The notes beneath the pieces were generated by a model that was not told the DNA's origin, did no database searches, and saw only the letters and a program-made list of their open reading frames with translations. A program made the translations under genes and the position numbers. A DNA stretch of 64,000 nt from Treponema sp. (GTDB lineage: Bacteria > Spirochaetota > Spirochaetia > Treponematales > Treponemataceae), in contig JAFLSQ010000001.1 in assembly GCA_022510865.1 (NCBI GenBank), forward strand, positions 1 to 64,000. The letters run 5' to 3'. Positions 1-64,000 of the stretch are shown one piece after another; the first letter of the stretch is position 1, and each line of letters starts with the position of its first letter.

Positions 1-22
1 AGTAACGTCACAGAAAAGCATA

Positions 23-49
23 AAGCCGCGCGGTTGCGCGGCTTTTTTT
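23..49 (+). terminator. intrinsic terminator of a gene left of the window
   Basis: A 9-bp perfect stem (23-31 with 36-44, GC-rich, 4-nt loop GGTT) is followed by a T tract ending at 49. On the other strand the stem runs into TTTATGCTTTT, so it may also stop the lipoprotein gene that begins at 662. Confidence 0.85.
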
Positions 50-164
50 GTCAGTATGCAGAAGCATCATGCGTCTGCTATAGCACCGAAATCAGCAGCC
101 TAACCATCTCCAAGCAAATTCCCTGGCGGATTTTATTTCAGGCTGCCTTCTTTTGTGCAGAAAT

Positions 165-662
165 CTATTTTTTATACAGTTTTGGATACCAATCCGGTCT
201 ATTCGCACCCCAATACGAAGATTCTTCAAATCCCAACACCTCCATTCCGAAAATATAGAGCACTTCATCCTCATAAAAATAAACACAGTTATTATCGGTG
301 TCCATCTCAAGCTGATTAATCATATCTGTGAACGGAGTATCGAAATTGTAGAATTCTGAGCCGTTTGAATAATCCTCCACGTAGTAATAATTAGAATACG
401 GAATGTTATTGTTGTTCTTGTTCACCCATGCATCCCAATTAAAGTCAAATGACTGCGATTTGCCATCGTAAGTAATCGTCAATGTACCGGTCAAATCATG
501 CTCAAAAATCATTTTCACGATGGCTTCCTCATTTCCATTCTTCCATGTTCCTTCCCAAGATGTTCCTGAAAACATTCTTTCGCCTTGTCCACTGCATCCA
601 GCGAACACGAGGAACAGAACCAAAGCACTCGTAACTGTAAAAATTTTTGTGAATCTTTTCAT
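165..662 (-). CDS. small lipoprotein, lipocalin-like fold possible
   Basis: A 165-aa exported lipoprotein. It has a lysine/arginine-containing N-terminus, a hydrophobic stretch, then a lipobox ending VFAGC at about residue 22, so lipid attachment to the envelope is expected. The mature part opens with SWEGTW and carries short alternating beta-type segments plus an Asn/Tyr-rich loop; the GxW signature resembles lipocalin-like domains, but that is inference. The start at 662 is chosen because AAGGAGG lies 5 nt upstream; an upstream in-frame codon at 719 has no such site and no signal peptide. The gene is divergent from the next genes. No specific function is recognised. Confidence 0.85.
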   Translation of the reverse strand: MKRFTKIFTVTSALVLFLVFAGCSGQGERMFSGTSWEGTWKNGNEEAIVKMIFEHDLTGTLTITYDGKSQSFDFNWDAWVNKNNNNIPYSNYYYVEDYSNGSEFYNFDTPFTDMINQLEMDTDNNCVYFYEDEVLYIFGMEVLGFEESSYWGANRPDWYPKLYKK

Positions 663-862
663 AAGATTCCTCCTTAAAATAGCATTATGAAAGTATACCC
701 CCCCCTCGTATATTGTCAAGAAAATTCATCTACCATATCTTGTTTTTTTTAGTGGCACGGACGATTGACGGCACGGGAATCTTCTGCAATACTTACAATA
801 ATATCCGGCAGCAAAAGATGAATTTCATAGAGGATTTATGAAAATAGATTTTAATAAATTGA

Positions 863-1120
863 GTGGCAAGAAAAAAGATAACAACTGCTTTATCAGAAGA
901 GCAAGAAATCTTCCTTGGTGAAATAATGTTTGATGGTTTTCCAACACAAAAAGATATTCTGAATTCTTACTCGAATGATTATAAAAAAATCGCGCAAGAA
1001 CTGAATTCTAATTTTCCTGATTGTGGTGTAAAAGTTCTGAATGAACCGCTTTATTATTCTATGTTTAAGAAAATTGATTTCAATGTGGACAAAAAAGTTC
1101 ACCAGTATTATAAAATTTAA
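863..1120 (+). CDS. hypothetical protein, possible frameshifted N-terminus
   Basis: An 85-aa reading frame of unknown function, charged and soluble, with no signal peptide or recognised motif. Its only start in frame is GTG at 863, with no Shine-Dalgarno before it. An ATG at 838, in another frame, is preceded by AGAGGA and encodes MKIDFNKLSGKKK before running out of frame. Losing one A from the A6 run at 872-877 would fuse the two frames into one protein of about 93 aa. It is therefore either a pseudogene, a slippage-controlled gene, or a GTG-started gene. The next gene follows after 17 nt with its own strong ribosome site. Confidence 0.45.
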   Translation: MARKKITTALSEEQEIFLGEIMFDGFPTQKDILNSYSNDYKKIAQELNSNFPDCGVKVLNEPLYYSMFKKIDFNVDKKVHQYYKI

Positions 1121-1137
1121 TTTCCAAGGAGAACAAC

Positions 1138-1740
1138 ATGAACACAAAGGCAATGTACAATCTGACCTACGGGCTTTTCATTCTGACGGCGAAGGACGGC
1201 GGCAAGGACAATGGCTGCGTCGTCAACACGGTGACGCAGGTCACGAGCGAGCCGAACAGAATCGCGGTGGCGGTGAACAAATCGAATTTCACGCACGACA
1301 TGATTATGAAAACGAAAACCTTCAACGTGTCGGTGCTTGCGGAAAACTCCAAGTTCGAAACCTACAAGCACTGGGGATTCCAGAGCGGGCGCGACACGGA
1401 CAAGGCGGAATCGATTTCATTCAAACGCTCGGCAAACGGACTGATTTACCTTGCGGAAGAAACGAACGCATTCATCAGCGCGAGCGTCGTCTCCACCGTT
1501 GACCTCGGAACTCACACGCTCTTCATCGCGGACGTTACCGACTGCGAAATCCTCTCGGATGTTCCGTCCGTCACCTACGGCTTCTACCAGAAGAACATCA
1601 AGCCAAAGCCCGCCGCGCAGGAAAAGAAAAAGGGCTTCATCTGCACAATCTGCGGCTACATCTACGAGGGCGAAACGCTCCCACCAGACTTCATCTGCCC
1701 GACCTGCAAGCACCCCGCCTCGGACTTCGTGCCGCTGTGA
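1138..1740 (+). CDS. flavin reductase-rubredoxin fusion (high-molecular-weight rubredoxin type)
   Basis: A 200-aa fusion. Residues about 1-150 form a flavin reductase-like FMN-binding split barrel. After a Lys-rich linker (PAAQEKKKG) comes a C-terminal rubredoxin domain with two CxxC knuckles (CTICGYIYEG and CPTCKHPASDF) that bind one iron. Proteins of this architecture pass electrons from NAD(P)H or reduced flavin to oxygen- or peroxide-reducing partners in anaerobes, which would suit an anaerobic treponeme exposed to oxygen. CAAGGAGAA precedes the ATG. No flavodiiron protein or rubrerythrin partner is adjacent, so the electron acceptor is unknown. Confidence 0.9.
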   Translation: MNTKAMYNLTYGLFILTAKDGGKDNGCVVNTVTQVTSEPNRIAVAVNKSNFTHDMIMKTKTFNVSVLAENSKFETYKHWGFQSGRDTDKAESISFKRSANGLIYLAEETNAFISASVVSTVDLGTHTLFIADVTDCEILSDVPSVTYGFYQKNIKPKPAAQEKKKGFICTICGYIYEGETLPPDFICPTCKHPASDFVPL

Positions 1741-1757
1741 GGTTTTGGCAAACTCTG

Positions 1758-2171
1758 ATGAAAGAAAACGGCATGAAAATCCCCATATTCTCATGCAAGC
1801 AAAAAATTTCTGCGCTGATTTTTCTTGCCGTTTTCTTCCGGGCATTTTCTGTTGCGCACGGCATCACGCTTCTTGACCACACAAAAATCGCAGAGCTGTC
1901 GCGTTTCAGGATAATGGGCGAAATTGAGTTGCGCTCAGAGAAAAGCAGGGAATCGCAGGCGGATTTTCGGACGCTGAACCACAACGGCGGAATGCAGATG
2001 CTCGTGCTCGAAATCATTGGGCACGACGCTCAGAACGATGTGCCCGGCCTGTGGCTTTATGTCCTCACCACCGTCCCGATGTGGGTTGACAGCGGCGAAT
2101 ACATTGACCGGCACACAAAATTCCTGATTTTTCTCCCTGATGATATGCCCGTATTTGATTTTGAGACCTGA
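1758..2171 (+). CDS. small exported protein of unknown function
   Basis: A protein of about 137 aa with an N-terminal hydrophobic segment (ALIFLAVFFRAFSVAHG) that looks like a signal peptide without a lipobox. The rest is mixed alpha/beta with no motif I recognise. The start is uncertain: ATG at 1758 or 1773, or GTG at 1737 overlapping the stop of the rubredoxin gene. I prefer 1758 or 1773 because they put the hydrophobic segment near the N-terminus. It probably shares a transcript with the preceding gene. It ends 20 nt before the convergent trpS. Confidence 0.6.
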   Translation: MKENGMKIPIFSCKQKISALIFLAVFFRAFSVAHGITLLDHTKIAELSRFRIMGEIELRSEKSRESQADFRTLNHNGGMQMLVLEIIGHDAQNDVPGLWLYVLTTVPMWVDSGEYIDRHTKFLIFLPDDMPVFDFET

Positions 2172-2191
2172 CCGGCAAAACTAAAATCGTT

Positions 2192-3292
2192 TTATATCCG
2201 CATATTCATCCGCTCGCGCACTTCTTCCAGCGTTTTCACGCCAATCTCGCGGGCACGTGCGGCACCGTCAAGCAGAATTTTCCGGATATACTCGGGGTCA
2301 GACTCAAGTCTCGCGCGTTCCGCACGCAGCGGGCGGAGTTTTTCGTTCAACGCCTCGGTAAGCTGATTTTTCAGCGCGCCGCCGCCACCATCGCCAATAC
2401 GCGCGGCAATCGCCTCGGGTGCCTCGCCGGTACAAAGCGAGATAATCATCAGAAGATTTGAGACTTCCGGGCGGTTCACCGGGTCATAAGTGATGTTCCT
2501 GTCCTGGTCAGTTTTCGCTTTTTTGATGAGCTTCGCGGTCTCGTCCTCAGTCGCGCTGAGCATAATCGCATTTCCACGGCTTTTGCTCATTTTCTGGCTT
2601 CCGTCCAGCCCCAGAACCACCGGAGATTTTGAAAGCAGTGCCTGCGGCTCGGGAAAAACAGGCTCTTTTCCAGCGTCCAGGCAGAATTTCTTGTTAAAAC
2701 GGCTTGCGATTGTCCGGCTCATCTCCAGATGAGGAAGCTGATCTTTTCCGACGGGCACGACGTTGCCTTTGCAGAACAGGATATCACACGCCTGATGGAC
2801 GGGGTAAGTGTACATTCCGGCGTTCACGTTTTTCAATCCCGCGCTCTCAATCTCCTCTTTAACGGTGGGATTCCGGCTCAGCTCGGCGTTCGAGACCAAA
2901 GTCAAAAACGGAATCATCAGCTGATTGCATTCGGGCACATAACTGTGAGGGTAAATAATCACGTCCTGCCTGCTTGGGTCAAGTCCCGCTGCAAGATAGT
3001 CCAGCGTGAGCTGTTTTGTGTTCTCGCTGATTTCCTGATATGCGTCATGGTCAGTGAGCACCTGATAATCGGCAATCAAAATCATTGTGGGAACGCCAAG
3101 GTTGGCAAGGCGCACGCGGTTTTGAATCGTGCCAAAATAATGCCCGATGTGCAGACGGCCGGTGGGACGGTCGCCCGTGAGAACCCGGTATTTTTTGGGA
3201 TTTTTGGTCAAATCCTCCTCGATTTTCCGGCTCCGCTCCAAAGCAGCCTCAAAACTTTTGTTGATGTCTGTGTACTGAATCTCTTCGCCCAT
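2192..3292 (-). CDS. trpS: tryptophanyl-tRNA synthetase
   Basis: A cytoplasmic class I aminoacyl-tRNA synthetase of 366 aa that charges tRNA-Trp. The HIGH signature is seen as LHIGHYFG and the KMSKS loop as QKMSKSRGN. The length fits the bacterial family. The start at 3292 (MGEEIQYTD) is chosen because GAGG lies 7 nt upstream; an open frame extends a further 95 codons but has no family-like sequence. The gene is divergent from a lipoprotein gene across a 241-nt spacer that contains a 10-bp inverted repeat. No T-box leader is visible. Confidence 0.97.
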   Translation of the reverse strand: MGEEIQYTDINKSFEAALERSRKIEEDLTKNPKKYRVLTGDRPTGRLHIGHYFGTIQNRVRLANLGVPTMILIADYQVLTDHDAYQEISENTKQLTLDYLAAGLDPSRQDVIIYPHSYVPECNQLMIPFLTLVSNAELSRNPTVKEEIESAGLKNVNAGMYTYPVHQACDILFCKGNVVPVGKDQLPHLEMSRTIASRFNKKFCLDAGKEPVFPEPQALLSKSPVVLGLDGSQKMSKSRGNAIMLSATEDETAKLIKKAKTDQDRNITYDPVNRPEVSNLLMIISLCTGEAPEAIAARIGDGGGGALKNQLTEALNEKLRPLRAERARLESDPEYIRKILLDGAARAREIGVKTLEEVRERMNMRI

Positions 3293-3394
3293 TTTTTCCT
3301 CACAAATTGTCCTGATGTTTTCAGCGATGAAAAAAAACGATTTTTTTGCTTTGCCGAAAACGCCGTTTGCAGTGAACCAAGAAACGGCACTTGT

Positions 3395-3435
3395 GCTTAA
3401 AAAGATCAAGTCTATTTTAGTCGCACTTTTTAAGC
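3395..3435. promoter_or_regulatory. inverted repeat in the trpS/lipoprotein divergent spacer
   Basis: Two perfect 10-bp arms, GCTTAAAAAG at 3395-3404 and CTTTTTAAGC at 3426-3435, are separated by 21 nt. They lie about 100 bp from each divergent start codon. This is either a regulator-binding site or a leader hairpin of trpS; the sequence alone does not decide. Confidence 0.4.
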
Positions 3436-3533
3436 GTCGCTGTATTTTACACAGAAACAGCGGGATTTTCAACAACGCGGATGTTTTTATAAAGTCACCG
3501 CAGAGTTTTCCGAAAATCAAAAAGAAGGTTTGC

Positions 3534-4148
3534 ATGAAAAAACGATTTTTTATCCCGGGCACTTTTTTTATCATCATTCTGGTTTTGTTTGCGGCCGGAT
3601 GCCGCTCTGTTCCAAGCCAGAAATCACAAGGGCGACCGCTTTCCCGTCAGCTTCTTGGAAAAGGCATTATGAGCGCAAAGCAGCTCGCGTCGTTTTTCAT
3701 CCAGAACAACCCGGATGCGGATTACGCGCATATTCTGAACTTTGCCAGAATTTACATTGATGAGGCGAACGCGGAGGGAATCAACTCTGATGTGGCGTTC
3801 GCGCAGATGTGCCTTGAGACCGGGTATCTGCGTTTTGGCGGACTTGTCCAGCCCGAATGGCACAATTACTGCGGACTTGGCGCGATGGATGCCGCGCACC
3901 CCGGAGAGATTTTTGAGACGGAACGACTTGGAGTGCGCGCCCACATCCAGCATCTTCAGGCCTACGCCACAACAGAGGACGTTCCGCTCAAAAAAGAACT
4001 GATTGACCCGCGTTACAGCTGGGTTCACAAAACCAAACTTGCGGTCACGGTGGATGACCTTGCCGGCACTTGGGCGACAGACCCCGCATACGGTGCAAAA
4101 CTCGATGATATTCTGGAGCGCATGGCTGTCAATCGCGCAAAAAAATAA
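3534..4148 (+). CDS. glucosaminidase-domain lipoprotein (FlgJ-like peptidoglycan hydrolase)
   Basis: A 204-aa lipoprotein with a lipobox ending LFAAGC near residue 22. The mature part matches the endo-beta-N-acetylglucosaminidase (FlgJ C-terminal/LytF) family: a helix with the probable catalytic Glu in AQMCLETG, then HNYCGLGA and GVRAHIQHLQAYA, typical of the fold. It should cleave peptidoglycan glycan strands in the periplasm. The start at 3534 follows AAGAAGG and gives a proper signal peptide. The stop codon at 4146-4148 directly abuts the convergent stop of the next gene with no base between. Confidence 0.9.
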   Translation: MKKRFFIPGTFFIIILVLFAAGCRSVPSQKSQGRPLSRQLLGKGIMSAKQLASFFIQNNPDADYAHILNFARIYIDEANAEGINSDVAFAQMCLETGYLRFGGLVQPEWHNYCGLGAMDAAHPGEIFETERLGVRAHIQHLQAYATTEDVPLKKELIDPRYSWVHKTKLAVTVDDLAGTWATDPAYGAKLDDILERMAVNRAKK

Positions 4149-4847
4149 TCAGCCTATCGTTGTGCCCACATAATCCTTGTCATTCAAAATCGCATGAATG
4201 TTCGGGATGTTTTTTCCGGCGGCGCAAATCACTTTCATTCCAAGCTCGCTCGCTTTTTTGGAGGCAATCGGGTCGAACGGGCAGTTTTTTCCGGGAACCC
4301 ACTCATCGCCGACCATCTTGCGAAAATCCGCCCAGCTGATTGTATCGAGCGGCCTTGCATCAGGATTTTTTCTGGGGTCATCGGTGTAAACTTTCTCGAT
4401 ATTCGAGAGATTGACGATTGTTTTTGCCCCAAAACGCTCGCCAAGGTAAACCGCGTCCGTGTCAGTCGAAAATCCGGGCTTCCATCCGCTTGCAACAAGA
4501 ACTTGGCCGTCAAAACTCAGATTTTCCAACGTCGGATTGTAAACCACGTCATTTTTGCAGTACGCGCCAAAACTGGCCTTCAAAAGCTGCGCGTTGATTC
4601 TGGTCGCCATGATGCCGATCCAGTCCGCAGAATCAGAGTCGGATTTAAAACCCGTGGCCGCGGCAACATCATTGTACGCATTCTGATAAACCCGTGCAGG
4701 CGCACCTCCGCCCGCGACCAAAATAAGCCGGCGAGATTTATCCTCATCAAGCCACGATGCGCACATCTTAACGAATCCGGCAAGAAAATCCACATCCGGT
4801 TTGTCCGGAACGATAATTGAACCGCCCACGCTCAAAACTTTTGTCAT
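4149..4847 (-). CDS. pyrH: uridylate kinase, archaeal-type
   Basis: A 232-aa amino acid kinase-fold enzyme, predicted to phosphorylate UMP to UDP. Visible signatures are an N-terminal glycine loop (SVGGS), LVAGGGAPAR, and STDTDAVYLGERFGA, the last typical of the archaeal-type UMP kinase branch rather than the usual bacterial PyrH. AGGAG lies upstream of the ATG at 4847. The start codon overlaps the preceding stop as TGATG, so it is translationally coupled to the TIG/transglutaminase-like gene. Its role in that operon is not obvious. Confidence 0.82.
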   Translation of the reverse strand: MTKVLSVGGSIIVPDKPDVDFLAGFVKMCASWLDEDKSRRLILVAGGGAPARVYQNAYNDVAAATGFKSDSDSADWIGIMATRINAQLLKASFGAYCKNDVVYNPTLENLSFDGQVLVASGWKPGFSTDTDAVYLGERFGAKTIVNLSNIEKVYTDDPRKNPDARPLDTISWADFRKMVGDEWVPGKNCPFDPIASKKASELGMKVICAAGKNIPNIHAILNDKDYVGTTIG

Positions 4848-6562
4848 CAGTACACTCCTTTTACAACTGGAACAGTCCAGTAGCTGCTGTATTTTACCGT
4901 GTTTTCGCTCGCCTCTTCCCAAATGGACTGCAACGCGAAACTTCTTGGCTGCTGCACAATTTTGTTGTCCAGACTGAACGGCTTCAACTGATTCCATCCG
5001 CGCGAAAAAGAAATGTGATGAGAATCCAGATTGCCAAAATAATATTCCCTGCTGTCCGCCGCGATTCCCTCGCTCCATTTTTTGTATTCCAATCCTGCGC
5101 CAATTGCGGGGTCTACCGGAATCCAGCCGACTTTCTCAATGTAGAATTCGCACCACCAGTGGCTCTGCGTCATCAAATCGCGGCAGACAAGAATTCCGGC
5201 ATCTGTCATCGCAGGAATTCCTGATGCTCTGAGCAGAGCGGTGTAAATCACGGCGTAGTCATAAGCATCGCCTTTTTTTCCTCTCAGCAAATCAAGCGGA
5301 TTCGCAGTGTTTTTCCGCAAATCACTTTGAATTCTGAAATTATCGCACATATAATCGTAAATCAGTTTTGCTTTTTTATACGGATTTTTCTCCCGTCCCG
5401 CAATTTCATCCGCAAGCGCGACAATCCGCTCGTCCGCGCTCGGCACAAGCTCATCTGGCCTCATTGCGATTGAATACAGACTGCGGTCGGTCTCTTTGTA
5501 CGCCGAAACCCTGTCCGCTTTCACCTCGGAGCGAATCTCGTAAACCGGAATAATGAAAGTCTGCGAGAAAACGCTTTTTGACGCATCATTTTTGCTTTTT
5601 GCAACCTGATGAATAAGATTGTTCTGGTAGCCGGTAAAAAGTGGCGGCGGAACAACCTCCGTCATCTCGTACTGCTGCTGCGAGACACTTACAGAAGGCA
5701 AGGGGCAACGCAGCGTGATTACTGTGGCGTTTGACACGCTCACATCGGCAATATCGGCGGAATACTGCACCAGAAAGATTTTTTTGTTCGTGTAGCTTTT
5801 TGTGCCCACATCCTGGCTGACAATCAGATTTTTTGGCTCGGATTTTTCTTTCCTGTTGTCTACCAGAACAACGCCGCTGTACGCGCCGTCCGGAACGTGC
5901 AGTCGAATCTCTGTGTCTGACCAGGAAATGTAATCGTAATCATTCTCGCTTGCGGCAATCATATTTTCTGTGAGCACCGGAATGTTTGATAAATCCCCGC
6001 TCTCAATCAGATTGTTGTAGTTCGCGGTAAAATACACTTTTGACTGATTCCGGCTGTCCCCAAAGTTGCTGCCGTTAATCACAAGAACATCGCCAACAGA
6101 GACCCGCTCCGCAGACAAATAACTGATTACGGGCTTGGTCGCAGAAAAATCGGCATTGGTAACGACAGGCACTGGAATATCAGTCTCGTTCGCAAAAATT
6201 GCGGGCGCGGAACGCGCATCGCGCGTTCCGACAATCACAAGGCCGTCACGCACAGAGGCAGGCAGGACAATCCGGATGAGGTTGTCGCTCCAAAAAAGAT
6301 ACGAGCTTGCCGTAAGACGACTGCCCGCAATCTCCACATAACTCATATCGCGCTCATTGCCAAAATTCTTCCCGCTGATTAAAATCACATCGCCCGGCGA
6401 GCCTACAGGCGGAACAACAGAGTCAATCTGCGGCACAGCCTTGCTTTTCACGGAAAAGAGAAAAAACAAACCGATTACAATCGCCAAAATCGCAATGCCA
6501 GTCGCCCATCGCAAAAGCGGGGAACGGCGAAAAGAATAACTTATTTTTCCAGACGAATTCAC
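4847..6562 (-). CDS. membrane-anchored IPT/TIG protein with inactive transglutaminase-like domain
   Basis: A 571-aa protein: one N-terminal membrane segment (about residues 19-38), two IPT/TIG immunoglobulin-like repeats (about 44-125 and 142-248), a linker, then a transglutaminase-like core (about 380-490). The His and Asp of the Cys-His-Asp triad are present (H468 in SHWWCEFY, D484 in GWIPVDPA), but the position of the nucleophile is Ala433 (GDAYDYA). The spacing 433-468-484 fits the family, so it is probably catalytically dead and may bind a ligand or partner outside the membrane. It overlaps the anti-sigma gene by 4 nt (ATGA), which suggests a sensory or envelope role. Confidence 0.85.
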   Translation of the reverse strand: MNSSGKISYSFRRSPLLRWATGIAILAIVIGLFFLFSVKSKAVPQIDSVVPPVGSPGDVILISGKNFGNERDMSYVEIAGSRLTASSYLFWSDNLIRIVLPASVRDGLVIVGTRDARSAPAIFANETDIPVPVVTNADFSATKPVISYLSAERVSVGDVLVINGSNFGDSRNQSKVYFTANYNNLIESGDLSNIPVLTENMIAASENDYDYISWSDTEIRLHVPDGAYSGVVLVDNRKEKSEPKNLIVSQDVGTKSYTNKKIFLVQYSADIADVSVSNATVITLRCPLPSVSVSQQQYEMTEVVPPPLFTGYQNNLIHQVAKSKNDASKSVFSQTFIIPVYEIRSEVKADRVSAYKETDRSLYSIAMRPDELVPSADERIVALADEIAGREKNPYKKAKLIYDYMCDNFRIQSDLRKNTANPLDLLRGKKGDAYDYAVIYTALLRASGIPAMTDAGILVCRDLMTQSHWWCEFYIEKVGWIPVDPAIGAGLEYKKWSEGIAADSREYYFGNLDSHHISFSRGWNQLKPFSLDNKIVQQPRSFALQSIWEEASENTVKYSSYWTVPVVKGVY

Positions 6563-7242
6563 TCGTTTTTACCCGATACCACCGCTCTGGGAACGTTAAT
6601 TTCCGCAAAAACAGGAAAATCGCCCATTCCCGGAACAGTGATTCTTATAGAAATCGTGTCTTCTTTGAAGTCGGGGCGCAGAACGTTAATTTCGCGCAAA
6701 TTATCAGAAAGTACCTGATTATTTATGGTCTGACCTCGGGAAGAATTCACTGTCTCGTGTATATTACCAGAAACTACGACATTTTTTCCACTGTCAAATG
6801 AAACATTGTTCGCGCTCGCGGAAAAAGAAACAATTGGCGATGAGACCGGCCCGGCACCGGCGGATGCAACAACGTTCCCGGCAGCAGAATCAGTTTTATT
6901 CGCGCGAACCGGAATGAGCAGCGCGAGCAAAGCAGCCGCGGCAGCGGCAATCGGAATGTAAAAACCAGGCCGCGCATAACGTTTCTCTGCGGATTTTTTT
7001 GCGTTTTTGGAATAGGACATTTTAAGCATAAGACGCTCATAACTGCCCTCAAGAAAATGCTCATCAGGAGTGATTGCTTTGGAATCCGCGGTCAAAGAAA
7101 CGTGCAGCGAGCGGATAATCTCAAGCTGTTTTTTGCAGTCAGGACAATTCTGGACATGAGCCTCGTACTGCTTCGCGTAAACTTCCGGCAATTCATTGTC
7201 CAAATAGACAGAGTGAATATCTTTAGTCGGGCAAAAAGACAT
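6559..7242 (-). CDS. zinc-finger anti-sigma factor
   Basis: A 227-aa membrane protein. The cytoplasmic N-terminus carries the HxxxCxxC zinc anti-sigma motif (HVQNCPDC, residues about 29-36). A single transmembrane segment (IPIAAAAAALLALLIPV, about 95-111) is followed by a periplasmic Ser/Asn-rich domain of about 115 aa. It should sequester the ECF sigma factor encoded just upstream; the two genes overlap by 20 nt, so their amounts are coupled. It also overlaps the downstream TIG gene by 4 nt. The inducing signal is unknown. Confidence 0.87.
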   Translation of the reverse strand: MSFCPTKDIHSVYLDNELPEVYAKQYEAHVQNCPDCKKQLEIIRSLHVSLTADSKAITPDEHFLEGSYERLMLKMSYSKNAKKSAEKRYARPGFYIPIAAAAAALLALLIPVRANKTDSAAGNVVASAGAGPVSSPIVSFSASANNVSFDSGKNVVVSGNIHETVNSSRGQTINNQVLSDNLREINVLRPDFKEDTISIRITVPGMGDFPVFAEINVPRAVVSGKNE

Positions 7243-7789
7243 TATCTTCTCCTATTATTTTAACAAGCTGCTCACGCGCCCTGAAAATCCTAACTTTCAC
7301 ATTGCCTTCTGTAATGCCCAGCACACGGCCAATTTCCTTGTAATTCAAGCCGGCATACTCGCGGAGCATAAGCACATCCTGTAGGTTTTGCGGCAGTTTT
7401 TTCAAGGCATCTCTTGCTTTTAAAATCGACTCCTGCTTCAATAAATCAGTCTCACCTGATTCCGATTTTCTGGCATCGCTGTACAAAACCTTCTCGTAGG
7501 CTTTTTTCTCGCGATTCCTGCGCTTCACATAATTCAGGGAAGCGTTTTTGACCACCCGAATCAGCCAATATTTGGCATCATTCAATGAGGGAAAAACAAG
7601 AGATTTCTCATTGGCCTTTATAAGCGAATCATGCGCCAAATCCTCTGCGGCTTCCTCGTCATTCACAACACGGTATGCGATTTTAAAAAGCATCTGCATT
7701 GACGCATCGTAAATTTTCTTAAAATCCGCGGGATTGCCGGCATTCAGCGCCACATCATCCAACTTTCCCTCATCTGCTTTTGTAAACAC
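7223..7789 (-). CDS. ECF-family RNA polymerase sigma factor
   Basis: A 188-aa sigma-70 family protein with only regions 2 and 4. Region 2 includes the segment from FKIAYRVVNDEEAAEDLAHD to AKYWLIRVVKN; region 4 is the C-terminal helix-turn-helix with LREYAGLNYKEIGRVLGI and EGNVKVRIFRAREQL. The start is GTG at 7789 with TGGAG 6 nt upstream. It sits 34 nt after cysS on the same strand and overlaps its anti-sigma factor by 20 nt. It may direct transcription of its own operon, but no ECF-type promoter could be assigned in the short gap. Confidence 0.92.
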   Translation of the reverse strand: MFTKADEGKLDDVALNAGNPADFKKIYDASMQMLFKIAYRVVNDEEAAEDLAHDSLIKANEKSLVFPSLNDAKYWLIRVVKNASLNYVKRRNREKKAYEKVLYSDARKSESGETDLLKQESILKARDALKKLPQNLQDVLMLREYAGLNYKEIGRVLGITEGNVKVRIFRAREQLVKIIGEDNVFLPD

Positions 7790-7823
7790 GTCAACTCCAA
7801 AAAGGTTACAAAAAATTCACGAT

Positions 7824-9401
7824 TTATGAGCGTTTCCACGCAGGACCGTTCGGCGTATCAATAATAATAACACCACGGGAAGCCAGCTGGTTACGAATCT
7901 CATCTGCCCGCGCAAAGTCTTTTGATTTTTTTGCGGCGGTGCGCTCCGCAACAAGCGCGTCAATCTCAGGGGCCTCCGGGTCATCAGCGTGAGCGTTCGC
8001 GGATGCAAGCGCATCATCCCCGGATTTTTCCGCGATATTCAAAGCCGATTGCTCAGCCAGAACGTCAAATCCATTTTTTATTACGTCAAGGCTAAGAACA
8101 TCGTCCATTTTTAAAATTGAGGCAAGGCAGACGCTCGCCTTCTCGCCGGATTTTCCGCCCGCCTCTTTCTGCATTGCTGCCATTGCGACCGGCGTGGCAA
8201 GGTCATTCTCAAGACCCGCCCGGAATTTCGCGAAATTCTCCGTGTTTGCGTCAACGCCAGCAAGAATATCGGTGAAATTTTCTTTTGTGAGGCCAAGGCC
8301 TTCCTCGTCGTTCGCGCGGGCAATCAGTTTTGCGATTCGTCCGTTCAGCGCCGAGCGTCCGTTTTTCGCGCTCTCCATCGCTTCAAGTGAGAAAATCAGC
8401 TGCTTTCTGTAATGCCCGCCCAGAAGGAAAAACCTGTAGTCAAGCGGAGCGAATCCCTTGTCTTTGAGCGAGAAGCCTTTCTCGGCGGGAAGCGTGGTCT
8501 GCAAGGTGATGAAGTGCCCGCTTGATTTGCTCATCTTGCCGCCCTCAAGAATCAGAAATTCGTTGTGAAGCCAGTAATTAACCCACGGGCCTTTCGCACG
8601 CACCTCGTCTGAGAAACTGCCCTCGCTCTGCGCAATCTCATTCGTGTGATGGACGGGAACGTGGTCGATTCCGCCGGTGTGGATGTCAAAATGCTTGCCA
8701 AGATATTTCATGCTCATCGCCGAGCACTCGATGTGCCAGCCTGGGTATCCGCGCCCCCACGGACTGTCCCACGTCATCGCCTGATTCTCAAATTTGCTCT
8801 TGGTGAACCAAAGCACGAAGTCGCCGGGATTGCGCTTGTTCTCGTCAACGACAACGACGTTCCGCCTGCCTTTGCCCGCGACGAGTTTGTCAAGGTCAAG
8901 ATTCGCGAGCTTTCCGTAATCGGGGAAAGTCGAAATGTCAAAATAAAGATTTCCGCCCGCCATGTACGTGTGACCGTTCGCCTCGATTTTCTGAATCAGC
9001 TCAATCATCTCGCCGATGTGCTCGGTCGCCTTGCAAATCACGTCCGGCCTGCGGATGTTGAGCGCGTCGATGTCCTTCATAAAAGCGTCCGTGTAGAACT
9101 GCGCCACTTCCAGAACGCTCTGATGACGCTCCTCGGCGGATTTTTTCATCTTGTCCTCGCCGTCATCGCCGTCTCCGGTGAGGTGGCCGACATCGGTTAT
9201 GTTCATCACGTGCTTGATGTCGTAGCCCAGCATGGTGAGCGTCTTGTCCAGCACATCCAGAAAAACGTACGCCCGCAGATTCCCGATGTGCGCATAATTG
9301 TAGACAGTCGGCCCGCACCCGTAAAAACCGACGTGACCTTCTGTAATCGGTTTGAAATCCTGAATTTTGTGCCCCATCGTGTTATACAGTTTAAGTGCCA
9401 T
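7824..9401 (-). CDS. cysS: cysteinyl-tRNA synthetase
   Basis: A 525-aa cytoplasmic class I synthetase that charges tRNA-Cys. Visible motifs are the HIGH-type sequence AHIGN, zinc ligands in [18 protein letters not shown] and [12 protein letters not shown], and the KMSKS loop as [11 protein letters not shown]. The C-terminal helical part is slightly long for the family. GGGGTG precedes the ATG. It leads the operon that continues into the ECF sigma factor. Confidence 0.97.
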
Positions 9402-9475
9402 TTTTCACCCCTTGACAAACAATTATGCGGATGGGAAAACATGCCACTTCCGGCAGAAAAATCCCCATTTTCGGT

Positions 9476-9504
9476 ATTATACATTTTTCGGCCTGATTTA
9501 ACAA
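9476..9504 (-). promoter_or_regulatory. promoter of the cysS-sigma operon
   Basis: Read on the minus strand: TTGTTA (9504-9499), a 17-nt spacer, then TATAAT (9481-9476). Transcription would start near 9469 and give a leader of about 68 nt before cysS. Confidence 0.6.
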
Positions 9505-9551
9505 TCACTGCAAAGTTGGCCATCACACTTCCAAAGTTCAGATATTCGCAC

Positions 9552-9557
9552 TATAAT
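9552..9557 (+). promoter_or_regulatory. -10 box of murB, probably leaderless
   Basis: A perfect TATAAT ends 6 nt before the murB ATG at 9564, so transcription should begin at or next to the start codon. The -35 region (TTCCAA, 9529-9534) is weak. No Shine-Dalgarno is present. Confidence 0.55.
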
Positions 9558-9563
9558 AAAATC

Positions 9564-10520
9564 ATGCTGAGTTTTCTTGCGTCATCTTTAAGGCTGGCAC
9601 ACATTCCGTTCACGCAGAATGAGCCGCTCGCGCCAAAATCCACATTCAGGGTGGGCGGCACAGCAAAACTGTTCGTAAGTCCGCAAAATCCGCAGGAACT
9701 GTGCGATGTGATTTCTGCCGTGCGCGCTGCACAAGTCAACTACTTTATTCTTGGCGGCGGAAGCAACCTTGTTTTTCCGGATGGCGAATATAACGGCGTG
9801 ATTGTCTCGACAAAGGACATCAATCAGATTTTTTTTGACGCTGATGCAAATCCGCAGGACGGAGAGGCTCTTGTCACCTGCCAGTGCGGAGTTCCGATGG
9901 CAACGCTCGTTGATTTTTGCGCGAAAAAAAATCTTTCCGGCATGGAGCAGTTCGCGGGATTGCCAGGCAGCGTTGGCGGAGCCGTTTTTATGAACGCCCG
10001 ATGTTTTGACCGTTCCGTGAGCGACATAATTTTTTCCACAAAGCATCTGGAATTTCAGGGCAAGAATCCGGTGCAGCGCGAGCGGCTTTTCTCTGCGCAG
10101 GAATGGGATTACAAACGCTCGCCGTTCCAGTCAGAGCAATCAGAGGAATCGCCAAAAATTGTGCTTGAGGCAACATTCCGCCTTGCGCAAAAAACGCAGG
10201 AAAATCACGCGGATATTCTTGCTGAGTGCAAAAAATACATTTCTGAGCGCGTGGAAAAAGGGCACTTTAAATATCCGAGCGCGGGAAGCGTGTTCAAGAA
10301 CAACCGTGCGTTCGGCGCGCCAAGCGGCAAACTGATTGACGAGTGCGGATTAAAAGGCCTGCAAATCGGCGGAGCGCAGATTGCGCCTTTTCACGGGAAT
10401 TTCATTGTCAACACGGGGAACGCCACCGCCAGAGACATACGCGCTCTTGTAGAAAAAGCGCAGTCATCGGTAAAAGAGAAATTCGGCTTTGATTTAGAGC
10501 CGGAAATCGTTTTTGTTTAA
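9564..10520 (+). CDS. murB: UDP-N-acetylenolpyruvoylglucosamine reductase
   Basis: A 318-aa FAD enzyme of peptidoglycan precursor synthesis that reduces UDP-GlcNAc-enolpyruvate to UDP-MurNAc. FAD-domain signatures are TFRVGGTA, LGGGSNLVF and FAGLPGSVGGAVFMNA; the C-terminal substrate domain has YPSAGSVFKN with the catalytic Ser, and a final Glu in DLEPEIVFV. An open frame runs far upstream but lies opposite cysS and is not coding. The true start at 9564 has no Shine-Dalgarno and lies 6 nt after TATAAT. It is divergent from cysS. Confidence 0.96.
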   Translation: MLSFLASSLRLAHIPFTQNEPLAPKSTFRVGGTAKLFVSPQNPQELCDVISAVRAAQVNYFILGGGSNLVFPDGEYNGVIVSTKDINQIFFDADANPQDGEALVTCQCGVPMATLVDFCAKKNLSGMEQFAGLPGSVGGAVFMNARCFDRSVSDIIFSTKHLEFQGKNPVQRERLFSAQEWDYKRSPFQSEQSEESPKIVLEATFRLAQKTQENHADILAECKKYISERVEKGHFKYPSAGSVFKNNRAFGAPSGKLIDECGLKGLQIGGAQIAPFHGNFIVNTGNATARDIRALVEKAQSSVKEKFGFDLEPEIVFV

Positions 10521-10580
10521 GCGGATTGCAAAACTGTGCCAAAATCAAAAATCATACTCATCTGCGCGGCGGGCGTTTTA

Positions 10581-10609
10581 TTGACAAACAGAAAATGAGA
10601 TTTTATACT
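10581..10609 (+). promoter_or_regulatory. consensus promoter of the cNMP-binding regulator, leaderless
   Basis: TTGACA (10581-10586), a 17-nt spacer, and TATACT (10604-10609). The -10 box ends 7 nt before the ATG at 10617, so the transcript should begin at about the start codon. Confidence 0.8.
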
Positions 10610-10616
10610 TGTTCTT

Positions 10617-11801
10617 ATGCTGCAGCTACAAATCATAAACTTCCGCGAAGGCTCGTACCTTACAGTCGAAGGCAAAGCCGACAGTGATTTTTTTTACATT
10701 ATTCAAAAAGGTTCCGTAAAATGCTCAAAATCCAACGGTGCGCGTGAAGTTTCTGTGAATTACGGCCCCGGCGATTTTGTGGGCGTTGTCTCGTGCATGT
10801 CCGGCCAGCTCCAGATTGAGTCCGCGCTCGCCATCACGGATGTAGTTGCAATTTCGGTGAAAAAAGAGCAGTACCCGGAGCTGATAGCGCAGAACACGCC
10901 GATAGCCCTGAAAATCATAAAATCGTTTGCGAACAGAACCCGCACAATGAATCAGATGCTAACGCGGGCAACACATAATTCGGTCGTCACCGATGATAAA
11001 TCGCAGATTTTTAAAGTCGCGCAGTATTATGAAAAAACGAACCGCAGGAACATCGCGGTTTTTGCATATTATCAGTATCTGAAGACCCGGCCTGTTGGCG
11101 AGACGGCCGAATTCGCGAAACAACGCTTTGTCGCACTTAAACCACAGACAAAAGCAGTTTATTACGAGCCTACGGACGAGGCAAGCCGGGAATATCCCAA
11201 AGACACGATGATTTTTGCTGAGGCGCAGAGCGGCTCTGATATGTTCATAATTCAAAGCGGCGAGGTCTCAATCACAAAAGTTGTGAACGGCGAGGAAGTG
11301 ACGCTTGCCGTGCTCCAAAAAGGCGATATGTTCGGCGAGATGGCGCTCATAGAGAACAAGCCGCGCTCCGCGAACGCAATTGCGCATGGCGACTGCATAC
11401 TGATGGTCATCAACCGCTCGAATTTCAATCAGATGGTCGCAACGCAGCCACAGCTGATTGCAAAACTGACGACTACGCTTGCAGAACGGCTCTGGTCAAT
11501 GTACCGCCAGCTTGACAATGCGTCCCTCACCGAGCCGCTTGAAAAAATGGTGGATATTCTTGCGTTGCAGGCCGAAAAGCAGAAAATCGGGGTGAATTCA
11601 TCGAACAACACAATGCAGACGGACTTGACACCCAAAGACCTTGCGAATATGTGCGGATTGCCGAGCAATCTTCATGCGAAAGCAATTTACGAATTCCAGC
11701 AGCTCACAGATTATCGCGGGGAAAACGGCAAGATTTTTGTGAAGGACGTGCAGGATCTCATCAAACAGGCCGCCTTTTACAGAAAAAATAATGCAAAGTA
11801 A
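10617..11801 (+). CDS. tandem cyclic-nucleotide-binding regulator
   Basis: A 394-aa protein with two CRP-type cNMP-binding domains. The first (about 1-120) has a degenerate phosphate-binding cassette (GDFVGVVSCMSG). The second (about 185-300) keeps FGEMALIENKPRSANA, with Gly-Glu and Arg in the ligand-contacting positions, so one functional ligand site is likely. The C-terminus (about 330-394) contains LTPKDLANMCGLPSN and may form a winged helix, which would make it a DNA-binding regulator; this is inferred. No Shine-Dalgarno is present and the promoter indicates a leaderless mRNA. The ligand (cAMP, cGMP or another nucleotide) cannot be told. Confidence 0.85.
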   Translation: MLQLQIINFREGSYLTVEGKADSDFFYIIQKGSVKCSKSNGAREVSVNYGPGDFVGVVSCMSGQLQIESALAITDVVAISVKKEQYPELIAQNTPIALKIIKSFANRTRTMNQMLTRATHNSVVTDDKSQIFKVAQYYEKTNRRNIAVFAYYQYLKTRPVGETAEFAKQRFVALKPQTKAVYYEPTDEASREYPKDTMIFAEAQSGSDMFIIQSGEVSITKVVNGEEVTLAVLQKGDMFGEMALIENKPRSANAIAHGDCILMVINRSNFNQMVATQPQLIAKLTTTLAERLWSMYRQLDNASLTEPLEKMVDILALQAEKQKIGVNSSNNTMQTDLTPKDLANMCGLPSNLHAKAIYEFQQLTDYRGENGKIFVKDVQDLIKQAAFYRKNNAK

Positions 11802-11822
11802 TTTTTCTTCCGATACATAAAT

Positions 11823-12365
11823 ATGTTCCGCAGAAAAAATCTTGTTTTTTTATTCTCGCTGATTTTTTTGCCTCCGCTTTTTTCCGATGATTTGCCAGGT
11901 GGCTACAAGTCAATCCATCTTGGCATGAGCCTTGAGGAGACAAAGGACGCGCTTGTAAAAGACCCAGATTTTGGCTATCACGGCGACCCGGATGTCTCGC
12001 TGCTTCCCGGAACAAACCGTGAGCTAATCGAAACGGACGCGCAGTCCGGGCACGGCTCGAATTTTCTCGGGCGCTGCTATTTTCAGTTTTTTCAGGACGA
12101 GCTTTACATCATCACAATCAACATAAATCAGTCGCGCATGGATTATTATTCCGTTTTCACGACGCTTACGGAAAAATACGGCGAGCCATCCGATTTTGAC
12201 CCGAATTCCGCAACGTGGCGGGACGACAACGTGACAATGAGCCTTGAACGCCCGCTGACCCTAAAATACATTGCCAACGAGACCTACAAAAACACCCAGA
12301 ACTATTCCAATGTGCCGCTCTCGCCAACTGAGATGACGCGCGAAATGTTTCTGGATGAACTGTGA
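11823..12365 (+). CDS. exported hypothetical protein
   Basis: A 180-aa protein with a signal peptide (NLVFLFSLIFLPPLFSDD) and no lipobox cysteine. The mature region contains IHLGMSLEETKDAL and LTEKYGEP, a pattern seen in several small periplasmic spirochaete proteins of unknown role. It lies 21 nt after the cNMP regulator, with no clear Shine-Dalgarno, and overlaps the context of the next gene, whose ribosome site GAGG sits at its stop codon. It is probably co-transcribed with both neighbours. Confidence 0.75.
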   Translation: MFRRKNLVFLFSLIFLPPLFSDDLPGGYKSIHLGMSLEETKDALVKDPDFGYHGDPDVSLLPGTNRELIETDAQSGHGSNFLGRCYFQFFQDELYIITININQSRMDYYSVFTTLTEKYGEPSDFDPNSATWRDDNVTMSLERPLTLKYIANETYKNTQNYSNVPLSPTEMTREMFLDEL

Positions 12366-12373
12366 GGCGTTCC

Positions 12374-12946
12374 ATGAAAATTCAGACAAAGCAGAACAAA
12401 TCAGATTTTGAGGAAGCCGGATTCGCCTGCAAAATCGGGCAAGCGGGCAATCGGTTCTGGCGGAAATCTCAAAAAAAATCAGGCACGCAATTTTCAAGGC
12501 CGATTTTCAGAGCCTTTTTTCTTGCATTTCTGTTTGTGATTTTTTCTGCCGAACTTTCCGCGGCAACAAAAAAACTGCCCGTGAAAACGCTGTCAATCAT
12601 CAAAGCTGATGGCTCTGCGCTCCCGGTGGACTGCGAGATTGCGAAAAAACCGGATGACCGCGCGCGCGGCTTTATGGGGCGCAAGAAAATTCCCGACGGC
12701 ACCGGCATGATTTTTGTTTTTGAGCAGGATCAAATCCTCTCGTTCTGGATGAAAAACACTCCGCACCCGCTCTCAATCGCTTATATTGATTCGGCGGGAA
12801 AAATCCGGGATATTTTTGATATGCAGCCGTTCAGTCTTGCGTCCGTCCAGAGCACATCATCCGTGCGGTATGCGCTTGAAGTTCCGCAAGGATGGTTCAG
12901 AAAAAACGGCGTTTCTGTCGGCGACACGGTCATGCTATCATTCTGA
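12374..12946 (+). CDS. DUF192-family exported protein
   Basis: A 190-aa protein with a long N-terminal region, a hydrophobic export segment (FFLAFLFVIFSAELSA, about 49-64) and a C-terminal DUF192 beta-barrel domain marked by RGFMGRKKIPDGTGMIFVF, FWMKNTPHPLSIAYID and the closing ALEVPQGWF...GVSVGD. The DUF192 family is widespread and its function is not established. The start at 12374 follows TGAGG. Its last 9 nt overlap the convergent TPR gene. Confidence 0.85.
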   Translation: MKIQTKQNKSDFEEAGFACKIGQAGNRFWRKSQKKSGTQFSRPIFRAFFLAFLFVIFSAELSAATKKLPVKTLSIIKADGSALPVDCEIAKKPDDRARGFMGRKKIPDGTGMIFVFEQDQILSFWMKNTPHPLSIAYIDSAGKIRDIFDMQPFSLASVQSTSSVRYALEVPQGWFRKNGVSVGDTVMLSF

Positions 12947-14089
12947 TTTTTCCAATTTCAGCAGTTCGTGCGCGGCAATTTTATCTTTTGGGTCGTATTC
13001 CAGAACAGTCGTGAAATAATTGCGGGCCGCAGTTTTATCGCCCTGCGCCAAAGCAAGATAGCCCAAATTTGAGATGATTTTCGTGCTTTCCGGCTCAAGT
13101 TCAAATGCCTTAAGCAGGCTCGTCCTTGCCTCATCAAACTTTTTTTCCTGAACAAGGCAAAGAGCCAGCTCATTGTACGTGTCCGCATTTGAATCGCCGC
13201 CAAATTTCAAGGCTTCGTTGAACGCCTGGGCCGCGTCCGCATATCGCTCAAGCCGCCGCAATCCCCAGCCGAGCATGAACCAAGCATTCCAGACTTTCGG
13301 ATTGCTCTCCAGAAAATTCCTGATTTCTGCAAGACCTTTCTCTTCCTGACCGGCGGAAATCAAATCATACGCTTTCTGAAATACCTCATCATCCATATTC
13401 TGATTCGTGATGTTATTTATGATTTCCTGCGCCCGCTCTTTTTTGTAGACTCCGTTCTCGCCCATCTCATCGTCGGTGACATCGCAAGTGAGCGCAAGAT
13501 AGGTCTCGAACGCATCTTTTGCCTCGCGGTAACTGTGCTTTTTCATAAAATAAAAGCCCGCGTTGAAAAACGCATCTGGAAGCGGCGGCTCGGCGTTCAT
13601 GGCCTCGCGGTAATAGTCCAAGGCATCGGAATCATAAGCGTCCGCATCCTCAATAAGATTGGAAGCCCTGTAAGAATCCGCGCGCTGGTCAAGGAAAAGC
13701 GCCATATTCAAAATCACGGCCTCGTCATCAGGATCCAGTCCGAGCAAAGCCAGAAAAATCTCCTCGGCAAGGTCAAAATCCTCGTTTTTGGTTTTTAAAA
13801 TCGCAGCCTCGCACAGCTCTTTTTTTATGTCCGGCCTCACCTGCGTTATAATCGAGCGGTAATAATCCAGATGCGCGTTTTTTTTATCATACGCAAGAAC
13901 GGTCAGAATGCCCGCCAGAATCTGCTCCGGCGTGATTTCCTCGGGATTAAAACTGCCGGGCGCGTCATCCACTTTTTTTTGCACAGGAAGTTTGATTGTC
14001 GTGTCGATTTTAAAAGCGGTGTCGGATGCAATAAAATTCTCCGGAATCCCGATGTAATAAATCGACTCCAACGGATTTGAAGCGCTCAT
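12938..14089 (-). CDS. tetratricopeptide-repeat protein
   Basis: A 383-aa soluble protein with no signal peptide. The C-terminal half (about 240-383) holds three or four TPR units, for example VWNAWFMLGWGLRRLERYAD, NADTYNELALCLVQEKKFDE and TKIISNLGYLALAQGDKTAA; the N-terminal half is degenerate helical repeat. TPR proteins act as protein-protein scaffolds; no partner is evident. AAGG precedes the ATG. It shares a strand with, and follows by 30 nt, the PilZ-domain gene, so the two may be functionally linked. Confidence 0.85.
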   Translation of the reverse strand: MSASNPLESIYYIGIPENFIASDTAFKIDTTIKLPVQKKVDDAPGSFNPEEITPEQILAGILTVLAYDKKNAHLDYYRSIITQVRPDIKKELCEAAILKTKNEDFDLAEEIFLALLGLDPDDEAVILNMALFLDQRADSYRASNLIEDADAYDSDALDYYREAMNAEPPLPDAFFNAGFYFMKKHSYREAKDAFETYLALTCDVTDDEMGENGVYKKERAQEIINNITNQNMDDEVFQKAYDLISAGQEEKGLAEIRNFLESNPKVWNAWFMLGWGLRRLERYADAAQAFNEALKFGGDSNADTYNELALCLVQEKKFDEARTSLLKAFELEPESTKIISNLGYLALAQGDKTAARNYFTTVLEYDPKDKIAAHELLKLEKSE

Positions 14090-14119
14090 GATTTTTTACC
14101 TTGCAGCATTTGCGTCAGC

Positions 14120-15088
14120 CTAGCCCAACGGCTGTGACGGCTGCTTTGTCTGAGAAGCCTGAATTTCTGCGGCGCGGTTCTCGTCCGCACGCTGCTTCAT
14201 TCCCGCACGAATCTCGGCTTTCTTTGCATCCGCCTCTGCCGCCGCCTTTTCCTGGGCAGCCTGATTGGTAAGCTGTTTCTCAATCAGTTTTTTCTGATAT
14301 GACGTGATATAACTGTTGATGTGGAATTTATACGACATGGGGATGTCATCCGCCGAAAACTCAATATGAGCCACAACCACATCCTTTCTGCCTTCCAGAA
14401 ACTCAGCCTTGCGGACAACGCCCGGCAAAGAAAGTTTCTCGTTTGTGTCGGTGAAAAAAAGCCGCAAATCCACAGATTTGTTCTCAAGGAATTTCGGAAT
14501 GCCCACCAGCATGATTCTGGCTCCGCCAAAAGAAATGTCTTTCATCACGCATTTTCTGGGCACACCGCCAATAAAAATGTACGATTCCTCTTTTGGAATT
14601 CCAAGCTGACGCATCGAATTCTCATTCAAAGCGATGCGCTCCTCTTTTCTGTTCTTGAAATTCTCGTTCACCTCGATGAATTCGCCAAGACGCAGGATAA
14701 GCTCATCCGAAGGCCTCTGCGTAAAACCAAGCGTGACAATTGCAAGGTCATTTGACGCAGGATACGGCTTGACCTCCACAACCGTGCAGTTCACAAAAAA
14801 CTGCACAGGCTCGCCGTCATTGCCAAAAAAACAATAGCGCACAGAAATCGGCACACTTCTGTTCTTGTTGATTGCCTGATAAACCCCGCTGCTAGTTCCC
14901 ACGAACACTGTCACCTGCTGCAAAGACGTAGAGTTAATAATGCAAGGCCACTGTCCATCATTACACTTCAAATAAATCTGTCTGGGGTCAACCTTCAGCG
15001 ACTTCAAGTTTGCTTTTGTAAAAACTATTTCCTTATCACGAAAATAATCATAATAATGATTCACGCGATGACTTGCAGCAACATCCAT
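14120..15088 (-). CDS. PilZ-domain protein, probable c-di-GMP receptor
   Basis: A 322-aa protein. The N-terminal part (about 1-155) is a beta-rich YcgR-like domain; the PilZ domain (about 158-265) shows the two c-di-GMP-binding signatures, RKEER and, about 37 residues on, DISFGGARI. The C-terminal 60 residues are Ala/Glu/Lys/Gln-rich and probably coiled coil. By analogy with YcgR-type proteins it may link c-di-GMP to motility or surface behaviour. Its start is preceded by TATAAA (15103-15098) and TATAAT (15096-15091), with no Shine-Dalgarno, so the leader would be very short. The TPR gene lies directly downstream. Confidence 0.85.
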   Translation of the reverse strand: MDVAASHRVNHYYDYFRDKEIVFTKANLKSLKVDPRQIYLKCNDGQWPCIINSTSLQQVTVFVGTSSGVYQAINKNRSVPISVRYCFFGNDGEPVQFFVNCTVVEVKPYPASNDLAIVTLGFTQRPSDELILRLGEFIEVNENFKNRKEERIALNENSMRQLGIPKEESYIFIGGVPRKCVMKDISFGGARIMLVGIPKFLENKSVDLRLFFTDTNEKLSLPGVVRKAEFLEGRKDVVVAHIEFSADDIPMSYKFHINSYITSYQKKLIEKQLTNQAAQEKAAAEADAKKAEIRAGMKQRADENRAAEIQASQTKQPSQPLG

Positions 15089-15266
15089 AAATTATAGTTT
15101 ATACCAAGGTCGCAGATAAATCAATAAAAATCGTAAGGCAAAAAGCATTTCTGGAACACGAAAACCGCGTCCAATTCCATGCGGATTTTAACACCTCGCC
15201 TAGAATTCCAGATGTCCGCTTTCACGCAAAAATCGTCCGGGCGCAGAATCCCGCAAAAAAATCGGA

Positions 15267-15301
15267 CAAAAAAAACGACGCCACCGAATGATGACGTCGT
15301 T
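15267..15301 (-). terminator. intrinsic terminator at the end of the ribosomal protein block
   Basis: On the minus strand AACGACG (15301-15295) pairs with CGTCGTT (15280-15274) and runs into a long T tract. It ends the transcript that includes rpoA, rplQ and the zinc-ribbon gene. Confidence 0.85.
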
Positions 15302-15320
15302 GTATTCTGAAAATCAGAAG

Positions 15321-15596
15321 TTACTCTGCGGCAGTCTCCGCCGCTGGCTCTTCTGCCGGAGCCTCAGCAGACTCAGCCGGTGCGGAAGCCTCCGCCGCAG
15401 CTGATTTTGCCACGCGGGCCTCTGTCCTTGCCTTGTTTTTCAAAACGGCATTGCAAATCTTGCAAATTTTCACAGTCTCGCCATTGATTTCTTTTTCCCA
15501 CAGAACTTTTACAGCATCTTTGCCGCAAATCGCGCAAGTTCCGCGTCCGTGAGCGGGCAACGTCCTGATTCCAGATCCACGATGGTTCTTAGACAT
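15321..15596 (-). CDS. small zinc-ribbon protein with Ala/Glu-rich tail
   Basis: A 91-aa protein. Residues about 1-55 carry two CxxC knuckles (CAIC and CKIC, 24 residues apart), so a zinc ribbon is likely. The last 35 residues are almost only Ala, Glu, Ser and Pro. It is basic at the N-terminus and acidic at the C-terminus. It is the last gene of the alpha-type ribosomal operon, 18 nt after rplQ, which suggests a ribosome- or RNA polymerase-associated role. It does not match bL28, bL32 or other zinc ribosomal proteins that I know, and the function is unassigned. Confidence 0.8.
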   Translation of the reverse strand: MSKNHRGSGIRTLPAHGRGTCAICGKDAVKVLWEKEINGETVKICKICNAVLKNKARTEARVAKSAAAEASAPAESAEAPAEEPAAETAAE

Positions 15597-15614
15597 ATCA
15601 AACTCCTCTGTAAA

Positions 15615-16136
15615 TTATTCAGCGGAAGCTTCTTCTTTCTTTTCAGAAGCATCTTTCTTTGAAGCGGCCTTCTTTGCCTTCGGTTCAGCAGAAGAATCCT
15701 TTGGCGCAGCCTTTTTTGCCTTCGGAGCGGCCGCCTTCTTTGCAGCAGGTTTCTCCTCATCGGCAGAAGTGTCTTCAAGCTTATAATCTACCAGCTCAAG
15801 AATTACCACATCCGCGGCATCACCCTGACGGTATCCCAATTTAAGAACGCGGGTATATCCACCGTTGCGTTCTTTCATGCGCGGTCCAATCTCCGTAAAG
15901 AGTTTGTTCAGAATCCTCGCATCCTGAATAAATTTTGCGGCCTCGCGGCGATTGTGCACACTATCCACTTTTGCCCTTGTGATGAGCTTCTCAGCCGATT
16001 TTCTTACCTCAAGAGCCTTAGATTTTGTTGTGGTAATACGCTCATATCTAAAAAGCGATGTTACCATATTGCGTGACATAGCACGACGATGCGCTGATGT
16101 ACGTGAAAGCGGATTAAAACCATTTCTATGATTCAT
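15615..16136 (-). CDS. rplQ: 50S ribosomal protein bL17 with extended tail
   Basis: A 173-aa large-subunit protein. Residues 1-120 are the normal bL17 fold ([20 protein letters not shown], then [22 protein letters not shown]). The last 50 residues are a Lys/Ala/Glu-rich low-complexity extension absent from most bL17 proteins. The gene overlaps the end of rpoA by 11 nt, so translation is coupled. Confidence 0.97.
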
Positions 16137-17181
16137 CTGTTTCTTCCTTCTGCTTAGTTATATTTGCAGCATTCTTCAGATGACTGTAGTCTGTCATGCC
16201 AAGAGTAAGATCCCATTCCTGGAGCTTCTCTTTAATTTCCTGCAAACTTTTCTTTCCAAAGTTTCTGGTTTTGGCGATGTCTTCCTCAGTCTTTTTTGTC
16301 AATTCGCCGATTGTACGAATATTTGCATTCTTCAAACAATTTGATGAACGAACCGAAAGTTCCAATTCCTCAACTGGCGTATTCAGAAGAGTCTGAATAC
16401 TCTTGTCGCCCTCGTCACCTTCATCCGAGCCTAAAACATCCTTGTCATTGAAGTTCACAAACACTGCAAAATGCTCTTTTGCAATCTTTGCGGCCTCGCC
16501 CAAGGCATTGTCCGGAGAAATTGTTCCGTCAGTCCAAATCTCAAGAACCAGTTTGTCATAGTCATTTCTCTGAGCGACGCGACAAGGCTCAATGGAATAT
16601 TTTACTTTCGGAACAGGAGTGAAAATGGCATCCATAGGAATTGTACCAACAACTTCAATGTAATGTTCATTTGTCTCAGCCGGCACGTATCCGCGCCCAA
16701 GGTCAACCTGAATCTCAATGTCCAGGTGCGCCCCATCCATCATCGTAAAGACAGTCGCATCTTTAGTCATGATTTCAAGCTGTCCTTCTTTTGCAAAGTC
16801 ATCACTCTTTACAACGCCCGGTCCCTTGAATTCATACTGGATTGTATCCTGCTCCACGTCATCAGGCAGCCTCAAACGAATCATTTTCAAAGAATTGATG
16901 ATTTCCAGCGTGTCCTCAGCAACATTCGGAATCGCATCAAATTCACTGGAAATTATGTGTGACATTCCATTCTCATCGTATGATGTAATACGGATTGATG
17001 TAATTGCATACCCCTGGATTGATGACAGCAGAACCCTTCGCAGGGTGTTTCCCACTGTCGTGCCAAAACCAGTCTCAAACGGATACGCAATGAACTTTCC
17101 GTAATTCGGATTTGTGCTAACGTGTTCAAATGTAATGCCTTTAGGTCGCTTAAAACCTTTGAGCAAATTTTTCCGAGCCAT
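16126..17181 (-). CDS. rpoA: RNA polymerase subunit alpha
   Basis: A 351-aa alpha subunit. The N-terminal domain (about 1-235) mediates dimerisation and beta/beta' assembly ([31 protein letters not shown]). The C-terminal domain (about 260-335) contains [19 protein letters not shown], the helix that binds UP-element DNA and activators. It sits in the alpha operon between rpsD and rplQ. Confidence 0.98.
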
Positions 17182-17196
17182 CTGAACTCCTTGTTA

Positions 17197-17790
17197 TTAT
17201 TTAGAATAATATTCAACAATAAGATTTTCTTTTACCGCGTAGTCAATGTCTGACCGAGCAGGCAAAGAGACAACCTTTCCAGTGAAATTTTCTGCATCAG
17301 ATTCAAGCCAGCCAGGAACAACTTTGTCTCCGTTCGCAAGAACAAGAGTTTTTATTCCAGAAGAGCGGCTTGCCTCTTTCAGAGCAATCACATCACCAAC
17401 TTTTATCAAGTATGATGGAATATCGACCTTCTTACCGTTCACAGTAATATGACCATGACTGACCATCTGCCTTGCCTGCTGGCGTGTTTTTGCGAATCCA
17501 AGGCGATAAACTACGTTGTCCAAACGTGACTCAAGCAGCTGAAGCAGAACCTCACCGGTTACTCCGGGCTTCTTTGTTGCCATCACATAGTATTTTCTGA
17601 ACTGCTTCTCCAGAATTCCATAAATGAAGCGGACTTTCTGCTTTTCGGTCAACTGAAGACCATACTCAGACTTTTTTGTCCTTCTTACTTCTTTCTGGTG
17701 TCTTTTTGATTCCTTCGTATATCCCATTACAACAGGATTTATACCCAAGGCTTTGCATCTCTTTAACAGAGGCTGTGTGCTTTTACCCAT
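17197..17790 (-). CDS. rpsD: 30S ribosomal protein uS4
   Basis: A 197-aa primary 16S rRNA-binding protein. The S4 RNA-binding domain is at about 90-155 (ESRLDNVVYRLGFAKTRQQA, SHGHITVNGKKVDIPSYLIK). The N-terminus has one Cys only, so it is the zinc-free form. The position between rpsK and rpoA is canonical. Confidence 0.97.
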   Translation of the reverse strand: MGKSTQPLLKRCKALGINPVVMGYTKESKRHQKEVRRTKKSEYGLQLTEKQKVRFIYGILEKQFRKYYVMATKKPGVTGEVLLQLLESRLDNVVYRLGFAKTRQQARQMVSHGHITVNGKKVDIPSYLIKVGDVIALKEASRSSGIKTLVLANGDKVVPGWLESDAENFTGKVVSLPARSDIDYAVKENLIVEYYSK

Positions 17791-17808
17791 AACGTATTCT
17801 CCTTAGAT

Positions 17809-18189
17809 TTACATGCGTCGAGTCTTACGAGGACGACAGCCATTGTGAGGAATTGGAGTAACATCAGAGATAGATTTTACTCGCAAGCCCGCAGCACCAA
17901 TTGAACGGATTGCGTTCTCGCGCCCCATTCCAGGTCCCTTTACAAATACGTGAACTTCACGCAAACCATAACTCGCGGCTTTCTGAAGCGCGCTTTCAGC
18001 CACAGACTGAGCGGCAAATGGAGTTGATTTTTTTGCTCCACGGAAACCCAGTCCGCCTGACGATGCCCATGCAAGAGCATTGCCCTTCAAATCCGTTACA
18101 GTTACGATAGTGTTATTGAACGTAGCCTGAATGTACACATTCCCTTCGTATACGCTCTTTTTTTCCTTTCGTTTTTTAGCGACAGCCAT
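17809..18189 (-). CDS. rpsK: 30S ribosomal protein uS11
   Basis: A 126-aa small-subunit platform protein. It has [20 protein letters not shown] and the C-terminal [17 protein letters not shown], whose Asn-Gly is the known isoaspartate site in the family. It lies 19 nt before rpsD and 14 nt after rpsM. Confidence 0.98.
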
Positions 18190-18203
18190 TACTTATCCTC
18201 CGC

Positions 18204-18572
18204 CTATGCCTTCTTCTTATTAGCCACAGTCTTCTTTTTACCCTTGCGAGTACGTGCATTGGTACGAGTTCTCTGACCGCGCACCGGAAGACCCCTCTTG
18301 TGACGAAGACCACGATAGCATCCGATATCCATCAGACGCTTAAGATTAAGACCGATTTCTGAGCGAAGTCGTCCTTCTGTCTTGTAATTCGCATCGATGA
18401 TTTCACGGATTTTCGCCAACTCTTCCTGAGAAAGATCGTTTGCCATCTTCATAGGACTAATTTTGGCTTCTTCGCAGATTTTCTGTGCGGTTGCACGACC
18501 GATACCAAAAATATAAGTTAATGCGATGCCAACTTGTTTGTTTGGGATATCAACTCCCGCAATTCGAGCCAT
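18204..18572 (-). CDS. rpsM: 30S ribosomal protein uS13
   Basis: A 122-aa small-subunit head protein with [20 protein letters not shown], the helix-two-turn-helix [15 protein letters not shown], and a basic C-terminal tail ([20 protein letters not shown]) that contacts tRNA in the P site. It opens the alpha cluster after bL36. Confidence 0.98.
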
Positions 18573-18582
18573 CTGTTTCTCC

Positions 18583-18696
18583 TTAGCCCTGTCTCTGCTT
18601 ATGTTTTGGATTTACACAAATAATACGGATAATTCCGTTTCTTTTGATAACCTTACATTTATCACAGATAGGTTTTACACTAGTTCGTACTTTCAT
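18583..18696 (-). CDS. rpmJ: 50S ribosomal protein bL36
   Basis: A 37-aa protein, [20 protein letters not shown] followed by [17 protein letters not shown]. Cys11, Cys14, Cys27 and His32 form the zinc site, so this is the zinc-containing form. It lies 10 nt upstream of rpsM. In many bacteria infA, map and adk separate it from secY; here it follows secY directly. Confidence 0.97.
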
Positions 18697-18717
18697 AAAA
18701 GCCCCCATGAGAATATT

Positions 18718-18759
18718 CTACCGAATTATAGACACCTCGCAATGAGAGCAATTCGGTAG
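18718..18759 (-). other. 10-bp hairpin between secY and rpmJ
   Basis: CTACCGAATT (18718-18727) and AATTCGGTAG (18750-18759) form a perfect 10-bp stem with a 22-nt loop that contains a further 3-bp stem. No T tract follows on either strand, so it is more likely an RNA-processing, stabilising or protein-binding site than a terminator. The loop-proximal part also holds a minus-strand TATAAT (18730-18725). Confidence 0.5.
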
Positions 18760-18820
18760 GAGATAATATATCACATATTCCCAGCTCTTTTCTACTGCTA
18801 ATTCACGAAAATTTATCAAA

Positions 18821-20155
18821 TTATAAACTTCGTGACCTGATTTTGCCCTTCTTCGTAAGACCATCGTGATGGTGCATCTTCAGAAGCGCCTCAACCTGGC
18901 TCATTGTGTCCAGATCCACACCAATCATAATGATGAGTGAGGTTCCGCCCATAAGCTGGCTTATTGACTGCGGAAATCCAAACAATTTCTGCACGATTGT
19001 CGGGATAATCGCAATAAGCGCAAGGAACAACGCACCAGGTAATATAAGCCTGTTTAATATTTTTGTCAGATATTCTTCTGTTTTATCTGTTCGCACACCC
19101 GGAATGGAGCCGCCGTTTTCACGGATGTTCTTTGCAATCTCTGTGGGGTTCAGTGTTACCTGTGTGTAGAAGTATGCAAAGAAGATAATAAGAACAACCA
19201 ACAATATATTGTACCATAAACCATTGGGAGTAAGAACCCGCGCGACCGAGCTTATCCATCTTGCGGAATTCTGACCCTGTGCAAATGTCTGAGCAACTGT
19301 CAGTGGCAACGTGAGGATAGAAGAAGCGAAGATGAGAGGGATTACGTTGGAAGAATTGACTTTGAACGGAATATATGTGCTCTGTCCGCCGTACATTTTT
19401 CTTCCCACCACGCGCTTTGCGTAGTGAACCGGAATCTTTCTCTGCCCGGACTCCTCATAAATCACCAAGGCAATGATTGCTATGAACATTATGACAACCA
19501 AGATGACAAATACAAGCTGAACCTCGCCAGTGCCCACTTTCTGAGCCAACTCAACGATGGCATTAGGCAAGCGAGCCACAATACCTGCAAAAATCATCAT
19601 GGAGACACCGTTTCCAATACCACGCGCTGTAATCTGATCACCGAGCCAAACGGTAATCATCGCTCCGGTTGTGACTGTCAGCATGAAAAGCGCCCGGAAA
19701 GCCGCTTTGTTCTCAAGGACAATACAACCAGGAATGCTGTTAGCATAAACAGACATACCCCAGGCCTGAATGATACAGACGACGATTGTTCCTACACGAG
19801 TGTACTGAGCAATCTTTCTTTGTCCGCCATCCTCCTGGGACAGTCTTTTTAGCGATGGGAAAATGATCACAGCAAGCTGCATAATAATCTGCATAGAAAT
19901 GAAGGGCATGACTCCCAGCATGAACACCGAGAAGTTTGAGAATGCCCCTCCAACGAAGAAGTCCATGTAACTAGCAAACGCATTGTTGTTCTGTGCAGCT
20001 AAATCGTCAAAGTATTTAATAAGCACGTTCGCATCAATTCCTGGAACTGTGAGCACACTTCCCAGACGGAAAACGGCCAGAATCAGGAATGTAAAGAACA
20101 AACGCTCCCTTATTTCTTTTACTTTAAACATATTTACAATTGGATTGCCTGCCAT
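18821..20155 (-). CDS. secY: preprotein translocase subunit SecY
   Basis: A 444-aa inner-membrane channel with ten predicted transmembrane segments. Family signatures include VPGIDANVL, FFVGGAFSNFSVFMLGVMPF and a C-terminal cytoplasmic tail (HHDGLTKKGKIRSR). It closes the spc cluster after rplO. Together with secE (43.1 kb) it forms the Sec translocon that exports the many lipoproteins in this window. Confidence 0.98.
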   Translation of the reverse strand: MAGNPIVNMFKVKEIRERLFFTFLILAVFRLGSVLTVPGIDANVLIKYFDDLAAQNNNAFASYMDFFVGGAFSNFSVFMLGVMPFISMQIIMQLAVIIFPSLKRLSQEDGGQRKIAQYTRVGTIVVCIIQAWGMSVYANSIPGCIVLENKAAFRALFMLTVTTGAMITVWLGDQITARGIGNGVSMMIFAGIVARLPNAIVELAQKVGTGEVQLVFVILVVIMFIAIIALVIYEESGQRKIPVHYAKRVVGRKMYGGQSTYIPFKVNSSNVIPLIFASSILTLPLTVAQTFAQGQNSARWISSVARVLTPNGLWYNILLVVLIIFFAYFYTQVTLNPTEIAKNIRENGGSIPGVRTDKTEEYLTKILNRLILPGALFLALIAIIPTIVQKLFGFPQSISQLMGGTSLIIMIGVDLDTMSQVEALLKMHHHDGLTKKGKIRSRSL

Positions 20156-20168
20156 GTTCTACTCCGCC

Positions 20169-20639
20169 CTACTCTGCTTTCTCTGACGTTTTTACAGTTC
20201 CGCCGGCTTTTTCAATCTTGGCTTTGGCAGATTCAGAAACCTTGTTCACATCAACAGTCAGTTTCTTTGTAATCTCACCATCACCAAGGATTTTCACAAG
20301 CACATCGGCTTTCTTAGAGATGAAGCCTTTTGCGGCAAGCGACGCTCTGTCAACGGTATCGCCATCATTGAATTTTGTCTCAAGCTGGCTCACGTTCACG
20401 CAAACATACTCTTTCTTAAAAGGATAGTTTGAGAATCCCCGTCTTGCAATGCGCCTGTAAAGAGGCATCTGACCTCCCTCAAATCCAACATAAGGAACTG
20501 AGCTTCCAGTGCGTGACTGCTGACCTTTATTACCCTTGCCGGCTGTCGTGCCCAATCCAGAAGATGAGCCGCGTCCGACACGCTTCGGTTTTTTATTAGC
20601 ACCCCGAGGAGCACTCAGAATCGGATTGTACTCTGCCAT
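20169..20639 (-). CDS. rplO: 50S ribosomal protein uL15
   Basis: A 156-aa large-subunit protein with the glycine/arginine-rich N-terminus (GANKKPKRVGRGSSSGLG, GNKGQQSRTG) that threads into 23S rRNA. The start at 20639 is set by GAGGAG 8 nt upstream. It begins one base after the rpmD stop codon. Confidence 0.97.
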   Translation of the reverse strand: MAEYNPILSAPRGANKKPKRVGRGSSSGLGTTAGKGNKGQQSRTGSSVPYVGFEGGQMPLYRRIARRGFSNYPFKKEYVCVNVSQLETKFNDGDTVDRASLAAKGFISKKADVLVKILGDGEITKKLTVDVNKVSESAKAKIEKAGGTVKTSEKAE

Positions 20640-20640
20640 T

Positions 20641-20829
20641 TTAAATCTCCTCAACTTTTACCAAATGAGCGACCGCCGCAACCATTCCGCGAACAGACTC
20701 GTTGTCCGGAAGGATATTGGAAGAAGAAATCTTCCCAAGTCCCAGACTTCTGACTGTCGCGACCTTGGCCGGCTTCTGTCCGATTACACTTCTAATTAAC
20801 GTAACTTTCAACTGTTTTGTCTTAGCCAT
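20641..20829 (-). CDS. rpmD: 50S ribosomal protein uL30
   Basis: A 62-aa large-subunit protein starting MAKTKQLKVTLIRSVIGQKP, followed by the conserved TVRSLGLGKI. It sits between rpsE and rplO; the start is ATG at 20829, with a tandem ATG just before it that overlaps the rpsE end. Confidence 0.95.
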   Translation of the reverse strand: MAKTKQLKVTLIRSVIGQKPAKVATVRSLGLGKISSSNILPDNESVRGMVAAVAHLVKVEEI

Positions 20830-20831
20830 CA

Positions 20832-21347
20832 TTAACCCCACAATTCATCCAGAGTTTTACCTCTGTTGGCGGCAACTTTCTTTGCGTCCATAAGCTTTGA
20901 GATTGCATCGAACGTCGCACGAACAACGTTGATTGCGGAGTTAGACCCCAAAGACTTGGACTGAACGTTTGTTGCGCCCGCCGCATCCATAATCGCACGA
21001 ACTGTACCACCGGCAATAATACCAGTACCGGAACAAGCCGGCTTAAGGAGCACTTCCGAGCTCTTGTATTTACCGATTATCTCATGCGGCAATGTACCGT
21101 TTTTCATCGGAACGACCACAAGATTTCTCTTTGCGCGATCAATACTTTTTTTGATAGCCTCAGACACATCGTTGGCTTTGCCAAGTCCATATCCAACGCG
21201 CCCTTTTCCATCACCCACAACTGTAAGCGCAGAGAAAGACATTCGGCGTCCGCCCTTCACAGTCTTGCATGTCCTGTTAAGCGTAACGAGCTTCTCAACA
21301 AACTCTTTCTCTCTTGGCTCTTTATCAAAGTTTTTCTGATGTTCCAT
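20832..21347 (-). CDS. rpsE: 30S ribosomal protein uS5
   Basis: A 171-aa small-subunit protein with the double-stranded RNA-binding-like N-terminal domain (FVEKLVTLNRTCKTVKGGRR, VVGDGKGRVGYGLGKA) and the C-terminal domain (GTGIIAGGTVRAIMDAAG). The loop that carries spectinomycin-resistance changes in other bacteria (KGGRRMSF) looks wild type. Confidence 0.98.
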   Translation of the reverse strand: MEHQKNFDKEPREKEFVEKLVTLNRTCKTVKGGRRMSFSALTVVGDGKGRVGYGLGKANDVSEAIKKSIDRAKRNLVVVPMKNGTLPHEIIGKYKSSEVLLKPACSGTGIIAGGTVRAIMDAAGATNVQSKSLGSNSAINVVRATFDAISKLMDAKKVAANRGKTLDELWG

Positions 21348-21355
21348 AATAACTC

Positions 21356-21718
21356 CTAGAATTCGATACCAGCTTTACGGGCACCATCAGCGAAAGCTTT
21401 CACAACCCCATGGTACAAGTAACCATTTCTGTCAAAAACGACTTTGGCGATTTTTTTCTCCTTAAGTCGCTCTCCAAAAGCCTCACCAAGTTTTGCGGCA
21501 CCCTCCACAGTCGGACGGATTGTCGAAAACTCTTTTTCCAAAGTTGAGATTGAAGCTAAGGTTCTGCCCACAGTATCATCAACCACCTGAACCGAAAGAT
21601 TCCTGTTAGAACGAGTGATTGTCATCCTCGGTCTCTCAGGAGTTCCTGAAACAGTCTTTCTGATATGAATTTTTCTGTGCAGGCGTCTTCTGTCTTTATC
21701 GTTCATTTTTTTCAACAT
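21356..21718 (-). CDS. rplR: 50S ribosomal protein uL18
   Basis: A 120-aa 5S rRNA-binding protein with [20 protein letters not shown] and the closing [27 protein letters not shown] precedes the ATG at 21718. Order between rplF and rpsE is canonical. Confidence 0.97.
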
Positions 21719-21729
21719 ATAGCTTCACC

Positions 21730-22269
21730 TTATTTAACACCAGTCTTACCGACTTTACGTCTGATAACTTCTGTCTCATAGCGAATTCCCTTTCCTTTAT
21801 ATGGCTCGGGTTTGCGCAACTTACGAATCTGAGAACTGAATTCTCCAACCAACTGCTTGTCGATGCCTGAAACTGTAAGCTTTCCGTCAGGAGTCGCAAC
21901 AACCGTAATTCCATCCGGAATGATTGCAATATAATCACTTGAGTAGCCCAAGTTCATCACAAGCTCTTTGCCTTTTACTTCCGCACGATAACCGACACCA
22001 GTGATTACGAGAGTCTTGGAAAATCCCTCTGAGACACCCTTAACCATGTTGTTGATGAGGCTTCTGTAAAGTCCGTGATAAGCGTTTGTCTGCTTAGCAT
22101 CGTCCTTTGCCGTAAGAATCACCTCTGATCCCTCAACCTTGATGTCAATCTCATTGTGATATGACTGCTTAAGCTCTCCTTTCGGACCTTTTACAGTCAC
22201 AACACCATCAGCGACCGTCACATTCACACCTGCCGGAACAGCGACAGGAAGTTTACCTACTTTAGACAT
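21730..22269 (-). CDS. rplF: 50S ribosomal protein uL6
   Basis: A 179-aa large-subunit protein built of two similar domains. It shows [16 protein letters not shown] at the N-terminus and the conserved C-terminal [20 protein letters not shown] that contacts 23S rRNA near the sarcin-ricin loop. Confidence 0.98.
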
Positions 22270-22284
22270 ACTTTCTGCCTCCTA

Positions 22285-22683
22285 TTACCAGATTGTGCAA
22301 ACCAATTCGCCGCCGACCATCTTTTCTTTTGCTTTCTTTCCGGTTGTGACACCAGCAGAAGTAGAAACGATGATTGTGCCGTAGCCGTTATAAACGCGCG
22401 GCAAATCTTTATAGCCAGAATATACACGGCGACCCGGTGTAGAAATCTTCTTGACACCATGAATTACCGGATTATTCTCATCATCATACTTCAAGAAAAT
22501 ACGAAGCGTGTTTTTTCCGTCTTCCTGAACTTTTTTGAAATTCTTGATGTATCCCTCTGTCTTCATAATCTTGACGATTTCAAGCTTGAGCTTTGAAGCG
22601 GGAACATCGACTTTCTCGTGGCGGGCCATAGCCGCATTACGAACCTTTGTGAGCATATCTGCTACTGGATCTGATGCACTCAT
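22285..22683 (-). CDS. rpsH: 30S ribosomal protein uS8
   Basis: A 132-aa 16S rRNA-binding protein with [13 protein letters not shown] at the N-terminus and the conserved C-terminal [20 protein letters not shown]. In E. coli S8 also represses the spc operon by binding the mRNA near rplX-rplE; whether that holds here is not visible. Confidence 0.98.
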
Positions 22684-22692
22684 TTCTATCTC

Positions 22693-22878
22693 CTACCAAC
22701 TGGATTTTGTCACGCCAGGAAGCTGACCTTCACTTGCCAATTTGCGGAAGCAGATTCGACACATCTTGAACTTTCGCAAATATCCTCGTGGACGTCCGCA
22801 AATCTGACAGCGGTTATACTGTCTTGTCTCATATTTAGGTTTGCGGGCTGCTTTAATTATCATTGATTTCTTTGCCAT
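22693..22878 (-). CDS. rpsN: 30S ribosomal protein uS14, zinc (type Z) form
   Basis: A 61-aa short uS14 with two CxxC pairs (CQIC and CRIC) that bind zinc, the form found in many Gram-positive bacteria and spirochaetes. It ends with [11 protein letters not shown] as usual. It is placed between rplE and rpsH. Confidence 0.98.
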
Positions 22879-22885
22879 ACTTCAC

Positions 22886-23437
22886 CTACTTGCGGAAAGG
22901 CATATTGAACTTAGTAAGAAGTGCCTTTGCCTCAGCGTCGGTTTGTGCACTTGTTACAAAAGTGATATTCATACCTGCAACTTTCACAATTTTGTCAAAG
23001 TCGATTTCCGGGAATATCAGCTGCTCAGTAACACCAACAGAGAAATTTCCGTGACCATCAAAACCAGTCGCCTTGATTCCGCGGAAATCCTTAATACGCG
23101 GGAATGCGATATTGATGAGCCTGTCAAGGAACTCATACATAATATCGCCGCGCAATGTCACCATTGCTCCTATCTCATTGCCCTCACGCAGCTTGAAGTT
23201 AGCGATACTCTTTTTTGCCTTTGTTTTAACAGCCTTCTGACCTGTAATCTGAGTTAAGTCAGCAACTGCGGCATCAAGGAGTTTCTTATTTGTGAGAGCT
23301 TCACCAACACCCATGCTTACAACAATCTTCTTAATTGCAGGAATCTGCATAGGAGTTGTGTAATTGAACTCTTTTGTAAGAGCCGGTGCGATTTCGTCTT
23401 TATAGACTTTCTTAAGCCGAGGTACGTAATTTTCCAT
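22886..23437 (-). CDS. rplE: 50S ribosomal protein uL5
   Basis: A 183-aa 5S rRNA-binding protein ([40 protein letters not shown]). The start at 23437 overlaps the rplX stop as TAATG, so it is translationally coupled; an upstream in-frame ATG at 23455 falls inside rplX and is less likely. Confidence 0.97.
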
Positions 23438-23754
23438 TACAGAACATCTCCACATTTACGGCAAACGCGAAGTTTCTTGTCGCCGTCGAATTTGTAACCG
23501 ATTCTTGTAGCACCGCATTTTTTGCACACGATAGCCACGTTTGAAACATTAAGAGGAGCCTCAATCTCGACAATACCGCCTTGATCCTGCTGACTCTTTT
23601 TTTTCATCGCTTTTTTGACAATGTTCACGCCAGATACAACAACAGCGTCCTTTTTATGAAGCACACTGATGATTTCTCCGCGCTTTCCTTTGTCCTTGCC
23701 GGCAATCACCTGCACATTGTCGCCCTTGCGGATTTTGAACTTCTTTCTTTCCAT
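23437..23754 (-). CDS. rplX: 50S ribosomal protein uL24
   Basis: A 105-aa assembly-initiating large-subunit protein. It has a KOW motif ([20 protein letters not shown]) and a C-terminal zinc-ribbon-like half with CKKC and CRKC that is common in this family. Confidence 0.97.
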
Positions 23755-23766
23755 TCCAACTTCTCC

Positions 23767-24135
23767 TTAAAGAACCTCTGGAGCAAGAGATACGATTTTC
23801 ATAAAGTCCATATCACGAAGCTCACGAGCCACAGGTCCGAAGATGCGCTTTCCTTTCGGATTCTTGTTGTCGTCAACAATAACGCAAGCGTTATCATCAA
23901 AACGAATGTAAGTTCCGTCCGGACGGCGGTATTCCTTTGCCTGGCGCACAATCACCGCTCTCTCAATCGTTCCTTTTTTGATTGTTGAGGTAGGGATTGC
24001 ATCCTTAATCGCAACAACCACAATGTCGCCGATACCGGCATATCTGCGGTGTGAGCCGCCGATAACCTTGATACACTGAGCAATTTTTGCTCCAGAGTTA
24101 TCAGCAACTTTCATACAAGTCTGCATCTGAATCAT
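23767..24135 (-). CDS. rplN: 50S ribosomal protein uL14
   Basis: A 122-aa large-subunit protein ([59 protein letters not shown]). It has family length and lies between rpsQ and rplX. Confidence 0.98.
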
Positions 24136-24153
24136 AATTCTTAACTCCTTCGC

Positions 24154-24429
24154 TTATCTCGCTCTCTCAACAATCTCTGCAAGACGCCAGCATTTGTGCT
24201 TGCTGAGCGGCCTGCATTCAACAATCCGAACTGTATCACCGATATGGGCATCATTATTCTCATCATGCGCCATATACTTCTTAGTTCTTGTAACATACTT
24301 CTTATAAAGCCTGTCCATCTTTTTCGTCGTGATTGTCACAACAACGGTTTTGTCCATCTTGTCGCTGGTGACAAGACCAACGAACGAACGCTTAGACGGC
24401 TTTGCAGTCTGAACAGTTTTCTCTTCCAC
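24154..24429 (-). CDS. rpsQ: 30S ribosomal protein uS17
   Basis: A 91-aa 16S rRNA-binding OB-fold protein ([38 protein letters not shown]). Its order is canonical after rpmC. Confidence 0.97.
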
Positions 24430-24439
24430 GGTTCAGCTC

Positions 24440-24652
24440 CTATTTATTTTCTCCGGCAAGTTCTTTCTGCCGGATGAACGTATTCAGACGCGCGATTTCA
24501 CGGCGCATTGTACGTTTTTGCAGTGGGTTGTCTACATGAGAAATAACCATTTTGAAACGGAAATCCATGTACTCTCTTTTAAGCTCATCACGTTTTGCAA
24601 CTAGTTCTTTGTAAGACAGTTCTTTATCGTTCTTTTTCTTTGAATCAGCCAT
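24440..24652 (-). CDS. rpmC: 50S ribosomal protein uL29
   Basis: A 70-aa helical-hairpin protein near the peptide exit tunnel (YKELVAKRDELKREYMDFRF; RREIARLNTFIRQKE). It lies 11 nt after rplP. Confidence 0.96.
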   Translation of the reverse strand: MADSKKKNDKELSYKELVAKRDELKREYMDFRFKMVISHVDNPLQKRTMRREIARLNTFIRQKELAGENK

Positions 24653-24662
24653 CTTATTCCTC

Positions 24663-25082
24663 CTAGTCCTGTGTCGGCTTATAGGCGATTTTTGTTTTTA
24701 CTGGCAGTTTGTGCCCCGCAAGCTCAAGCGCTCTGTGCGCAAGCTTGAGATCCACACCGTCAATCTCAAACAAAATCATACCGGGTTTGATAACGGCAGC
24801 CCAGTGATCCGGAGCACCTTTACCTTTACCCATTCGAACTTCTGCCGGTTTCTTTGTAATCGGCTTGTCCGGGAAAACGCGAATCCACACTTTTCCCTTT
24901 CGCTCAAGCTTACGATTGATAGCAACACGGGCAGCCTCAATCACACGTGCATCAAGCCATGTCGGCTCCATAGCAACAAGCGCAATCTGACCAAAGTCAA
25001 TATAATTGTCTCGCGTAGCGTTGCCTTTCTCATGGCCACGCTGAACCTTACGGTGAATTACTCTTTTTGGACTAAGTGGCAT
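24663..25082 (-). CDS. rplP: 50S ribosomal protein uL16
   Basis: A 139-aa large-subunit protein organising tRNA binding sites ([53 protein letters not shown]). It follows rpsC by 3 nt. Confidence 0.97.
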
Positions 25083-25085
25083 TTT

Positions 25086-25835
25086 CTAACTCCTTGCCTT
25101 TCTAGCAGGTTCAGACCCCTCAGCCTTATCCTGTGAAGTACCCTGACGTGCAGGCCGTCTCGGTTTTTTCACAAGCTGACCAGCATCCTCATTATTATCA
25201 ACGCCATAATTCATGCCGTTGTACACCCACACCTTAATACCGATTTTTCCGTATGTAGTCAAAGCCTCATAAGTTCCATAATCGATATCAGCCCGGAATG
25301 TATGAAGAGGCACCCGACCTTCCTTGTGCTCTTCTGTGCGGCTCATATCTGCGCCACCAAGACGACCACTGAGGCGAACCTTTACACCCTGTGCACCGGC
25401 GCGCATCGCATTGCTCACCGCCTGCTTCATAGCCTTGCGGAATGAGCCACGGCCAACAAGCTGCCGCCCGATGTTCTGCGCAATCAGACTAGCGTTCAAA
25501 TCAGCTCTCTTAATCTCTTTTATCTTAATCTGAACTTTCTTTGTCAGCTGTTTCTGAATGTCAGCGGTAATCTTTTCGATTGACGCGCCTTTCACGCCGA
25601 TAATCACACCTGGCCGGGCAGTATGAATGACGATTGTGACACGCTGTGGATGGCGCACAATCTCAATCTCTGCTATATCGGCATTCTTGCATTCCGGAAG
25701 CTCAGAAATCATCTTTCTGATTTTGATGTCTTCAAGAACCAGATCCGCATACTCACGCGGGTCTGCATACCAGCGTGACTGCCATGTTTTGTTCACGCCT
25801 AAGCGCAAACCAATCGGATTAACTTTCTGTCCCAC
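25086..25835 (-). CDS. rpsC: 30S ribosomal protein uS3
   Basis: A 249-aa mRNA-entry-channel protein starting (M)[17 protein letters not shown]. It has a KH domain ([20 protein letters not shown]) and the S3 C-terminal domain ([20 protein letters not shown]). The start is taken as GTG at 25835 because it matches the family N-terminus, GGCGGGGG lies upstream, and it falls one base after the rplV stop; the in-frame ATG at 25859 lies inside rplV. Confidence 0.95.
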
Positions 25836-25836
25836 T

Positions 25837-26193
25837 TTATTCCCCCGCCTTCTCGTCAACGATGACGGTAATATGACACATACGCTTCACAAGCTGGTCT
25901 GCACGGCCACGCGCACGGAACCAAACTCTTTTCAGTCTTGGACCTTCGTCAATCCTGATTTCCTTGACGTACAGCATATCCTCATCCAGCTTGCTGTTGG
26001 CATACAGAGCGTTTGCCGCGGCTGACTTCAAAGTTGAGCTGATCAACCTTGCGCCTTTCTGCGGCATATTTGCCAGAATAGCCACCGCTTCAGTATAGGA
26101 CTTCTGATTGATTACGCGAGCAACCGGACGAACCTTTGTTGGTGACGCAATCAGGAATTTTGTAGTGGCTACATAACCTTTTTTCTCAGCCAT
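25837..26193 (-). CDS. rplV: 50S ribosomal protein uL22
   Basis: A 118-aa exit-tunnel protein ([60 protein letters not shown]). GGTGG precedes the ATG at 26193. The beta-hairpin region looks wild type for macrolide sensitivity. Confidence 0.97.
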
Positions 26194-26207
26194 AATATCC
26201 ACCTGCA

Positions 26208-26492
26208 TTATTTGCCTTTTCCGGCAGTTTTATCTGAACCACCATGGCCATGATATGTACGAGTCGGAGCGAATTCGCCGAGTTTGTGACCGACGAGGTT
26301 CTCTGTAATGTACACAGGAATCCATGATTTACCGTTATACACAGAGATAGTGTTTCCGACCATCTCCGGGATTATTGTTGAGCAGCGAGAATATGTTTTA
26401 ATCATCTTCTTGTCTGCCTCTTTGTTCATTGCCTGAACCTTTTTGTAAAGCGATTTCTCTACAAAAGGTCCTTTTTTAACAGATCTTGACAC
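26208..26492 (-). CDS. rpsS: 30S ribosomal protein uS19
   Basis: A 94-aa small-subunit head protein ([60 protein letters not shown]). Family length. Confidence 0.98.
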
Positions 26493-26509
26493 GATTATCT
26501 CCTCTGCAA

Positions 26510-27337
26510 CTATTTCTTCTTACGACGGCTAACAATAAACTTGCTAGAAGTCTTTCTTTTGTTGCGTGTCTGGTAACCTTTACAAGGCTGTCCCCACGGA
26601 GTGACAGGGTTGCGACCCTTACCAGCACCTTCACCACCACCAAGCGGATGATCAACAGGGTTCATAGCCATACCGCGAACTGTCGGACGAACGCCCATCC
26701 AGCGTCTATGACCTGCCTTACCAAGCTTAACGTTCATGTGCTCCTCATTTCCCACAACACCGATTGTAGCGTAGCACTTTCCGTTAATCTTTCTCATTTC
26801 ACTTGAAGGTAAGCGAACGATAACATAATCACCTTCGCGACCTGTAATCATTGCGCTCGCACCAGCGGAGCGAACAAGCTGACCGCCCTGCCCCAATGTA
26901 AGCTCAATGTTATGAACAGTGAAACCAACTGGAATTGCGTTCAAAGGAAGCGCATTTCCAACTGTCGGAGCCGCAGTATCGCCGGACATAATTTTCTGTC
27001 CCACCTGCAACCCCTTAGGAGCGATGATATAACGTTTATCACCGTCCGCATAAAAAACCAAAGCGATGTTCGCACTCCTGTTCGGATCATACTCGATGGT
27101 CTTTACAGTTCCAGGAATGCCGTGCTTATCACGCTTAAAATCTATATCACGATAGCGTCTCTTGTGTCCGCCACCTTTGTGACGCACAGAAATCCGGCCG
27201 CCAGCACCGCGTCCGGCATGAGATTTGCGACCTGACACCAAAGTTTTCTCGGGTCTATCGGTTGTCAGTTCATCGCGACGCAAGTCTACACGTCCGCGTG
27301 TACCTGCTGTTATTGGCTTATATACTTTCAGAGCCAT
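26510..27337 (-). CDS. rplB: 50S ribosomal protein uL2
   Basis: A 275-aa rRNA-binding protein close to the peptidyl-transferase centre. Conserved parts include [20 protein letters not shown] and the C-terminal [20 protein letters not shown] with the essential His. It lies between rplW and rpsS. Confidence 0.98.
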
Positions 27338-27364
27338 TTTCTATCCCCTTAATCTCTACCAGTC

Positions 27365-27649
27365 TCAGACACCTTCAAAGGCTGCGATTGTCTCGCCTTC
27401 GGCGATGCGCACAATAGCCTTTTTATAAGATGCCGTGCGACCGGGTCTACCACGAAGTCGTTTCACTTTGCCAAGCACGTTAACCGTCGTGCAACCAATC
27501 ACTTTTACCTTAAACAGGCGTGTCACCGCCTCTTTAATCTGAGTTTTTGTCGCATCCGGATGAACAACAAACACGTATTTGTTCTGCTCGCGCAACATAT
27601 TGGCCTTTTCCGAAACAACAGGCTTAATAAGAATATCTTCGTAATTCAT
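27365..27649 (-). CDS. rplW: 50S ribosomal protein uL23
   Basis: A 94-aa protein at the exit-tunnel mouth that docks trigger factor and SRP (DILIKPVVSEKANML; VNVLGKVKRLRGRPGRTASY). The start overlaps the rplD stop by one base (TAATG). Confidence 0.97.
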   Translation of the reverse strand: MNYEDILIKPVVSEKANMLREQNKYVFVVHPDATKTQIKEAVTRLFKVKVIGCTTVNVLGKVKRLRGRPGRTASYKKAIVRIAEGETIAAFEGV

Positions 27650-28287
27650 TATTTAGCCTCCTTATTTTCTGCATAAAAATCCGACAGATTTTTTGCCGCA
27701 GTCTCAAGAACAATTACCTTGCGTCCATAAAACAAGTCATGGGCATTAAGACGATTGTACGACAGGAAAGTCAGGTTAGGAATATTCCTAGCCGCCTGCT
27801 TGATTTTCGCATCATCATCTTTCAAGATAAGGACAGTCCTCTCACCTTTTACAAAATTATTGAGGATTGCCACCAAGTCCTTTGTTTTACCGCTCTCAAC
27901 AGTAAAATCCTCTACGACAGTAAGCCTGTCACCCTGAGCGTGAAGGCTCAGAATTGTTTTCATGGCAAGTCGCTTTTCCTTTTTAGGAATGTAGTAACTG
28001 AAATCCCTGGGTTTCGGTCCGAAAATCGTACCACCACCTACCATAATCGGGGACTTCTTATCACCACGACGCGCATTACCGGTACCCTTCTGTTTGTACG
28101 GCTTAGCATTTGAGCCGTGCACTTCCGCACGAGTCTTTGTGCAGGCAGTACCAACACGCTTATTCGCCAATTCATTTGTTATTGCGTAATAAATTACAGC
28201 ATCATTTGCTGGAAGACCGAATACTTTATCATCAAGATTTATAGTACGCAGCTCTTTTCCGGATGTTGAATACACTTTCTTTTCCAT
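27649..28287 (-). CDS. rplD: 50S ribosomal protein uL4
   Basis: A 212-aa large-subunit protein with the tunnel loop (KTRAEVHGSNAKPYKQKGTG, ARRGDKKSPIMVGGGTIFGP). In E. coli L4 also represses the S10 operon by leader attenuation; no such leader is recognised before rpsJ here. Confidence 0.97.
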   Translation of the reverse strand: MEKKVYSTSGKELRTINLDDKVFGLPANDAVIYYAITNELANKRVGTACTKTRAEVHGSNAKPYKQKGTGNARRGDKKSPIMVGGGTIFGPKPRDFSYYIPKKEKRLAMKTILSLHAQGDRLTVVEDFTVESGKTKDLVAILNNFVKGERTVLILKDDDAKIKQAARNIPNLTFLSYNRLNAHDLFYGRKVIVLETAAKNLSDFYAENKEAK

Positions 28288-28301
28288 ATCCTATCTCCTG
28301 A

Positions 28302-28922
28302 TTACTTCTTTACTGCGGACTTAACGATGAGAGTACAGTTCTTGTTTCCAGGAACGGCACCACAAACCATGATTACTTTAAGTTCCGGGTCAACCTTAAC
28401 GATTTTCAAGTTCTGAATTGTGACGCGCTTGAAACCCATGTGACCTGGGAGCTTAATGTTCTTAAAACTGTGTCCTGGTGTCGTACATGCTCCTGTACCA
28501 CCCGGCTCACGATGGAATTTTGAACCATGAGTAGCGCGGCCACCATGAAATCCCCATCTTTTCATAACGCCCTGAAATCCTTTACCTTTTGATGTGGCAG
28601 TTACGTCCAAGAAACGAGTGCCATCAAAAAGCTCAAGGCCAATGACATCTCCAATGTTCACGTCTTTCTCAAAGTTTCTGAATTCCTTCAGATGACGTTT
28701 TGGAGAAACATTCTCGGGAAACTGTCCGGCATAGGGCTTGTTCACTCTGGACGGTTTCATGTCATCCAGACCAAGCACAACCGCATCATAACCGCAGTTT
28801 TCCTTAGTTTTTTTAGCAACGACCACATTAGGCTCGACCTGGATTACGGTTACTGGTGTCAGATTTCCGCTTTCGTCGAATATCTGTGTCATGCCAACTT
28901 TTTTTGCAATCAGACCTTTCAT
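28302..28922 (-). CDS. rplC: 50S ribosomal protein uL3
   Basis: A 206-aa large-subunit protein (MKGLIAKKVGMTQIFDESGN; GFQGVMKRWGFHGGRATHGS). The start at 28922 follows AAGGAGA. A 108-nt spacer with short imperfect hairpins separates it from rpsJ. Confidence 0.97.
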   Translation of the reverse strand: MKGLIAKKVGMTQIFDESGNLTPVTVIQVEPNVVVAKKTKENCGYDAVVLGLDDMKPSRVNKPYAGQFPENVSPKRHLKEFRNFEKDVNIGDVIGLELFDGTRFLDVTATSKGKGFQGVMKRWGFHGGRATHGSKFHREPGGTGACTTPGHSFKNIKLPGHMGFKRVTIQNLKIVKVDPELKVIMVCGAVPGNKNCTLIVKSAVKK

Positions 28923-29030
28923 TCTGATATCTCCTTTCAGGATTCTGCGACTCAACGTTCGCAAAACTCCTATATTTTTCAGGCCGCCATCCCAAATCCA
29001 GAGGGACCGTACCCATTATTTCCGCAGAAA

Positions 29031-29339
29031 TTACTGTGTAATAACTACGTCCACACCGGCAGGAAGCTCAAGCTTCATCAGTGAATCCATAACATCCTGT
29101 GAAGGATTGATTATGTCGATAAGGCGTTTGTGAGTGCGCATCTCAAACTGCTCACGAGACTTTTTGTTTACGTGAGGTGAACGCAACACTGTCACCTTGT
29201 TGATTCTTGTAGGAAGAGGGACAGGACCAGAAACCTTCGCTCCCGCCTTCTGTACAGTCTGCACGATGGCTTTAGCACTCTGATCGATCAGTTCAACATC
29301 AAAAGCACGAAGTCGAACACGAATCTTTCCATTAGCCAT
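29031..29339 (-). CDS. rpsJ: 30S ribosomal protein uS10 (NusE)
   Basis: A 102-aa protein ([60 protein letters not shown]). Besides its ribosomal role it joins NusB and NusG in antitermination. It follows tuf by 66 nt, across a hairpin. Confidence 0.98.
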
Positions 29340-29361
29340 TTAATTTACTCCTTTTCACAAC

Positions 29362-29390
29362 AAAAGGACTGATGAGAAATCAGCCCCTTT
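29362..29390 (-). terminator. hairpin between tuf and rpsJ, partial terminator
   Basis: On the minus strand AAAGGGGCTGAT pairs with ATCAGTCCTTT and is followed by TTGTTG rather than a full T tract. It probably lets part of the transcription through, so that tuf mRNA exceeds the S10 operon mRNA. Confidence 0.5.
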
Positions 29391-29405
29391 GTTTGAAAAA
29401 ATTAA

Positions 29406-30593
29406 CTATTCAATGATTTTTACAACCTGTCCGGAAGCGATTGTGTGACCGCCCTCGCGGATAGCAAGCTTAAGTCCCTCATCCATAGCGATTGGGTGGA
29501 TAAGCTCACCGACAACTTTCACGTTGTCGCCCGGCTTCACCATGTCTGTGCCAGCAGGAAGCTCGATTGTACCGGTAATATCTGTAGTTCTGAAGTAGAA
29601 CTGCGGACGATATCCAGAGAAGAACGGAGAGTGACGTCCGCCCTCTTCCTTTGAAAGAACGTAAATCTGAGCCTCGAATTTTGTGTGAGGTGTGATTGAT
29701 TTCGGCGCGGCAAGAACCTGTCCGCGAACAACGTCTTTCTTCTCAATACCGCGAAGAAGGATACCAACGTTATCACCAGCCATACCCTGATCAAGAGTTT
29801 TCTGGAACATCTCGATGCCAGTTACGGTTGTGTCAGCAGTCGGGCGGATTCCAACAATCTGGACAGCATCGTTCATATTAACGACACCGCGCTCAATCTT
29901 TCCTGTTACTACAGTACCGCGGCCAGAAATTGTGAAGATGTCCTCAATCGGCATAAGGAACGGCTTGTCAGCATCGCGAACCGGATCATCAAACCATGTG
30001 TCCATAGCGGTGAGAAGCTCCTCGATGCAAGCAGTGTTCTCCGGAGTGGGGTCGTTCAGAGCTTTGAAAGCAGAACCTTTGATAATCGGAGTATTCTCAT
30101 CGAAGCCATACTCTTTGAGAGTGTCCTTGATTTCCTCCTCAACGAGCATCAGCATCTCCTCATCGCCGTCAAGCATATCAACTTTGTTAAGGAATACGAT
30201 AATCTTGGGAACGCCTACCTGACGGGCAAGGAGCAAGTGCTCGCGTGTCTGAGGCATAACTGAATCCGGAGCAGAAACAACAAGGATAGAACCATCCATC
30301 TGAGCCGCACCAGTAATCATGTTCTTGATGTAGTCAGCGTGACCCGGACAGTCGATGTGAGCGTAGTGCCTCTTGTCTGACTGATACTCCAAATGACGAG
30401 TATTGATTGTAATACCGCGCTCCTTCTCCTCCGGCGCGTTGTCGATTTCGTCATATTTGAGCGCCTTATCACCATACTTGCTCGCGCAATATGACGTGAT
30501 AGCAGCTGAAAGTGTAGTCTTACCATGATCTACGTGACCGATGGTACCAACGTTCATGTGAGGTTTAGTTCTAACGAACTTCTCCTTTGCCAT
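29406..30593 (-). CDS. tuf: elongation factor Tu
   Basis: A 395-aa GTPase that delivers aminoacyl-tRNA to the ribosome. The P-loop is GHVDHGKTT; the switch II region is DCPGHADY with the catalytic His; NKVD binds guanine; domains 2 and 3 follow from about residue 205. The start at 30593 follows GGAGAA. It has its own long leader and promoter and is not adjacent to fusA, unlike in the common str operon. Confidence 0.99.
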
Positions 30594-31028
30594 GTTCTTC
30601 TCCTTGCCGGAACATTTTTCATCCGGCACTGTTATTTTTATGTGTTGCACTTTAAGCCAGAATGAAATGCGCCTTGACTAAGACGCTCTCATTCGCAGAC
30701 ACACTATTCAATAATTGATGATAATGAGGATTTGAAACGGATTAGAAGCCTTTATTCGCTGCGCACCATATTTTCGGAGCGCACAACCCGATTCCACCAA
30801 TCATTATCCTGATTCAGACAACTGGTCTGGATTTTTCGAGCATGGTCTTAAAAAGAAAGACCGGCAGAAACCCAAAAATCAGTTGTATATAATTAACGCC
30901 AACGACGATAATTAACCAAAAATTGAGCCGTGTTTCCTGAAAGCCCGAAGGCTGACTTTACGGAACACCAGATTTTCATCTGTCTGACTCTCAAAGAACC
31001 GCCTGCCGACTGACCGACAAGCCCTATC
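30594..31028 (-). other. long untranslated leader of tuf
   Basis: About 430 nt without a supported gene. Visible structures include a long imperfect hairpin closed by a UUCG tetraloop (30931-30966, AGCC/GGCT next to the loop), a GGTCTT/AAGACC hairpin (30844-30862), and a GCGC-type stem near 30760-30785. No tRNA, SRP RNA or coding frame was recognised. It could hold a second promoter or a translational control element. Confidence 0.55.
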
Positions 31029-31057
31029 TTTATACAATTTTTAAAAATAAAATTCAA
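31029..31057 (-). promoter_or_regulatory. promoter of tuf and the S10 cluster
   Basis: On the minus strand TTGAAT (31057-31052), a 17-nt spacer, and TATAAA (31034-31029). The A/T-rich surroundings are typical of a strong promoter. Start of transcription would be near 31022. Confidence 0.65.
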
Positions 31058-31080
31058 TACCAAACGCAATGAATTTTATC

Positions 31081-31116
31081 AAAAAAAACGGGAGATACAG
31101 AAATCCTGCACCTCCC
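31081..31116 (-). terminator. intrinsic terminator after rpsG
   Basis: On the minus strand GGGAG and CTCCC close a stem (with CAG/CTG near the loop), followed by eight T residues. It ends the rpoBC-rpsL-rpsG transcript and separates it from tuf. Confidence 0.85.
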
Positions 31117-31144
31117 ATCCTGAGTTATGAAATCATCTCAAAAA

Positions 31145-31615
31145 CTACCATCGGTAGTGGGCAAAAGCCTTGTTCGCCTCCGCCATCTTATGCACATCCT
31201 CACGTTTTTTGTAGGCTGTGCCGGTGTTGTTATAAGCATCCAAAAGCTCAGAAGCCAGCGTGTCAGCCATTCCATGACCGTTCCGCTTTCTTGCCGCATC
31301 AATAATCCATCGCATTGCAAGAGCTTCCCGGCGTGACTCGCGGATTTCCATCGGAACCTGATATGTAGCGCCACCAACACGGCGGGATTTTACCTCCACC
31401 ATCGGCTTTACATTGTCCAGCGCCTTGAGCAGGACTTCCAGAGGGTCTTTCTCTGTCTTGTCCTTGAGTTTGTCCATCGCCTCATAAATAATCTTCTGGC
31501 AAGTCTGTTTTTTTCCGTCAAGCATCATGCGGCAGACAAATTTTGAGACAACCTTGCTGTTATATTTTGCATCCGGCAATATCGGACGATCGACTGATTT
31601 TTTATGTCTTCCCAT
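31145..31615 (-). CDS. rpsG: 30S ribosomal protein uS7
   Basis: A 156-aa head-assembly protein ([58 protein letters not shown]). It follows rpsL by 12 nt. fusA, which usually comes next, is missing; a terminator follows instead. Confidence 0.98.
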
Positions 31616-31627
31616 CTTAATCCTCCG

Positions 31628-32002
31628 CTATGCCTTTGGTCTCTTGGCACCATATTTTGAGCGACCGCGCTTGCGATCCTCAACACCAAGAGTATCTTTT
31701 GTACCACGGATGATGTGATAGCGCACACCAGGCAAATCTTTTACACGGCCGCCTCGCACCAGAACGACTGAGTGCTCCTGCAAGTTGTGCCCAATGCCCG
31801 GAATATAAGCGTTTACTTCAGTTCCATTTGACAGACGAACGCGGGCAATCTTTCTGAGTGCCGAATTCGGCTTTTTAGGTGTCTGAGTCATTACACGCGT
31901 ACAAACTCCGCGTTTCTGCGGGCAAGATTCAAGTGCGGGAGCTTTTGTCCTGTTTGCGGCAGACTTACGACCCTGACGAATTAATTGATTTATTGTAGGC
32001 AT
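31628..32002 (-). CDS. rpsL: 30S ribosomal protein uS12
   Basis: A 124-aa decoding-centre protein. The [16 protein letters not shown] segment keeps the Lys that changes in streptomycin-resistant mutants (wild-type form), and [20 protein letters not shown] carries the second conserved site. A promoter lies upstream. Confidence 0.98.
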
Positions 32003-32078
32003 CGCCTATTCTCCTATTTTTGCTCCGGTCAGCACCCCGGAAGAATTTACAAACCCTCAAAATGGGATAGGTTTAACG

Positions 32079-32107
32079 ATTATATTAAATTCAAAAAATG
32101 AATTCAA
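32079..32107 (-). promoter_or_regulatory. promoter of rpsL-rpsG
   Basis: On the minus strand TTGAAT (32107-32102), a 17-nt spacer, and TATAAT (32084-32079). It gives rpsLG its own start in addition to read-through from rpoC. The -35 hexamer is the same as in the tuf promoter. Confidence 0.75.
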
Positions 32108-32161
32108 TACGAATTTCCAGAATTTCAGCGAAATCCCGCAGAATTATGGAATTCGCTCCAT

Positions 32162-32176
32162 AAATCCGCAGGATTT
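32162..32176. repeat. 15-bp palindromic motif AAATCCGCAGGATTT
   Basis: A near-perfect palindrome in the rpoC-rpsL gap. The same 15-mer recurs at 56801-56815, a 13-nt part at 32791-32803, and close variants at 59726-59758. Confidence 0.4.
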
Positions 32177-32208
32177 CAGATTTTGCGATGATAAATCACT
32201 GCAAAACC

Positions 32209-36514
<4,306 letters not shown>

Positions 36515-36522
<8 letters not shown>

Positions 36523-39500
36523 TTACGTCCTCCTTGTCAAAACCGGAAGCATTTTTATCAATCAATTCCTGATCACGCTCGGTAAGAGCAATCTGCTTGC
36601 CCTTAGCGTCATAAATCGTGAAATCGAGTGCCAGACCGCGCATTTCCTGAACCAGAACGTTGAATGACTCAGGAATTCCGATTGGCGATGACGGGTCGCC
36701 TTTTACGATGGACTCATAAATCTTTGTGCGGCCGTTCATATCATCAGATTTGATTGTCATCATCTCTTGCAGACAGTTCGCCGCGCCATACGCCTCAAGC
36801 GCCCACACTTCCATCTCACCAAGACGCTGACCGCCGAACTGCGCCTTTCCGCCGAGCGGCTGCTGCGTAACCAGCGAGTACGGGCCGGTTGAGCGCGCGT
36901 GCATTTTGTCATCAACAAGGTGATGAAGTTTCATAAAGTAAATCACGCCAACAAAAATCGGATTCACGAACGGCTCGCCGGTGCGTCCGTCGTGGACAAT
37001 CTGCTTGCAGTCCCGGGGCAATCCCGCTTCCTCAAGTTTGTCGGCAATCATTTTCTGAGACGGCGACTGGAAAACCGGCGCCTCAAAGAACTGATTAAGA
37101 TACTTGCCCGCAATTCCAAGCTCCGACTCCATAATCTGCCCGATGTTCATTCGTGACGGAACACCAAGCGGATTCAGGCACACGTCAAGCGGAGTGCCGT
37201 CCTCAAGGTACGGCATATCCTCAATCGGAAGAATTCGCGCGACGACACCTTTGTTTCCGTGACGGCCGGCCATTTTATCGCCCTCGCGGAGCTTTCGCTT
37301 GTTCGCTATGAGGACTTTCACAACTTTGTCAACGCCAGGCATGAGGTCATCACCTTCTGCACGGCTCATCTGCTGAATGTCGATTACAACGCCTTCAATT
37401 CCGTGAGGAACGCGCAGTGAAGAATCGCGCACTTCCTTCGCTTTCTCACCAAAAATCGAATTCAAAAGTTTGAATTCGGGCGTGGTCTCCGTCTCGGACT
37501 TTGGCGTGACTTTTCCGACCAGAATATCGCCGGAGCGGACTTTCGCACCAATCCGGATAATTCCATCCGAATCCAGATTCGCAACCGCTTTTTCCGCAGT
37601 GTTCGGAATATCACGGGTGATTCGCTCCGGACCAAGTTTTGTCTCGCGAATCTCAATCTGGAATTCCTTAATATGGATGGATGTGTACATATCCTCGCGG
37701 ACAACCCGCTGACTGATGAGCACGGCATCCTCGTAATTGTAGCCGTTCCAAGGAACGAATCCTACAAGAATGTTTCTTCCAAGCGCAAGCTCCCCGTTGA
37801 ATGTGGAAGGACCGTCGGCAAGAATATCGCCAGCCTTAACTTTGTCGCCCACAAAAACTGTCGGACGCTGATGGTTACACGTGTCGTTGTTCGTCCGCTG
37901 GTATTTGAGCAGCTGATATTCGTCCTCAACATCAGAGCCATTGACTTTAACCCTGATGTACTGGCTGGAAACATAAGAGACAACACCGTCCCGCCTTGCC
38001 TTCACAAGCACACCTGAGTCATAGGCGCACTTTCGCTCCATTCCGGTTCCAACGTGCGGCGGCTCCGGGAAAAGAAGCGGTACTGCCTGCCTCTGCATGT
38101 TGCAGCCCATGAGCGCGCGGTTCGCATCGTCATGCTCAAGGAACGGAATCATTGACGCGGAGACAGAAATTACCTGACGCGGCGACACATCGATGTACTG
38201 GACATCTTTCGGGTAACGCTGCGTGTAGTTTCCGCGGTTGCGGCAGGAAATGGTCTCTGTCGGGAATGAGCCGTCCTCTTTGATTCCCTCAACAACCTGA
38301 CCGATGTAATATTTATCCTCATCCATTGCAGAAAGATACTCAATCTGATCTGTGGCCTTTCCGTCCACAACTTTGCGGTACGGAGCCTCAAGGAATCCGT
38401 AGTCGCTGATTCTTGTGTACATCGCAAGCGAGACAATCAATCCGATGTTCGGACCTTCCGGCGTTTCAATCGGGCACATTCGGCCGTAATGCGAATAATG
38501 CACATCACGCACTTCGAATCCCGCGCGGTCGCGCGAAAGTCCGCCCGGACCAAGCGCGTTCAGGCGGCGTTTGTGCGTAAGCTCGGCAAGCGGATTGATT
38601 TGATCCATGAATTGCGAAAGCTGAGACGAGCCAAAAAATTCTTTGATTGCGGCCACAATCGGTTTGATGGAAATCAAATCCTGCGGTTTCATCGTGTCTG
38701 TCTCTTTCATGCTCATGCGCTCTTTCGCAATTCGCTCCATACGCGCAAAAGCGGACTTAAGCTGGTTTGTCATCAGCTCGCCAACAGAACGGATGCGGCG
38801 ATTTCCCAGATGGTCAATATCATCAATCTGCTCATCACCAATGTAGACTTTGATAAGGAATTTCATCGTATTGATAATGTCATCTTTTATCAAAGTGAAG
38901 TCTTTCACATCATCCTTGTAGTCAAACTTTTTGTTCAGCTTGTAGCGGCCGACGCGCCCCAAATCATAGCGGCGCTCAGAGAAGAAAAGCGAGCCTAAAT
39001 CTTTTTCGGCCTGCTCGACGGTCATAGGCTCGCCGGGCTGCAATATTGCGTAGACGGCAGCAAGGCAATCCTCTTTGGTAGGCTCGTTGTCCACGGAGCC
39101 TTCCTTGACATATTTAACTTCCTCGCGCTCAAAACAGTTGATAATCATCTGGGAGTCAAGGGAATTGTTGGCCTCGTCCTTGTTCTGCGGATTTTCCCGC
39201 GTGTCAAAACGGATTACGCAGATATTCTCGATGTTGTTCGCAACAAGGTCGTCAACATCATGCGGATGCAGTTTTGTTCCCGCGTTGAAAAGCCGCTTTT
39301 CCTCGCCATTCTCATCTTTAATGATTACGGCTGATGCCAGAACTTTGTCCACAAGAGCATCGCCCTTCTCCACTTTGATGTCCTCAACATCATAAAAACA
39401 GCGGATTATCTCTTCTCGGGTCGTGTAGCCAAGAGCGCGCAGGAAAATCGTCCCAAGAATTTTCTTTTTGCGGTCAATTTTCGCAAAAATCAGCTCTTTT

Positions 39501-40048
39501 TTCTGGTCAATCTCAAATTCAAGCCAAGAGCCGCGGTACGGAATGATTCGGCTTGAATAGATGCCTTTGTCGTGGCAGAAAATTACGCCGGGCGAGCGGT
39601 GAATCTGCGAGACCACAACACGCTCCGCGCCGTTAATGATGAAAGTTCCGCGCTCTGTCATCAGCGGAATGTCACCCATATAAATATCTTTCTGGAGGAT
39701 TGCCCCAGTCTGAAGGAAATTCAAGTTGATTCGAGCCTTGAGCGGAACGGCATAAGTCTGACCTTTCTGCTTGCACTCAATCTCAGAAAATTTAAGGTTG
39801 TCCCAATCCAACTCATAGAATTCATATTCTAGCGACATATCGCCGTTCGGACTTTCTATCGGAAATGTCGAGTTGAAGACATCCTGCAATCCCTGGTCTG
39901 AAAGCGGCGCACCTTCTTTGATTTTGTCCGCCTGAAGAAAACTTTCATAAGATGATGTCTGGATTGCTATAAGGTTCGGAACATCCATTGCTGCCTGGAT
40001 GTTTTTTCCATAATACTGACGGTTGATTGTTCGAGTTTTTGCGAACAT
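36515..40048 (-). CDS. rpoB: RNA polymerase subunit beta
   Basis: A 1177-aa subunit that, with beta', forms the catalytic core. The rifampicin-binding region (about 474-503) reads [20 protein letters not shown] and then [10 protein letters not shown]; residue 497 is Asn where E. coli has Ser531, the natural change known to give spirochaetes intrinsic rifampicin resistance. A partial attenuator precedes the gene after rplL. It ends 8 nt inside rpoC. Confidence 0.99.
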
Positions 40049-40147
40049 CAGTTCCCCCTGTCTTTGTAGATTCAGACTGTTTTCTGCTACATACTAGAAA
40101 CTCTGTACAGCACAGAAAAGTCTGATTTTTTGCCTGAATACGACTAA

Positions 40148-40183
40148 AGGGGATACCCGACACGAATGCGCCGGACATCCCCT
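40148..40183 (-). terminator. attenuator hairpin between rplL and rpoB
   Basis: A stem of about 12 bp (AGGGGATGTCCG with CGGGTATCCCCT on the minus strand, one mismatch) with a 12-nt loop, followed by only TTTAGTCG. Partial termination here would lower rpoBC relative to rplJL, as is known at this position in other bacteria. Confidence 0.6.
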
Positions 40184-40207
40184 GAAATACAGCCAGTTTA
40201 CGCTGAC

Positions 40208-40591
40208 TTATTTTTTGCTGGCCTTACCACCAGCCTCCTCAATCTTCTTGATGAACTCGTCTGCATCGGCTTTGCTCACGCCCTCTTTAAGAGTCTTGGG
40301 CGCACCCTCAACAAGAGCCTTAGCCTCACCAAGTCCAAGCCCTGTGATTTCGCGAACAGCCTTGATTACAGGAATCTTCTTTGCCGCGTCAAAAGAATCA
40401 AGAGTCACAGTGAACTCTGTCTGCTCCTCTGCCGCCGCTGCACCGCCAGCCGCTGCTCCAGGAGCCGCCGCAACTGCCACTGCCGCTGTTACACCGAATT
40501 TCTCTTCCATTGCTTTTACAAGTTCTGAAACCTCCAGAACTGACATAGATGCGATTGCATCCAAAATCTGATCGTTTGTGAGAGCTGCCAT
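40208..40591 (-). CDS. rplL: 50S ribosomal protein bL12 (L7/L12)
   Basis: A 127-aa stalk protein. It has an N-terminal dimerisation helix (about 1-30), an Ala-rich hinge (about 32-55), and a C-terminal factor-binding domain ([35 protein letters not shown]). A 154-nt spacer with small hairpins separates it from rplJ. Confidence 0.98.
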
Positions 40592-40745
40592 ATTGTCTTC
40601 TCCACTAAATTAGTTTATCTCCACCTTGCGGAAACCCGCCCCGGTGGCAGCAGATTTAGCTCAACTGAGCCGTACTGCATTCAGCACCGACAGTCGACAG
40701 CTATGAAGCCTGACGATGCTTTTACTTGTTGTTTCAGAAAGCGTT

Positions 40746-41261
40746 CTAGTTCGCGCCTTCCGCGGATTTTTTATCCGCATACGCCTGCAAAGTCGCCGCA
40801 AGTTTCTGCACAGGGCCGTTCATCGCAGACATAAGCATAGCATAAAGCTGCTTCTTTCCAGGAACCTTTGAGTAAGCCTCAATTTTGGCCGCATCATAAG
40901 ACTCCTTGTTGATGCTCGCGCCTTTTACAGAAAGCGCGGGAACTTCCTGCGCAAAATCATAGAGGATTTTTGCCACCTCGTTTGAATCTTCATTGACCAT
41001 GGCAATAACTGTCGGCCCTGAAAGATACTCAGCGACATTCTCAACTTTGATGGCATCAAAAGCGATTCGCGCAAAATTGTTTTTCACAACTTTAAGAACC
41101 GCATTCTTCTCACGGAGTTTATCACGCAGAGCGGTAATCTGCTCCACGGTAAGCCCGCGGTAATCAGCAAAAATAAAATCATTATACTCAGAAAAGATTT
41201 TTTTTGCGTTCTCGATAGCCTCTGTTTTTGCAGGCTGAACTTTCTTTGCTATAACTGCCAT
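40746..41261 (-). CDS. rplJ: 50S ribosomal protein uL10
   Basis: A 171-aa stalk-base protein (FIFADYRGLTVEQITALRDK; VKNNFARIAFDAI; LSGPTVIAMVNEDSNEVAKI) with a C-terminal helix that binds bL12 dimers. The start overlaps the rplA stop by one base (TGATG), with AGGTGAG upstream. Confidence 0.97.
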   Translation of the reverse strand: MAVIAKKVQPAKTEAIENAKKIFSEYNDFIFADYRGLTVEQITALRDKLREKNAVLKVVKNNFARIAFDAIKVENVAEYLSGPTVIAMVNEDSNEVAKILYDFAQEVPALSVKGASINKESYDAAKIEAYSKVPGKKQLYAMLMSAMNGPVQKLAATLQAYADKKSAEGAN

Positions 41262-41941
41262 CACTCACCTTCCTTGTAGTCAACCCAGACACCAGGTCCC
41301 ATAGATGAACTAACAGAAACGGATCTCACAAAACCCGCACCGGCCGAGCCAGTCGGTTTTTTGCGGGAAATCTCTGAAAGCAAAGTCCTGATGTTCTCCA
41401 CAACTTTGTCGGCATCCATAGAGCACTTGCCCACCGCGATGTGCACAATGCCGGTTTTGTCCGCGCGATATTCAGTGCGGCCTTTTTTAAGCTCAGCGAC
41501 TGCCTGCGCGACGTTCGGCGTTACAGTTCCGGTTTTTGGGTTAGGCATAAGACCTTTGCGACCAAGAACCATACCAAGACGACCAACGTCCTTCATCATG
41601 TCCGGTGTTGCGACCGCAACATCAAAATCAAGCCAGCCATCCTTAACTTTCTCGATATACTCCTCGCCCGCAAACGCCGCGCCAGCATCCAGAGCCTCTT
41701 TCACCTTGTCGCCCTTGCAGAAAACAAGAACTTTTTTCTCGCCCTTGAACTGATGCGGGAAAACAAGCGTGTCGCGCACAGTGGTGTTTTTCTCAAGACG
41801 AAGCGACACGTGGGCTTCCACAGTCTCATCGAACTTGGCGAATTTCATATCCTGAACCATTTTGCAGGCGGATGTCACATCATACTTTTTTGAGAGGTCA
41901 TATTTTGCGACCGCTGCATTGTATTTTTTTCCGTGTTTCAT
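41261..41941 (-). CDS. rplA: 50S ribosomal protein uL1
   Basis: A 226-aa L1-stalk protein ([51 protein letters not shown]-like segment). L1 often represses its own operon through the mRNA leader; a candidate hairpin lies just before rplK. It starts 1 nt after the rplK stop. Confidence 0.98.
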
Positions 41942-41942
41942 A

Positions 41943-42374
41943 TTACTGCTCCACCTCTACACCCATACTGCGTGCAGTACCGGCAATAATTTTCTTCGCC
42001 GCCTCAAGGTCATTCGCATTGATGTCCGGCATTTTTGTCTTCGCAATCTCCTCCAAATCTTTCTTTGAAAGAGTCGCAACTTTGTCGCGGAGCGGATTTC
42101 CCGAGCCTTTCTCCAGCTTGCAGGCCTTCTTAATCAGAACAGCCGCAGGCGGAGTCTTAAGAATGAATGTGTAGGATTTGTCCTGATAAACCGTGATTAC
42201 CACGGGGATGACAAGACCTTTTTCCATAGTTTTTGTTCGGTCATTGAATTCCTGAACAAACTTTGGAGCAGAAACGCCGTGAGGTCCAAGCGCAGGTCCA
42301 ATCGGAGGAGCCGGTGTAGCCGCCCCCGCAGGACACTGCAATTTAATCACGGCAGTAACTTTTTTTGTCGCCAT
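41943..42374 (-). CDS. rplK: 50S ribosomal protein uL11
   Basis: A 143-aa GTPase-centre protein ([60 protein letters not shown]). Its proline-rich N-terminal segment is the thiostrepton-binding region and looks wild type. Confidence 0.98.
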
Positions 42375-42397
42375 TTTGTTTCTCCCAATATTGGTGT

Positions 42398-42420
42398 GAT
42401 AGCGTCACTTTGACGCTGTC
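42398..42420 (-). promoter_or_regulatory. hairpin before rplK, candidate L1 autoregulatory site
   Basis: On the minus strand GACAGCGTCA pairs with TGACGCTATC (10 bp, one G-U) around a 3-nt loop. It ends 23 nt upstream of the rplK ATG. L1 feedback on this operon is known elsewhere, but assigning this hairpin to it is inference. Confidence 0.4.
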
Positions 42421-42520
42421 TAACGAGGAGCCTATGTCCAACGGACTTGCGCCTCTCCCAAAAACAGGATTAAACGGCCTGCATTTGGGATGCAGACCCC
42501 TGATTTTGCATGTATAAAAC

Positions 42521-43081
42521 CTAGGCTTTCTCAGCTTGAAGAAAGTTCACCTCAACAGGCGTGGGCCGTCCGAAAATCTGAACCTCCACAGAAAGTTTCT
42601 CCCTTTCCAGATTGATTTCCTTGATTGTCCCGGTGAACGAGGCAAACGCCCCCTCCGTAATTTTGATGACATCGCCCACATTGAATGACTGGCGGACGTG
42701 AACCTGCTTCTCACCTTTTATGACCCCGGATTTTTGCAACAGATTCTTAGCCTCATCATTTGTGATTGGAATAGGCCTCTGATTGCGGTTTATGCAGCCT
42801 ACAAAACCGGTCACTCCCTGAATGCGGTAAAGCTGTGAGCAAGTATTTTTCCAGCCAAGCTCAGGCAAATCCATCTCCAGCATAATATATCCGGGCAGGA
42901 ATTTATTCGAGCGGATTTTCTTTTTCCCGTCCTTAATCTCCACAAGCTCCTCAACAGGAACACGCACATCCAGAACCACATTCTGGTCAATTTCATTTTT
43001 TTCCAGAAGAGACTTTATTGTGCGCTCGATTTTTCCTTCATAACCAGTGTATGTGTGAAGAATGTACCAGTTTCTAGACAT
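42521..43081 (-). CDS. nusG: transcription termination/antitermination protein NusG
   Basis: A 186-aa protein with an N-terminal NGN domain (WYILHTYTGYEGKIERTIKS; FLPGYIMLEMDLPELGWKNT) and a C-terminal KOW domain (GDVIKITEGAFASFTGTIKE). It binds RNA polymerase and couples it to Rho or to the ribosome through S10. It follows secE by 9 nt. Confidence 0.98.
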   Translation of the reverse strand: MSRNWYILHTYTGYEGKIERTIKSLLEKNEIDQNVVLDVRVPVEELVEIKDGKKKIRSNKFLPGYIMLEMDLPELGWKNTCSQLYRIQGVTGFVGCINRNQRPIPITNDEAKNLLQKSGVIKGEKQVHVRQSFNVGDVIKITEGAFASFTGTIKEINLEREKLSVEVQIFGRPTPVEVNFLQAEKA

Positions 43082-43090
43082 TTTTCCGTC

Positions 43091-43273
43091 CTATCTCATC
43101 ACCAAGCGGAACAGCTGCGTGAAACCAAGATCAAGAAGACCAAGCACCACGGCCACAACAAAAGTAGAGATAATCACAACTTTGATTGATGAAAAAACGT
43201 CCTCTTTTGTAGGCCACACTACTTTTTTAAGTTCTGCTTTGCTTTCTTTGAAGAATTGAAACACTTTAGCCAT
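43091..43273 (-). CDS. secE: preprotein translocase subunit SecE
   Basis: A 60-aa membrane protein with the conserved FFKESKAELKKVVWPTKEDV amphipathic part followed by one transmembrane helix (VVIISTFVVAVVLGLLDLGF). It is the short single-span form. It clamps SecY in the translocon. Confidence 0.96.
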   Translation of the reverse strand: MAKVFQFFKESKAELKKVVWPTKEDVFSSIKVVIISTFVVAVVLGLLDLGFTQLFRLVMR

Positions 43274-43292
43274 AACACATTCCCTTAAAAAT

Positions 43293-43365
43293 CAGGGCAG
43301 GCAGGATTTGAACCCACGACAGGCGGTTTTGGAGACCGCTGCTCTACCAGCTGAACTACTGCCCT
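43293..43365 (-). tRNA. tRNA-Trp (CCA anticodon)
   Basis: A 73-nt cloverleaf: acceptor AGGGCAG/CTGCCCT, D arm with AGCTGGTAGAGC, anticodon stem GCGGT/ACCGC with loop containing CCA, and T arm with GGTTCAAATCC. Discriminator G. The 3' CCA is not encoded. It lies between rpmG and secE. Confidence 0.95.
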
Positions 43366-43403
43366 ATATATTTAAACCGGCTCACGCCGACCAAATACCA
43401 GAT

Positions 43404-43580
43404 TTATTTTGCCTTTGTCTCTTTGTGCAAAATACTTTTTTTACAAAACGGGCAATACTTGTTCTTCTCCAGTTTGCCGGTGATGTTCTTGCGATTCTTA
43501 TAAGTTGTGTAATTCTTTCTCTTACACTCTGTACACTGCAACGCGATAATCTCTACAGCACCCTTTTTCTTGCTTCCCAT
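43404..43580 (-). CDS. rpmG: 50S ribosomal protein bL33
   Basis: A 58-aa protein, [20 protein letters not shown] and onward, with two CxxC pairs (CTEC and CPFC) that bind zinc. TTAGGAGTT precedes the ATG at 43580. It is flanked on both sides by tRNA genes on the same strand, a common arrangement upstream of secE. Confidence 0.97.
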
Positions 43581-43617
43581 TTTATATAACTCCTAAAAAT
43601 CTTCAATATTTCCGAAC

Positions 43618-43690
43618 AGCCCAAGTGCGGAATCGGACCGCAGACCTCCACATTACCGATGTGGTGCTCTACCAACTGAGCTACTGGGGC
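43618..43690 (-). tRNA. tRNA-Thr (GGT anticodon)
   Basis: A 73-nt cloverleaf: D arm GCTCAGTTGGTAGAGC, anticodon stem CCACA/TGTGG with loop TCGGTAA, T arm GCGGTCCGATTCCGC. The acceptor GCCCCAG/CTTGGGC has one C-U mismatch at position 5-68. CCA is not encoded. It is the first gene after the promoter at 43733-43761. Confidence 0.92.
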
Positions 43691-43732
43691 AAAGTGAAAT
43701 CCGCACTTCATTATAGAAACATGCGTTTTAGA

Positions 43733-43761
43733 ACTATAATTTAAGATAAAAATCTTGTCAA
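43733..43761 (-). promoter_or_regulatory. promoter of the tRNA-Thr/rpmG/secE/nusG transcript
   Basis: On the minus strand TTGACA (43761-43756), a 17-nt spacer, TATAGT (43738-43733). A second TATAAT (43715-43710) lies nearer the tRNA. This probably drives the whole run into rplK and possibly rpoBC. Confidence 0.75.
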
Positions 43762-43782
43762 TAAATTCGCAAATGAATTCCC

Positions 43783-43800
43783 CAAATTCATCTGAATTTG
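43783..43800. promoter_or_regulatory. 18-bp palindrome, candidate operator
   Basis: CAAATTCA (43783-43790) and TGAATTTG (43793-43800) are perfect 8-bp arms around TC. It lies between the tRNA-Thr promoter and cysE, 90 bp before cysE, and resembles a dimeric regulator site. Confidence 0.4.
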
Positions 43801-43889
43801 CAGGATTTTATCAGCAAGTTTATCAGACTTTAATAGATATTAAACCGCATGTGTGATATTATTTCAATTAAAACTTGCAGAGGTGCAAA

Positions 43890-44756
43890 ATGAACATCGA
43901 TATGCTGATTGACGGAATTCTCGATTCTTACGACCGCTACGGATTCATAAACCGCTCCGGCAACTTCCCGAACCGGCAGAATGTTGTGGAGGTTTTGTCG
44001 GATATCCAGCTGCTTGTTTTTCCGGGTTTCAGGATTGCAGAGAAAATCGAGTCATCAAACATCAGATATATCACGGGACGCAGAGTCAACAACATCATCG
44101 CAAAACTCACGGGCGAAATTCAGAAGGCGCTCATTTATATCAAAGGCCATGACGATTGCCGTGACCCGAACGATGATGTTACGCAATCGCACTGCTTCAA
44201 ACTTGCGGAAAAAACAGCGTTCGCGCTCATAGAGGAAATTCCGGAAATCCGCAGGCTGATTCAGCTGGACATCATCGCGGCGTTCAGCGGAGACCCGGCG
44301 GCAAAAAGCAACGAGGAAGTCATTCTGTCTTATCCCGGGCTTGAGGCGGTTCTTGTGTACAGGATTGCCCACTTTCTCTGCAAAAACGGCGTGCCAATCA
44401 TCCCGAGGATTATGAGCGAGCATGTGCACGGAAAAACCGGCATTGACATCCACCCGGGCGCAAAAATCGGCGAGTCGTTTTTCATTGACCACGGGACCGG
44501 CGTTGTAATCGGCGAGACCTGCGTAATCGGCAACAACGTGAAGATTTATCAGGGCGTGACTTTGGGCGCGCTCAGCGTTGAGAAAAATATGCAGAACAAA
44601 AAACGCCACCCCACAATCGAGGATGATGTGACAATCTACGCGAACGCGACGATTCTTGGCGGCGAGACGGTGATTGGCAGGGGCAGCATTGTGGGCGGAA
44701 ACACATGGGTCACAAAATCAATCCCGGAGAACACGACGTTCACGCAGGAAAAATAA
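43890..44756 (+). CDS. cysE: serine O-acetyltransferase
   Basis: A 288-aa cytoplasmic enzyme that makes O-acetylserine from serine and acetyl-CoA, the first step of cysteine synthesis. The N-terminal helical domain is followed by a left-handed beta-helix of hexapeptide repeats (from about 190; DIHPGAKIGESFFIDHGTGV, VIGETCVIGNNVKIYQGVTL). The His-Gly (DHGTGVVIGE) is the catalytic His motif. GAGGTG precedes the ATG. It is the longer EpsC/SrpH-type form. No cysK is adjacent. Confidence 0.93.
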   Translation: MNIDMLIDGILDSYDRYGFINRSGNFPNRQNVVEVLSDIQLLVFPGFRIAEKIESSNIRYITGRRVNNIIAKLTGEIQKALIYIKGHDDCRDPNDDVTQSHCFKLAEKTAFALIEEIPEIRRLIQLDIIAAFSGDPAAKSNEEVILSYPGLEAVLVYRIAHFLCKNGVPIIPRIMSEHVHGKTGIDIHPGAKIGESFFIDHGTGVVIGETCVIGNNVKIYQGVTLGALSVEKNMQNKKRHPTIEDDVTIYANATILGGETVIGRGSIVGGNTWVTKSIPENTTFTQEK

Positions 44757-44800
44757 TTTTCTGATGATTTTCACCCGGATTTTCTGGACACAAATCGGTT

Positions 44801-44898
44801 AAAAAAAAGCAGGCTTTCCAACCAGTAACACTAAAAGGAAAACCTGCCGTCCAGCATAGCCAGACATCGGAGAGAGTTTATCAGCTTAATTACAAGCT
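44801..44898 (-). ncRNA. candidate small RNA of about 98 nt
   Basis: A consensus promoter (44933-44905) and an intrinsic terminator (44847-44801) on the minus strand delimit a short transcript starting near 44898. It contains an AAGCTTGTAATTAAGCT hairpin at its 5' end and the terminator stem (CCTGC/GCAGG plus GGAAA/TTTCC pairs) with eight T residues. It does not match SRP RNA, tmRNA, 6S or RNase P RNA as I know them. A 22-codon frame inside has no ribosome site. Both flanking genes are on the plus strand, so the promoter and terminator have no other user. Confidence 0.6.
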
Positions 44899-44904
44899 TA
44901 TATC

Positions 44905-44933
44905 ACTATACTACTAGAAATAAAATCTGTCAA
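44905..44933 (-). promoter_or_regulatory. promoter of the candidate small RNA
   Basis: TTGACA (44933-44928), 17-nt spacer, TATAGT (44910-44905), the same elements and spacing as the tRNA-Thr promoter. The -10 box overlaps a plus-strand TATACT (44907-44912) that could serve radA. Confidence 0.75.
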
Positions 44934-44978
44934 CGGTTATCATAAAAAGAAGTTATCCAACCCGCACAAGGATTTTTT

Positions 44979-46340
44979 ATGGCAAAAAAAAGCGGCTCAA
45001 TCATGTACAAATGCTCAAACTGCGGATATTCTCAGCCCAGATGGTTAGGACGGTGCCCCGAATGCGGAGAATGGAACACCTTGGAAGAGATAATCATCGA
45101 TAAAAACGCGGTGACGGCGGCAGGACGCGGAAGCGAGCAGGCGCAGAAACAAAAGCCTGTTCTGCTTGGCACGGTCAAGGCGCAGCAGAATTCCCGCATC
45201 TCAACCGGAATCGCGGAGTTTGACCGGGTGATTGGCGGCGGCGCGACAAAACGCTCGGCAATCCTCCTTGGCGGCGAGCCTGGAATTGGAAAATCAACTT
45301 TGCTTTTGCAGACTGTGGCGGGTGTCTCCAAAAACGCGGGAGCAAATCAAAATGTGCTTTATGTGAGCGGCGAGGAATCGGCGGCGCAAATCAAAGAGCG
45401 GGCGGACAGGCTCAATTTGGACTGCTCGAACGTGCAGATTCTATGCACAGCGCGGCTTGAGGATTGTCTTGACGCGCTCGATTCTTTAAATCCGGTTTTC
45501 GTAATCATCGATTCAATTCAGACAATTTATTCGGCACAGGCTGGAATAATCCCCGGGACGGTGAATCAGCTCAAATATTGCGCGAACGAATTTATTGCAT
45601 GGGTAAAAGAGCGGGATTCCGTGCTGATTATGACGGCGCACGTAACGAAAGAAGGCGCGATTGCAGGCCCAAAATCTCTGGAGCACATGGTTGATACTGT
45701 GATTTCTTTTGAGCACAACAGCGATGACGTGCGTTTTCTGCACGCCCAGAAAAACAGGTTCGGCTCTGTGGATGAAATCGGAATTTTCAGCATGACAGAG
45801 AAAGGCCTTGCGCCAGTTTCCGACCCGTCATCGCTTTTTCTCACACGGCGGGATAATCAGAGGCCAGCCGGAGTCGCGTGCACGCCGGTTTTTGAGGGAA
45901 GCCGGGTCTTTCTTGTTGAGATTCAGGCCCTGACCGTGCCGGCAAAGGCAAGCACATCCCGGATTTACAGCGAGAAAATCGATTCGGCGCGGGTGGCTCG
46001 GATTGCGGCGGTGATTGAGAAGCGGTGCGGGCTTGTTTTTTCTGATCAGGACATTTATGTGAATGTTGCGGGCGGAATAAGGCTTGCGGAAAGCTCGATT
46101 GACGCGGCCCTGGCTGCGGCACTTTATTCCGCGCGGACAGACCTTTCTGTGGACGCGAACACCGCAGTTTTCGGAGAGCTGAGCCTTGCCGGTGAAATCA
46201 GGGCGGTGGGGAAGGCGCGGCAGCGCATAAAAGCCGCCGAGAATTTGGGCTTCACGAACGTAATCACGCCGGATGACGACGATGGAATGACAAAAGTCGG
46301 CGATATAAAATCACTTGTGAACGCGCTTTTCAAAAAATAG
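44979..46340 (+). CDS. radA: DNA repair protein RadA
   Basis: A 453-aa RecA-like helicase that processes recombination intermediates. It has an N-terminal C4 zinc finger (YKCSNCGYSQPRWLGRCPEC), Walker A GGEPGIGKSTLL, the RadA-specific KNRFGSVDEIGIF motif at about 264, and a C-terminal Lon-like domain (about 285-453). The start is preceded by CAAGGA. It is not in an obvious operon. Confidence 0.97.
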   Translation: MAKKSGSIMYKCSNCGYSQPRWLGRCPECGEWNTLEEIIIDKNAVTAAGRGSEQAQKQKPVLLGTVKAQQNSRISTGIAEFDRVIGGGATKRSAILLGGEPGIGKSTLLLQTVAGVSKNAGANQNVLYVSGEESAAQIKERADRLNLDCSNVQILCTARLEDCLDALDSLNPVFVIIDSIQTIYSAQAGIIPGTVNQLKYCANEFIAWVKERDSVLIMTAHVTKEGAIAGPKSLEHMVDTVISFEHNSDDVRFLHAQKNRFGSVDEIGIFSMTEKGLAPVSDPSSLFLTRRDNQRPAGVACTPVFEGSRVFLVEIQALTVPAKASTSRIYSEKIDSARVARIAAVIEKRCGLVFSDQDIYVNVAGGIRLAESSIDAALAAALYSARTDLSVDANTAVFGELSLAGEIRAVGKARQRIKAAENLGFTNVITPDDDDGMTKVGDIKSLVNALFKK

Positions 46341-46363
46341 CGGACTTTTTGAGCACACTGTAT

Positions 46364-46433
46364 CAAAACGCGCATAAAAACTGTGATTTTTTGACACAAT
46401 CTTTTAAAAATGCGGATGATTCTGCGCGTTTTG
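46364..46433. promoter_or_regulatory. widely spaced inverted repeat, candidate enhancer site for the sigma-54 promoter
   Basis: CAAAACGCGCA (46364-46374) and TGCGCGTTTTG (46423-46433) are perfect 11-bp arms 48 nt apart. They lie about 145-215 bp upstream of the -24/-12 elements, the usual place for activator (bEBP) sites. There is no T tract, so it is not a radA terminator. Confidence 0.5.
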
Positions 46434-46577
46434 TTCACATAACGTACTTTTCAATTTTTTGGAAAACATCGCGTTGCGGGAAATTTCTGGGGATTATTCG
46501 GGCTTAAAATCGGCAAGGCAAAAAAATCCCGAGAAAAAGTAATAAAAATCGCAAAAAAAGCAGAAAAATCCGAAAGT

Positions 46578-46593
46578 TGGCACGAAACTTGCT
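46578..46593 (+). promoter_or_regulatory. sigma-54 (RpoN) promoter of hsp20
   Basis: TGGCACGAAACTTGCT: the -24 GG (46579-46580) and -12 GC (46591-46592) are 10 nt apart, as required, and both boxes match the consensus TGGCAC-N5-TTGCW. Transcription would start near 46604, directly before a GTAAGC/GCTTAC hairpin (46605-46622). Confidence 0.9.
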
Positions 46594-46648
46594 TTAAGTA
46601 TGGTGTAAGCCATGGCGCTTACGAAATAAAAATAAAAGAGGTAATACT

Positions 46649-47083
46649 ATGAACGAACTTTCAATTTTCAACACGCTTTTTGACGATGTTTTTGGAGGTA
46701 ACACCTCTGCGGCGGTTATGCGACGTACTGGTTTTACCGCGCCAAAAGTTGACGTAATTGAGGAAGACAATGCTTATACATTGGAGATGGAGCTTCCCGG
46801 AAGAAGCGAGAACGACATCAACATTGAGCTTGACCACGACAATCTGACAATCGCGTCCAAAGAAGAGGATGTGAAAGAGGAGAAAGAGGTCAAAAACGAA
46901 AAGAAGGCGAAGAAATACCTTCTGAATGAGAGACGCTGCACAAGCTTCACGCGCCGCTTCTCTCTTCCGCAGGATGTGGATGCTGATTCAATCGCCGCGT
47001 CCTTCAAAAACGGAATCCTCACGGTTTCCATGAAGAAAAAGGCGATTGCCGCGCCCAAACAGATTGCGGTGATTGCAGGCTAA
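46649..47083 (+). CDS. small heat-shock protein (Hsp20 family)
   Basis: A 144-aa ATP-independent holdase chaperone. The alpha-crystallin domain spans about 32-130, with TLEMELPGRSENDINIELDH early and the closing ASFKNGILTVSMKK (the conserved G-x-L). A lysine/glutamate-rich insertion (about 74-92) is longer than usual. The ribosome site is AGAGGTAA. Its promoter is sigma-54 type, so expression should need RpoN and an activator instead of CIRCE/HrcA control; no CIRCE element is present. Confidence 0.95.
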   Translation: MNELSIFNTLFDDVFGGNTSAAVMRRTGFTAPKVDVIEEDNAYTLEMELPGRSENDINIELDHDNLTIASKEEDVKEEKEVKNEKKAKKYLLNERRCTSFTRRFSLPQDVDADSIAASFKNGILTVSMKKKAIAAPKQIAVIAG

Positions 47084-47109
47084 AAGCGGGATTTTCCGGC
47101 TGAGCCGAA

Positions 47110-47145
47110 AAAAAGCGGGTGCTTTGAAAAAGTGCCCGCTTTTTT
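47110..47145 (+). terminator. intrinsic terminator of hsp20
   Basis: AAGCGGG and CCCGCTT form the stem, with CTTT/AAAG pairing nearer the loop, followed by six T residues. The stem is symmetrical with an A tract in front, so it can also serve the convergent pgsA-like gene. Confidence 0.85.
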
Positions 47146-47160
47146 ATTCAAAACTTTGAT

Positions 47161-47757
47161 TTATTCATCTTTAAGCATTTTGCCAAAGTGCACAAGATAA
47201 TCCGCGAACGAGGCATAGCTGCAAATCACGCAGATGATAAAAAGCACGAACGAAGCGGTTTTAAGTCCGCCAAAAAAATCAGGGAGATTATCCGTGCGGA
47301 CCAGCAGCTCAAGGAAAACCGCGTAAAATTCCGCGACAACATACATCACAGTCTTGAATTTTCCGCCTTTCCGCGCCGCCACTGCCACGCCTTTTTTTGC
47401 GGCGACCATCCGCAGAAAATTCTGGGAAAATTCGCGGATAAAAATGAGCATGAGAATCACAAGCGGCATATATGAGATTTCGGGATTAAAAGACTTGATG
47501 AAGCAGATGAATGATGTGAGATGCAGGACGACATCGGCGAACGGGTCGAACATTTTGCCAAAATCGCTGACTTCGTTGCGTTTGCGCGCAAAGTGGCCGT
47601 CAAGATAATCAGTGAATTCTGCGAAAGCAAGGCACGGAATTGCTATGTACATTGAGAGCGCGGCGAATTTTCCCGACCAAATTGGAATAAAATAAAGCAG
47701 GAAAAAAAACGGGGCAAAAAGCACGCGCGTGAGAGTGAATTTATTTGAAAGTCTCAT
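47161..47757 (-). CDS. pgsA: CDP-alcohol phosphatidyltransferase
   Basis: A 198-aa integral membrane enzyme with about five or six membrane helices. The catalytic CDP-alcohol motif D-x2-DG-x2-AR-x8-G-x3-D-x3-D is complete (DYLDGHFARKRNEVSDFGKM, then FDPFAD). The substrate alcohol cannot be read from sequence; glycerol-3-phosphate (PgsA) is the likeliest, so the symbol is tentative. A promoter TTGACT-N17-GATACT (47796-47768) leaves a leader of only about 4 nt. Confidence 0.85.
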   Translation of the reverse strand: MRLSNKFTLTRVLFAPFFFLLYFIPIWSGKFAALSMYIAIPCLAFAEFTDYLDGHFARKRNEVSDFGKMFDPFADVVLHLTSFICFIKSFNPEISYMPLVILMLIFIREFSQNFLRMVAAKKGVAVAARKGGKFKTVMYVVAEFYAVFLELLVRTDNLPDFFGGLKTASFVLFIICVICSYASFADYLVHFGKMLKDE

Positions 47758-47828
47758 AACTCGTTAAAGTATCTAAAATCTGGGGAGAAAAGTCAATAGA
47801 AAGCGATTGCCATACCAGAACGGCGGAT

Positions 47829-48647
47829 TTAAAATCCCTTGAAATCATGGACGATGCTCACGGCGGATTTTATATCATAACCCCGCATTTCCTGTTTGAT
47901 GATTTGCAGCGCGCGCTCAACCACATCCGGGGAATCTGAGACTCCGTGCAGGATTACGGTGTTGTCCTCGATTGTCACGTGCATATACTCAATGTTCAGG
48001 TGATAATCAAAAGTCAGTTTGTTCAGGACGCGCTGAGCCTCAAGAAGCCGGTCAATCATCCTGCCTCCGTCCTCCTCCTGCTTTACGGTCACTTTCTCCT
48101 CAACAAGGCCGGCAATCAGATTTGCGGCAACCTCAAGCTCCATGCGGGCTGTGTTCAGAACCATGTGGAACATCGCGTCGTCATTTATGTTCACGTTGTA
48201 AAAACTGCTGTGAAAACCGGCGCGGTTCATGTCGCTCTCCTGAATGCGCTGGATTGCCTGCTTTTCCGTCCAGCCGAATTCCGCGCGCAGACGGCCGATG
48301 CGGGTGCGCTCGTCGGCAATGAGGCGGACAGAAATGCAGTTCGGCACGCCCTGAAGAACCGCCCATGCTCCGCGCCCAATGATAATCACGTTTTTTTGCT
48401 CAGCGGCCTCCAGAATGGCGTACTGCGCATAGCACAGATAATCGTCACGGTCGCGGGCAAGCGAGGCAAAAAACCCGGGCTTGCGCTCATCATATTTTGA
48501 GAGTTTTTCGCGGGGAAAGCCAAGCTCAACAATCCGCGCCTCAATCTCTTTGCGGGTGACAAATTTGTACCCCATCCGTTTTGCAAGGATTTCAGCAACC
48601 TCATCGCCATGAGCCGCCACCTGTCTTGAAATTGCAATTATTGCCAT
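47829..48647 (-). CDS. cytidylate kinase-like protein with C-terminal BON-like domain
   Basis: A 272-aa protein. Residues about 1-200 match the cytidylate-kinase-like family (AIIAISRQVAAHGDEVAEIL; VIIIGRGAWAVLQGVPNCIS; the Gly-rich loop is degenerate compared with true Cmk). Residues about 215-272 resemble a BON domain (MHVTIEDNTVILHGVSDSPD). The substrate is unknown and the usual cmk may be elsewhere. Its promoter is TTGACA-N17-TATTAT (48693-48665) and its ribosome site AGAGG. Confidence 0.8.
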   Translation of the reverse strand: MAIIAISRQVAAHGDEVAEILAKRMGYKFVTRKEIEARIVELGFPREKLSKYDERKPGFFASLARDRDDYLCYAQYAILEAAEQKNVIIIGRGAWAVLQGVPNCISVRLIADERTRIGRLRAEFGWTEKQAIQRIQESDMNRAGFHSSFYNVNINDDAMFHMVLNTARMELEVAANLIAGLVEEKVTVKQEEDGGRMIDRLLEAQRVLNKLTFDYHLNIEYMHVTIEDNTVILHGVSDSPDVVERALQIIKQEMRGYDIKSAVSIVHDFKGF

Positions 48648-48664
48648 AACGTAACCTCTGATTT

Positions 48665-48693
48665 ATAATAAAACTGGATTTTGATTCTGTCAA
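48665..48693 (-). promoter_or_regulatory. promoter of the cytidylate kinase-like gene
   Basis: On the minus strand TTGACA (48693-48688), 17-nt spacer, TATTAT (48670-48665). It lies in the 63-nt gap to the divergent Nudix gene. Confidence 0.75.
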
Positions 48694-48710
48694 AATTTTA
48701 GGCGGGAAAT

Positions 48711-49283
48711 ATGAGAAACTATTTTACACAAGATGATGAGAAACTCAAATGGGATGATGGCGAGACCCGGACTTTGCTGAGCACGGTCGTATGCGACATA
48801 ACATCGCGGCACAGCACATCCGCGCTCGGAGTAAGCGGGGATTACATCATTATGAACGCGCCGGACTGGGTTATCGTCATCCCGGAAAAAGAAGAGACCT
48901 TTCTGATGGTCAAGCAGTGGCGTCACGGAATAAAAGCCCTTAGCGTGGAATTTCCCGGCGGAGTCGTGGACAAGGGCGAAGAGCCGGAGGCGGCCGCAAA
49001 ACGCGAGCTTGAGGAAGAGACCGGATGCAAGGCCGGCAAACTGATAAAACTTGGCGAGCTGAGTCCGAACCCGGCTTTGTTCGACAATCACGTGCACATT
49101 TTTCTTGCGCAGGAACTGCAATCCACTGGAACACTGCATCTGGACGAGGACGAATTCATAAACTGCATGGAACTTTCAAAGCAGGAAGTTTTTGATGGGA
49201 TTGGCACGCAACAGTTCCCGCACGCAATGATGTCCACCGCCATGATGTTCTATGTAAGATACAAAAAAAACTGCGGAAAATAA
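48711..49283 (+). CDS. Nudix hydrolase, ADP-ribose pyrophosphatase-like
   Basis: A 190-aa hydrolase. The full Nudix box G-x5-E-x7-REUxEE-x-GU is present at about 84-106 (GVVDKGEEPEAAAKRELEEE, then TGC). Family resemblance (FPGGVVDKGE, LSPNPALFDNHVHIFLA) points to an ADP-ribose or related nucleotide-sugar pyrophosphatase. GGCGGG is the probable ribosome site. Its last codons lie inside the stem of a terminator serving the opposite strand. Confidence 0.92.
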   Translation: MRNYFTQDDEKLKWDDGETRTLLSTVVCDITSRHSTSALGVSGDYIIMNAPDWVIVIPEKEETFLMVKQWRHGIKALSVEFPGGVVDKGEEPEAAAKRELEEETGCKAGKLIKLGELSPNPALFDNHVHIFLAQELQSTGTLHLDEDEFINCMELSKQEVFDGIGTQQFPHAMMSTAMMFYVRYKKNCGK

Positions 49284-49302
49284 AGCATTTTATTTTCCGC
49301 AG
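49263..49302 (-). terminator. intrinsic terminator of the lipoprotein/LysM operon, inside the Nudix 3' end
   Basis: A 13-bp stem (49271-49283 with 49290-49302) followed on the minus strand by eight T residues. It ends the minus-strand transcript of the LysM gene and covers the Nudix stop codon. Confidence 0.85.
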
Positions 49303-49352
49303 TGCAAATCAGGAATTTCGGAGCCGGCAGAAAAATCCGCAGTTATGCAATT

Positions 49353-50042
49353 TTATTTGCTGTACGGCTCGTAGGTTTTCTTCGGATCGTATGTGCCGCT
49401 TCGTCGCTCGCCAGTGATGCTCGGAATCTGCATTTTCATTCCCGGATGAATCACGTTTGGATTTTCCGGATTTCTCATCTCGGATTTGTTCGCCTGATAC
49501 AAATTTTCCCACAGCAGCGGATTATTGTAGACGTAGGGACGCGCGGAAATGTTCCAGAAACAGTCGTTTGATTCTGCCCATGGCCGCACTATGTAGAATT
49601 CCGGAAGCGGAGTCACCTCATTCACGCCGTCCAGCGCATCAATCACCGCTTTCGCATACTCGTTCGCACTGGGATAATCCTCGTTGGAGAAAGAATTCTC
49701 GGCATTCGTCAGATTTTCTTTCGCGGTCGTGTATGCCATCGGGAAGTTTGTCTGCGCGTCGGCCTCCTCTGCCCACGCAATTTTCTGTTTGGCAATCGTG
49801 ATGTTGTCCTCCGCCTCTTTGCGGGCCATCATCATCTCGATGTACGCTTTTGAAAGCGCGGCGTTCTCCTCGGCCTTTTTGGAATACTCCACCGCATCAT
49901 CATACTGACCGGCATCCAGCGCAATCTCTGCCTTGCGGGTGTACTCGCCCGCAAGTTTATGGTAAGTGTTGTTTTTATAACTGGCCGCAAAAACCGACGC
50001 CGAAACCAAAGCCCCGGCAAAAATCACAAACAACTTTTTCAT
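49353..50042 (-). CDS. exported LysM-domain protein
   Basis: A 229-aa protein with a cleavable signal peptide (KKLFVIFAGALVSASVFAAS). A helical repeat region (about 25-140) rich in Ala, Glu and Lys is followed by a C-terminal LysM-like domain (about 150-210; FYIVRPWAESNDCFWNIS, LLWENLYQANKS, IHPGMKMQIPSI), which should bind peptidoglycan. The start overlaps the upstream lipoprotein stop by 4 nt (ATGA), so the two probably work together at the cell wall. Confidence 0.87.
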   Translation of the reverse strand: MKKLFVIFAGALVSASVFAASYKNNTYHKLAGEYTRKAEIALDAGQYDDAVEYSKKAEENAALSKAYIEMMMARKEAEDNITIAKQKIAWAEEADAQTNFPMAYTTAKENLTNAENSFSNEDYPSANEYAKAVIDALDGVNEVTPLPEFYIVRPWAESNDCFWNISARPYVYNNPLLWENLYQANKSEMRNPENPNVIHPGMKMQIPSITGERRSGTYDPKKTYEPYSK

Positions 50043-51478
50043 ATTTTTTCCTCCTCGGTCACAACTTCACCGGCAGCATTCTCATCCGAATTTTCTTCCT
50101 GCACCTCAGGCTCAATGAACTCACCCTGATTGCCCGGCCTTTCCGCGTTCTCCACCACGGATTCCTCGGGCAAACCGAAGCCGTCATTATCATCGCTTGG
50201 AAATTTGTCCGCAAAAACGTCGTCCTCAAGCTCTTCCAGCGTAACATCCTCTTCGGCAAGAGCCTCCTCCGCGTCATCGGAAGGTTCCGCCGCATCCGCA
50301 AACTGATTTTCAGACTCGTCCGGTAAAATCAGAACGTCCTCAACCTCGTCCGTCTCATCGGCGACAGTCTCCTCTGTCTCGGCGGGCGCGGCAAGGTCAT
50401 CAGCATCCGGCTCAACTGCGGATTCCTCTGCAACGGGCGCGCTCTCAGCCTCGGAGGACTCAATCACTGTCTCGTACTGGTCATCAATATCCGCGGCAAT
50501 CTCAACCTCGGCATCTTCGGGGGACTCATAATCGTCAGCCTCCAGAAGAACCGTATCCTCGCTCTCAATTCCGTCCAGATTTTCGCCTGTGAGCGGGGAT
50601 TCCCTGTCGGCACGGGCCGCAAAGTCCTCGCTTTCCTGAACACGCTTTTTTGCCTCGTCAATCGCGGTCTGCGCAGTGGAGCGTCTTGCCGAGACTTCCT
50701 CGAACAAAGCGGTGAAATCCTCACGGGCAGAAATATAAAGCTCACGCGCACGTTTAGGATTCTGCATCTCATAGAGCGTGTCGCCGTTCTGGAAAGATTC
50801 CGCCGCAACTTTGTAACGTTCTTTCTGCGACACGGCCGCTTTCACGCTGTCCGCATTTTTCTTTGCGGCATAGGCGAACGAGCGCTCTTCCTTGGCAAGT
50901 TTTTTATATGTGACAATCAGCACCGAATTGAAGCCGCTGTACGCTTTTTGCGCAGAATCAAAAATGTTCTTGCTAAGCGGAGCATCGCTGTCCAAAGCGG
51001 CAAGCACTTTTTCAAGAGCCGCTGATGCCTCGTCATAGTCTTTCTGATCATAGCGGGCAAAGTCATTCTCATCGACTTCTTTTTTTGCAGCCTGCGCCTT
51101 CAAAAGATTTGAAATCAGCTCATAACGTGCGATTATATCATCGGCGTTCTGTTTTACAGTGCCGTCTGCCTTGCACTGCTCCAGATAGTCATCGGATTTT
51201 TTCAGCAGGTCGGGGGCAAGCTCGTCCGCGCCAGCTTCCACGGCCGCGTTCCGTGCATTCTCAATTTTTTTAAGAAGCGCGGACTGCTCATCCAAATCCT
51301 CGGTCTCATCATCACTGGCAGGCTCATCATCGTCAAAAATCTCGGCGAACTGCTCATCCTGCTCATCCTCAACAACGGGTGCCTCAAGAACCGGCTCTTC
51401 CGGTTCGGGCGTTGAGCCACAGGAAATGAAAAACAAGGCTGTTGAAATTGACAGAACAGACAAAAATACTCTCTTCAT
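50039..51478 (-). CDS. acidic lipoprotein with helical repeats
   Basis: A 479-aa lipoprotein with a lipobox ending LFFISC (about residue 20). The central part (about 75-305) is helical, Ala/Lys/Glu-rich and probably coiled coil; the C-terminal 180 residues are strongly acidic and low complexity (runs of Asp, Glu, Ala, Val), likely disordered. The start at 51478 follows GAGAGG. It is co-translated with the LysM protein. Function is unknown; anchoring or spacing between membrane and wall is a guess. Confidence 0.85.
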   Translation of the reverse strand: MKRVFLSVLSISTALFFISCGSTPEPEEPVLEAPVVEDEQDEQFAEIFDDDEPASDDETEDLDEQSALLKKIENARNAAVEAGADELAPDLLKKSDDYLEQCKADGTVKQNADDIIARYELISNLLKAQAAKKEVDENDFARYDQKDYDEASAALEKVLAALDSDAPLSKNIFDSAQKAYSGFNSVLIVTYKKLAKEERSFAYAAKKNADSVKAAVSQKERYKVAAESFQNGDTLYEMQNPKRARELYISAREDFTALFEEVSARRSTAQTAIDEAKKRVQESEDFAARADRESPLTGENLDGIESEDTVLLEADDYESPEDAEVEIAADIDDQYETVIESSEAESAPVAEESAVEPDADDLAAPAETEETVADETDEVEDVLILPDESENQFADAAEPSDDAEEALAEEDVTLEELEDDVFADKFPSDDNDGFGLPEESVVENAERPGNQGEFIEPEVQEENSDENAAGEVVTEEEKI

Positions 51479-51612
51479 ACACACCTCTCGATTTATAAAT
51501 AGGAATATTTTACTATATTTTTTACAGCGACACAACGATAATATTAACAATCAAACAAAATATCGGCAGTTCTGGGGAAAAACTCACAGATTTTGCCATA
51601 AAGGAGAGAAAA

Positions 51613-51837
51613 ATGGCGGATGATTTTTCTTTTTCGATTGAAAAAAGCATCGGAACTGTGAGCGAAGGAAAAGGCGGATGGAATTTGGAGCTGAATCTTG
51701 TGTCATGGGGCGGCCGCCCTGCAAAATATGATTTAAGAAGCTGGTCGCCGGATCATCAGAAGATGGGCAAAGGCTCTACGTTCACAAAAGAGGAGCTGGT
51801 CAGCCTTAGAAATCTGCTGAATACTCTGGAATTGTAG
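51613..51837 (+). CDS. PC4/YdbC-like single-stranded nucleic-acid-binding protein
   Basis: A 74-aa protein matching the bacterial PC4 (p15 coactivator) family: FSFSIEKSIGTVSEGKGGWN, LELNLVSWGGRPAKYDLRSW, SPDHQKMGKGSTFTKEEL. It should dimerise and bind single-stranded DNA or RNA; the cellular role in bacteria is unsettled. AAGGAGAG precedes the ATG. Its last 32 nt overlap the convergent end of holA. Confidence 0.88.
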   Translation: MADDFSFSIEKSIGTVSEGKGGWNLELNLVSWGGRPAKYDLRSWSPDHQKMGKGSTFTKEELVSLRNLLNTLEL

Positions 51838-52804
51838 ACTGAATCTGCGCTCCTTTTTTTATGATAATCTCATAAAGCATTTTCTGCAACAGAATGTCCT
51901 CCAGCTGCGAGCCGCCGCTTCTGATTTCCATGTCTGTGGATGCGAGAACCGCAAGTACCGCAGTTGCCTGCCCCACAGTCCACACACGGGCCGCGCTGCG
52001 GTACTGTTTCTGGAGCATTACGCCGTGAACCGCAGAGTCGCCCTCGTTGTGCCAACGCACAAGATTTCTGAAACACGACGCAAGGCCCGCAATAATCATC
52101 ACAGAAGAATTTTCTTTTGAAAGCCTGATTCGCTGGAGAACCGAAAGCCCTTTCTCAAAACGATTCTCGGCATTTTCGGTGCTGTCGGCAATCTGCGCGA
52201 AAAGCGAGAACGCGTTCTCCTCCCGGTTGTGAGTGAGGACAGATTCCACATCCGCCTCGGTAATCTCATGCTCCTTCGGAAAGCAGATGAAAAACCGCGA
52301 GCATTCGTCCTTAAGAGCCTGTGTGTTGTTCTCGACAAGGTCCAGAATCAGCTCGGCGGCATTCCGCTGGATTTTATAGCCGTTTTTCTGAAAAAATGAC
52401 TGCACCCATGGCAGTTTTTTTTCCTCGAACATCGTCCAGAATTTTTTGCGGTTCTGTGACGAGACAAGTTTCTCAAGCTTTGAGTCAACTGAAATATCGT
52501 CAGAGACAAGGATGAGCGTGGATTCCGGAGCCGGGTCGCCAAGCCAGTCGGCAATCATCTGAATATCGTCCTTTTTTTTGATTAGCTCGGCGTTTTTGCA
52601 GACAACCAGAACGCCGTCAGAAAAAAGCGTGCCGCTCTGCAAAATCGTCATCACCTGACTTAGCGGAGTCTCCAGAAGATAAAAAACGTGCTCGTCCACA
52701 GCCCCAAGTTTCTTTTTAACGGCATTTTTTATGCTGTCCACCGCATCGTTGCGCTCGCCGAATTCAGGGCCTGTGTACAAGTAAACGGGCTTAAAATCGG
52801 CCAT
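51806..52804 (-). CDS. holA: DNA polymerase III subunit delta
   Basis: A 332-aa clamp-loader subunit with the three-domain helical arrangement of the family (VYLYTGPEFGERNDAVDSIK; VLVVCKNAELI; LDLVENNTQALKDECSRFF; RIRLSKENSSVMIIAGLASC). It opens the beta clamp. The start overlaps the lexA stop by one base (TGATG), placing it in the hprK-ptsH-lexA-holA operon. Confidence 0.85.
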   Translation of the reverse strand: MADFKPVYLYTGPEFGERNDAVDSIKNAVKKKLGAVDEHVFYLLETPLSQVMTILQSGTLFSDGVLVVCKNAELIKKKDDIQMIADWLGDPAPESTLILVSDDISVDSKLEKLVSSQNRKKFWTMFEEKKLPWVQSFFQKNGYKIQRNAAELILDLVENNTQALKDECSRFFICFPKEHEITEADVESVLTHNREENAFSLFAQIADSTENAENRFEKGLSVLQRIRLSKENSSVMIIAGLASCFRNLVRWHNEGDSAVHGVMLQKQYRSAARVWTVGQATAVLAVLASTDMEIRSGGSQLEDILLQKMLYEIIIKKGAQIQSTIPEYSADF

Positions 52805-53415
52805 CAGTATGTGCGGACAATGTTGGACAGAATCCCGACGATTCTTACATCCGTGCAGTAAATGGCAGAGAACGCAGGATTCTCTGGCTGCAATCTCACG
52901 CGCTCGGCCTCTTTGTAATAGCGTTTGAGCGTGATGGCGTTATCTATCACCGCGACAATAATCTGACCGTCAACCGCTGTGCTCGCCTGCTCCACAACCG
53001 CAAGGTCGCCGTCAAGAATTCCGGCGTTCACCATGCTCTCACCGCGGACACGGAGCGCAAAATAACTTTTTCCGGGGCGCACGAACGGCTCGGTAAGATT
53101 CACATAGCCGTCAAGATTCTCCTCGCAGAGAAGCGGACGGCCTGCCGCCACCGTGCCGAGCATGGGAACGCGCCCAACGTACAGCTGCGGGTCTTTTTCT
53201 CTTGCGCCTGCAAGCACTCTCAGCGAGCGGGCTTTTTTCTCACGCTGGGAAAGATAACCCTTTTTTTGCAGGGCCGCAATATGATCCTGAATTGCGCGCA
53301 GTGAAATGCCAAAATGCTCGCTCAAGTCCCGGACTGTAGGCGGATAGGAATTCTCGTCCGTGTAATCCACAATATAATCCAGAACCTGCTGCTGTCTTTC
53401 TGTTATTCCTTTCAT
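52804..53415 (-). CDS. lexA: SOS repressor LexA
   Basis: A 203-aa repressor. The N-terminal winged helix has PTVRDLSEHFGISLRAIQDH; the cleavage site is the Ala-Gly in TVAAGRP; the catalytic Ser is in RGESMVNAGI and the Lys in NAITLKRYY. It represses DNA-damage genes until RecA promotes self-cleavage. AGGAGG precedes the start at 53415. No LexA box was identified with confidence nearby. Confidence 0.95.
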   Translation of the reverse strand: MKGITERQQQVLDYIVDYTDENSYPPTVRDLSEHFGISLRAIQDHIAALQKKGYLSQREKKARSLRVLAGAREKDPQLYVGRVPMLGTVAAGRPLLCEENLDGYVNLTEPFVRPGKSYFALRVRGESMVNAGILDGDLAVVEQASTAVDGQIIVAVIDNAITLKRYYKEAERVRLQPENPAFSAIYCTDVRIVGILSNIVRTY

Positions 53416-53487
53416 AAAATCTACCTCCTGTTGCGGTTGATATAATGCGAAATGAAACACGACACCGTGATTTTTACGGCGCGGGTC

Positions 53488-53754
53488 TCAATCCTCCTCA
53501 AAACGATTGCAGAACAGCTCCTCGATTGCAGAGGCTGCCTCTGACTCATCAGAGCCTTCTGTCACAAGCGTAAGCTGAGTGTTGTAACACGCGCCCATTG
53601 CAATCACACCCATGATTGACTTTGCGTTCACGGTCGCGCCGTCTTTTGTCAGGCTCACATCGCTCTCAAACTTGTTCGCAGTTTGTGCGATGATTGCGGC
53701 CGGCCGCGCATGGATTCCGGCTCTGTTCTGTACAGTCAAAATCTTCTCAACCAT
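53488..53754 (-). CDS. ptsH: phosphocarrier protein HPr
   Basis: An 88-aa protein with both regulatory sites: the His phosphorylated by Enzyme I in GIHARPA and the Ser phosphorylated by HPr kinase in NAKSIMGVIAMG. AGGAA lies upstream of the ATG at 53754. It directly follows hprK, the enzyme that modifies it. In spirochaetes HPr often serves regulation rather than sugar transport; no PTS permease is in the window. Confidence 0.95.
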   Translation of the reverse strand: MVEKILTVQNRAGIHARPAAIIAQTANKFESDVSLTKDGATVNAKSIMGVIAMGACYNTQLTLVTEGSDESEAASAIEELFCNRFEED

Positions 53755-53790
53755 TTTCACATTTCCTTGGCATCCTGTGCCGTAAAATTT

Positions 53791-54780
53791 TCAGTAAGAA
53801 TCATCATCGTTATATGCATTCTGAGCATCATCAGAAGACTCAATCCACTTAAGGACATTCTGATTGAAATCCTTGGCGGAATTATAACCCATGTTTTTAA
53901 GACGCTCGTTCATGGCGGCGGCTTCTATGATAATCGGGAGGTTGCGCCCCGGACGGACAGGAATCTCAATCAGCGGGATATTCACACCCAGAAACTCCAT
54001 GTATTTTTGCTCCGTGCCAAGACGGTCATAGGCTTTGGCGGAATTCCAGTCCTCCAGCTGGACGATGAGCTGAACCTCTTTCTGGTCGCGGATTGCGCCC
54101 ACCCCGTACAGCGACGATATGTTGATGATGCCAAGACCGCGCACTTCCATGTGATGGCTGATTATTGTGTTCGCGCCGCGCCCCAAAAGCATATTTCCGT
54201 TCACGCACCGAACATCGATTATATCATCCGCAACAAGACGATGGCCGCGCTGCACAAGCTCAAGGGCGGTCTCGCTTTTTCCAACGCCTGAATGCCCGCT
54301 CAGAAGAATGCCGATTCCGTAAACCTCCACAAGAACGCCGTGCAAAGTCTGATGCGGCGCAAAAGTGTTCGAGAAAATTCGCGTGAGGCGGTTTGTGAAT
54401 TCCGCCGACCCAAGGCTTGTCTGCAAAACCGGGCAGCAAGCATTCTCCGCCATCACACGGAATTCATCCGGAGGCTCCATACTGTACGTGAACACGCAGC
54501 ACGGAACCTGCCCGCCAAAAAAAGTCTTGAGGCTGTCCATCGATTTTTCTTTGTGAAGTTTGTTCAAGAAGGCTGTCTCACCGCGCCCAAAAACCTGAAT
54601 CCTGCTGCTCTCAAAAACATCGTAGAAACCAGAGAGCGCAAGCCCCGGCCTGTTAATCTCGGGAATTGTGATTGCCCGCGGCAGTCCGCGCTGACCGGCG
54701 ATGCACCGCAGCTCCAGCGCATCGTGACCGGACAATTCCAAGTTGAGCAAATCCAAAACGGTGAATTTCTTTTTTGCCAT
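53791..54780 (-). CDS. hprK: HPr kinase/phosphorylase
   Basis: A 329-aa bifunctional enzyme that phosphorylates HPr at Ser46 and removes it again, depending on metabolic state. The P-loop is GHSGVGKSE, followed by LVADDIIDV; the C-terminal signature is EIPVRPGRNLPIIIEAAAMN. It is the first gene of an operon with ptsH, lexA and holA. The ATG lies 6 nt after the -10 box and has no Shine-Dalgarno, so the mRNA should be leaderless. Confidence 0.96.
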   Translation of the reverse strand: MAKKKFTVLDLLNLELSGHDALELRCIAGQRGLPRAITIPEINRPGLALSGFYDVFESSRIQVFGRGETAFLNKLHKEKSMDSLKTFFGGQVPCCVFTYSMEPPDEFRVMAENACCPVLQTSLGSAEFTNRLTRIFSNTFAPHQTLHGVLVEVYGIGILLSGHSGVGKSETALELVQRGHRLVADDIIDVRCVNGNMLLGRGANTIISHHMEVRGLGIINISSLYGVGAIRDQKEVQLIVQLEDWNSAKAYDRLGTEQKYMEFLGVNIPLIEIPVRPGRNLPIIIEAAAMNERLKNMGYNSAKDFNQNVLKWIESSDDAQNAYNDDDSY

Positions 54781-54786
54781 ACGTCT

Positions 54787-54815
54787 AGTATACGCACAAT
54801 AAGATATTTTTTCAA
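54787..54815 (-). promoter_or_regulatory. promoter of the hprK operon, leaderless
   Basis: On the minus strand TTGAAA (54815-54810), 17-nt spacer, TATACT (54792-54787), then 6 nt to the ATG. One of the two clearest leaderless configurations in the window. Confidence 0.8.
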
Positions 54816-54876
54816 CCGGACCGCCCGCTTCCCGTGATTTTTAACCGCCATCCTGCCAGACCACATAAAATGCCGC

Positions 54877-54940
54877 CGCAACCGCACCGTTCGAATTTAA
54901 CGACCGTTTAAATCAAACAGGTGCGGGCCGGGGAATCCGC
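54877..54940 (-). repeat. 64-bp palindromic intergenic element, copy 1
   Basis: Its reverse complement matches 60155-60218 with about five differences including one indel. Terminal arms AACGGTGCGG-type and an inner ACCGTTT/AAACGGT pair can form alternative hairpins. It lies between divergent hprK and the exported-protein gene. Confidence 0.75.
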
Positions 54941-54990
54941 GGGACGGTTTTACAATCGCACTGAAAATCATCTTTCATAAAAATTCTGTT

Positions 54991-55018
54991 TTGACTTTAT
55001 GGAATTTTGGGGTAAAAT
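54991..55018 (+). promoter_or_regulatory. promoter of the exported protein gene
   Basis: TTGACT (54991-54996), 16-nt spacer, TAAAAT (55013-55018). The leader before the ATG at 55045 is about 20 nt with AGGAGG. Confidence 0.7.
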
Positions 55019-55044
55019 GAAATCATAACAAACAGGAGGATGCA

Positions 55045-55614
55045 ATGAAAAAATCTTTATCATTGTTGATTGTCGCGGCCGTGGCTTTTGCCTCATTGTT
55101 CGCGGCACCAAAGAAATCGCAGTCTAAGCAGCCTGTCGAGCTTGAATACGGAACCGACTACACGATTGAATCAACTTGGTACGGCGAGGAATATTTCCTC
55201 ATCGACCTCACATCAATTCACTTCAACAAGGGCGCAGTGAACACAAATCACGCGGTTATTCTCAGAATTGTGCCCCGCGAGCTAATCACAAAAAATTCTG
55301 TGATTGAAGTCGAGTACAAGATGGACAAATATGACCCGTCAAAATCGGCGCAGGTTTGCATTCAGCCCGCAACTGTGGAAAACACCGGCGCGGCGGACTA
55401 CTCAAAGCAGGATTATCCCATCATCTACAACCAGTTCGAGCCGTCCCAGACAGGCGTTTTCCAGGTTCAGACAAACACACTGCTGAATTCTTCCGTGAAA
55501 GACACGGTAGACGGTTTCCGCATCGTCAACAACGCGGGCACTTACAACGAGTTCACGTGGCAGGACGACTGGGGTTTCACAATCACAAAAGTAACAATCA
55601 GGCCGAAAAAATAA
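55045..55614 (+). CDS. exported beta-rich protein of unknown function
   Basis: A 189-aa protein with a signal peptide (KKSLSLLIVAAVAFASLFAA) and a mature part of beta strands separated by loops, without cysteine lipobox. Nothing diagnostic is recognised; the aromatic- and Asn-rich pattern would suit a jelly-roll or carbohydrate-binding-like fold, which is speculation. AACAGGAGG precedes the ATG. A terminator follows directly, so it is a single-gene unit, and its promoter lies beside repeat copy 1. Confidence 0.8.
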   Translation: MKKSLSLLIVAAVAFASLFAAPKKSQSKQPVELEYGTDYTIESTWYGEEYFLIDLTSIHFNKGAVNTNHAVILRIVPRELITKNSVIEVEYKMDKYDPSKSAQVCIQPATVENTGAADYSKQDYPIIYNQFEPSQTGVFQVQTNTLLNSSVKDTVDGFRIVNNAGTYNEFTWQDDWGFTITKVTIRPKK

Positions 55615-55633
55615 ATTCGGTAGACTGATTTTC

Positions 55634-55675
55634 AGCCCCGGCGTTCGCAAGGCGGATTCCGGGGCTTTTCTTTTC
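55634..55675 (+). terminator. intrinsic terminator
   Basis: AGCCCCGG (55634-55641) pairs with CCGGGGCT (55659-55666), followed by TTTTCTTTT. Confidence 0.85.
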
Positions 55676-55690
55676 CACCCCGATTTTTTC

Positions 55691-55699
55691 TGCTATAAT
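55691..55699 (+). promoter_or_regulatory. extended -10 promoter of the DNA methyltransferase, leaderless
   Basis: TGCTATAAT carries the TGn extension and a perfect -10 box that ends 6 nt before the ATG at 55706. The -35 region is poor, as usual for extended -10 promoters. Confidence 0.65.
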
Positions 55700-55705
55700 T
55701 CTGGC

Positions 55706-56923
55706 ATGATTTCCCTTTCCTGGACGGATTTCCCGGAGCCTTCTGATGAGCCAGGCCTTGCCCGCGCCTCAAATCTTTTTCCTCCGCTCTTTGATTGCCA
55801 TGCTTTCATTGAGGGCGATAATTATCCCGTCCTGCAAAAATTGCAGGAGAATTTTGCGCAGAAAATCAGTTTCATTTACATTGATCCGCCGTACAACACA
55901 GGAAACTCCTTCACTTATTCCGATGATTTTTCTGTCCGTGGCGCGGGAAAAAATCACGCGGACGCAGACAAGCATTCTGCGTGGCTCAGTTTTATGAGCC
56001 GCCGTCTGCGCCTTGCCCGCAATCTTCTTGCGGCAGACGGCTGCATTTTCATCGCAATAGACCAGGGCGAGCTTTATCCGCTCAAACTTCTGTGCGACCA
56101 GATTTTTGGCGAGGACAATTTTGTGAATGATTTTATGTGGCTTCACGGCAAAGGAAAAAAAGACCGCTGGTCGCGCACGTTGCAGCAGCACACGCTGTGC
56201 TATGCGAAAAACAAAAGTCAGCTGCCTCCGTTCCGCGAGAGTGAGCGCGCAAGATGGGCAAAAACAAACCCGGACGATGATTCACGCGGCAACTGGTTTT
56301 CCGGAAGCATATCGTTCACAGAAAAGCGGTCAAATCCAAATCACAGGAATTTTTATTCGGTCACTGCCCCGGACGGCAGAATCTGGACGCGGCAGTGGTT
56401 TGTTCCAAAGCATGAGATGGACGCGCTGATTGCCAACGGCCGCATTTATTTTGGCAAACCTCCCCGGTTCGGAAAAGTTCCGCGCGTAAAAATTTTCAAT
56501 GAGACAGAGACCGAGGTGATTCCCCGCAACATAATCCAGAAAATTGATTCAACCAGAAGCGCGCAAAATCATCTGGATAAAATTCTTGGCGTAAAGGGCG
56601 CGTTTGAAAATCCCAAGCCTGTTCCGCTGATTGCCCACTTTTTAAAAATTTGCAGGCTTCCTGAATCCGCCGTGATTCTTGATTTTTTTGCGGGGAGCGG
56701 CACAACTTTTGAGGCCGTCTGCGCGGTGAACAAAGAGGACGGCGGACAGCGACGCTGCATTCTTGTGCAGAAAAATGAGCCGTGCAAAAGCAGCGCATCA
56801 AAATCCGCAGGATTTAAAACCATCTCGGATTTGTGCTACGCGCGCTGCCAGAAAACTGCGGCGGAATACGGCACAAAAATCTCAAGGCACGCACTTGTTG
56901 TTCCGCATGAATTGCCTAGCTGA
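55706..56923 (+). CDS. site-specific DNA methyltransferase, orphan
   Basis: A 405-aa amino-methyltransferase. Motif IV DPPYNTGN is at about residue 53 and motif I FFAGSGTT at about 330, the order of beta-class enzymes (type III Mod-like, adenine or N4-cytosine). The central part (about 135-260) should hold target recognition. No restriction endonuclease gene is next to it: the upstream gene is an exported protein and the downstream gene is on the other strand. An epigenetic rather than defence role is likely. Leaderless start. Confidence 0.9.
   Translation: MISLSWTDFPEPSDEPGLARASNLFPPLFDCHAFIEGDNYPVLQKLQENFAQKISFIYIDPPYNTGNSFTYSDDFSVRGAGKNHADADKHSAWLSFMSRRLRLARNLLAADGCIFIAIDQGELYPLKLLCDQIFGEDNFVNDFMWLHGKGKKDRWSRTLQQHTLCYAKNKSQLPPFRESERARWAKTNPDDDSRGNWFSGSISFTEKRSNPNHRNFYSVTAPDGRIWTRQWFVPKHEMDALIANGRIYFGKPPRFGKVPRVKIFNETETEVIPRNIIQKIDSTRSAQNHLDKILGVKGAFENPKPVPLIAHFLKICRLPESAVILDFFAGSGTTFEAVCAVNKEDGGQRRCILVQKNEPCKSSASKSAGFKTISDLCYARCQKTAAEYGTKISRHALVVPHELPS
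56801..56815. repeat. second copy of the AAATCCGCAGGATTT palindrome
   Basis: Identical over 15 bp to 32162-32176, here inside the 3' part of the methyltransferase gene. Confidence 0.4.
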
Positions 56924-58280
56924 AAAGTCTCCTGCATTCAAGATAAAAGCGTTTCTCATCGGCTTCGCCCATAGAAAAACTTTTTCTGGGAAGCGGGCCG
57001 CGCACCGTGATTGTCTCAAAAAAACTGTCCTTTGCAATCGGAGGAAGCAGGATTCCCACGGCGTTGTCGCGCGAGCCAAGCCTCAGCACCTCATCGCTTC
57101 CGTGGATATAATCGATTTCGGGCGCGGGACCGTCAGAAAAATCGCCCTGCAAAAATGCGTCAATTTCCGGCTGCAAATGAGATACCGCAAGGCCATCGAT
57201 TTTTGTCCGCAGCAGGACGTACTTCTGCGATTCCCCGGTTTTGTACGTAAAACCAAAATCCGTGCGGGAAGATTTCACAAGATTCTCCAGCTCCGCGGAT
57301 GACTGAACCTGGCTTGCAGTTCCGCCCAATTTTTGCGCAAGATGATTTATGAGCGTCTCGGCGGATGCATTGAAAATCACGCGGTGAATCGGCTCAAAAG
57401 TCAGGCCATCATCATAAATGCTCACAATCTCAACAAGCGCGTAGCGAACCGGGCAGTCCGTAAGCTCTTCTGCGGATTTTTTCTGCTGCGCCTTGAATTC
57501 ATCCCAGACCGCCTTTGCGGTTGCCAGCGAATGATTGCCGTCGCCCACCGCAAAAAGAAAAACAGAGCCGTCATCCGCCTGATTTTCCTGCGCGATTTTT
57601 GCGACCGCATCCGCTACAGAATCAAGCGCGGTATCGTCCTCAACCGCCCACCCTGTGATGTGCCCGCCATTGCACATCAGCTCGCCGTTGTAAAGCGGAC
57701 TGTTGTTTTTTACAAGCGAGCCAGTCCGTCCAACAAGCAGATTATTTTTGTCATTCACAAGAAGCATTATGTGCGGAAGTTCCAGCGGCGCGCCCCTGCG
57801 GATTTCCATCCTTGGCGGAATGCGCTCAACAATCGTTGCCTCGGTAGCGCGGATGTTCGCGCGGGAAAACGGCTTCCACTCGTAAGTCTCCAAATCAATC
57901 TGGGCGACAAGCCCTTTTCTTGTGCGCCCGAACGCGGTTTTTCGCTCCAAGTAAACCATGCACTTGCGCGGCGCGTCAAAAATGCCCGAATCCGGGTGGC
58001 AATCGGGGAGACCGCCAAGATAATCGGCCATAGTCCTGCGAATCTCTGCGATTTTTCTGGCTTTGTCCGGCGAATTCAGGTAAACTTCCGGCAAAATCAA
58101 ATTCAAGGTTGACGGCTTTCCGGCGGCGCACGCCTCGGCACGGCTCCAGTAATCCGCGTCCTGCGTGTACTGGTCGCACGCAATCACCGGCCAAGTGCCC
58201 ACATCAATATTTTTTGGCAAAAGGATTTCAGGCACGCCAATCCCAAAAGAATTCAGTTTTTTCTCGCAATGATTTTTCAT
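56916..58280 (-). CDS. DUF1015 family protein
   Basis: A 454-aa cytoplasmic protein of the DUF1015 (COG4198) family, recognised by RKGLVAQIDLETYEWKPF, VGDGNHSLATAKAVWDEF and LGSRDNAVGILLPP. The GDGNHS segment looks like a metal- or phosphate-binding loop, but the family has no settled biochemical role. The start at 58280 is the only one giving a family-like N-terminus; it lies 6 nt after TATACT and has no Shine-Dalgarno. It is divergent from rpoN, and its last 8 nt overlap the methyltransferase gene. Confidence 0.85.
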   Translation of the reverse strand: MKNHCEKKLNSFGIGVPEILLPKNIDVGTWPVIACDQYTQDADYWSRAEACAAGKPSTLNLILPEVYLNSPDKARKIAEIRRTMADYLGGLPDCHPDSGIFDAPRKCMVYLERKTAFGRTRKGLVAQIDLETYEWKPFSRANIRATEATIVERIPPRMEIRRGAPLELPHIMLLVNDKNNLLVGRTGSLVKNNSPLYNGELMCNGGHITGWAVEDDTALDSVADAVAKIAQENQADDGSVFLFAVGDGNHSLATAKAVWDEFKAQQKKSAEELTDCPVRYALVEIVSIYDDGLTFEPIHRVIFNASAETLINHLAQKLGGTASQVQSSAELENLVKSSRTDFGFTYKTGESQKYVLLRTKIDGLAVSHLQPEIDAFLQGDFSDGPAPEIDYIHGSDEVLRLGSRDNAVGILLPPIAKDSFFETITVRGPLPRKSFSMGEADEKRFYLECRRLFS

Positions 58281-58286
58281 AAGCCA

Positions 58287-58319
58287 AGTATACAGGCAAG
58301 ACGGAATTTGTGCTACAAT
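58287..58319. promoter_or_regulatory. overlapping divergent promoters of DUF1015 gene and rpoN
   Basis: Minus strand: TATACT (58292-58287), 6 nt before the ATG at 58280. Plus strand: extended -10 TGCTACAAT (58311-58319), 6 nt before the GTG at 58326. The two -10 boxes are 21 bp apart, so polymerase on one would block the other. Confidence 0.6.
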
Positions 58320-58325
58320 AAAACT

Positions 58326-59744
58326 GTGGCAAACAGAATAAGTCAGACAGCCTCGCAAACTCAGTCGCAGCGTCAGCGGATTTCCCAGCGTCAGATTCAG
58401 GCGCTGCAATTCCTTACGATGAGCACGGTTGACCTGCGTGACGCGATTTACAAAGAAGTGAGCGCGAATCCTGCGCTGGAAATTGTGCGGGACAATCGCA
58501 ATTCCGGCGAATTCCAGTATTCCGCAAAAGGCGCGTCGAATCAGATGCTGGAGAACAACGCGGACAGAAACGAGTCGCTGCAACATCATCTTATGCATCA
58601 GCTGAATTCCATGAGCCTTTCTGATGATGAGAGGATGCTCTGCCAGAAACTCATTTATAATCTGGATGAGAACGGATGTTACGGCTCGCTTCTTGCCCCC
58701 GAGACGCTGATTGACAGGACGCGCCCCCTGCAAAATCAGAGAATGCTGGCGCACTGCATTGATATGATTCAGCGGATGGATCCGGTGGGAACTTGCTGCC
58801 GCACGCTGGAAGAGAGCCTTTTTGTCCAGGCGCAGTTGAGCAATCAGGCGGATGACCTCACCCTTTTTATTCTGGACGGTCACATTGAGATGCTGAACCC
58901 GCCGGAGCCTCAGCGCATTCTGAAAAAACTTGCGGATTTTAAAACCGAGTGGCATAAAAAAGCGTTCGCCCCGGAAATCGCGCTGGACAAAATCACGCTT
59001 TCTCTGGATGCGGTGGAAAAATCACTGCGTCTCATCCTGAGCCTGAACCCGCGTCCTGCGCAGGGATATTCCGTGGACTCCCGCTCGGAATACGAGAAAC
59101 CCGATGTGATTCTGAGCGTTGAGCGGCAGGACGGCCGGCTTGCATCCGATGAGATATGGCGCGGACTTGTTGGCGGCGATGATTCCTGCCATTTTCAGAT
59201 AAAATACGCTTCCGGCGCGCTTCCAGAACTGCGCCTTGCCCCCGATTTTTCTTTTGATAAAGAGAATTACGCGCGCGCAAAGGCGTTCATTGAAAATCTT
59301 GCGTACCGCGAGAACACCCTTGTCCTGCAATGCTGCTATATTGTGAAAGCCCAGCGGAATTTCTTTCTGCACGGCCCCGGCAACCTGAATGTGCTCACAC
59401 GGCGCGCTCTGGCGCAGTCGCTCGGGCTGCACGAGTCCACGGTTTCCAGAATGTCTGCGCGGAACAACAGCAAGTACATCCAGACAGAATACGGACTTTT
59501 TCCCACAAGTTATTTTTTCAGTTCGGGCGTGTCGGCGGCGGACGGTGCGGAAAAAGTCTCGGCAGAAAAAATCAAAAAAAAGATGGCGGATTTGCTCGCC
59601 TCAAACCCGGATTTATCTGACCTGGATTTGACGCAGCATCTCAACGGCGAGGGCATAAAAATAGCGCGGCGCACTGTGGCAAAATACCGCGCTCAAATTG
59701 GAATAAAAAACTCGTACTCGCGCAAAAATCCGTCAGGATTTTAA
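58326..59744 (+). CDS. rpoN: RNA polymerase sigma-54 factor
   Basis: A 472-aa sigma factor for -24/-12 promoters. The Gln-rich N-terminal activator-interacting region (QTQSQRQRISQRQIQALQFL) is followed by the core-binding domain, a helix-turn-helix (about 360-385; AQSLGLHESTVSRMSARNNS) and the RpoN box ARRTVAKYR near the C-terminus, which reads the -24 element. The start is GTG at 58326, with no Shine-Dalgarno and a -10 box 6 nt upstream. hpf is next to it but convergent. Its target in this window is hsp20. Confidence 0.96.
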   Translation: MANRISQTASQTQSQRQRISQRQIQALQFLTMSTVDLRDAIYKEVSANPALEIVRDNRNSGEFQYSAKGASNQMLENNADRNESLQHHLMHQLNSMSLSDDERMLCQKLIYNLDENGCYGSLLAPETLIDRTRPLQNQRMLAHCIDMIQRMDPVGTCCRTLEESLFVQAQLSNQADDLTLFILDGHIEMLNPPEPQRILKKLADFKTEWHKKAFAPEIALDKITLSLDAVEKSLRLILSLNPRPAQGYSVDSRSEYEKPDVILSVERQDGRLASDEIWRGLVGGDDSCHFQIKYASGALPELRLAPDFSFDKENYARAKAFIENLAYRENTLVLQCCYIVKAQRNFFLHGPGNLNVLTRRALAQSLGLHESTVSRMSARNNSKYIQTEYGLFPTSYFFSSGVSAADGAEKVSAEKIKKKMADLLASNPDLSDLDLTQHLNGEGIKIARRTVAKYRAQIGIKNSYSRKNPSGF

Positions 59745-59758
59745 ATCCGCTAGGATTT
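59726..59758. repeat. two tandem 16-bp palindromes at the rpoN/hpf junction
   Basis: AAATCCGTCAGGATTT (59726-59741) and AAATCCGCTAGGATTT (59743-59758) are one base apart and each can form a 6-bp hairpin. They cover both stop codons. They may act as a weak bidirectional terminator, though no T tract follows. Confidence 0.55.
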
Positions 59759-60040
59759 CTCCTGAATCTTGTCTTTCTCCTTTTTGATTTTGTTGTCGAG
59801 CACGTCCATCATTTTGTTCAGCGCGGCTCCAAAATCGTAATCCTCGCCGGTCACGTGAGCCTGCATCCCCCACTTAAAATTCACGGTGGTATCAAAAGAA
59901 TACGCCTTATCGTGCTTAATCTTCATCAGAAGGTCAACAATCAAATCATCGGCATAAGAAATCCGCTTGAGTTTGGTATCTATCATATCCGTCTGCTTCT
60001 GATCGAGCGTGAAGCCCACAGCGTTGATTGATGGTGTCAT
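59750..60040 (-). CDS. hpf: ribosome hibernation promoting factor, short form
   Basis: A 96-aa HPF/RaiA family protein (INAVGFTLDQKQTDMIDTKL; FGAALNKMMDVLDNKIKKEK) with the beta-alpha-beta-beta-beta-alpha pattern and no long C-terminal dimerisation domain. It binds resting 30S subunits. The start at 60040 follows AAGGAGA. Linkage with rpoN is common in bacteria, but here the two are convergent. Confidence 0.85.
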   Translation of the reverse strand: MTPSINAVGFTLDQKQTDMIDTKLKRISYADDLIVDLLMKIKHDKAYSFDTTVNFKWGMQAHVTGEDYDFGAALNKMMDVLDNKIKKEKDKIQEKS

Positions 60041-60082
60041 AATTTTCTCCTTGGTTTGATTCTGGCAAACCGCCCTCATCAA

Positions 60083-60111
60083 AATATACCACGCAATCTG
60101 CTAAAAAACAA
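60083..60111 (-). promoter_or_regulatory. promoter of hpf
   Basis: On the minus strand TTGTTT (60111-60106), 17-nt spacer ending TGG, TATATT (60088-60083). Start near 60076, leader about 36 nt. Confidence 0.65.
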
Positions 60112-60154
60112 ATTTATATTTCAGCGGATTTTTAAACCTGCCCCGTAAAACCCA

Positions 60155-60218
60155 CGCGGATTCCATGGCCCGCACCGTTTGATTTAAACGGTGGTTAGAT
60201 TCGAACGGTGCGGTTGCG
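60155..60218 (+). repeat. 64-bp palindromic intergenic element, copy 2
   Basis: CCGCACCGTT (60170-60179) and AACGGTGCGG (60204-60213) are perfect 10-bp arms; ACCGTTT (60174-60180) can instead pair with AAACGGT (60186-60192). It is about 92 % identical to the reverse complement of 54877-54940. The rest of the 383-nt hpf/exported-protein spacer holds only the two promoters and a leader hairpin. Confidence 0.75.
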
Positions 60219-60335
60219 ACGGCACTTTTTATGCCTGCGGGCGTGTCGTGAAAAACCAGTGGAAAACATCGGCAAACGATGAAAATCCTTGGAAAAAAAC
60301 GCAGAAAAGTAATCGAAAATCTTTGAAGTTTTTAT

Positions 60336-60364
60336 TTTACAAGTGCGCAAACAGGGGTTATAAT
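60336..60364 (+). promoter_or_regulatory. strong promoter of the duplicated-domain exported protein
   Basis: TTTACA (60336-60341), 17-nt spacer, TATAAT (60359-60364). Start near 60371, leader about 53 nt. Confidence 0.8.
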
Positions 60365-60375
60365 TAAAATCAGTC

Positions 60376-60406
60376 GATGTGAAAAAACCACCGTTTTTTT
60401 TACATC
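60376..60406 (+). other. 5'-end hairpin in the leader
   Basis: GATGTGAAAAAA (60376-60387) pairs with TTTTTTTACATC (60395-60406), 12 bp with one G-U, starting about 5 nt from the 5' end of the mRNA and ending before AGGAGG. Such hairpins often protect mRNA of abundant envelope proteins. Confidence 0.6.
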
Positions 60407-60423
60407 ATAACTCAGGAGGAATT

Positions 60424-61383
60424 ATGAAAAAAATCTTAACTGCAATTTCTATGATTGCGGTGCTGGCAACAGCGGCGGTCGCAGAAACTTTCGTTTTTGA
60501 TGTTACCGCAAGCTCGCAGGGGAAAAAAATTGCCGTTCCTTACAACTCGTATGGTCCCAACTATCAGGCAAATGCTAATTTTACTCCGCTTGTCAAGGGC
60601 AAGAAACCAAAGAAGGGCGACACGGTTGAAATCTACGCCAAAGGAACATCAGACATTGACCTTCCGTACATTCGCGTCGATTTGGTTGACACAAGTGCAG
60701 CCGCAAATTACTGGACGGTTCTGACACCGGACAGTCAGAAAGAACAGCTTGGCGTGACGGGAATTAAAGCGGGAACACCGTTTGAAATTCACATGACTTA
60801 CACATTGGACAAAGATGTTAAGGGTGCGATTGAATTCATCATGGCTTATGATGACGGCGACCGCGCGGCGGAATTCGGCAAAGTGAATAAAGCTGCCACT
60901 CTCACATTCGAGCAGGTTGTAAAATCAAGCGATTTCTCAAAAGTCAAGACGCGCAAACCAAAGACAATCAAAGTGAATGTAACAGACGCAATCAAACTGA
61001 TTGAGATGACTCCCGCAATGGACAATGGGCAGATAGTCTGGTATCAGGCAATCTTCTCTATCACAGAGCTGTTCAAGGATGACCTGCCGATTAAAGGCGA
61101 CAAGATTACCCTCACATACAAGGGAACCGCAGACATCGCCATTCCGGAGCTGAAACTCACACTTGTTGAGAACACAGCGGCTGTCGGCTGGTGGCGTGAC
61201 CTTGTTGCAGATGATTTTGATTCAAAATTCTACACTTGGGCAAAGGACATTGAGCCTGGCAAAGTGTTCAACGCAAGTGTCACAATTCCAATCAATGTTT
61301 CTGTTGAGGAAGGAATTTCCATTCAGATGTTCTATGAGCCGTTTGAAGGCTCGAAAGGAACTTTCATTAAGTTCGCAAAATAA
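60424..61383 (+). CDS. exported protein with two homologous beta domains
   Basis: A 319-aa protein with a signal peptide (KKILTAISMIAVLATAAVAE). The mature part is an internal duplication: domain 1 (about 21-175) and domain 2 (about 190-319) share KGDTVEIYAKGTSDIDLPYI / KGDKITLTYKGTADIAIPEL followed by LVDTSAAANYW / LVENTAAVGWW. The beta-rich, aromatic pattern resembles carbohydrate-binding modules, which is inference. It has a strong promoter, AGGAGG and its own terminator, so it is probably abundant. Confidence 0.85.
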   Translation: MKKILTAISMIAVLATAAVAETFVFDVTASSQGKKIAVPYNSYGPNYQANANFTPLVKGKKPKKGDTVEIYAKGTSDIDLPYIRVDLVDTSAAANYWTVLTPDSQKEQLGVTGIKAGTPFEIHMTYTLDKDVKGAIEFIMAYDDGDRAAEFGKVNKAATLTFEQVVKSSDFSKVKTRKPKTIKVNVTDAIKLIEMTPAMDNGQIVWYQAIFSITELFKDDLPIKGDKITLTYKGTADIAIPELKLTLVENTAAVGWWRDLVADDFDSKFYTWAKDIEPGKVFNASVTIPINVSVEEGISIQMFYEPFEGSKGTFIKFAK

Positions 61384-61401
61384 ATCAGCTGAATAGACAG
61401 C

Positions 61402-61431
61402 AAAAAGGCTGCCCGAATGGGCAGCCTTTTT
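61402..61431. terminator. bidirectional intrinsic terminator
   Basis: AAAAAGGCTGCCC and GGGCAGCCTTTTT form a perfect 13-bp stem with a 4-nt loop. It serves the exported protein gene (+) and possibly the convergent AICAR transformylase gene (-). Confidence 0.9.
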
Positions 61432-61514
61432 ATTTCCCGCCGATTTCAGCACGTGATTTTCAGACCGCAGTCTGCAATCAGCAGGGCTTGCAAAAACTGG
61501 CTTAAAATCCAGAA

Positions 61515-62690
61515 CTAGTGATGGAACAACCGGATGCCGTTGAAGCACATGACCATGCCGTAACTGTCCGCCGACTGAATCACAAGGTCGTCGCGCACAG
61601 AGCCTCCCGGCTGGGCAATCACCGTCACGCCGGATTTGTGCGCGCGGTCAATGTTGTCGCCGAACGGGAAAAAAGCGTCACTGCCAAGGGCAACATCCGT
61701 GTTTTTTGAAATCCACGCGGCTTTCTGGTCGCGGGTGAAGACATCCGGGCGCACCTTAAAAATCTTCTGCCACTTGCCGTCCGCAAGCACATCATCATAT
61801 TCCTCGCCAATGTACACGTCAATGGCGTTGTCGCGGTCGGCGCGTTTGATTCCGTCCACAAACTGCAATCCGAGCACCTGCGGACTCTGGCGCAGCCACC
61901 AGTTGTCGGCCTTCTGCCCCGCAAGGCGCGTGCAGTGGACGCGGCTCTGCTGCCCAGCCCCAATGCCGATTGCCTGCCCGTCTTTCACAAAGCACACAGA
62001 ATTTGACTGCGTGTATTTGAGCACAATCAGCGAGATGATGAGATTGCGCTTGTCGTCCGAAGAGAGCGTCTTATTTTTTGTGACGATGTTCGACAGTGCC
62101 GATTTCTCATCGATTTTTAAAAAATTGTGCCCCTGCTCGAATGTCACGCCAAAAACCTGCTTGCGCTCCAAGTCAGCGGGAACATAATCCGCATCAATCT
62201 GAATGACGCAGTAATTTCCACCTTTTTTCGCCTTCAAAATCTCAAGCGCTTTCTGCGAATAGCCCGGCGCAATAATTCCGTCCGAGACTTCTTTTTTAAT
62301 CAAAAGCGCGGTGGACTCATCGCACTCATCGCTCAAAGAAATGAAGTCGCCGAACGAGCTCATTCTGTCCGCACCGCGCGCACGCGCATACGCGCAGGCA
62401 AGGGCGGTAAGCTCCACGCCGTCAGTAAAATAAATCTGCTTTAAAGTTTCGCTTAAAGGAACGCCGACGGCCGCACCCGCGGGACTGACGTGCTTAAAAC
62501 TTGTGGCGGCAGGAAGCCCGGTCGCCTCTTTAAGCTCTTTCACAAGCTGCCAGCCGTTCAGCGCGTCCAGAAGATTGATGTACCCCGGCCGTCCGTTCAA
62601 AACGGTGATGGGAAGCTCGCCGTTTTCCATAAAAACCCGAGCCGGCTTCTGATTCGGGTTGCATCCGTATTTCAATTCAAGTTCTTTCAT
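61515..62690 (-). CDS. stand-alone AICAR transformylase (PurH C-domain type)
   Basis: A 391-aa enzyme for the penultimate step of purine synthesis, formylating AICAR with 10-formyl-THF. The transformylase signatures are present (ATSFKHVSPAGAAVG; IGIGAGQQSRVHCTRLAGQK; SDAFFPFGDNIDRAHKSGVT; VIAQPGGSVRDDLV), but the N-terminal IMP cyclohydrolase domain of ordinary PurH is wholly absent and not encoded next to it. The start at 62690 gives the family N-terminus MKELELKYG; a TACTAT box ends 6 nt upstream, so it too may be leaderless. Confidence 0.92.
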   Translation of the reverse strand: MKELELKYGCNPNQKPARVFMENGELPITVLNGRPGYINLLDALNGWQLVKELKEATGLPAATSFKHVSPAGAAVGVPLSETLKQIYFTDGVELTALACAYARARGADRMSSFGDFISLSDECDESTALLIKKEVSDGIIAPGYSQKALEILKAKKGGNYCVIQIDADYVPADLERKQVFGVTFEQGHNFLKIDEKSALSNIVTKNKTLSSDDKRNLIISLIVLKYTQSNSVCFVKDGQAIGIGAGQQSRVHCTRLAGQKADNWWLRQSPQVLGLQFVDGIKRADRDNAIDVYIGEEYDDVLADGKWQKIFKVRPDVFTRDQKAAWISKNTDVALGSDAFFPFGDNIDRAHKSGVTVIAQPGGSVRDDLVIQSADSYGMVMCFNGIRLFHH

Positions 62691-62865
62691 ATCAACATAG
62701 TAATGCAAATCAGGATTTTTGGGTAGAGGCGCAGAATTTTTGACTGGCGATTGCCTGCCTGATTTTCAGCCCCGCTTTTTCCCGCTGATGACAACCGCCT
62801 GTGATTTTTGAGCCACGCGCGCTTACATCACAAAAAATCGCCAGAGCGCAGTCCGCAGGAGTTTA

Positions 62866-63519
62866 TCACTGGTTGATTGTTCCCGGAGTTCCCGTGCTGT
62901 CTGGCGGACTGGTGTTTTTATCCAGCTGCTGGAAAATCCGTTTGGCAATGGCACTTATGGTGTAGATTATGAATTCCGGGCCGATGAACGCGCCCACTGC
63001 GAGCGTCACACGATTCCAGAAAATTATTGCGATTTCCAGAGCCACAAGGACGACAAGAAAAATTGTCCTGCCAAAGTACTGGACGCAAATCCCGAGCGAG
63101 TTTTTTATCATGTTTTTGAGGGTGTTGTCGTAGCGGGCAATCAGCGGATAAGCGTACAAATTTGTGGCAATCACAATCGCGGTGAAAAAAATCGCGCCAA
63201 GAATCGCGATAAAGCCAATGCCGTCCGCTTTTGCGACAACCTGCCAGATTAAAAATGCGGCGTAAACGCACGGTGCGGTAATCAGCCACATGAAAGTGCC
63301 CTGACGGAAATTCGCGCGGAACGCCTTGACGAACATCCGGGCAACATAGCCTTCTTCCTCGTCAACCATTTTGAGCGTGACGGAGAAAGCCGCGCAGGTT
63401 GCCGCGCCCACGGTAAAAACCGGCAGGCTGAATACGAGCCAGAGAATGTTCAGCACGAGCACGTCCATCGCGCGGTTCATAAACCGCCAGAACCCGCCGT
63501 TGATATTGAAAAGTCCCAT
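62866..63519 (-). CDS. YesL-family (DUF624) membrane protein
   Basis: A 217-aa integral membrane protein with about five helices. It opens with the family-type sequence NGGFWRFMNRAMDVLVLNIL and has FSLPVFTVGAATCAAFSVTL. YesL-type proteins are usually encoded with sugar ABC transporters, and the gene upstream on the same strand encodes a solute-binding protein, which fits. The biochemical role is unknown. Confidence 0.85.
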   Translation of the reverse strand: MGLFNINGGFWRFMNRAMDVLVLNILWLVFSLPVFTVGAATCAAFSVTLKMVDEEEGYVARMFVKAFRANFRQGTFMWLITAPCVYAAFLIWQVVAKADGIGFIAILGAIFFTAIVIATNLYAYPLIARYDNTLKNMIKNSLGICVQYFGRTIFLVVLVALEIAIIFWNRVTLAVGAFIGPEFIIYTISAIAKRIFQQLDKNTSPPDSTGTPGTINQ

Positions 63520-63543
63520 GCAGAAAATCTATCAGAATTTAAA

Positions 63544-63579
63544 ATAAAAAAACAGGCGGAAAGCAAGTTTCCGCCTGTT
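63544..63579 (-). terminator. intrinsic terminator after the solute-binding protein gene
   Basis: AACAGGCGGAAA (63551-63562) pairs with TTTCCGCCTGTT (63568-63579); on the minus strand it runs into seven T residues, just before the YesL-type gene. Confidence 0.9.
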
Positions 63580-63599
63580 CTGCAAGAAAAATCGCTGGT

Positions 63600-64000
63600 T
63601 TAGTTTGTAGCGGCTCTTTCTGCGGCTGCGCGTTTCTGCGCCTGCTCTGCGTAGAACGCCTCAAGGTCATCCCAACCGTAGGCTTTGCAATCAGAAATCA
63701 TTTTTGCAACGATTCTGTCGTAGTCCGCGTCAGAGGTTGCGTAAATCGCATTCCAAGAAGAAGTTTTGATTGCCTCGCAGACCTGTGTTTTCTTCATGTC
63801 AAGCTCGGTTGGAACCGGCTGGGCTGAATACAGTGTTCCGGGTGCAAGCTGATAGTTAAACTTCTGGAGGTATGCGTCCGGATTCGCCGCGCCTGCCCAT
63901 TCGCGCCAAGATTTCTCAATCGCGTACTGCGCGTCTTTTAGCTCTGAGGGCCAGAAGTAGCGGTTGTAAGTCTCGCCGTCTGTAAGCGGGTTTGTGGCAT
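63600..64000 (-). CDS. 3' part of an extracellular solute-binding protein gene (partial)
   Basis: The last 132 codons of a gene that continues beyond the window. The open frame includes ETYNRYFWPSELKDAQYAIE, a Trp/Tyr-rich stretch, and the end DYDRIVAKMISDCKAYGWDD followed by an Ala/Arg-rich tail. This is the usual C-terminus of large family-1 sugar-binding lipoproteins of ABC importers (LipO/YtcQ type). An internal Met at 63797 is not the start. The neighbouring YesL-type gene supports a carbohydrate-uptake locus. Confidence 0.75.
   Translation of the reverse strand, partial: ATNPLTDGETYNRYFWPSELKDAQYAIEKSWREWAGAANPDAYLQKFNYQLAPGTLYSAQPVPTELDMKKTQVCEAIKTSSWNAIYATSDADYDRIVAKMISDCKAYGWDDLEAFYAEQAQKRAAAERAATN

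Follow-up and report, generated by a model that had tools for sequence, protein, structure and literature searches.

The small heat-shock gene hsp20 of this Treponema sp. is very probably switched on by sigma-54 together with an enhancer-bound activator of the NtrC/AtoC class, and it appears to share this switch with a gene that encodes a 279-aa sigma-70-family factor. The model is built on elements read from the sequence, namely the promoter, the operator, the conservation and sharing of both, and a stem-loop at the start of the leader.

In the window, that is, the whole 64,000-nucleotide stretch analysed here, which belongs to a 2.28-Mb genome that is 92% complete, hsp20 (46649-47083, + strand) encodes a protein of 144 aa. 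Its match to Pfam PF00011 (E 4e-23; 81.9 bits against a cut-off of 20.8) places the product in the Hsp20/alpha-crystallin family, and its close relatives among named records come from rumen and gut Treponema, T. bryantii included. The 5' neighbour is a RadA/Sms-like gene (44979-46340, +), an open reading frame with Pfam matches to a zinc ribbon, a RecA-type ATPase and a Lon-like C terminus. Its stop codon adjoins the enhancer region, and its end also lies 5' of hsp20 in the nearest relatives. A likely ribosome-binding site, AGAGG, is located at 46637-46641 (+), and a terminator-like hairpin with a T tract at 47113-47145 (+), read from the sequence without a score from a scan, suggests that hsp20 is transcribed as a single gene. 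The sigma-54 gene rpoN (58269-59744, +; 491 aa), which the earlier note had placed about 12 kb away, lies 11.2 kb downstream and carries all three Pfam domains (Sigma54_AID, CBD and DBD); rpoN is matched in 57 of the 59 genus genomes. Additionally, in one relative (L215, G039:C40) a perfect sigma-54 site sits immediately 5' of rpoN itself, which suggests rpoN autoregulation in that species.

The sigma-54 promoter of hsp20 reads TTGGCAC-GAAAC-TTGCT at 46577-46593 (+). In agreement with the -24/-12 promoter proposed earlier, its GG (46579-46580) and GC (46591-46592) are 10 nt apart. It is the sole perfect match to TTGGCAC-N5-TTGCT in the window, where seven further sites with at most 2 mismatches correspond to the number expected by chance. 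The 2.28-Mb genome contains three perfect copies, compared with none of the reversed control sequence when no mismatch is allowed, and the remaining two copies lie 5' of the 279-aa sigma-70-family gene and of a gene for a 303-aa protein. A near-consensus site, ATGGCAC-N5-TTGCT, also precedes a DUF456 membrane-protein gene of the same genome (L002:1501-2023, contig C24). Judging from sigma-54 promoter geometry, transcription is predicted to start at 46602-46604 (+), roughly 12 nt beyond the C in the -12 element.

This promoter is conserved in the genus and outside it. Specifically, among the 86 hsp20 upstream regions collected from the genus, 85 contain a site with a score of 12 or more out of 14. 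The one that does not, L074, belongs to the downstream member of a tandem hsp20 pair (G028:C14) with one common sigma-54 promoter, located before the first gene (L069). Once near-duplicates are removed, all 74 regions score at least 12, 73 of them at least 13, and 54 reach the maximum of 14. Among control regions taken 700-960 nt upstream, 0 of 70 score at least 13, and shuffled sequences do so in 0.3% of cases. Elsewhere in the order, in further genera and families, the promoter is found at 27 of 30 hsp20 loci. Such conservation across an order is strong support for hsp20 being under sigma-54 control. Chaperones under sigma-54 had been called rare, which is true of bacteria in general but not of this order, where a sigma-54-dependent hsp20 is the rule.

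Further upstream lies a second conserved element. A motif search by expectation-maximisation, run from random starts with a reverse-palindrome model, recovers de novo the 17-bp palindrome TGTGTCA-N3-TGACACA in 97% of the 74 hsp20 upstream regions, with a log-likelihood of 480 versus 23 in shuffled sequences, and a model without imposed symmetry gives the same palindrome. The palindrome is positioned 70-300 bp upstream of the promoter, mostly 100-300 bp; where palindromes are paired, the commonest spacing is 23 bp, about two helical turns. Outside the genus, it is present at 28 of 30 hsp20 loci. A conserved dyad-symmetric site at 70-300 bp from its promoter has the layout of a bEBP enhancer. 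In the window, the predicted activator site is the 17-bp palindrome TGTGATTTTTTGACACA at 46382-46398, which has the best PWM score of the 64 kb (13.9 bits), and the outer half-site TGTATCA of a degenerate first enhancer site lies at 46359-46365 (+), aligned with TGTGTCA of L087-L089. In these three nearest relatives, the alignment shows TGTGTCA-N26-TGACACA kept just 3' of the RadA/Sms-like gene, with the distance fixed at 26 nt. The operator of the window is weaker than most, with 3 mismatches and a left site reduced to a half-site. Operator-like sites elsewhere in its own genome were set aside, being weaker than the site at the sigma gene (the highest, 18.5) and lacking a demonstrated promoter position.

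An upstream enhancer of hsp20 had thus been anticipated correctly, but it is this palindrome and not the pair of inverted-repeat arms that had been named, CAAAACGCGCA (46364-46374) and TGCGCGTTTTG (46423-46433); the palindrome and half-site overlap the left arm in part only. The perfect 11-bp inverted repeat does exist at hsp20, as an activator site formed by these arms would require. However, shuffled sequences contain roughly one perfect 11-bp inverted repeat of comparable spacing for every 64 kb, and the CAAAACGCGCA arms are absent from the three nearest relatives in the alignment. Likewise, the exact arm occurs in none of the other sequences among the 86 hsp20 upstream regions. We therefore regard it as extremely improbable that the arms are the activator site.

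At the other end of the regulatory region, the predicted mRNA would begin with the stem-loop UGUAAGC-6 nt-GCUUACG (46604-46623, +), a hairpin that the earlier note had also described. Its arms occupy 46604-46610 and 46617-46623, and the stem starts at the predicted +1 or right beside it. In relatives the arms covary, differing in sequence yet remaining complementary (TGTAAGC/GCTTAC, TGTCAGA/TCTGACA, TGTAGC/GCTACA and TGCCAG/CTGGCA), and the stem is significant singly (P ≤ 0.05) in 41 of the 74 loci, where about 4 are expected. In the centroid fold, the ribosome-binding site lies outside the stem and is unpaired. Since the stem leaves this site open, the stem-loop is less likely to be a thermometer than to stabilise the mRNA, probably at its 5' end. 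The presence of a conserved 5' stem-loop, along with weak sigma-70-like matches, would also fit a scheme in which hsp20 is mainly under an RNA thermometer or a sigma-70/HrcA-type promoter and the sigma-54 site is minor. This scheme is highly unlikely in our judgement, because the stem spares the ribosome-binding site, no Rfam thermometer or known RNA family is matched, and the conserved element before hsp20 is the -24/-12 sequence. In addition, the canonical CIRCE TTAGCACTC-N9-GAGTGCTAA has 0 sites in the genome even when 3 mismatches are allowed, which argues against HrcA/CIRCE control. This agrees with the initial impression, in which neither a CIRCE nor an RNA thermometer was seen at hsp20.

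The 279-aa sigma-70-family gene, located at 33.2 kb of contig C56 in the same genome, has the same combination of elements. Perfect TTGGCAC-N5-TTGCT sites were gathered from the 59 genus genomes, and the genes downstream of the retrieved loci were classed as 47 sigma-70-family genes (in two classes), 17 genes of the 303-aa family, 11 hsp20 genes and 17 others; the hsp20 count is partial, as most other hsp20 sites had already been collected and were left out of that set. In a held-out test, an operator model built from hsp20 regions only, and therefore blind to other promoters, detects the palindrome in the first sigma class, that of the 279-aa gene, at 34 of 36 promoters, versus 1 of 11 in the second sigma class, 0 of 17 in the 303-aa family and 0 of 17 other sites. 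Outside the genus, both the promoter and the operator are found at 29 of 33 sigma-gene loci. Sharing promoter type and enhancer, hsp20 and the 279-aa sigma-70-family gene thus form a predicted small sigma-54 regulon that is conserved across the order. As the palindrome is absent at the other sigma-54 promoters, those targets probably use another activator. A sigma-54 promoter located 5' of a sigma-70-family factor gene is also the arrangement of a Borrelia-type cascade; against NCBIfam, the 279-aa factor scores 255.7 for RpoS (cut-off 378.7) and 249.9 for RpoD (cut-off 354).

The other families found under perfect promoters have features of their own. The second sigma-70-family class (L134, L136, L147, L207, L208, L210, L212, L221, L225, L227 and L261) is about 30-37% identical to the first and lacks the common enhancer. 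The 303-aa gene (L005:1565-2473, contig C91), with relatives in L129, L131, L137, L141, L152, L213 and others, belongs to a fast-diverging family of 300-340 aa whose sigma-54 promoters are perfect but not accompanied by an enhancer of the hsp20 type. Weak similarity to sigma-70 region 2 and to HTH domains suggests that this family is a divergent sigma-like regulator, and there is a sub-threshold NCBIfam sigma70-ECF match (E 7.6e-6). It was rejected as a clear sigma factor, since profile comparison with a sigma alignment gives 12% probability and the Pfam matches are weak. A search for an upstream motif common to the 303-aa and second-sigma promoters gave none that is convincing, only low-complexity or G+C-rich patterns.

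Three proteins of the genome have a substantial sigma-54-activator domain, and the likely activator of the hsp20 regulon is the AtoC-like response regulator encoded on contig C58 (19.75-21.1 kb), acting with a soluble PAS kinase. Only this protein combines the GAFTGA loop with a Fis-type HTH (HTH_8), and its gene neighbour encodes a 405-aa histidine kinase that, as read from the sequence, has no obvious membrane segment and a PAS-like N terminus. The AtoC-like protein has a top-scoring match, at 54-78% identity and above the next homologues, in 116 of the 118 further genomes of the order that were searched, and its recognition helix is nearly invariant among 19 aligned sequences. We infer that it binds the palindrome. 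Enhancers of the NtrC/AtoC class, NtrC and GlrR sites among them, are tandem 17-bp palindromes 5' of -24/-12 promoters; the sites described here are likewise tandem 17-bp palindromes, with an HTH_8 activator that carries GAFTGA, and neither the TGTGTCA half-site nor the target set was found in the literature searched.

A different protein, either another activator or a modulating repressor, could instead bind the palindrome, with hsp20 and the sigma gene still driven by sigma-54. At 92% completeness, the genome could lack the gene of a further activator or palindrome-binding protein; two further activator-like proteins are encoded in it, and the binding specificity of the AtoC-like protein is a prediction. 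However, one of the two (L007:1075-2217, contig C13) has GAFTDA for GAFTGA, a degenerate N-terminal domain and no DNA-binding domain, and the other (L008:1477-2355, contig C35) is an AAA+ protein that retains the Fis-type HTH but has no GAFTGA loop. Moreover, the AtoC-like protein and the operator are both found order-wide, and palindromes of this length, spacing and distance from the promoter are typical NtrC-class activator sites. Binding by another protein is therefore rather unlikely, and the AtoC-like regulator is our preferred candidate. As to the other two proteins, that of L007 may act from solution on enhancer-less promoters, and that of L008 adjoins an S1-type-repeat protein resembling ribosomal protein S1. 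In a reduced 1.1-Mb genome from another genus of the family (G071), the AtoC-like regulator is kept with no hsp20 match and no close sigma-factor match, so AtoC must also have other roles; hsp20 and the sigma factor are absent together there, as if jointly lost.

Genome G116, which we take to be T. denticola ATCC 35405, has hsp20 at 1.059 Mb and the sigma gene at 0.960 Mb, the places expected for loci 1029 and 0937, and TDE1029 and TDE0937 appear to be the orthologues of hsp20 and the 279-aa sigma gene. In G116, hsp20 has the promoter TTGGCATATAAATTGCT and the operator, and the sigma gene has the operator with a weaker promoter (TAGCAT for TGGCAT). By microarray, TDE1029 (Hsp20) is up 9.5-, 8.5- and 6.7-fold and TDE0937 (sigma-70 family) 2.8-, 21.8- and 14-fold under heat, oxygen and osmotic downshift, respectively, and both are within the 39-gene core induced by these three stresses (PMC2965109). 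Through the presumed orthology, co-induction of hsp20 and the sigma gene is supported by these published data from a relative. That study proposed TDE0937 as a possible stress regulator, left the regulator of the core response open while noting that RpoS and sigma-B are missing, and, unlike the present analysis, mentions neither rpoN nor a sigma-54 promoter (PMC2965109). TDE1028, numbered beside the hsp20 gene, is co-induced in the same core set (PMC2965109); near 1.058 Mb of G116:C1 (L348), there is no clear open reading frame of at least 55 aa between the promoter and hsp20.

Taken together, we propose that sigma-54 RNA polymerase would transcribe hsp20 from the promoter at 46577-46593, and that the gene would stay silent until an NtrC/AtoC-class activator acts. 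Activator dimers would occupy one or two of the 17-bp palindromes about 200 bp upstream, loop over and remodel the closed complex with ATP, the AtoC-like regulator and the adjoining soluble PAS histidine kinase being the likely activator pair. The resulting mRNA would start with the short stem-loop, its ribosome-binding site free and its 5' end probably stabilised. The same activator and sigma-54 would also drive the 279-aa sigma-70-family factor, and a stress signal would therefore raise the chaperone directly and wider stress genes via the second sigma factor. Within this scheme, we infer the choice of activator, the nature of the signal, the role of the stem-loop and the steps that follow the sigma factor.

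Both a sigma-54-dependent small heat-shock gene and a sigma-54-to-sigma-factor cascade are known already, from E. coli ibpB and from Borrelia, respectively. According to Kuczynska-Wisnik 2001, as cited in PMC4370416, ibpB has a sigma-54 promoter, and in the account cited there sigma-54 adds to sigma-32 control. Here, in contrast, no conserved promoter signal other than that of sigma-54 was found, the enhancer is common to the targets and the regulon includes a second sigma factor. A 2025 survey of sigma-54 regulons names Planctomycetota and Bacteroidota as groups in which small heat-shock genes are enriched (PMC12316311), and our literature search found no paper joining Treponema, sigma54 and Hsp20. 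In Borrelia burgdorferi, also a spirochaete, the Rrp2-RpoN-RpoS pathway similarly uses an AtoC-like regulator and sigma-54 to switch on the gene of a small sigma-70-family factor; rpoS there is sigma-54-dependent, and Rrp2 is reported to lack specific enhancer binding upstream of rpoS (PMC3037356). The system described here differs in its conserved palindromic enhancer and in having a chaperone gene as a direct target, and the two sigma factors are likened by type. The soluble PAS kinase, the AtoC-like regulator and sigma-54 could even be the general stress switch of Treponematales, acting on the chaperone and the second sigma factor through one palindromic enhancer, and the ancestral, enhancer-dependent form of the Borrelia pathway, an idea that we offer as a possibility rather than an expectation.

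Stress regulation in treponemes is poorly known, and the shared promoter and enhancer tie a chaperone to a sigma factor and name a candidate activator, while the conserved operator is testable in T. denticola. The model would offer a testable explanation for the general stress response of Treponema and its relatives, and it suggests that the spirochaete RpoN-to-sigma-factor cascade predates the virulence pathway of Borrelia and extends beyond it.
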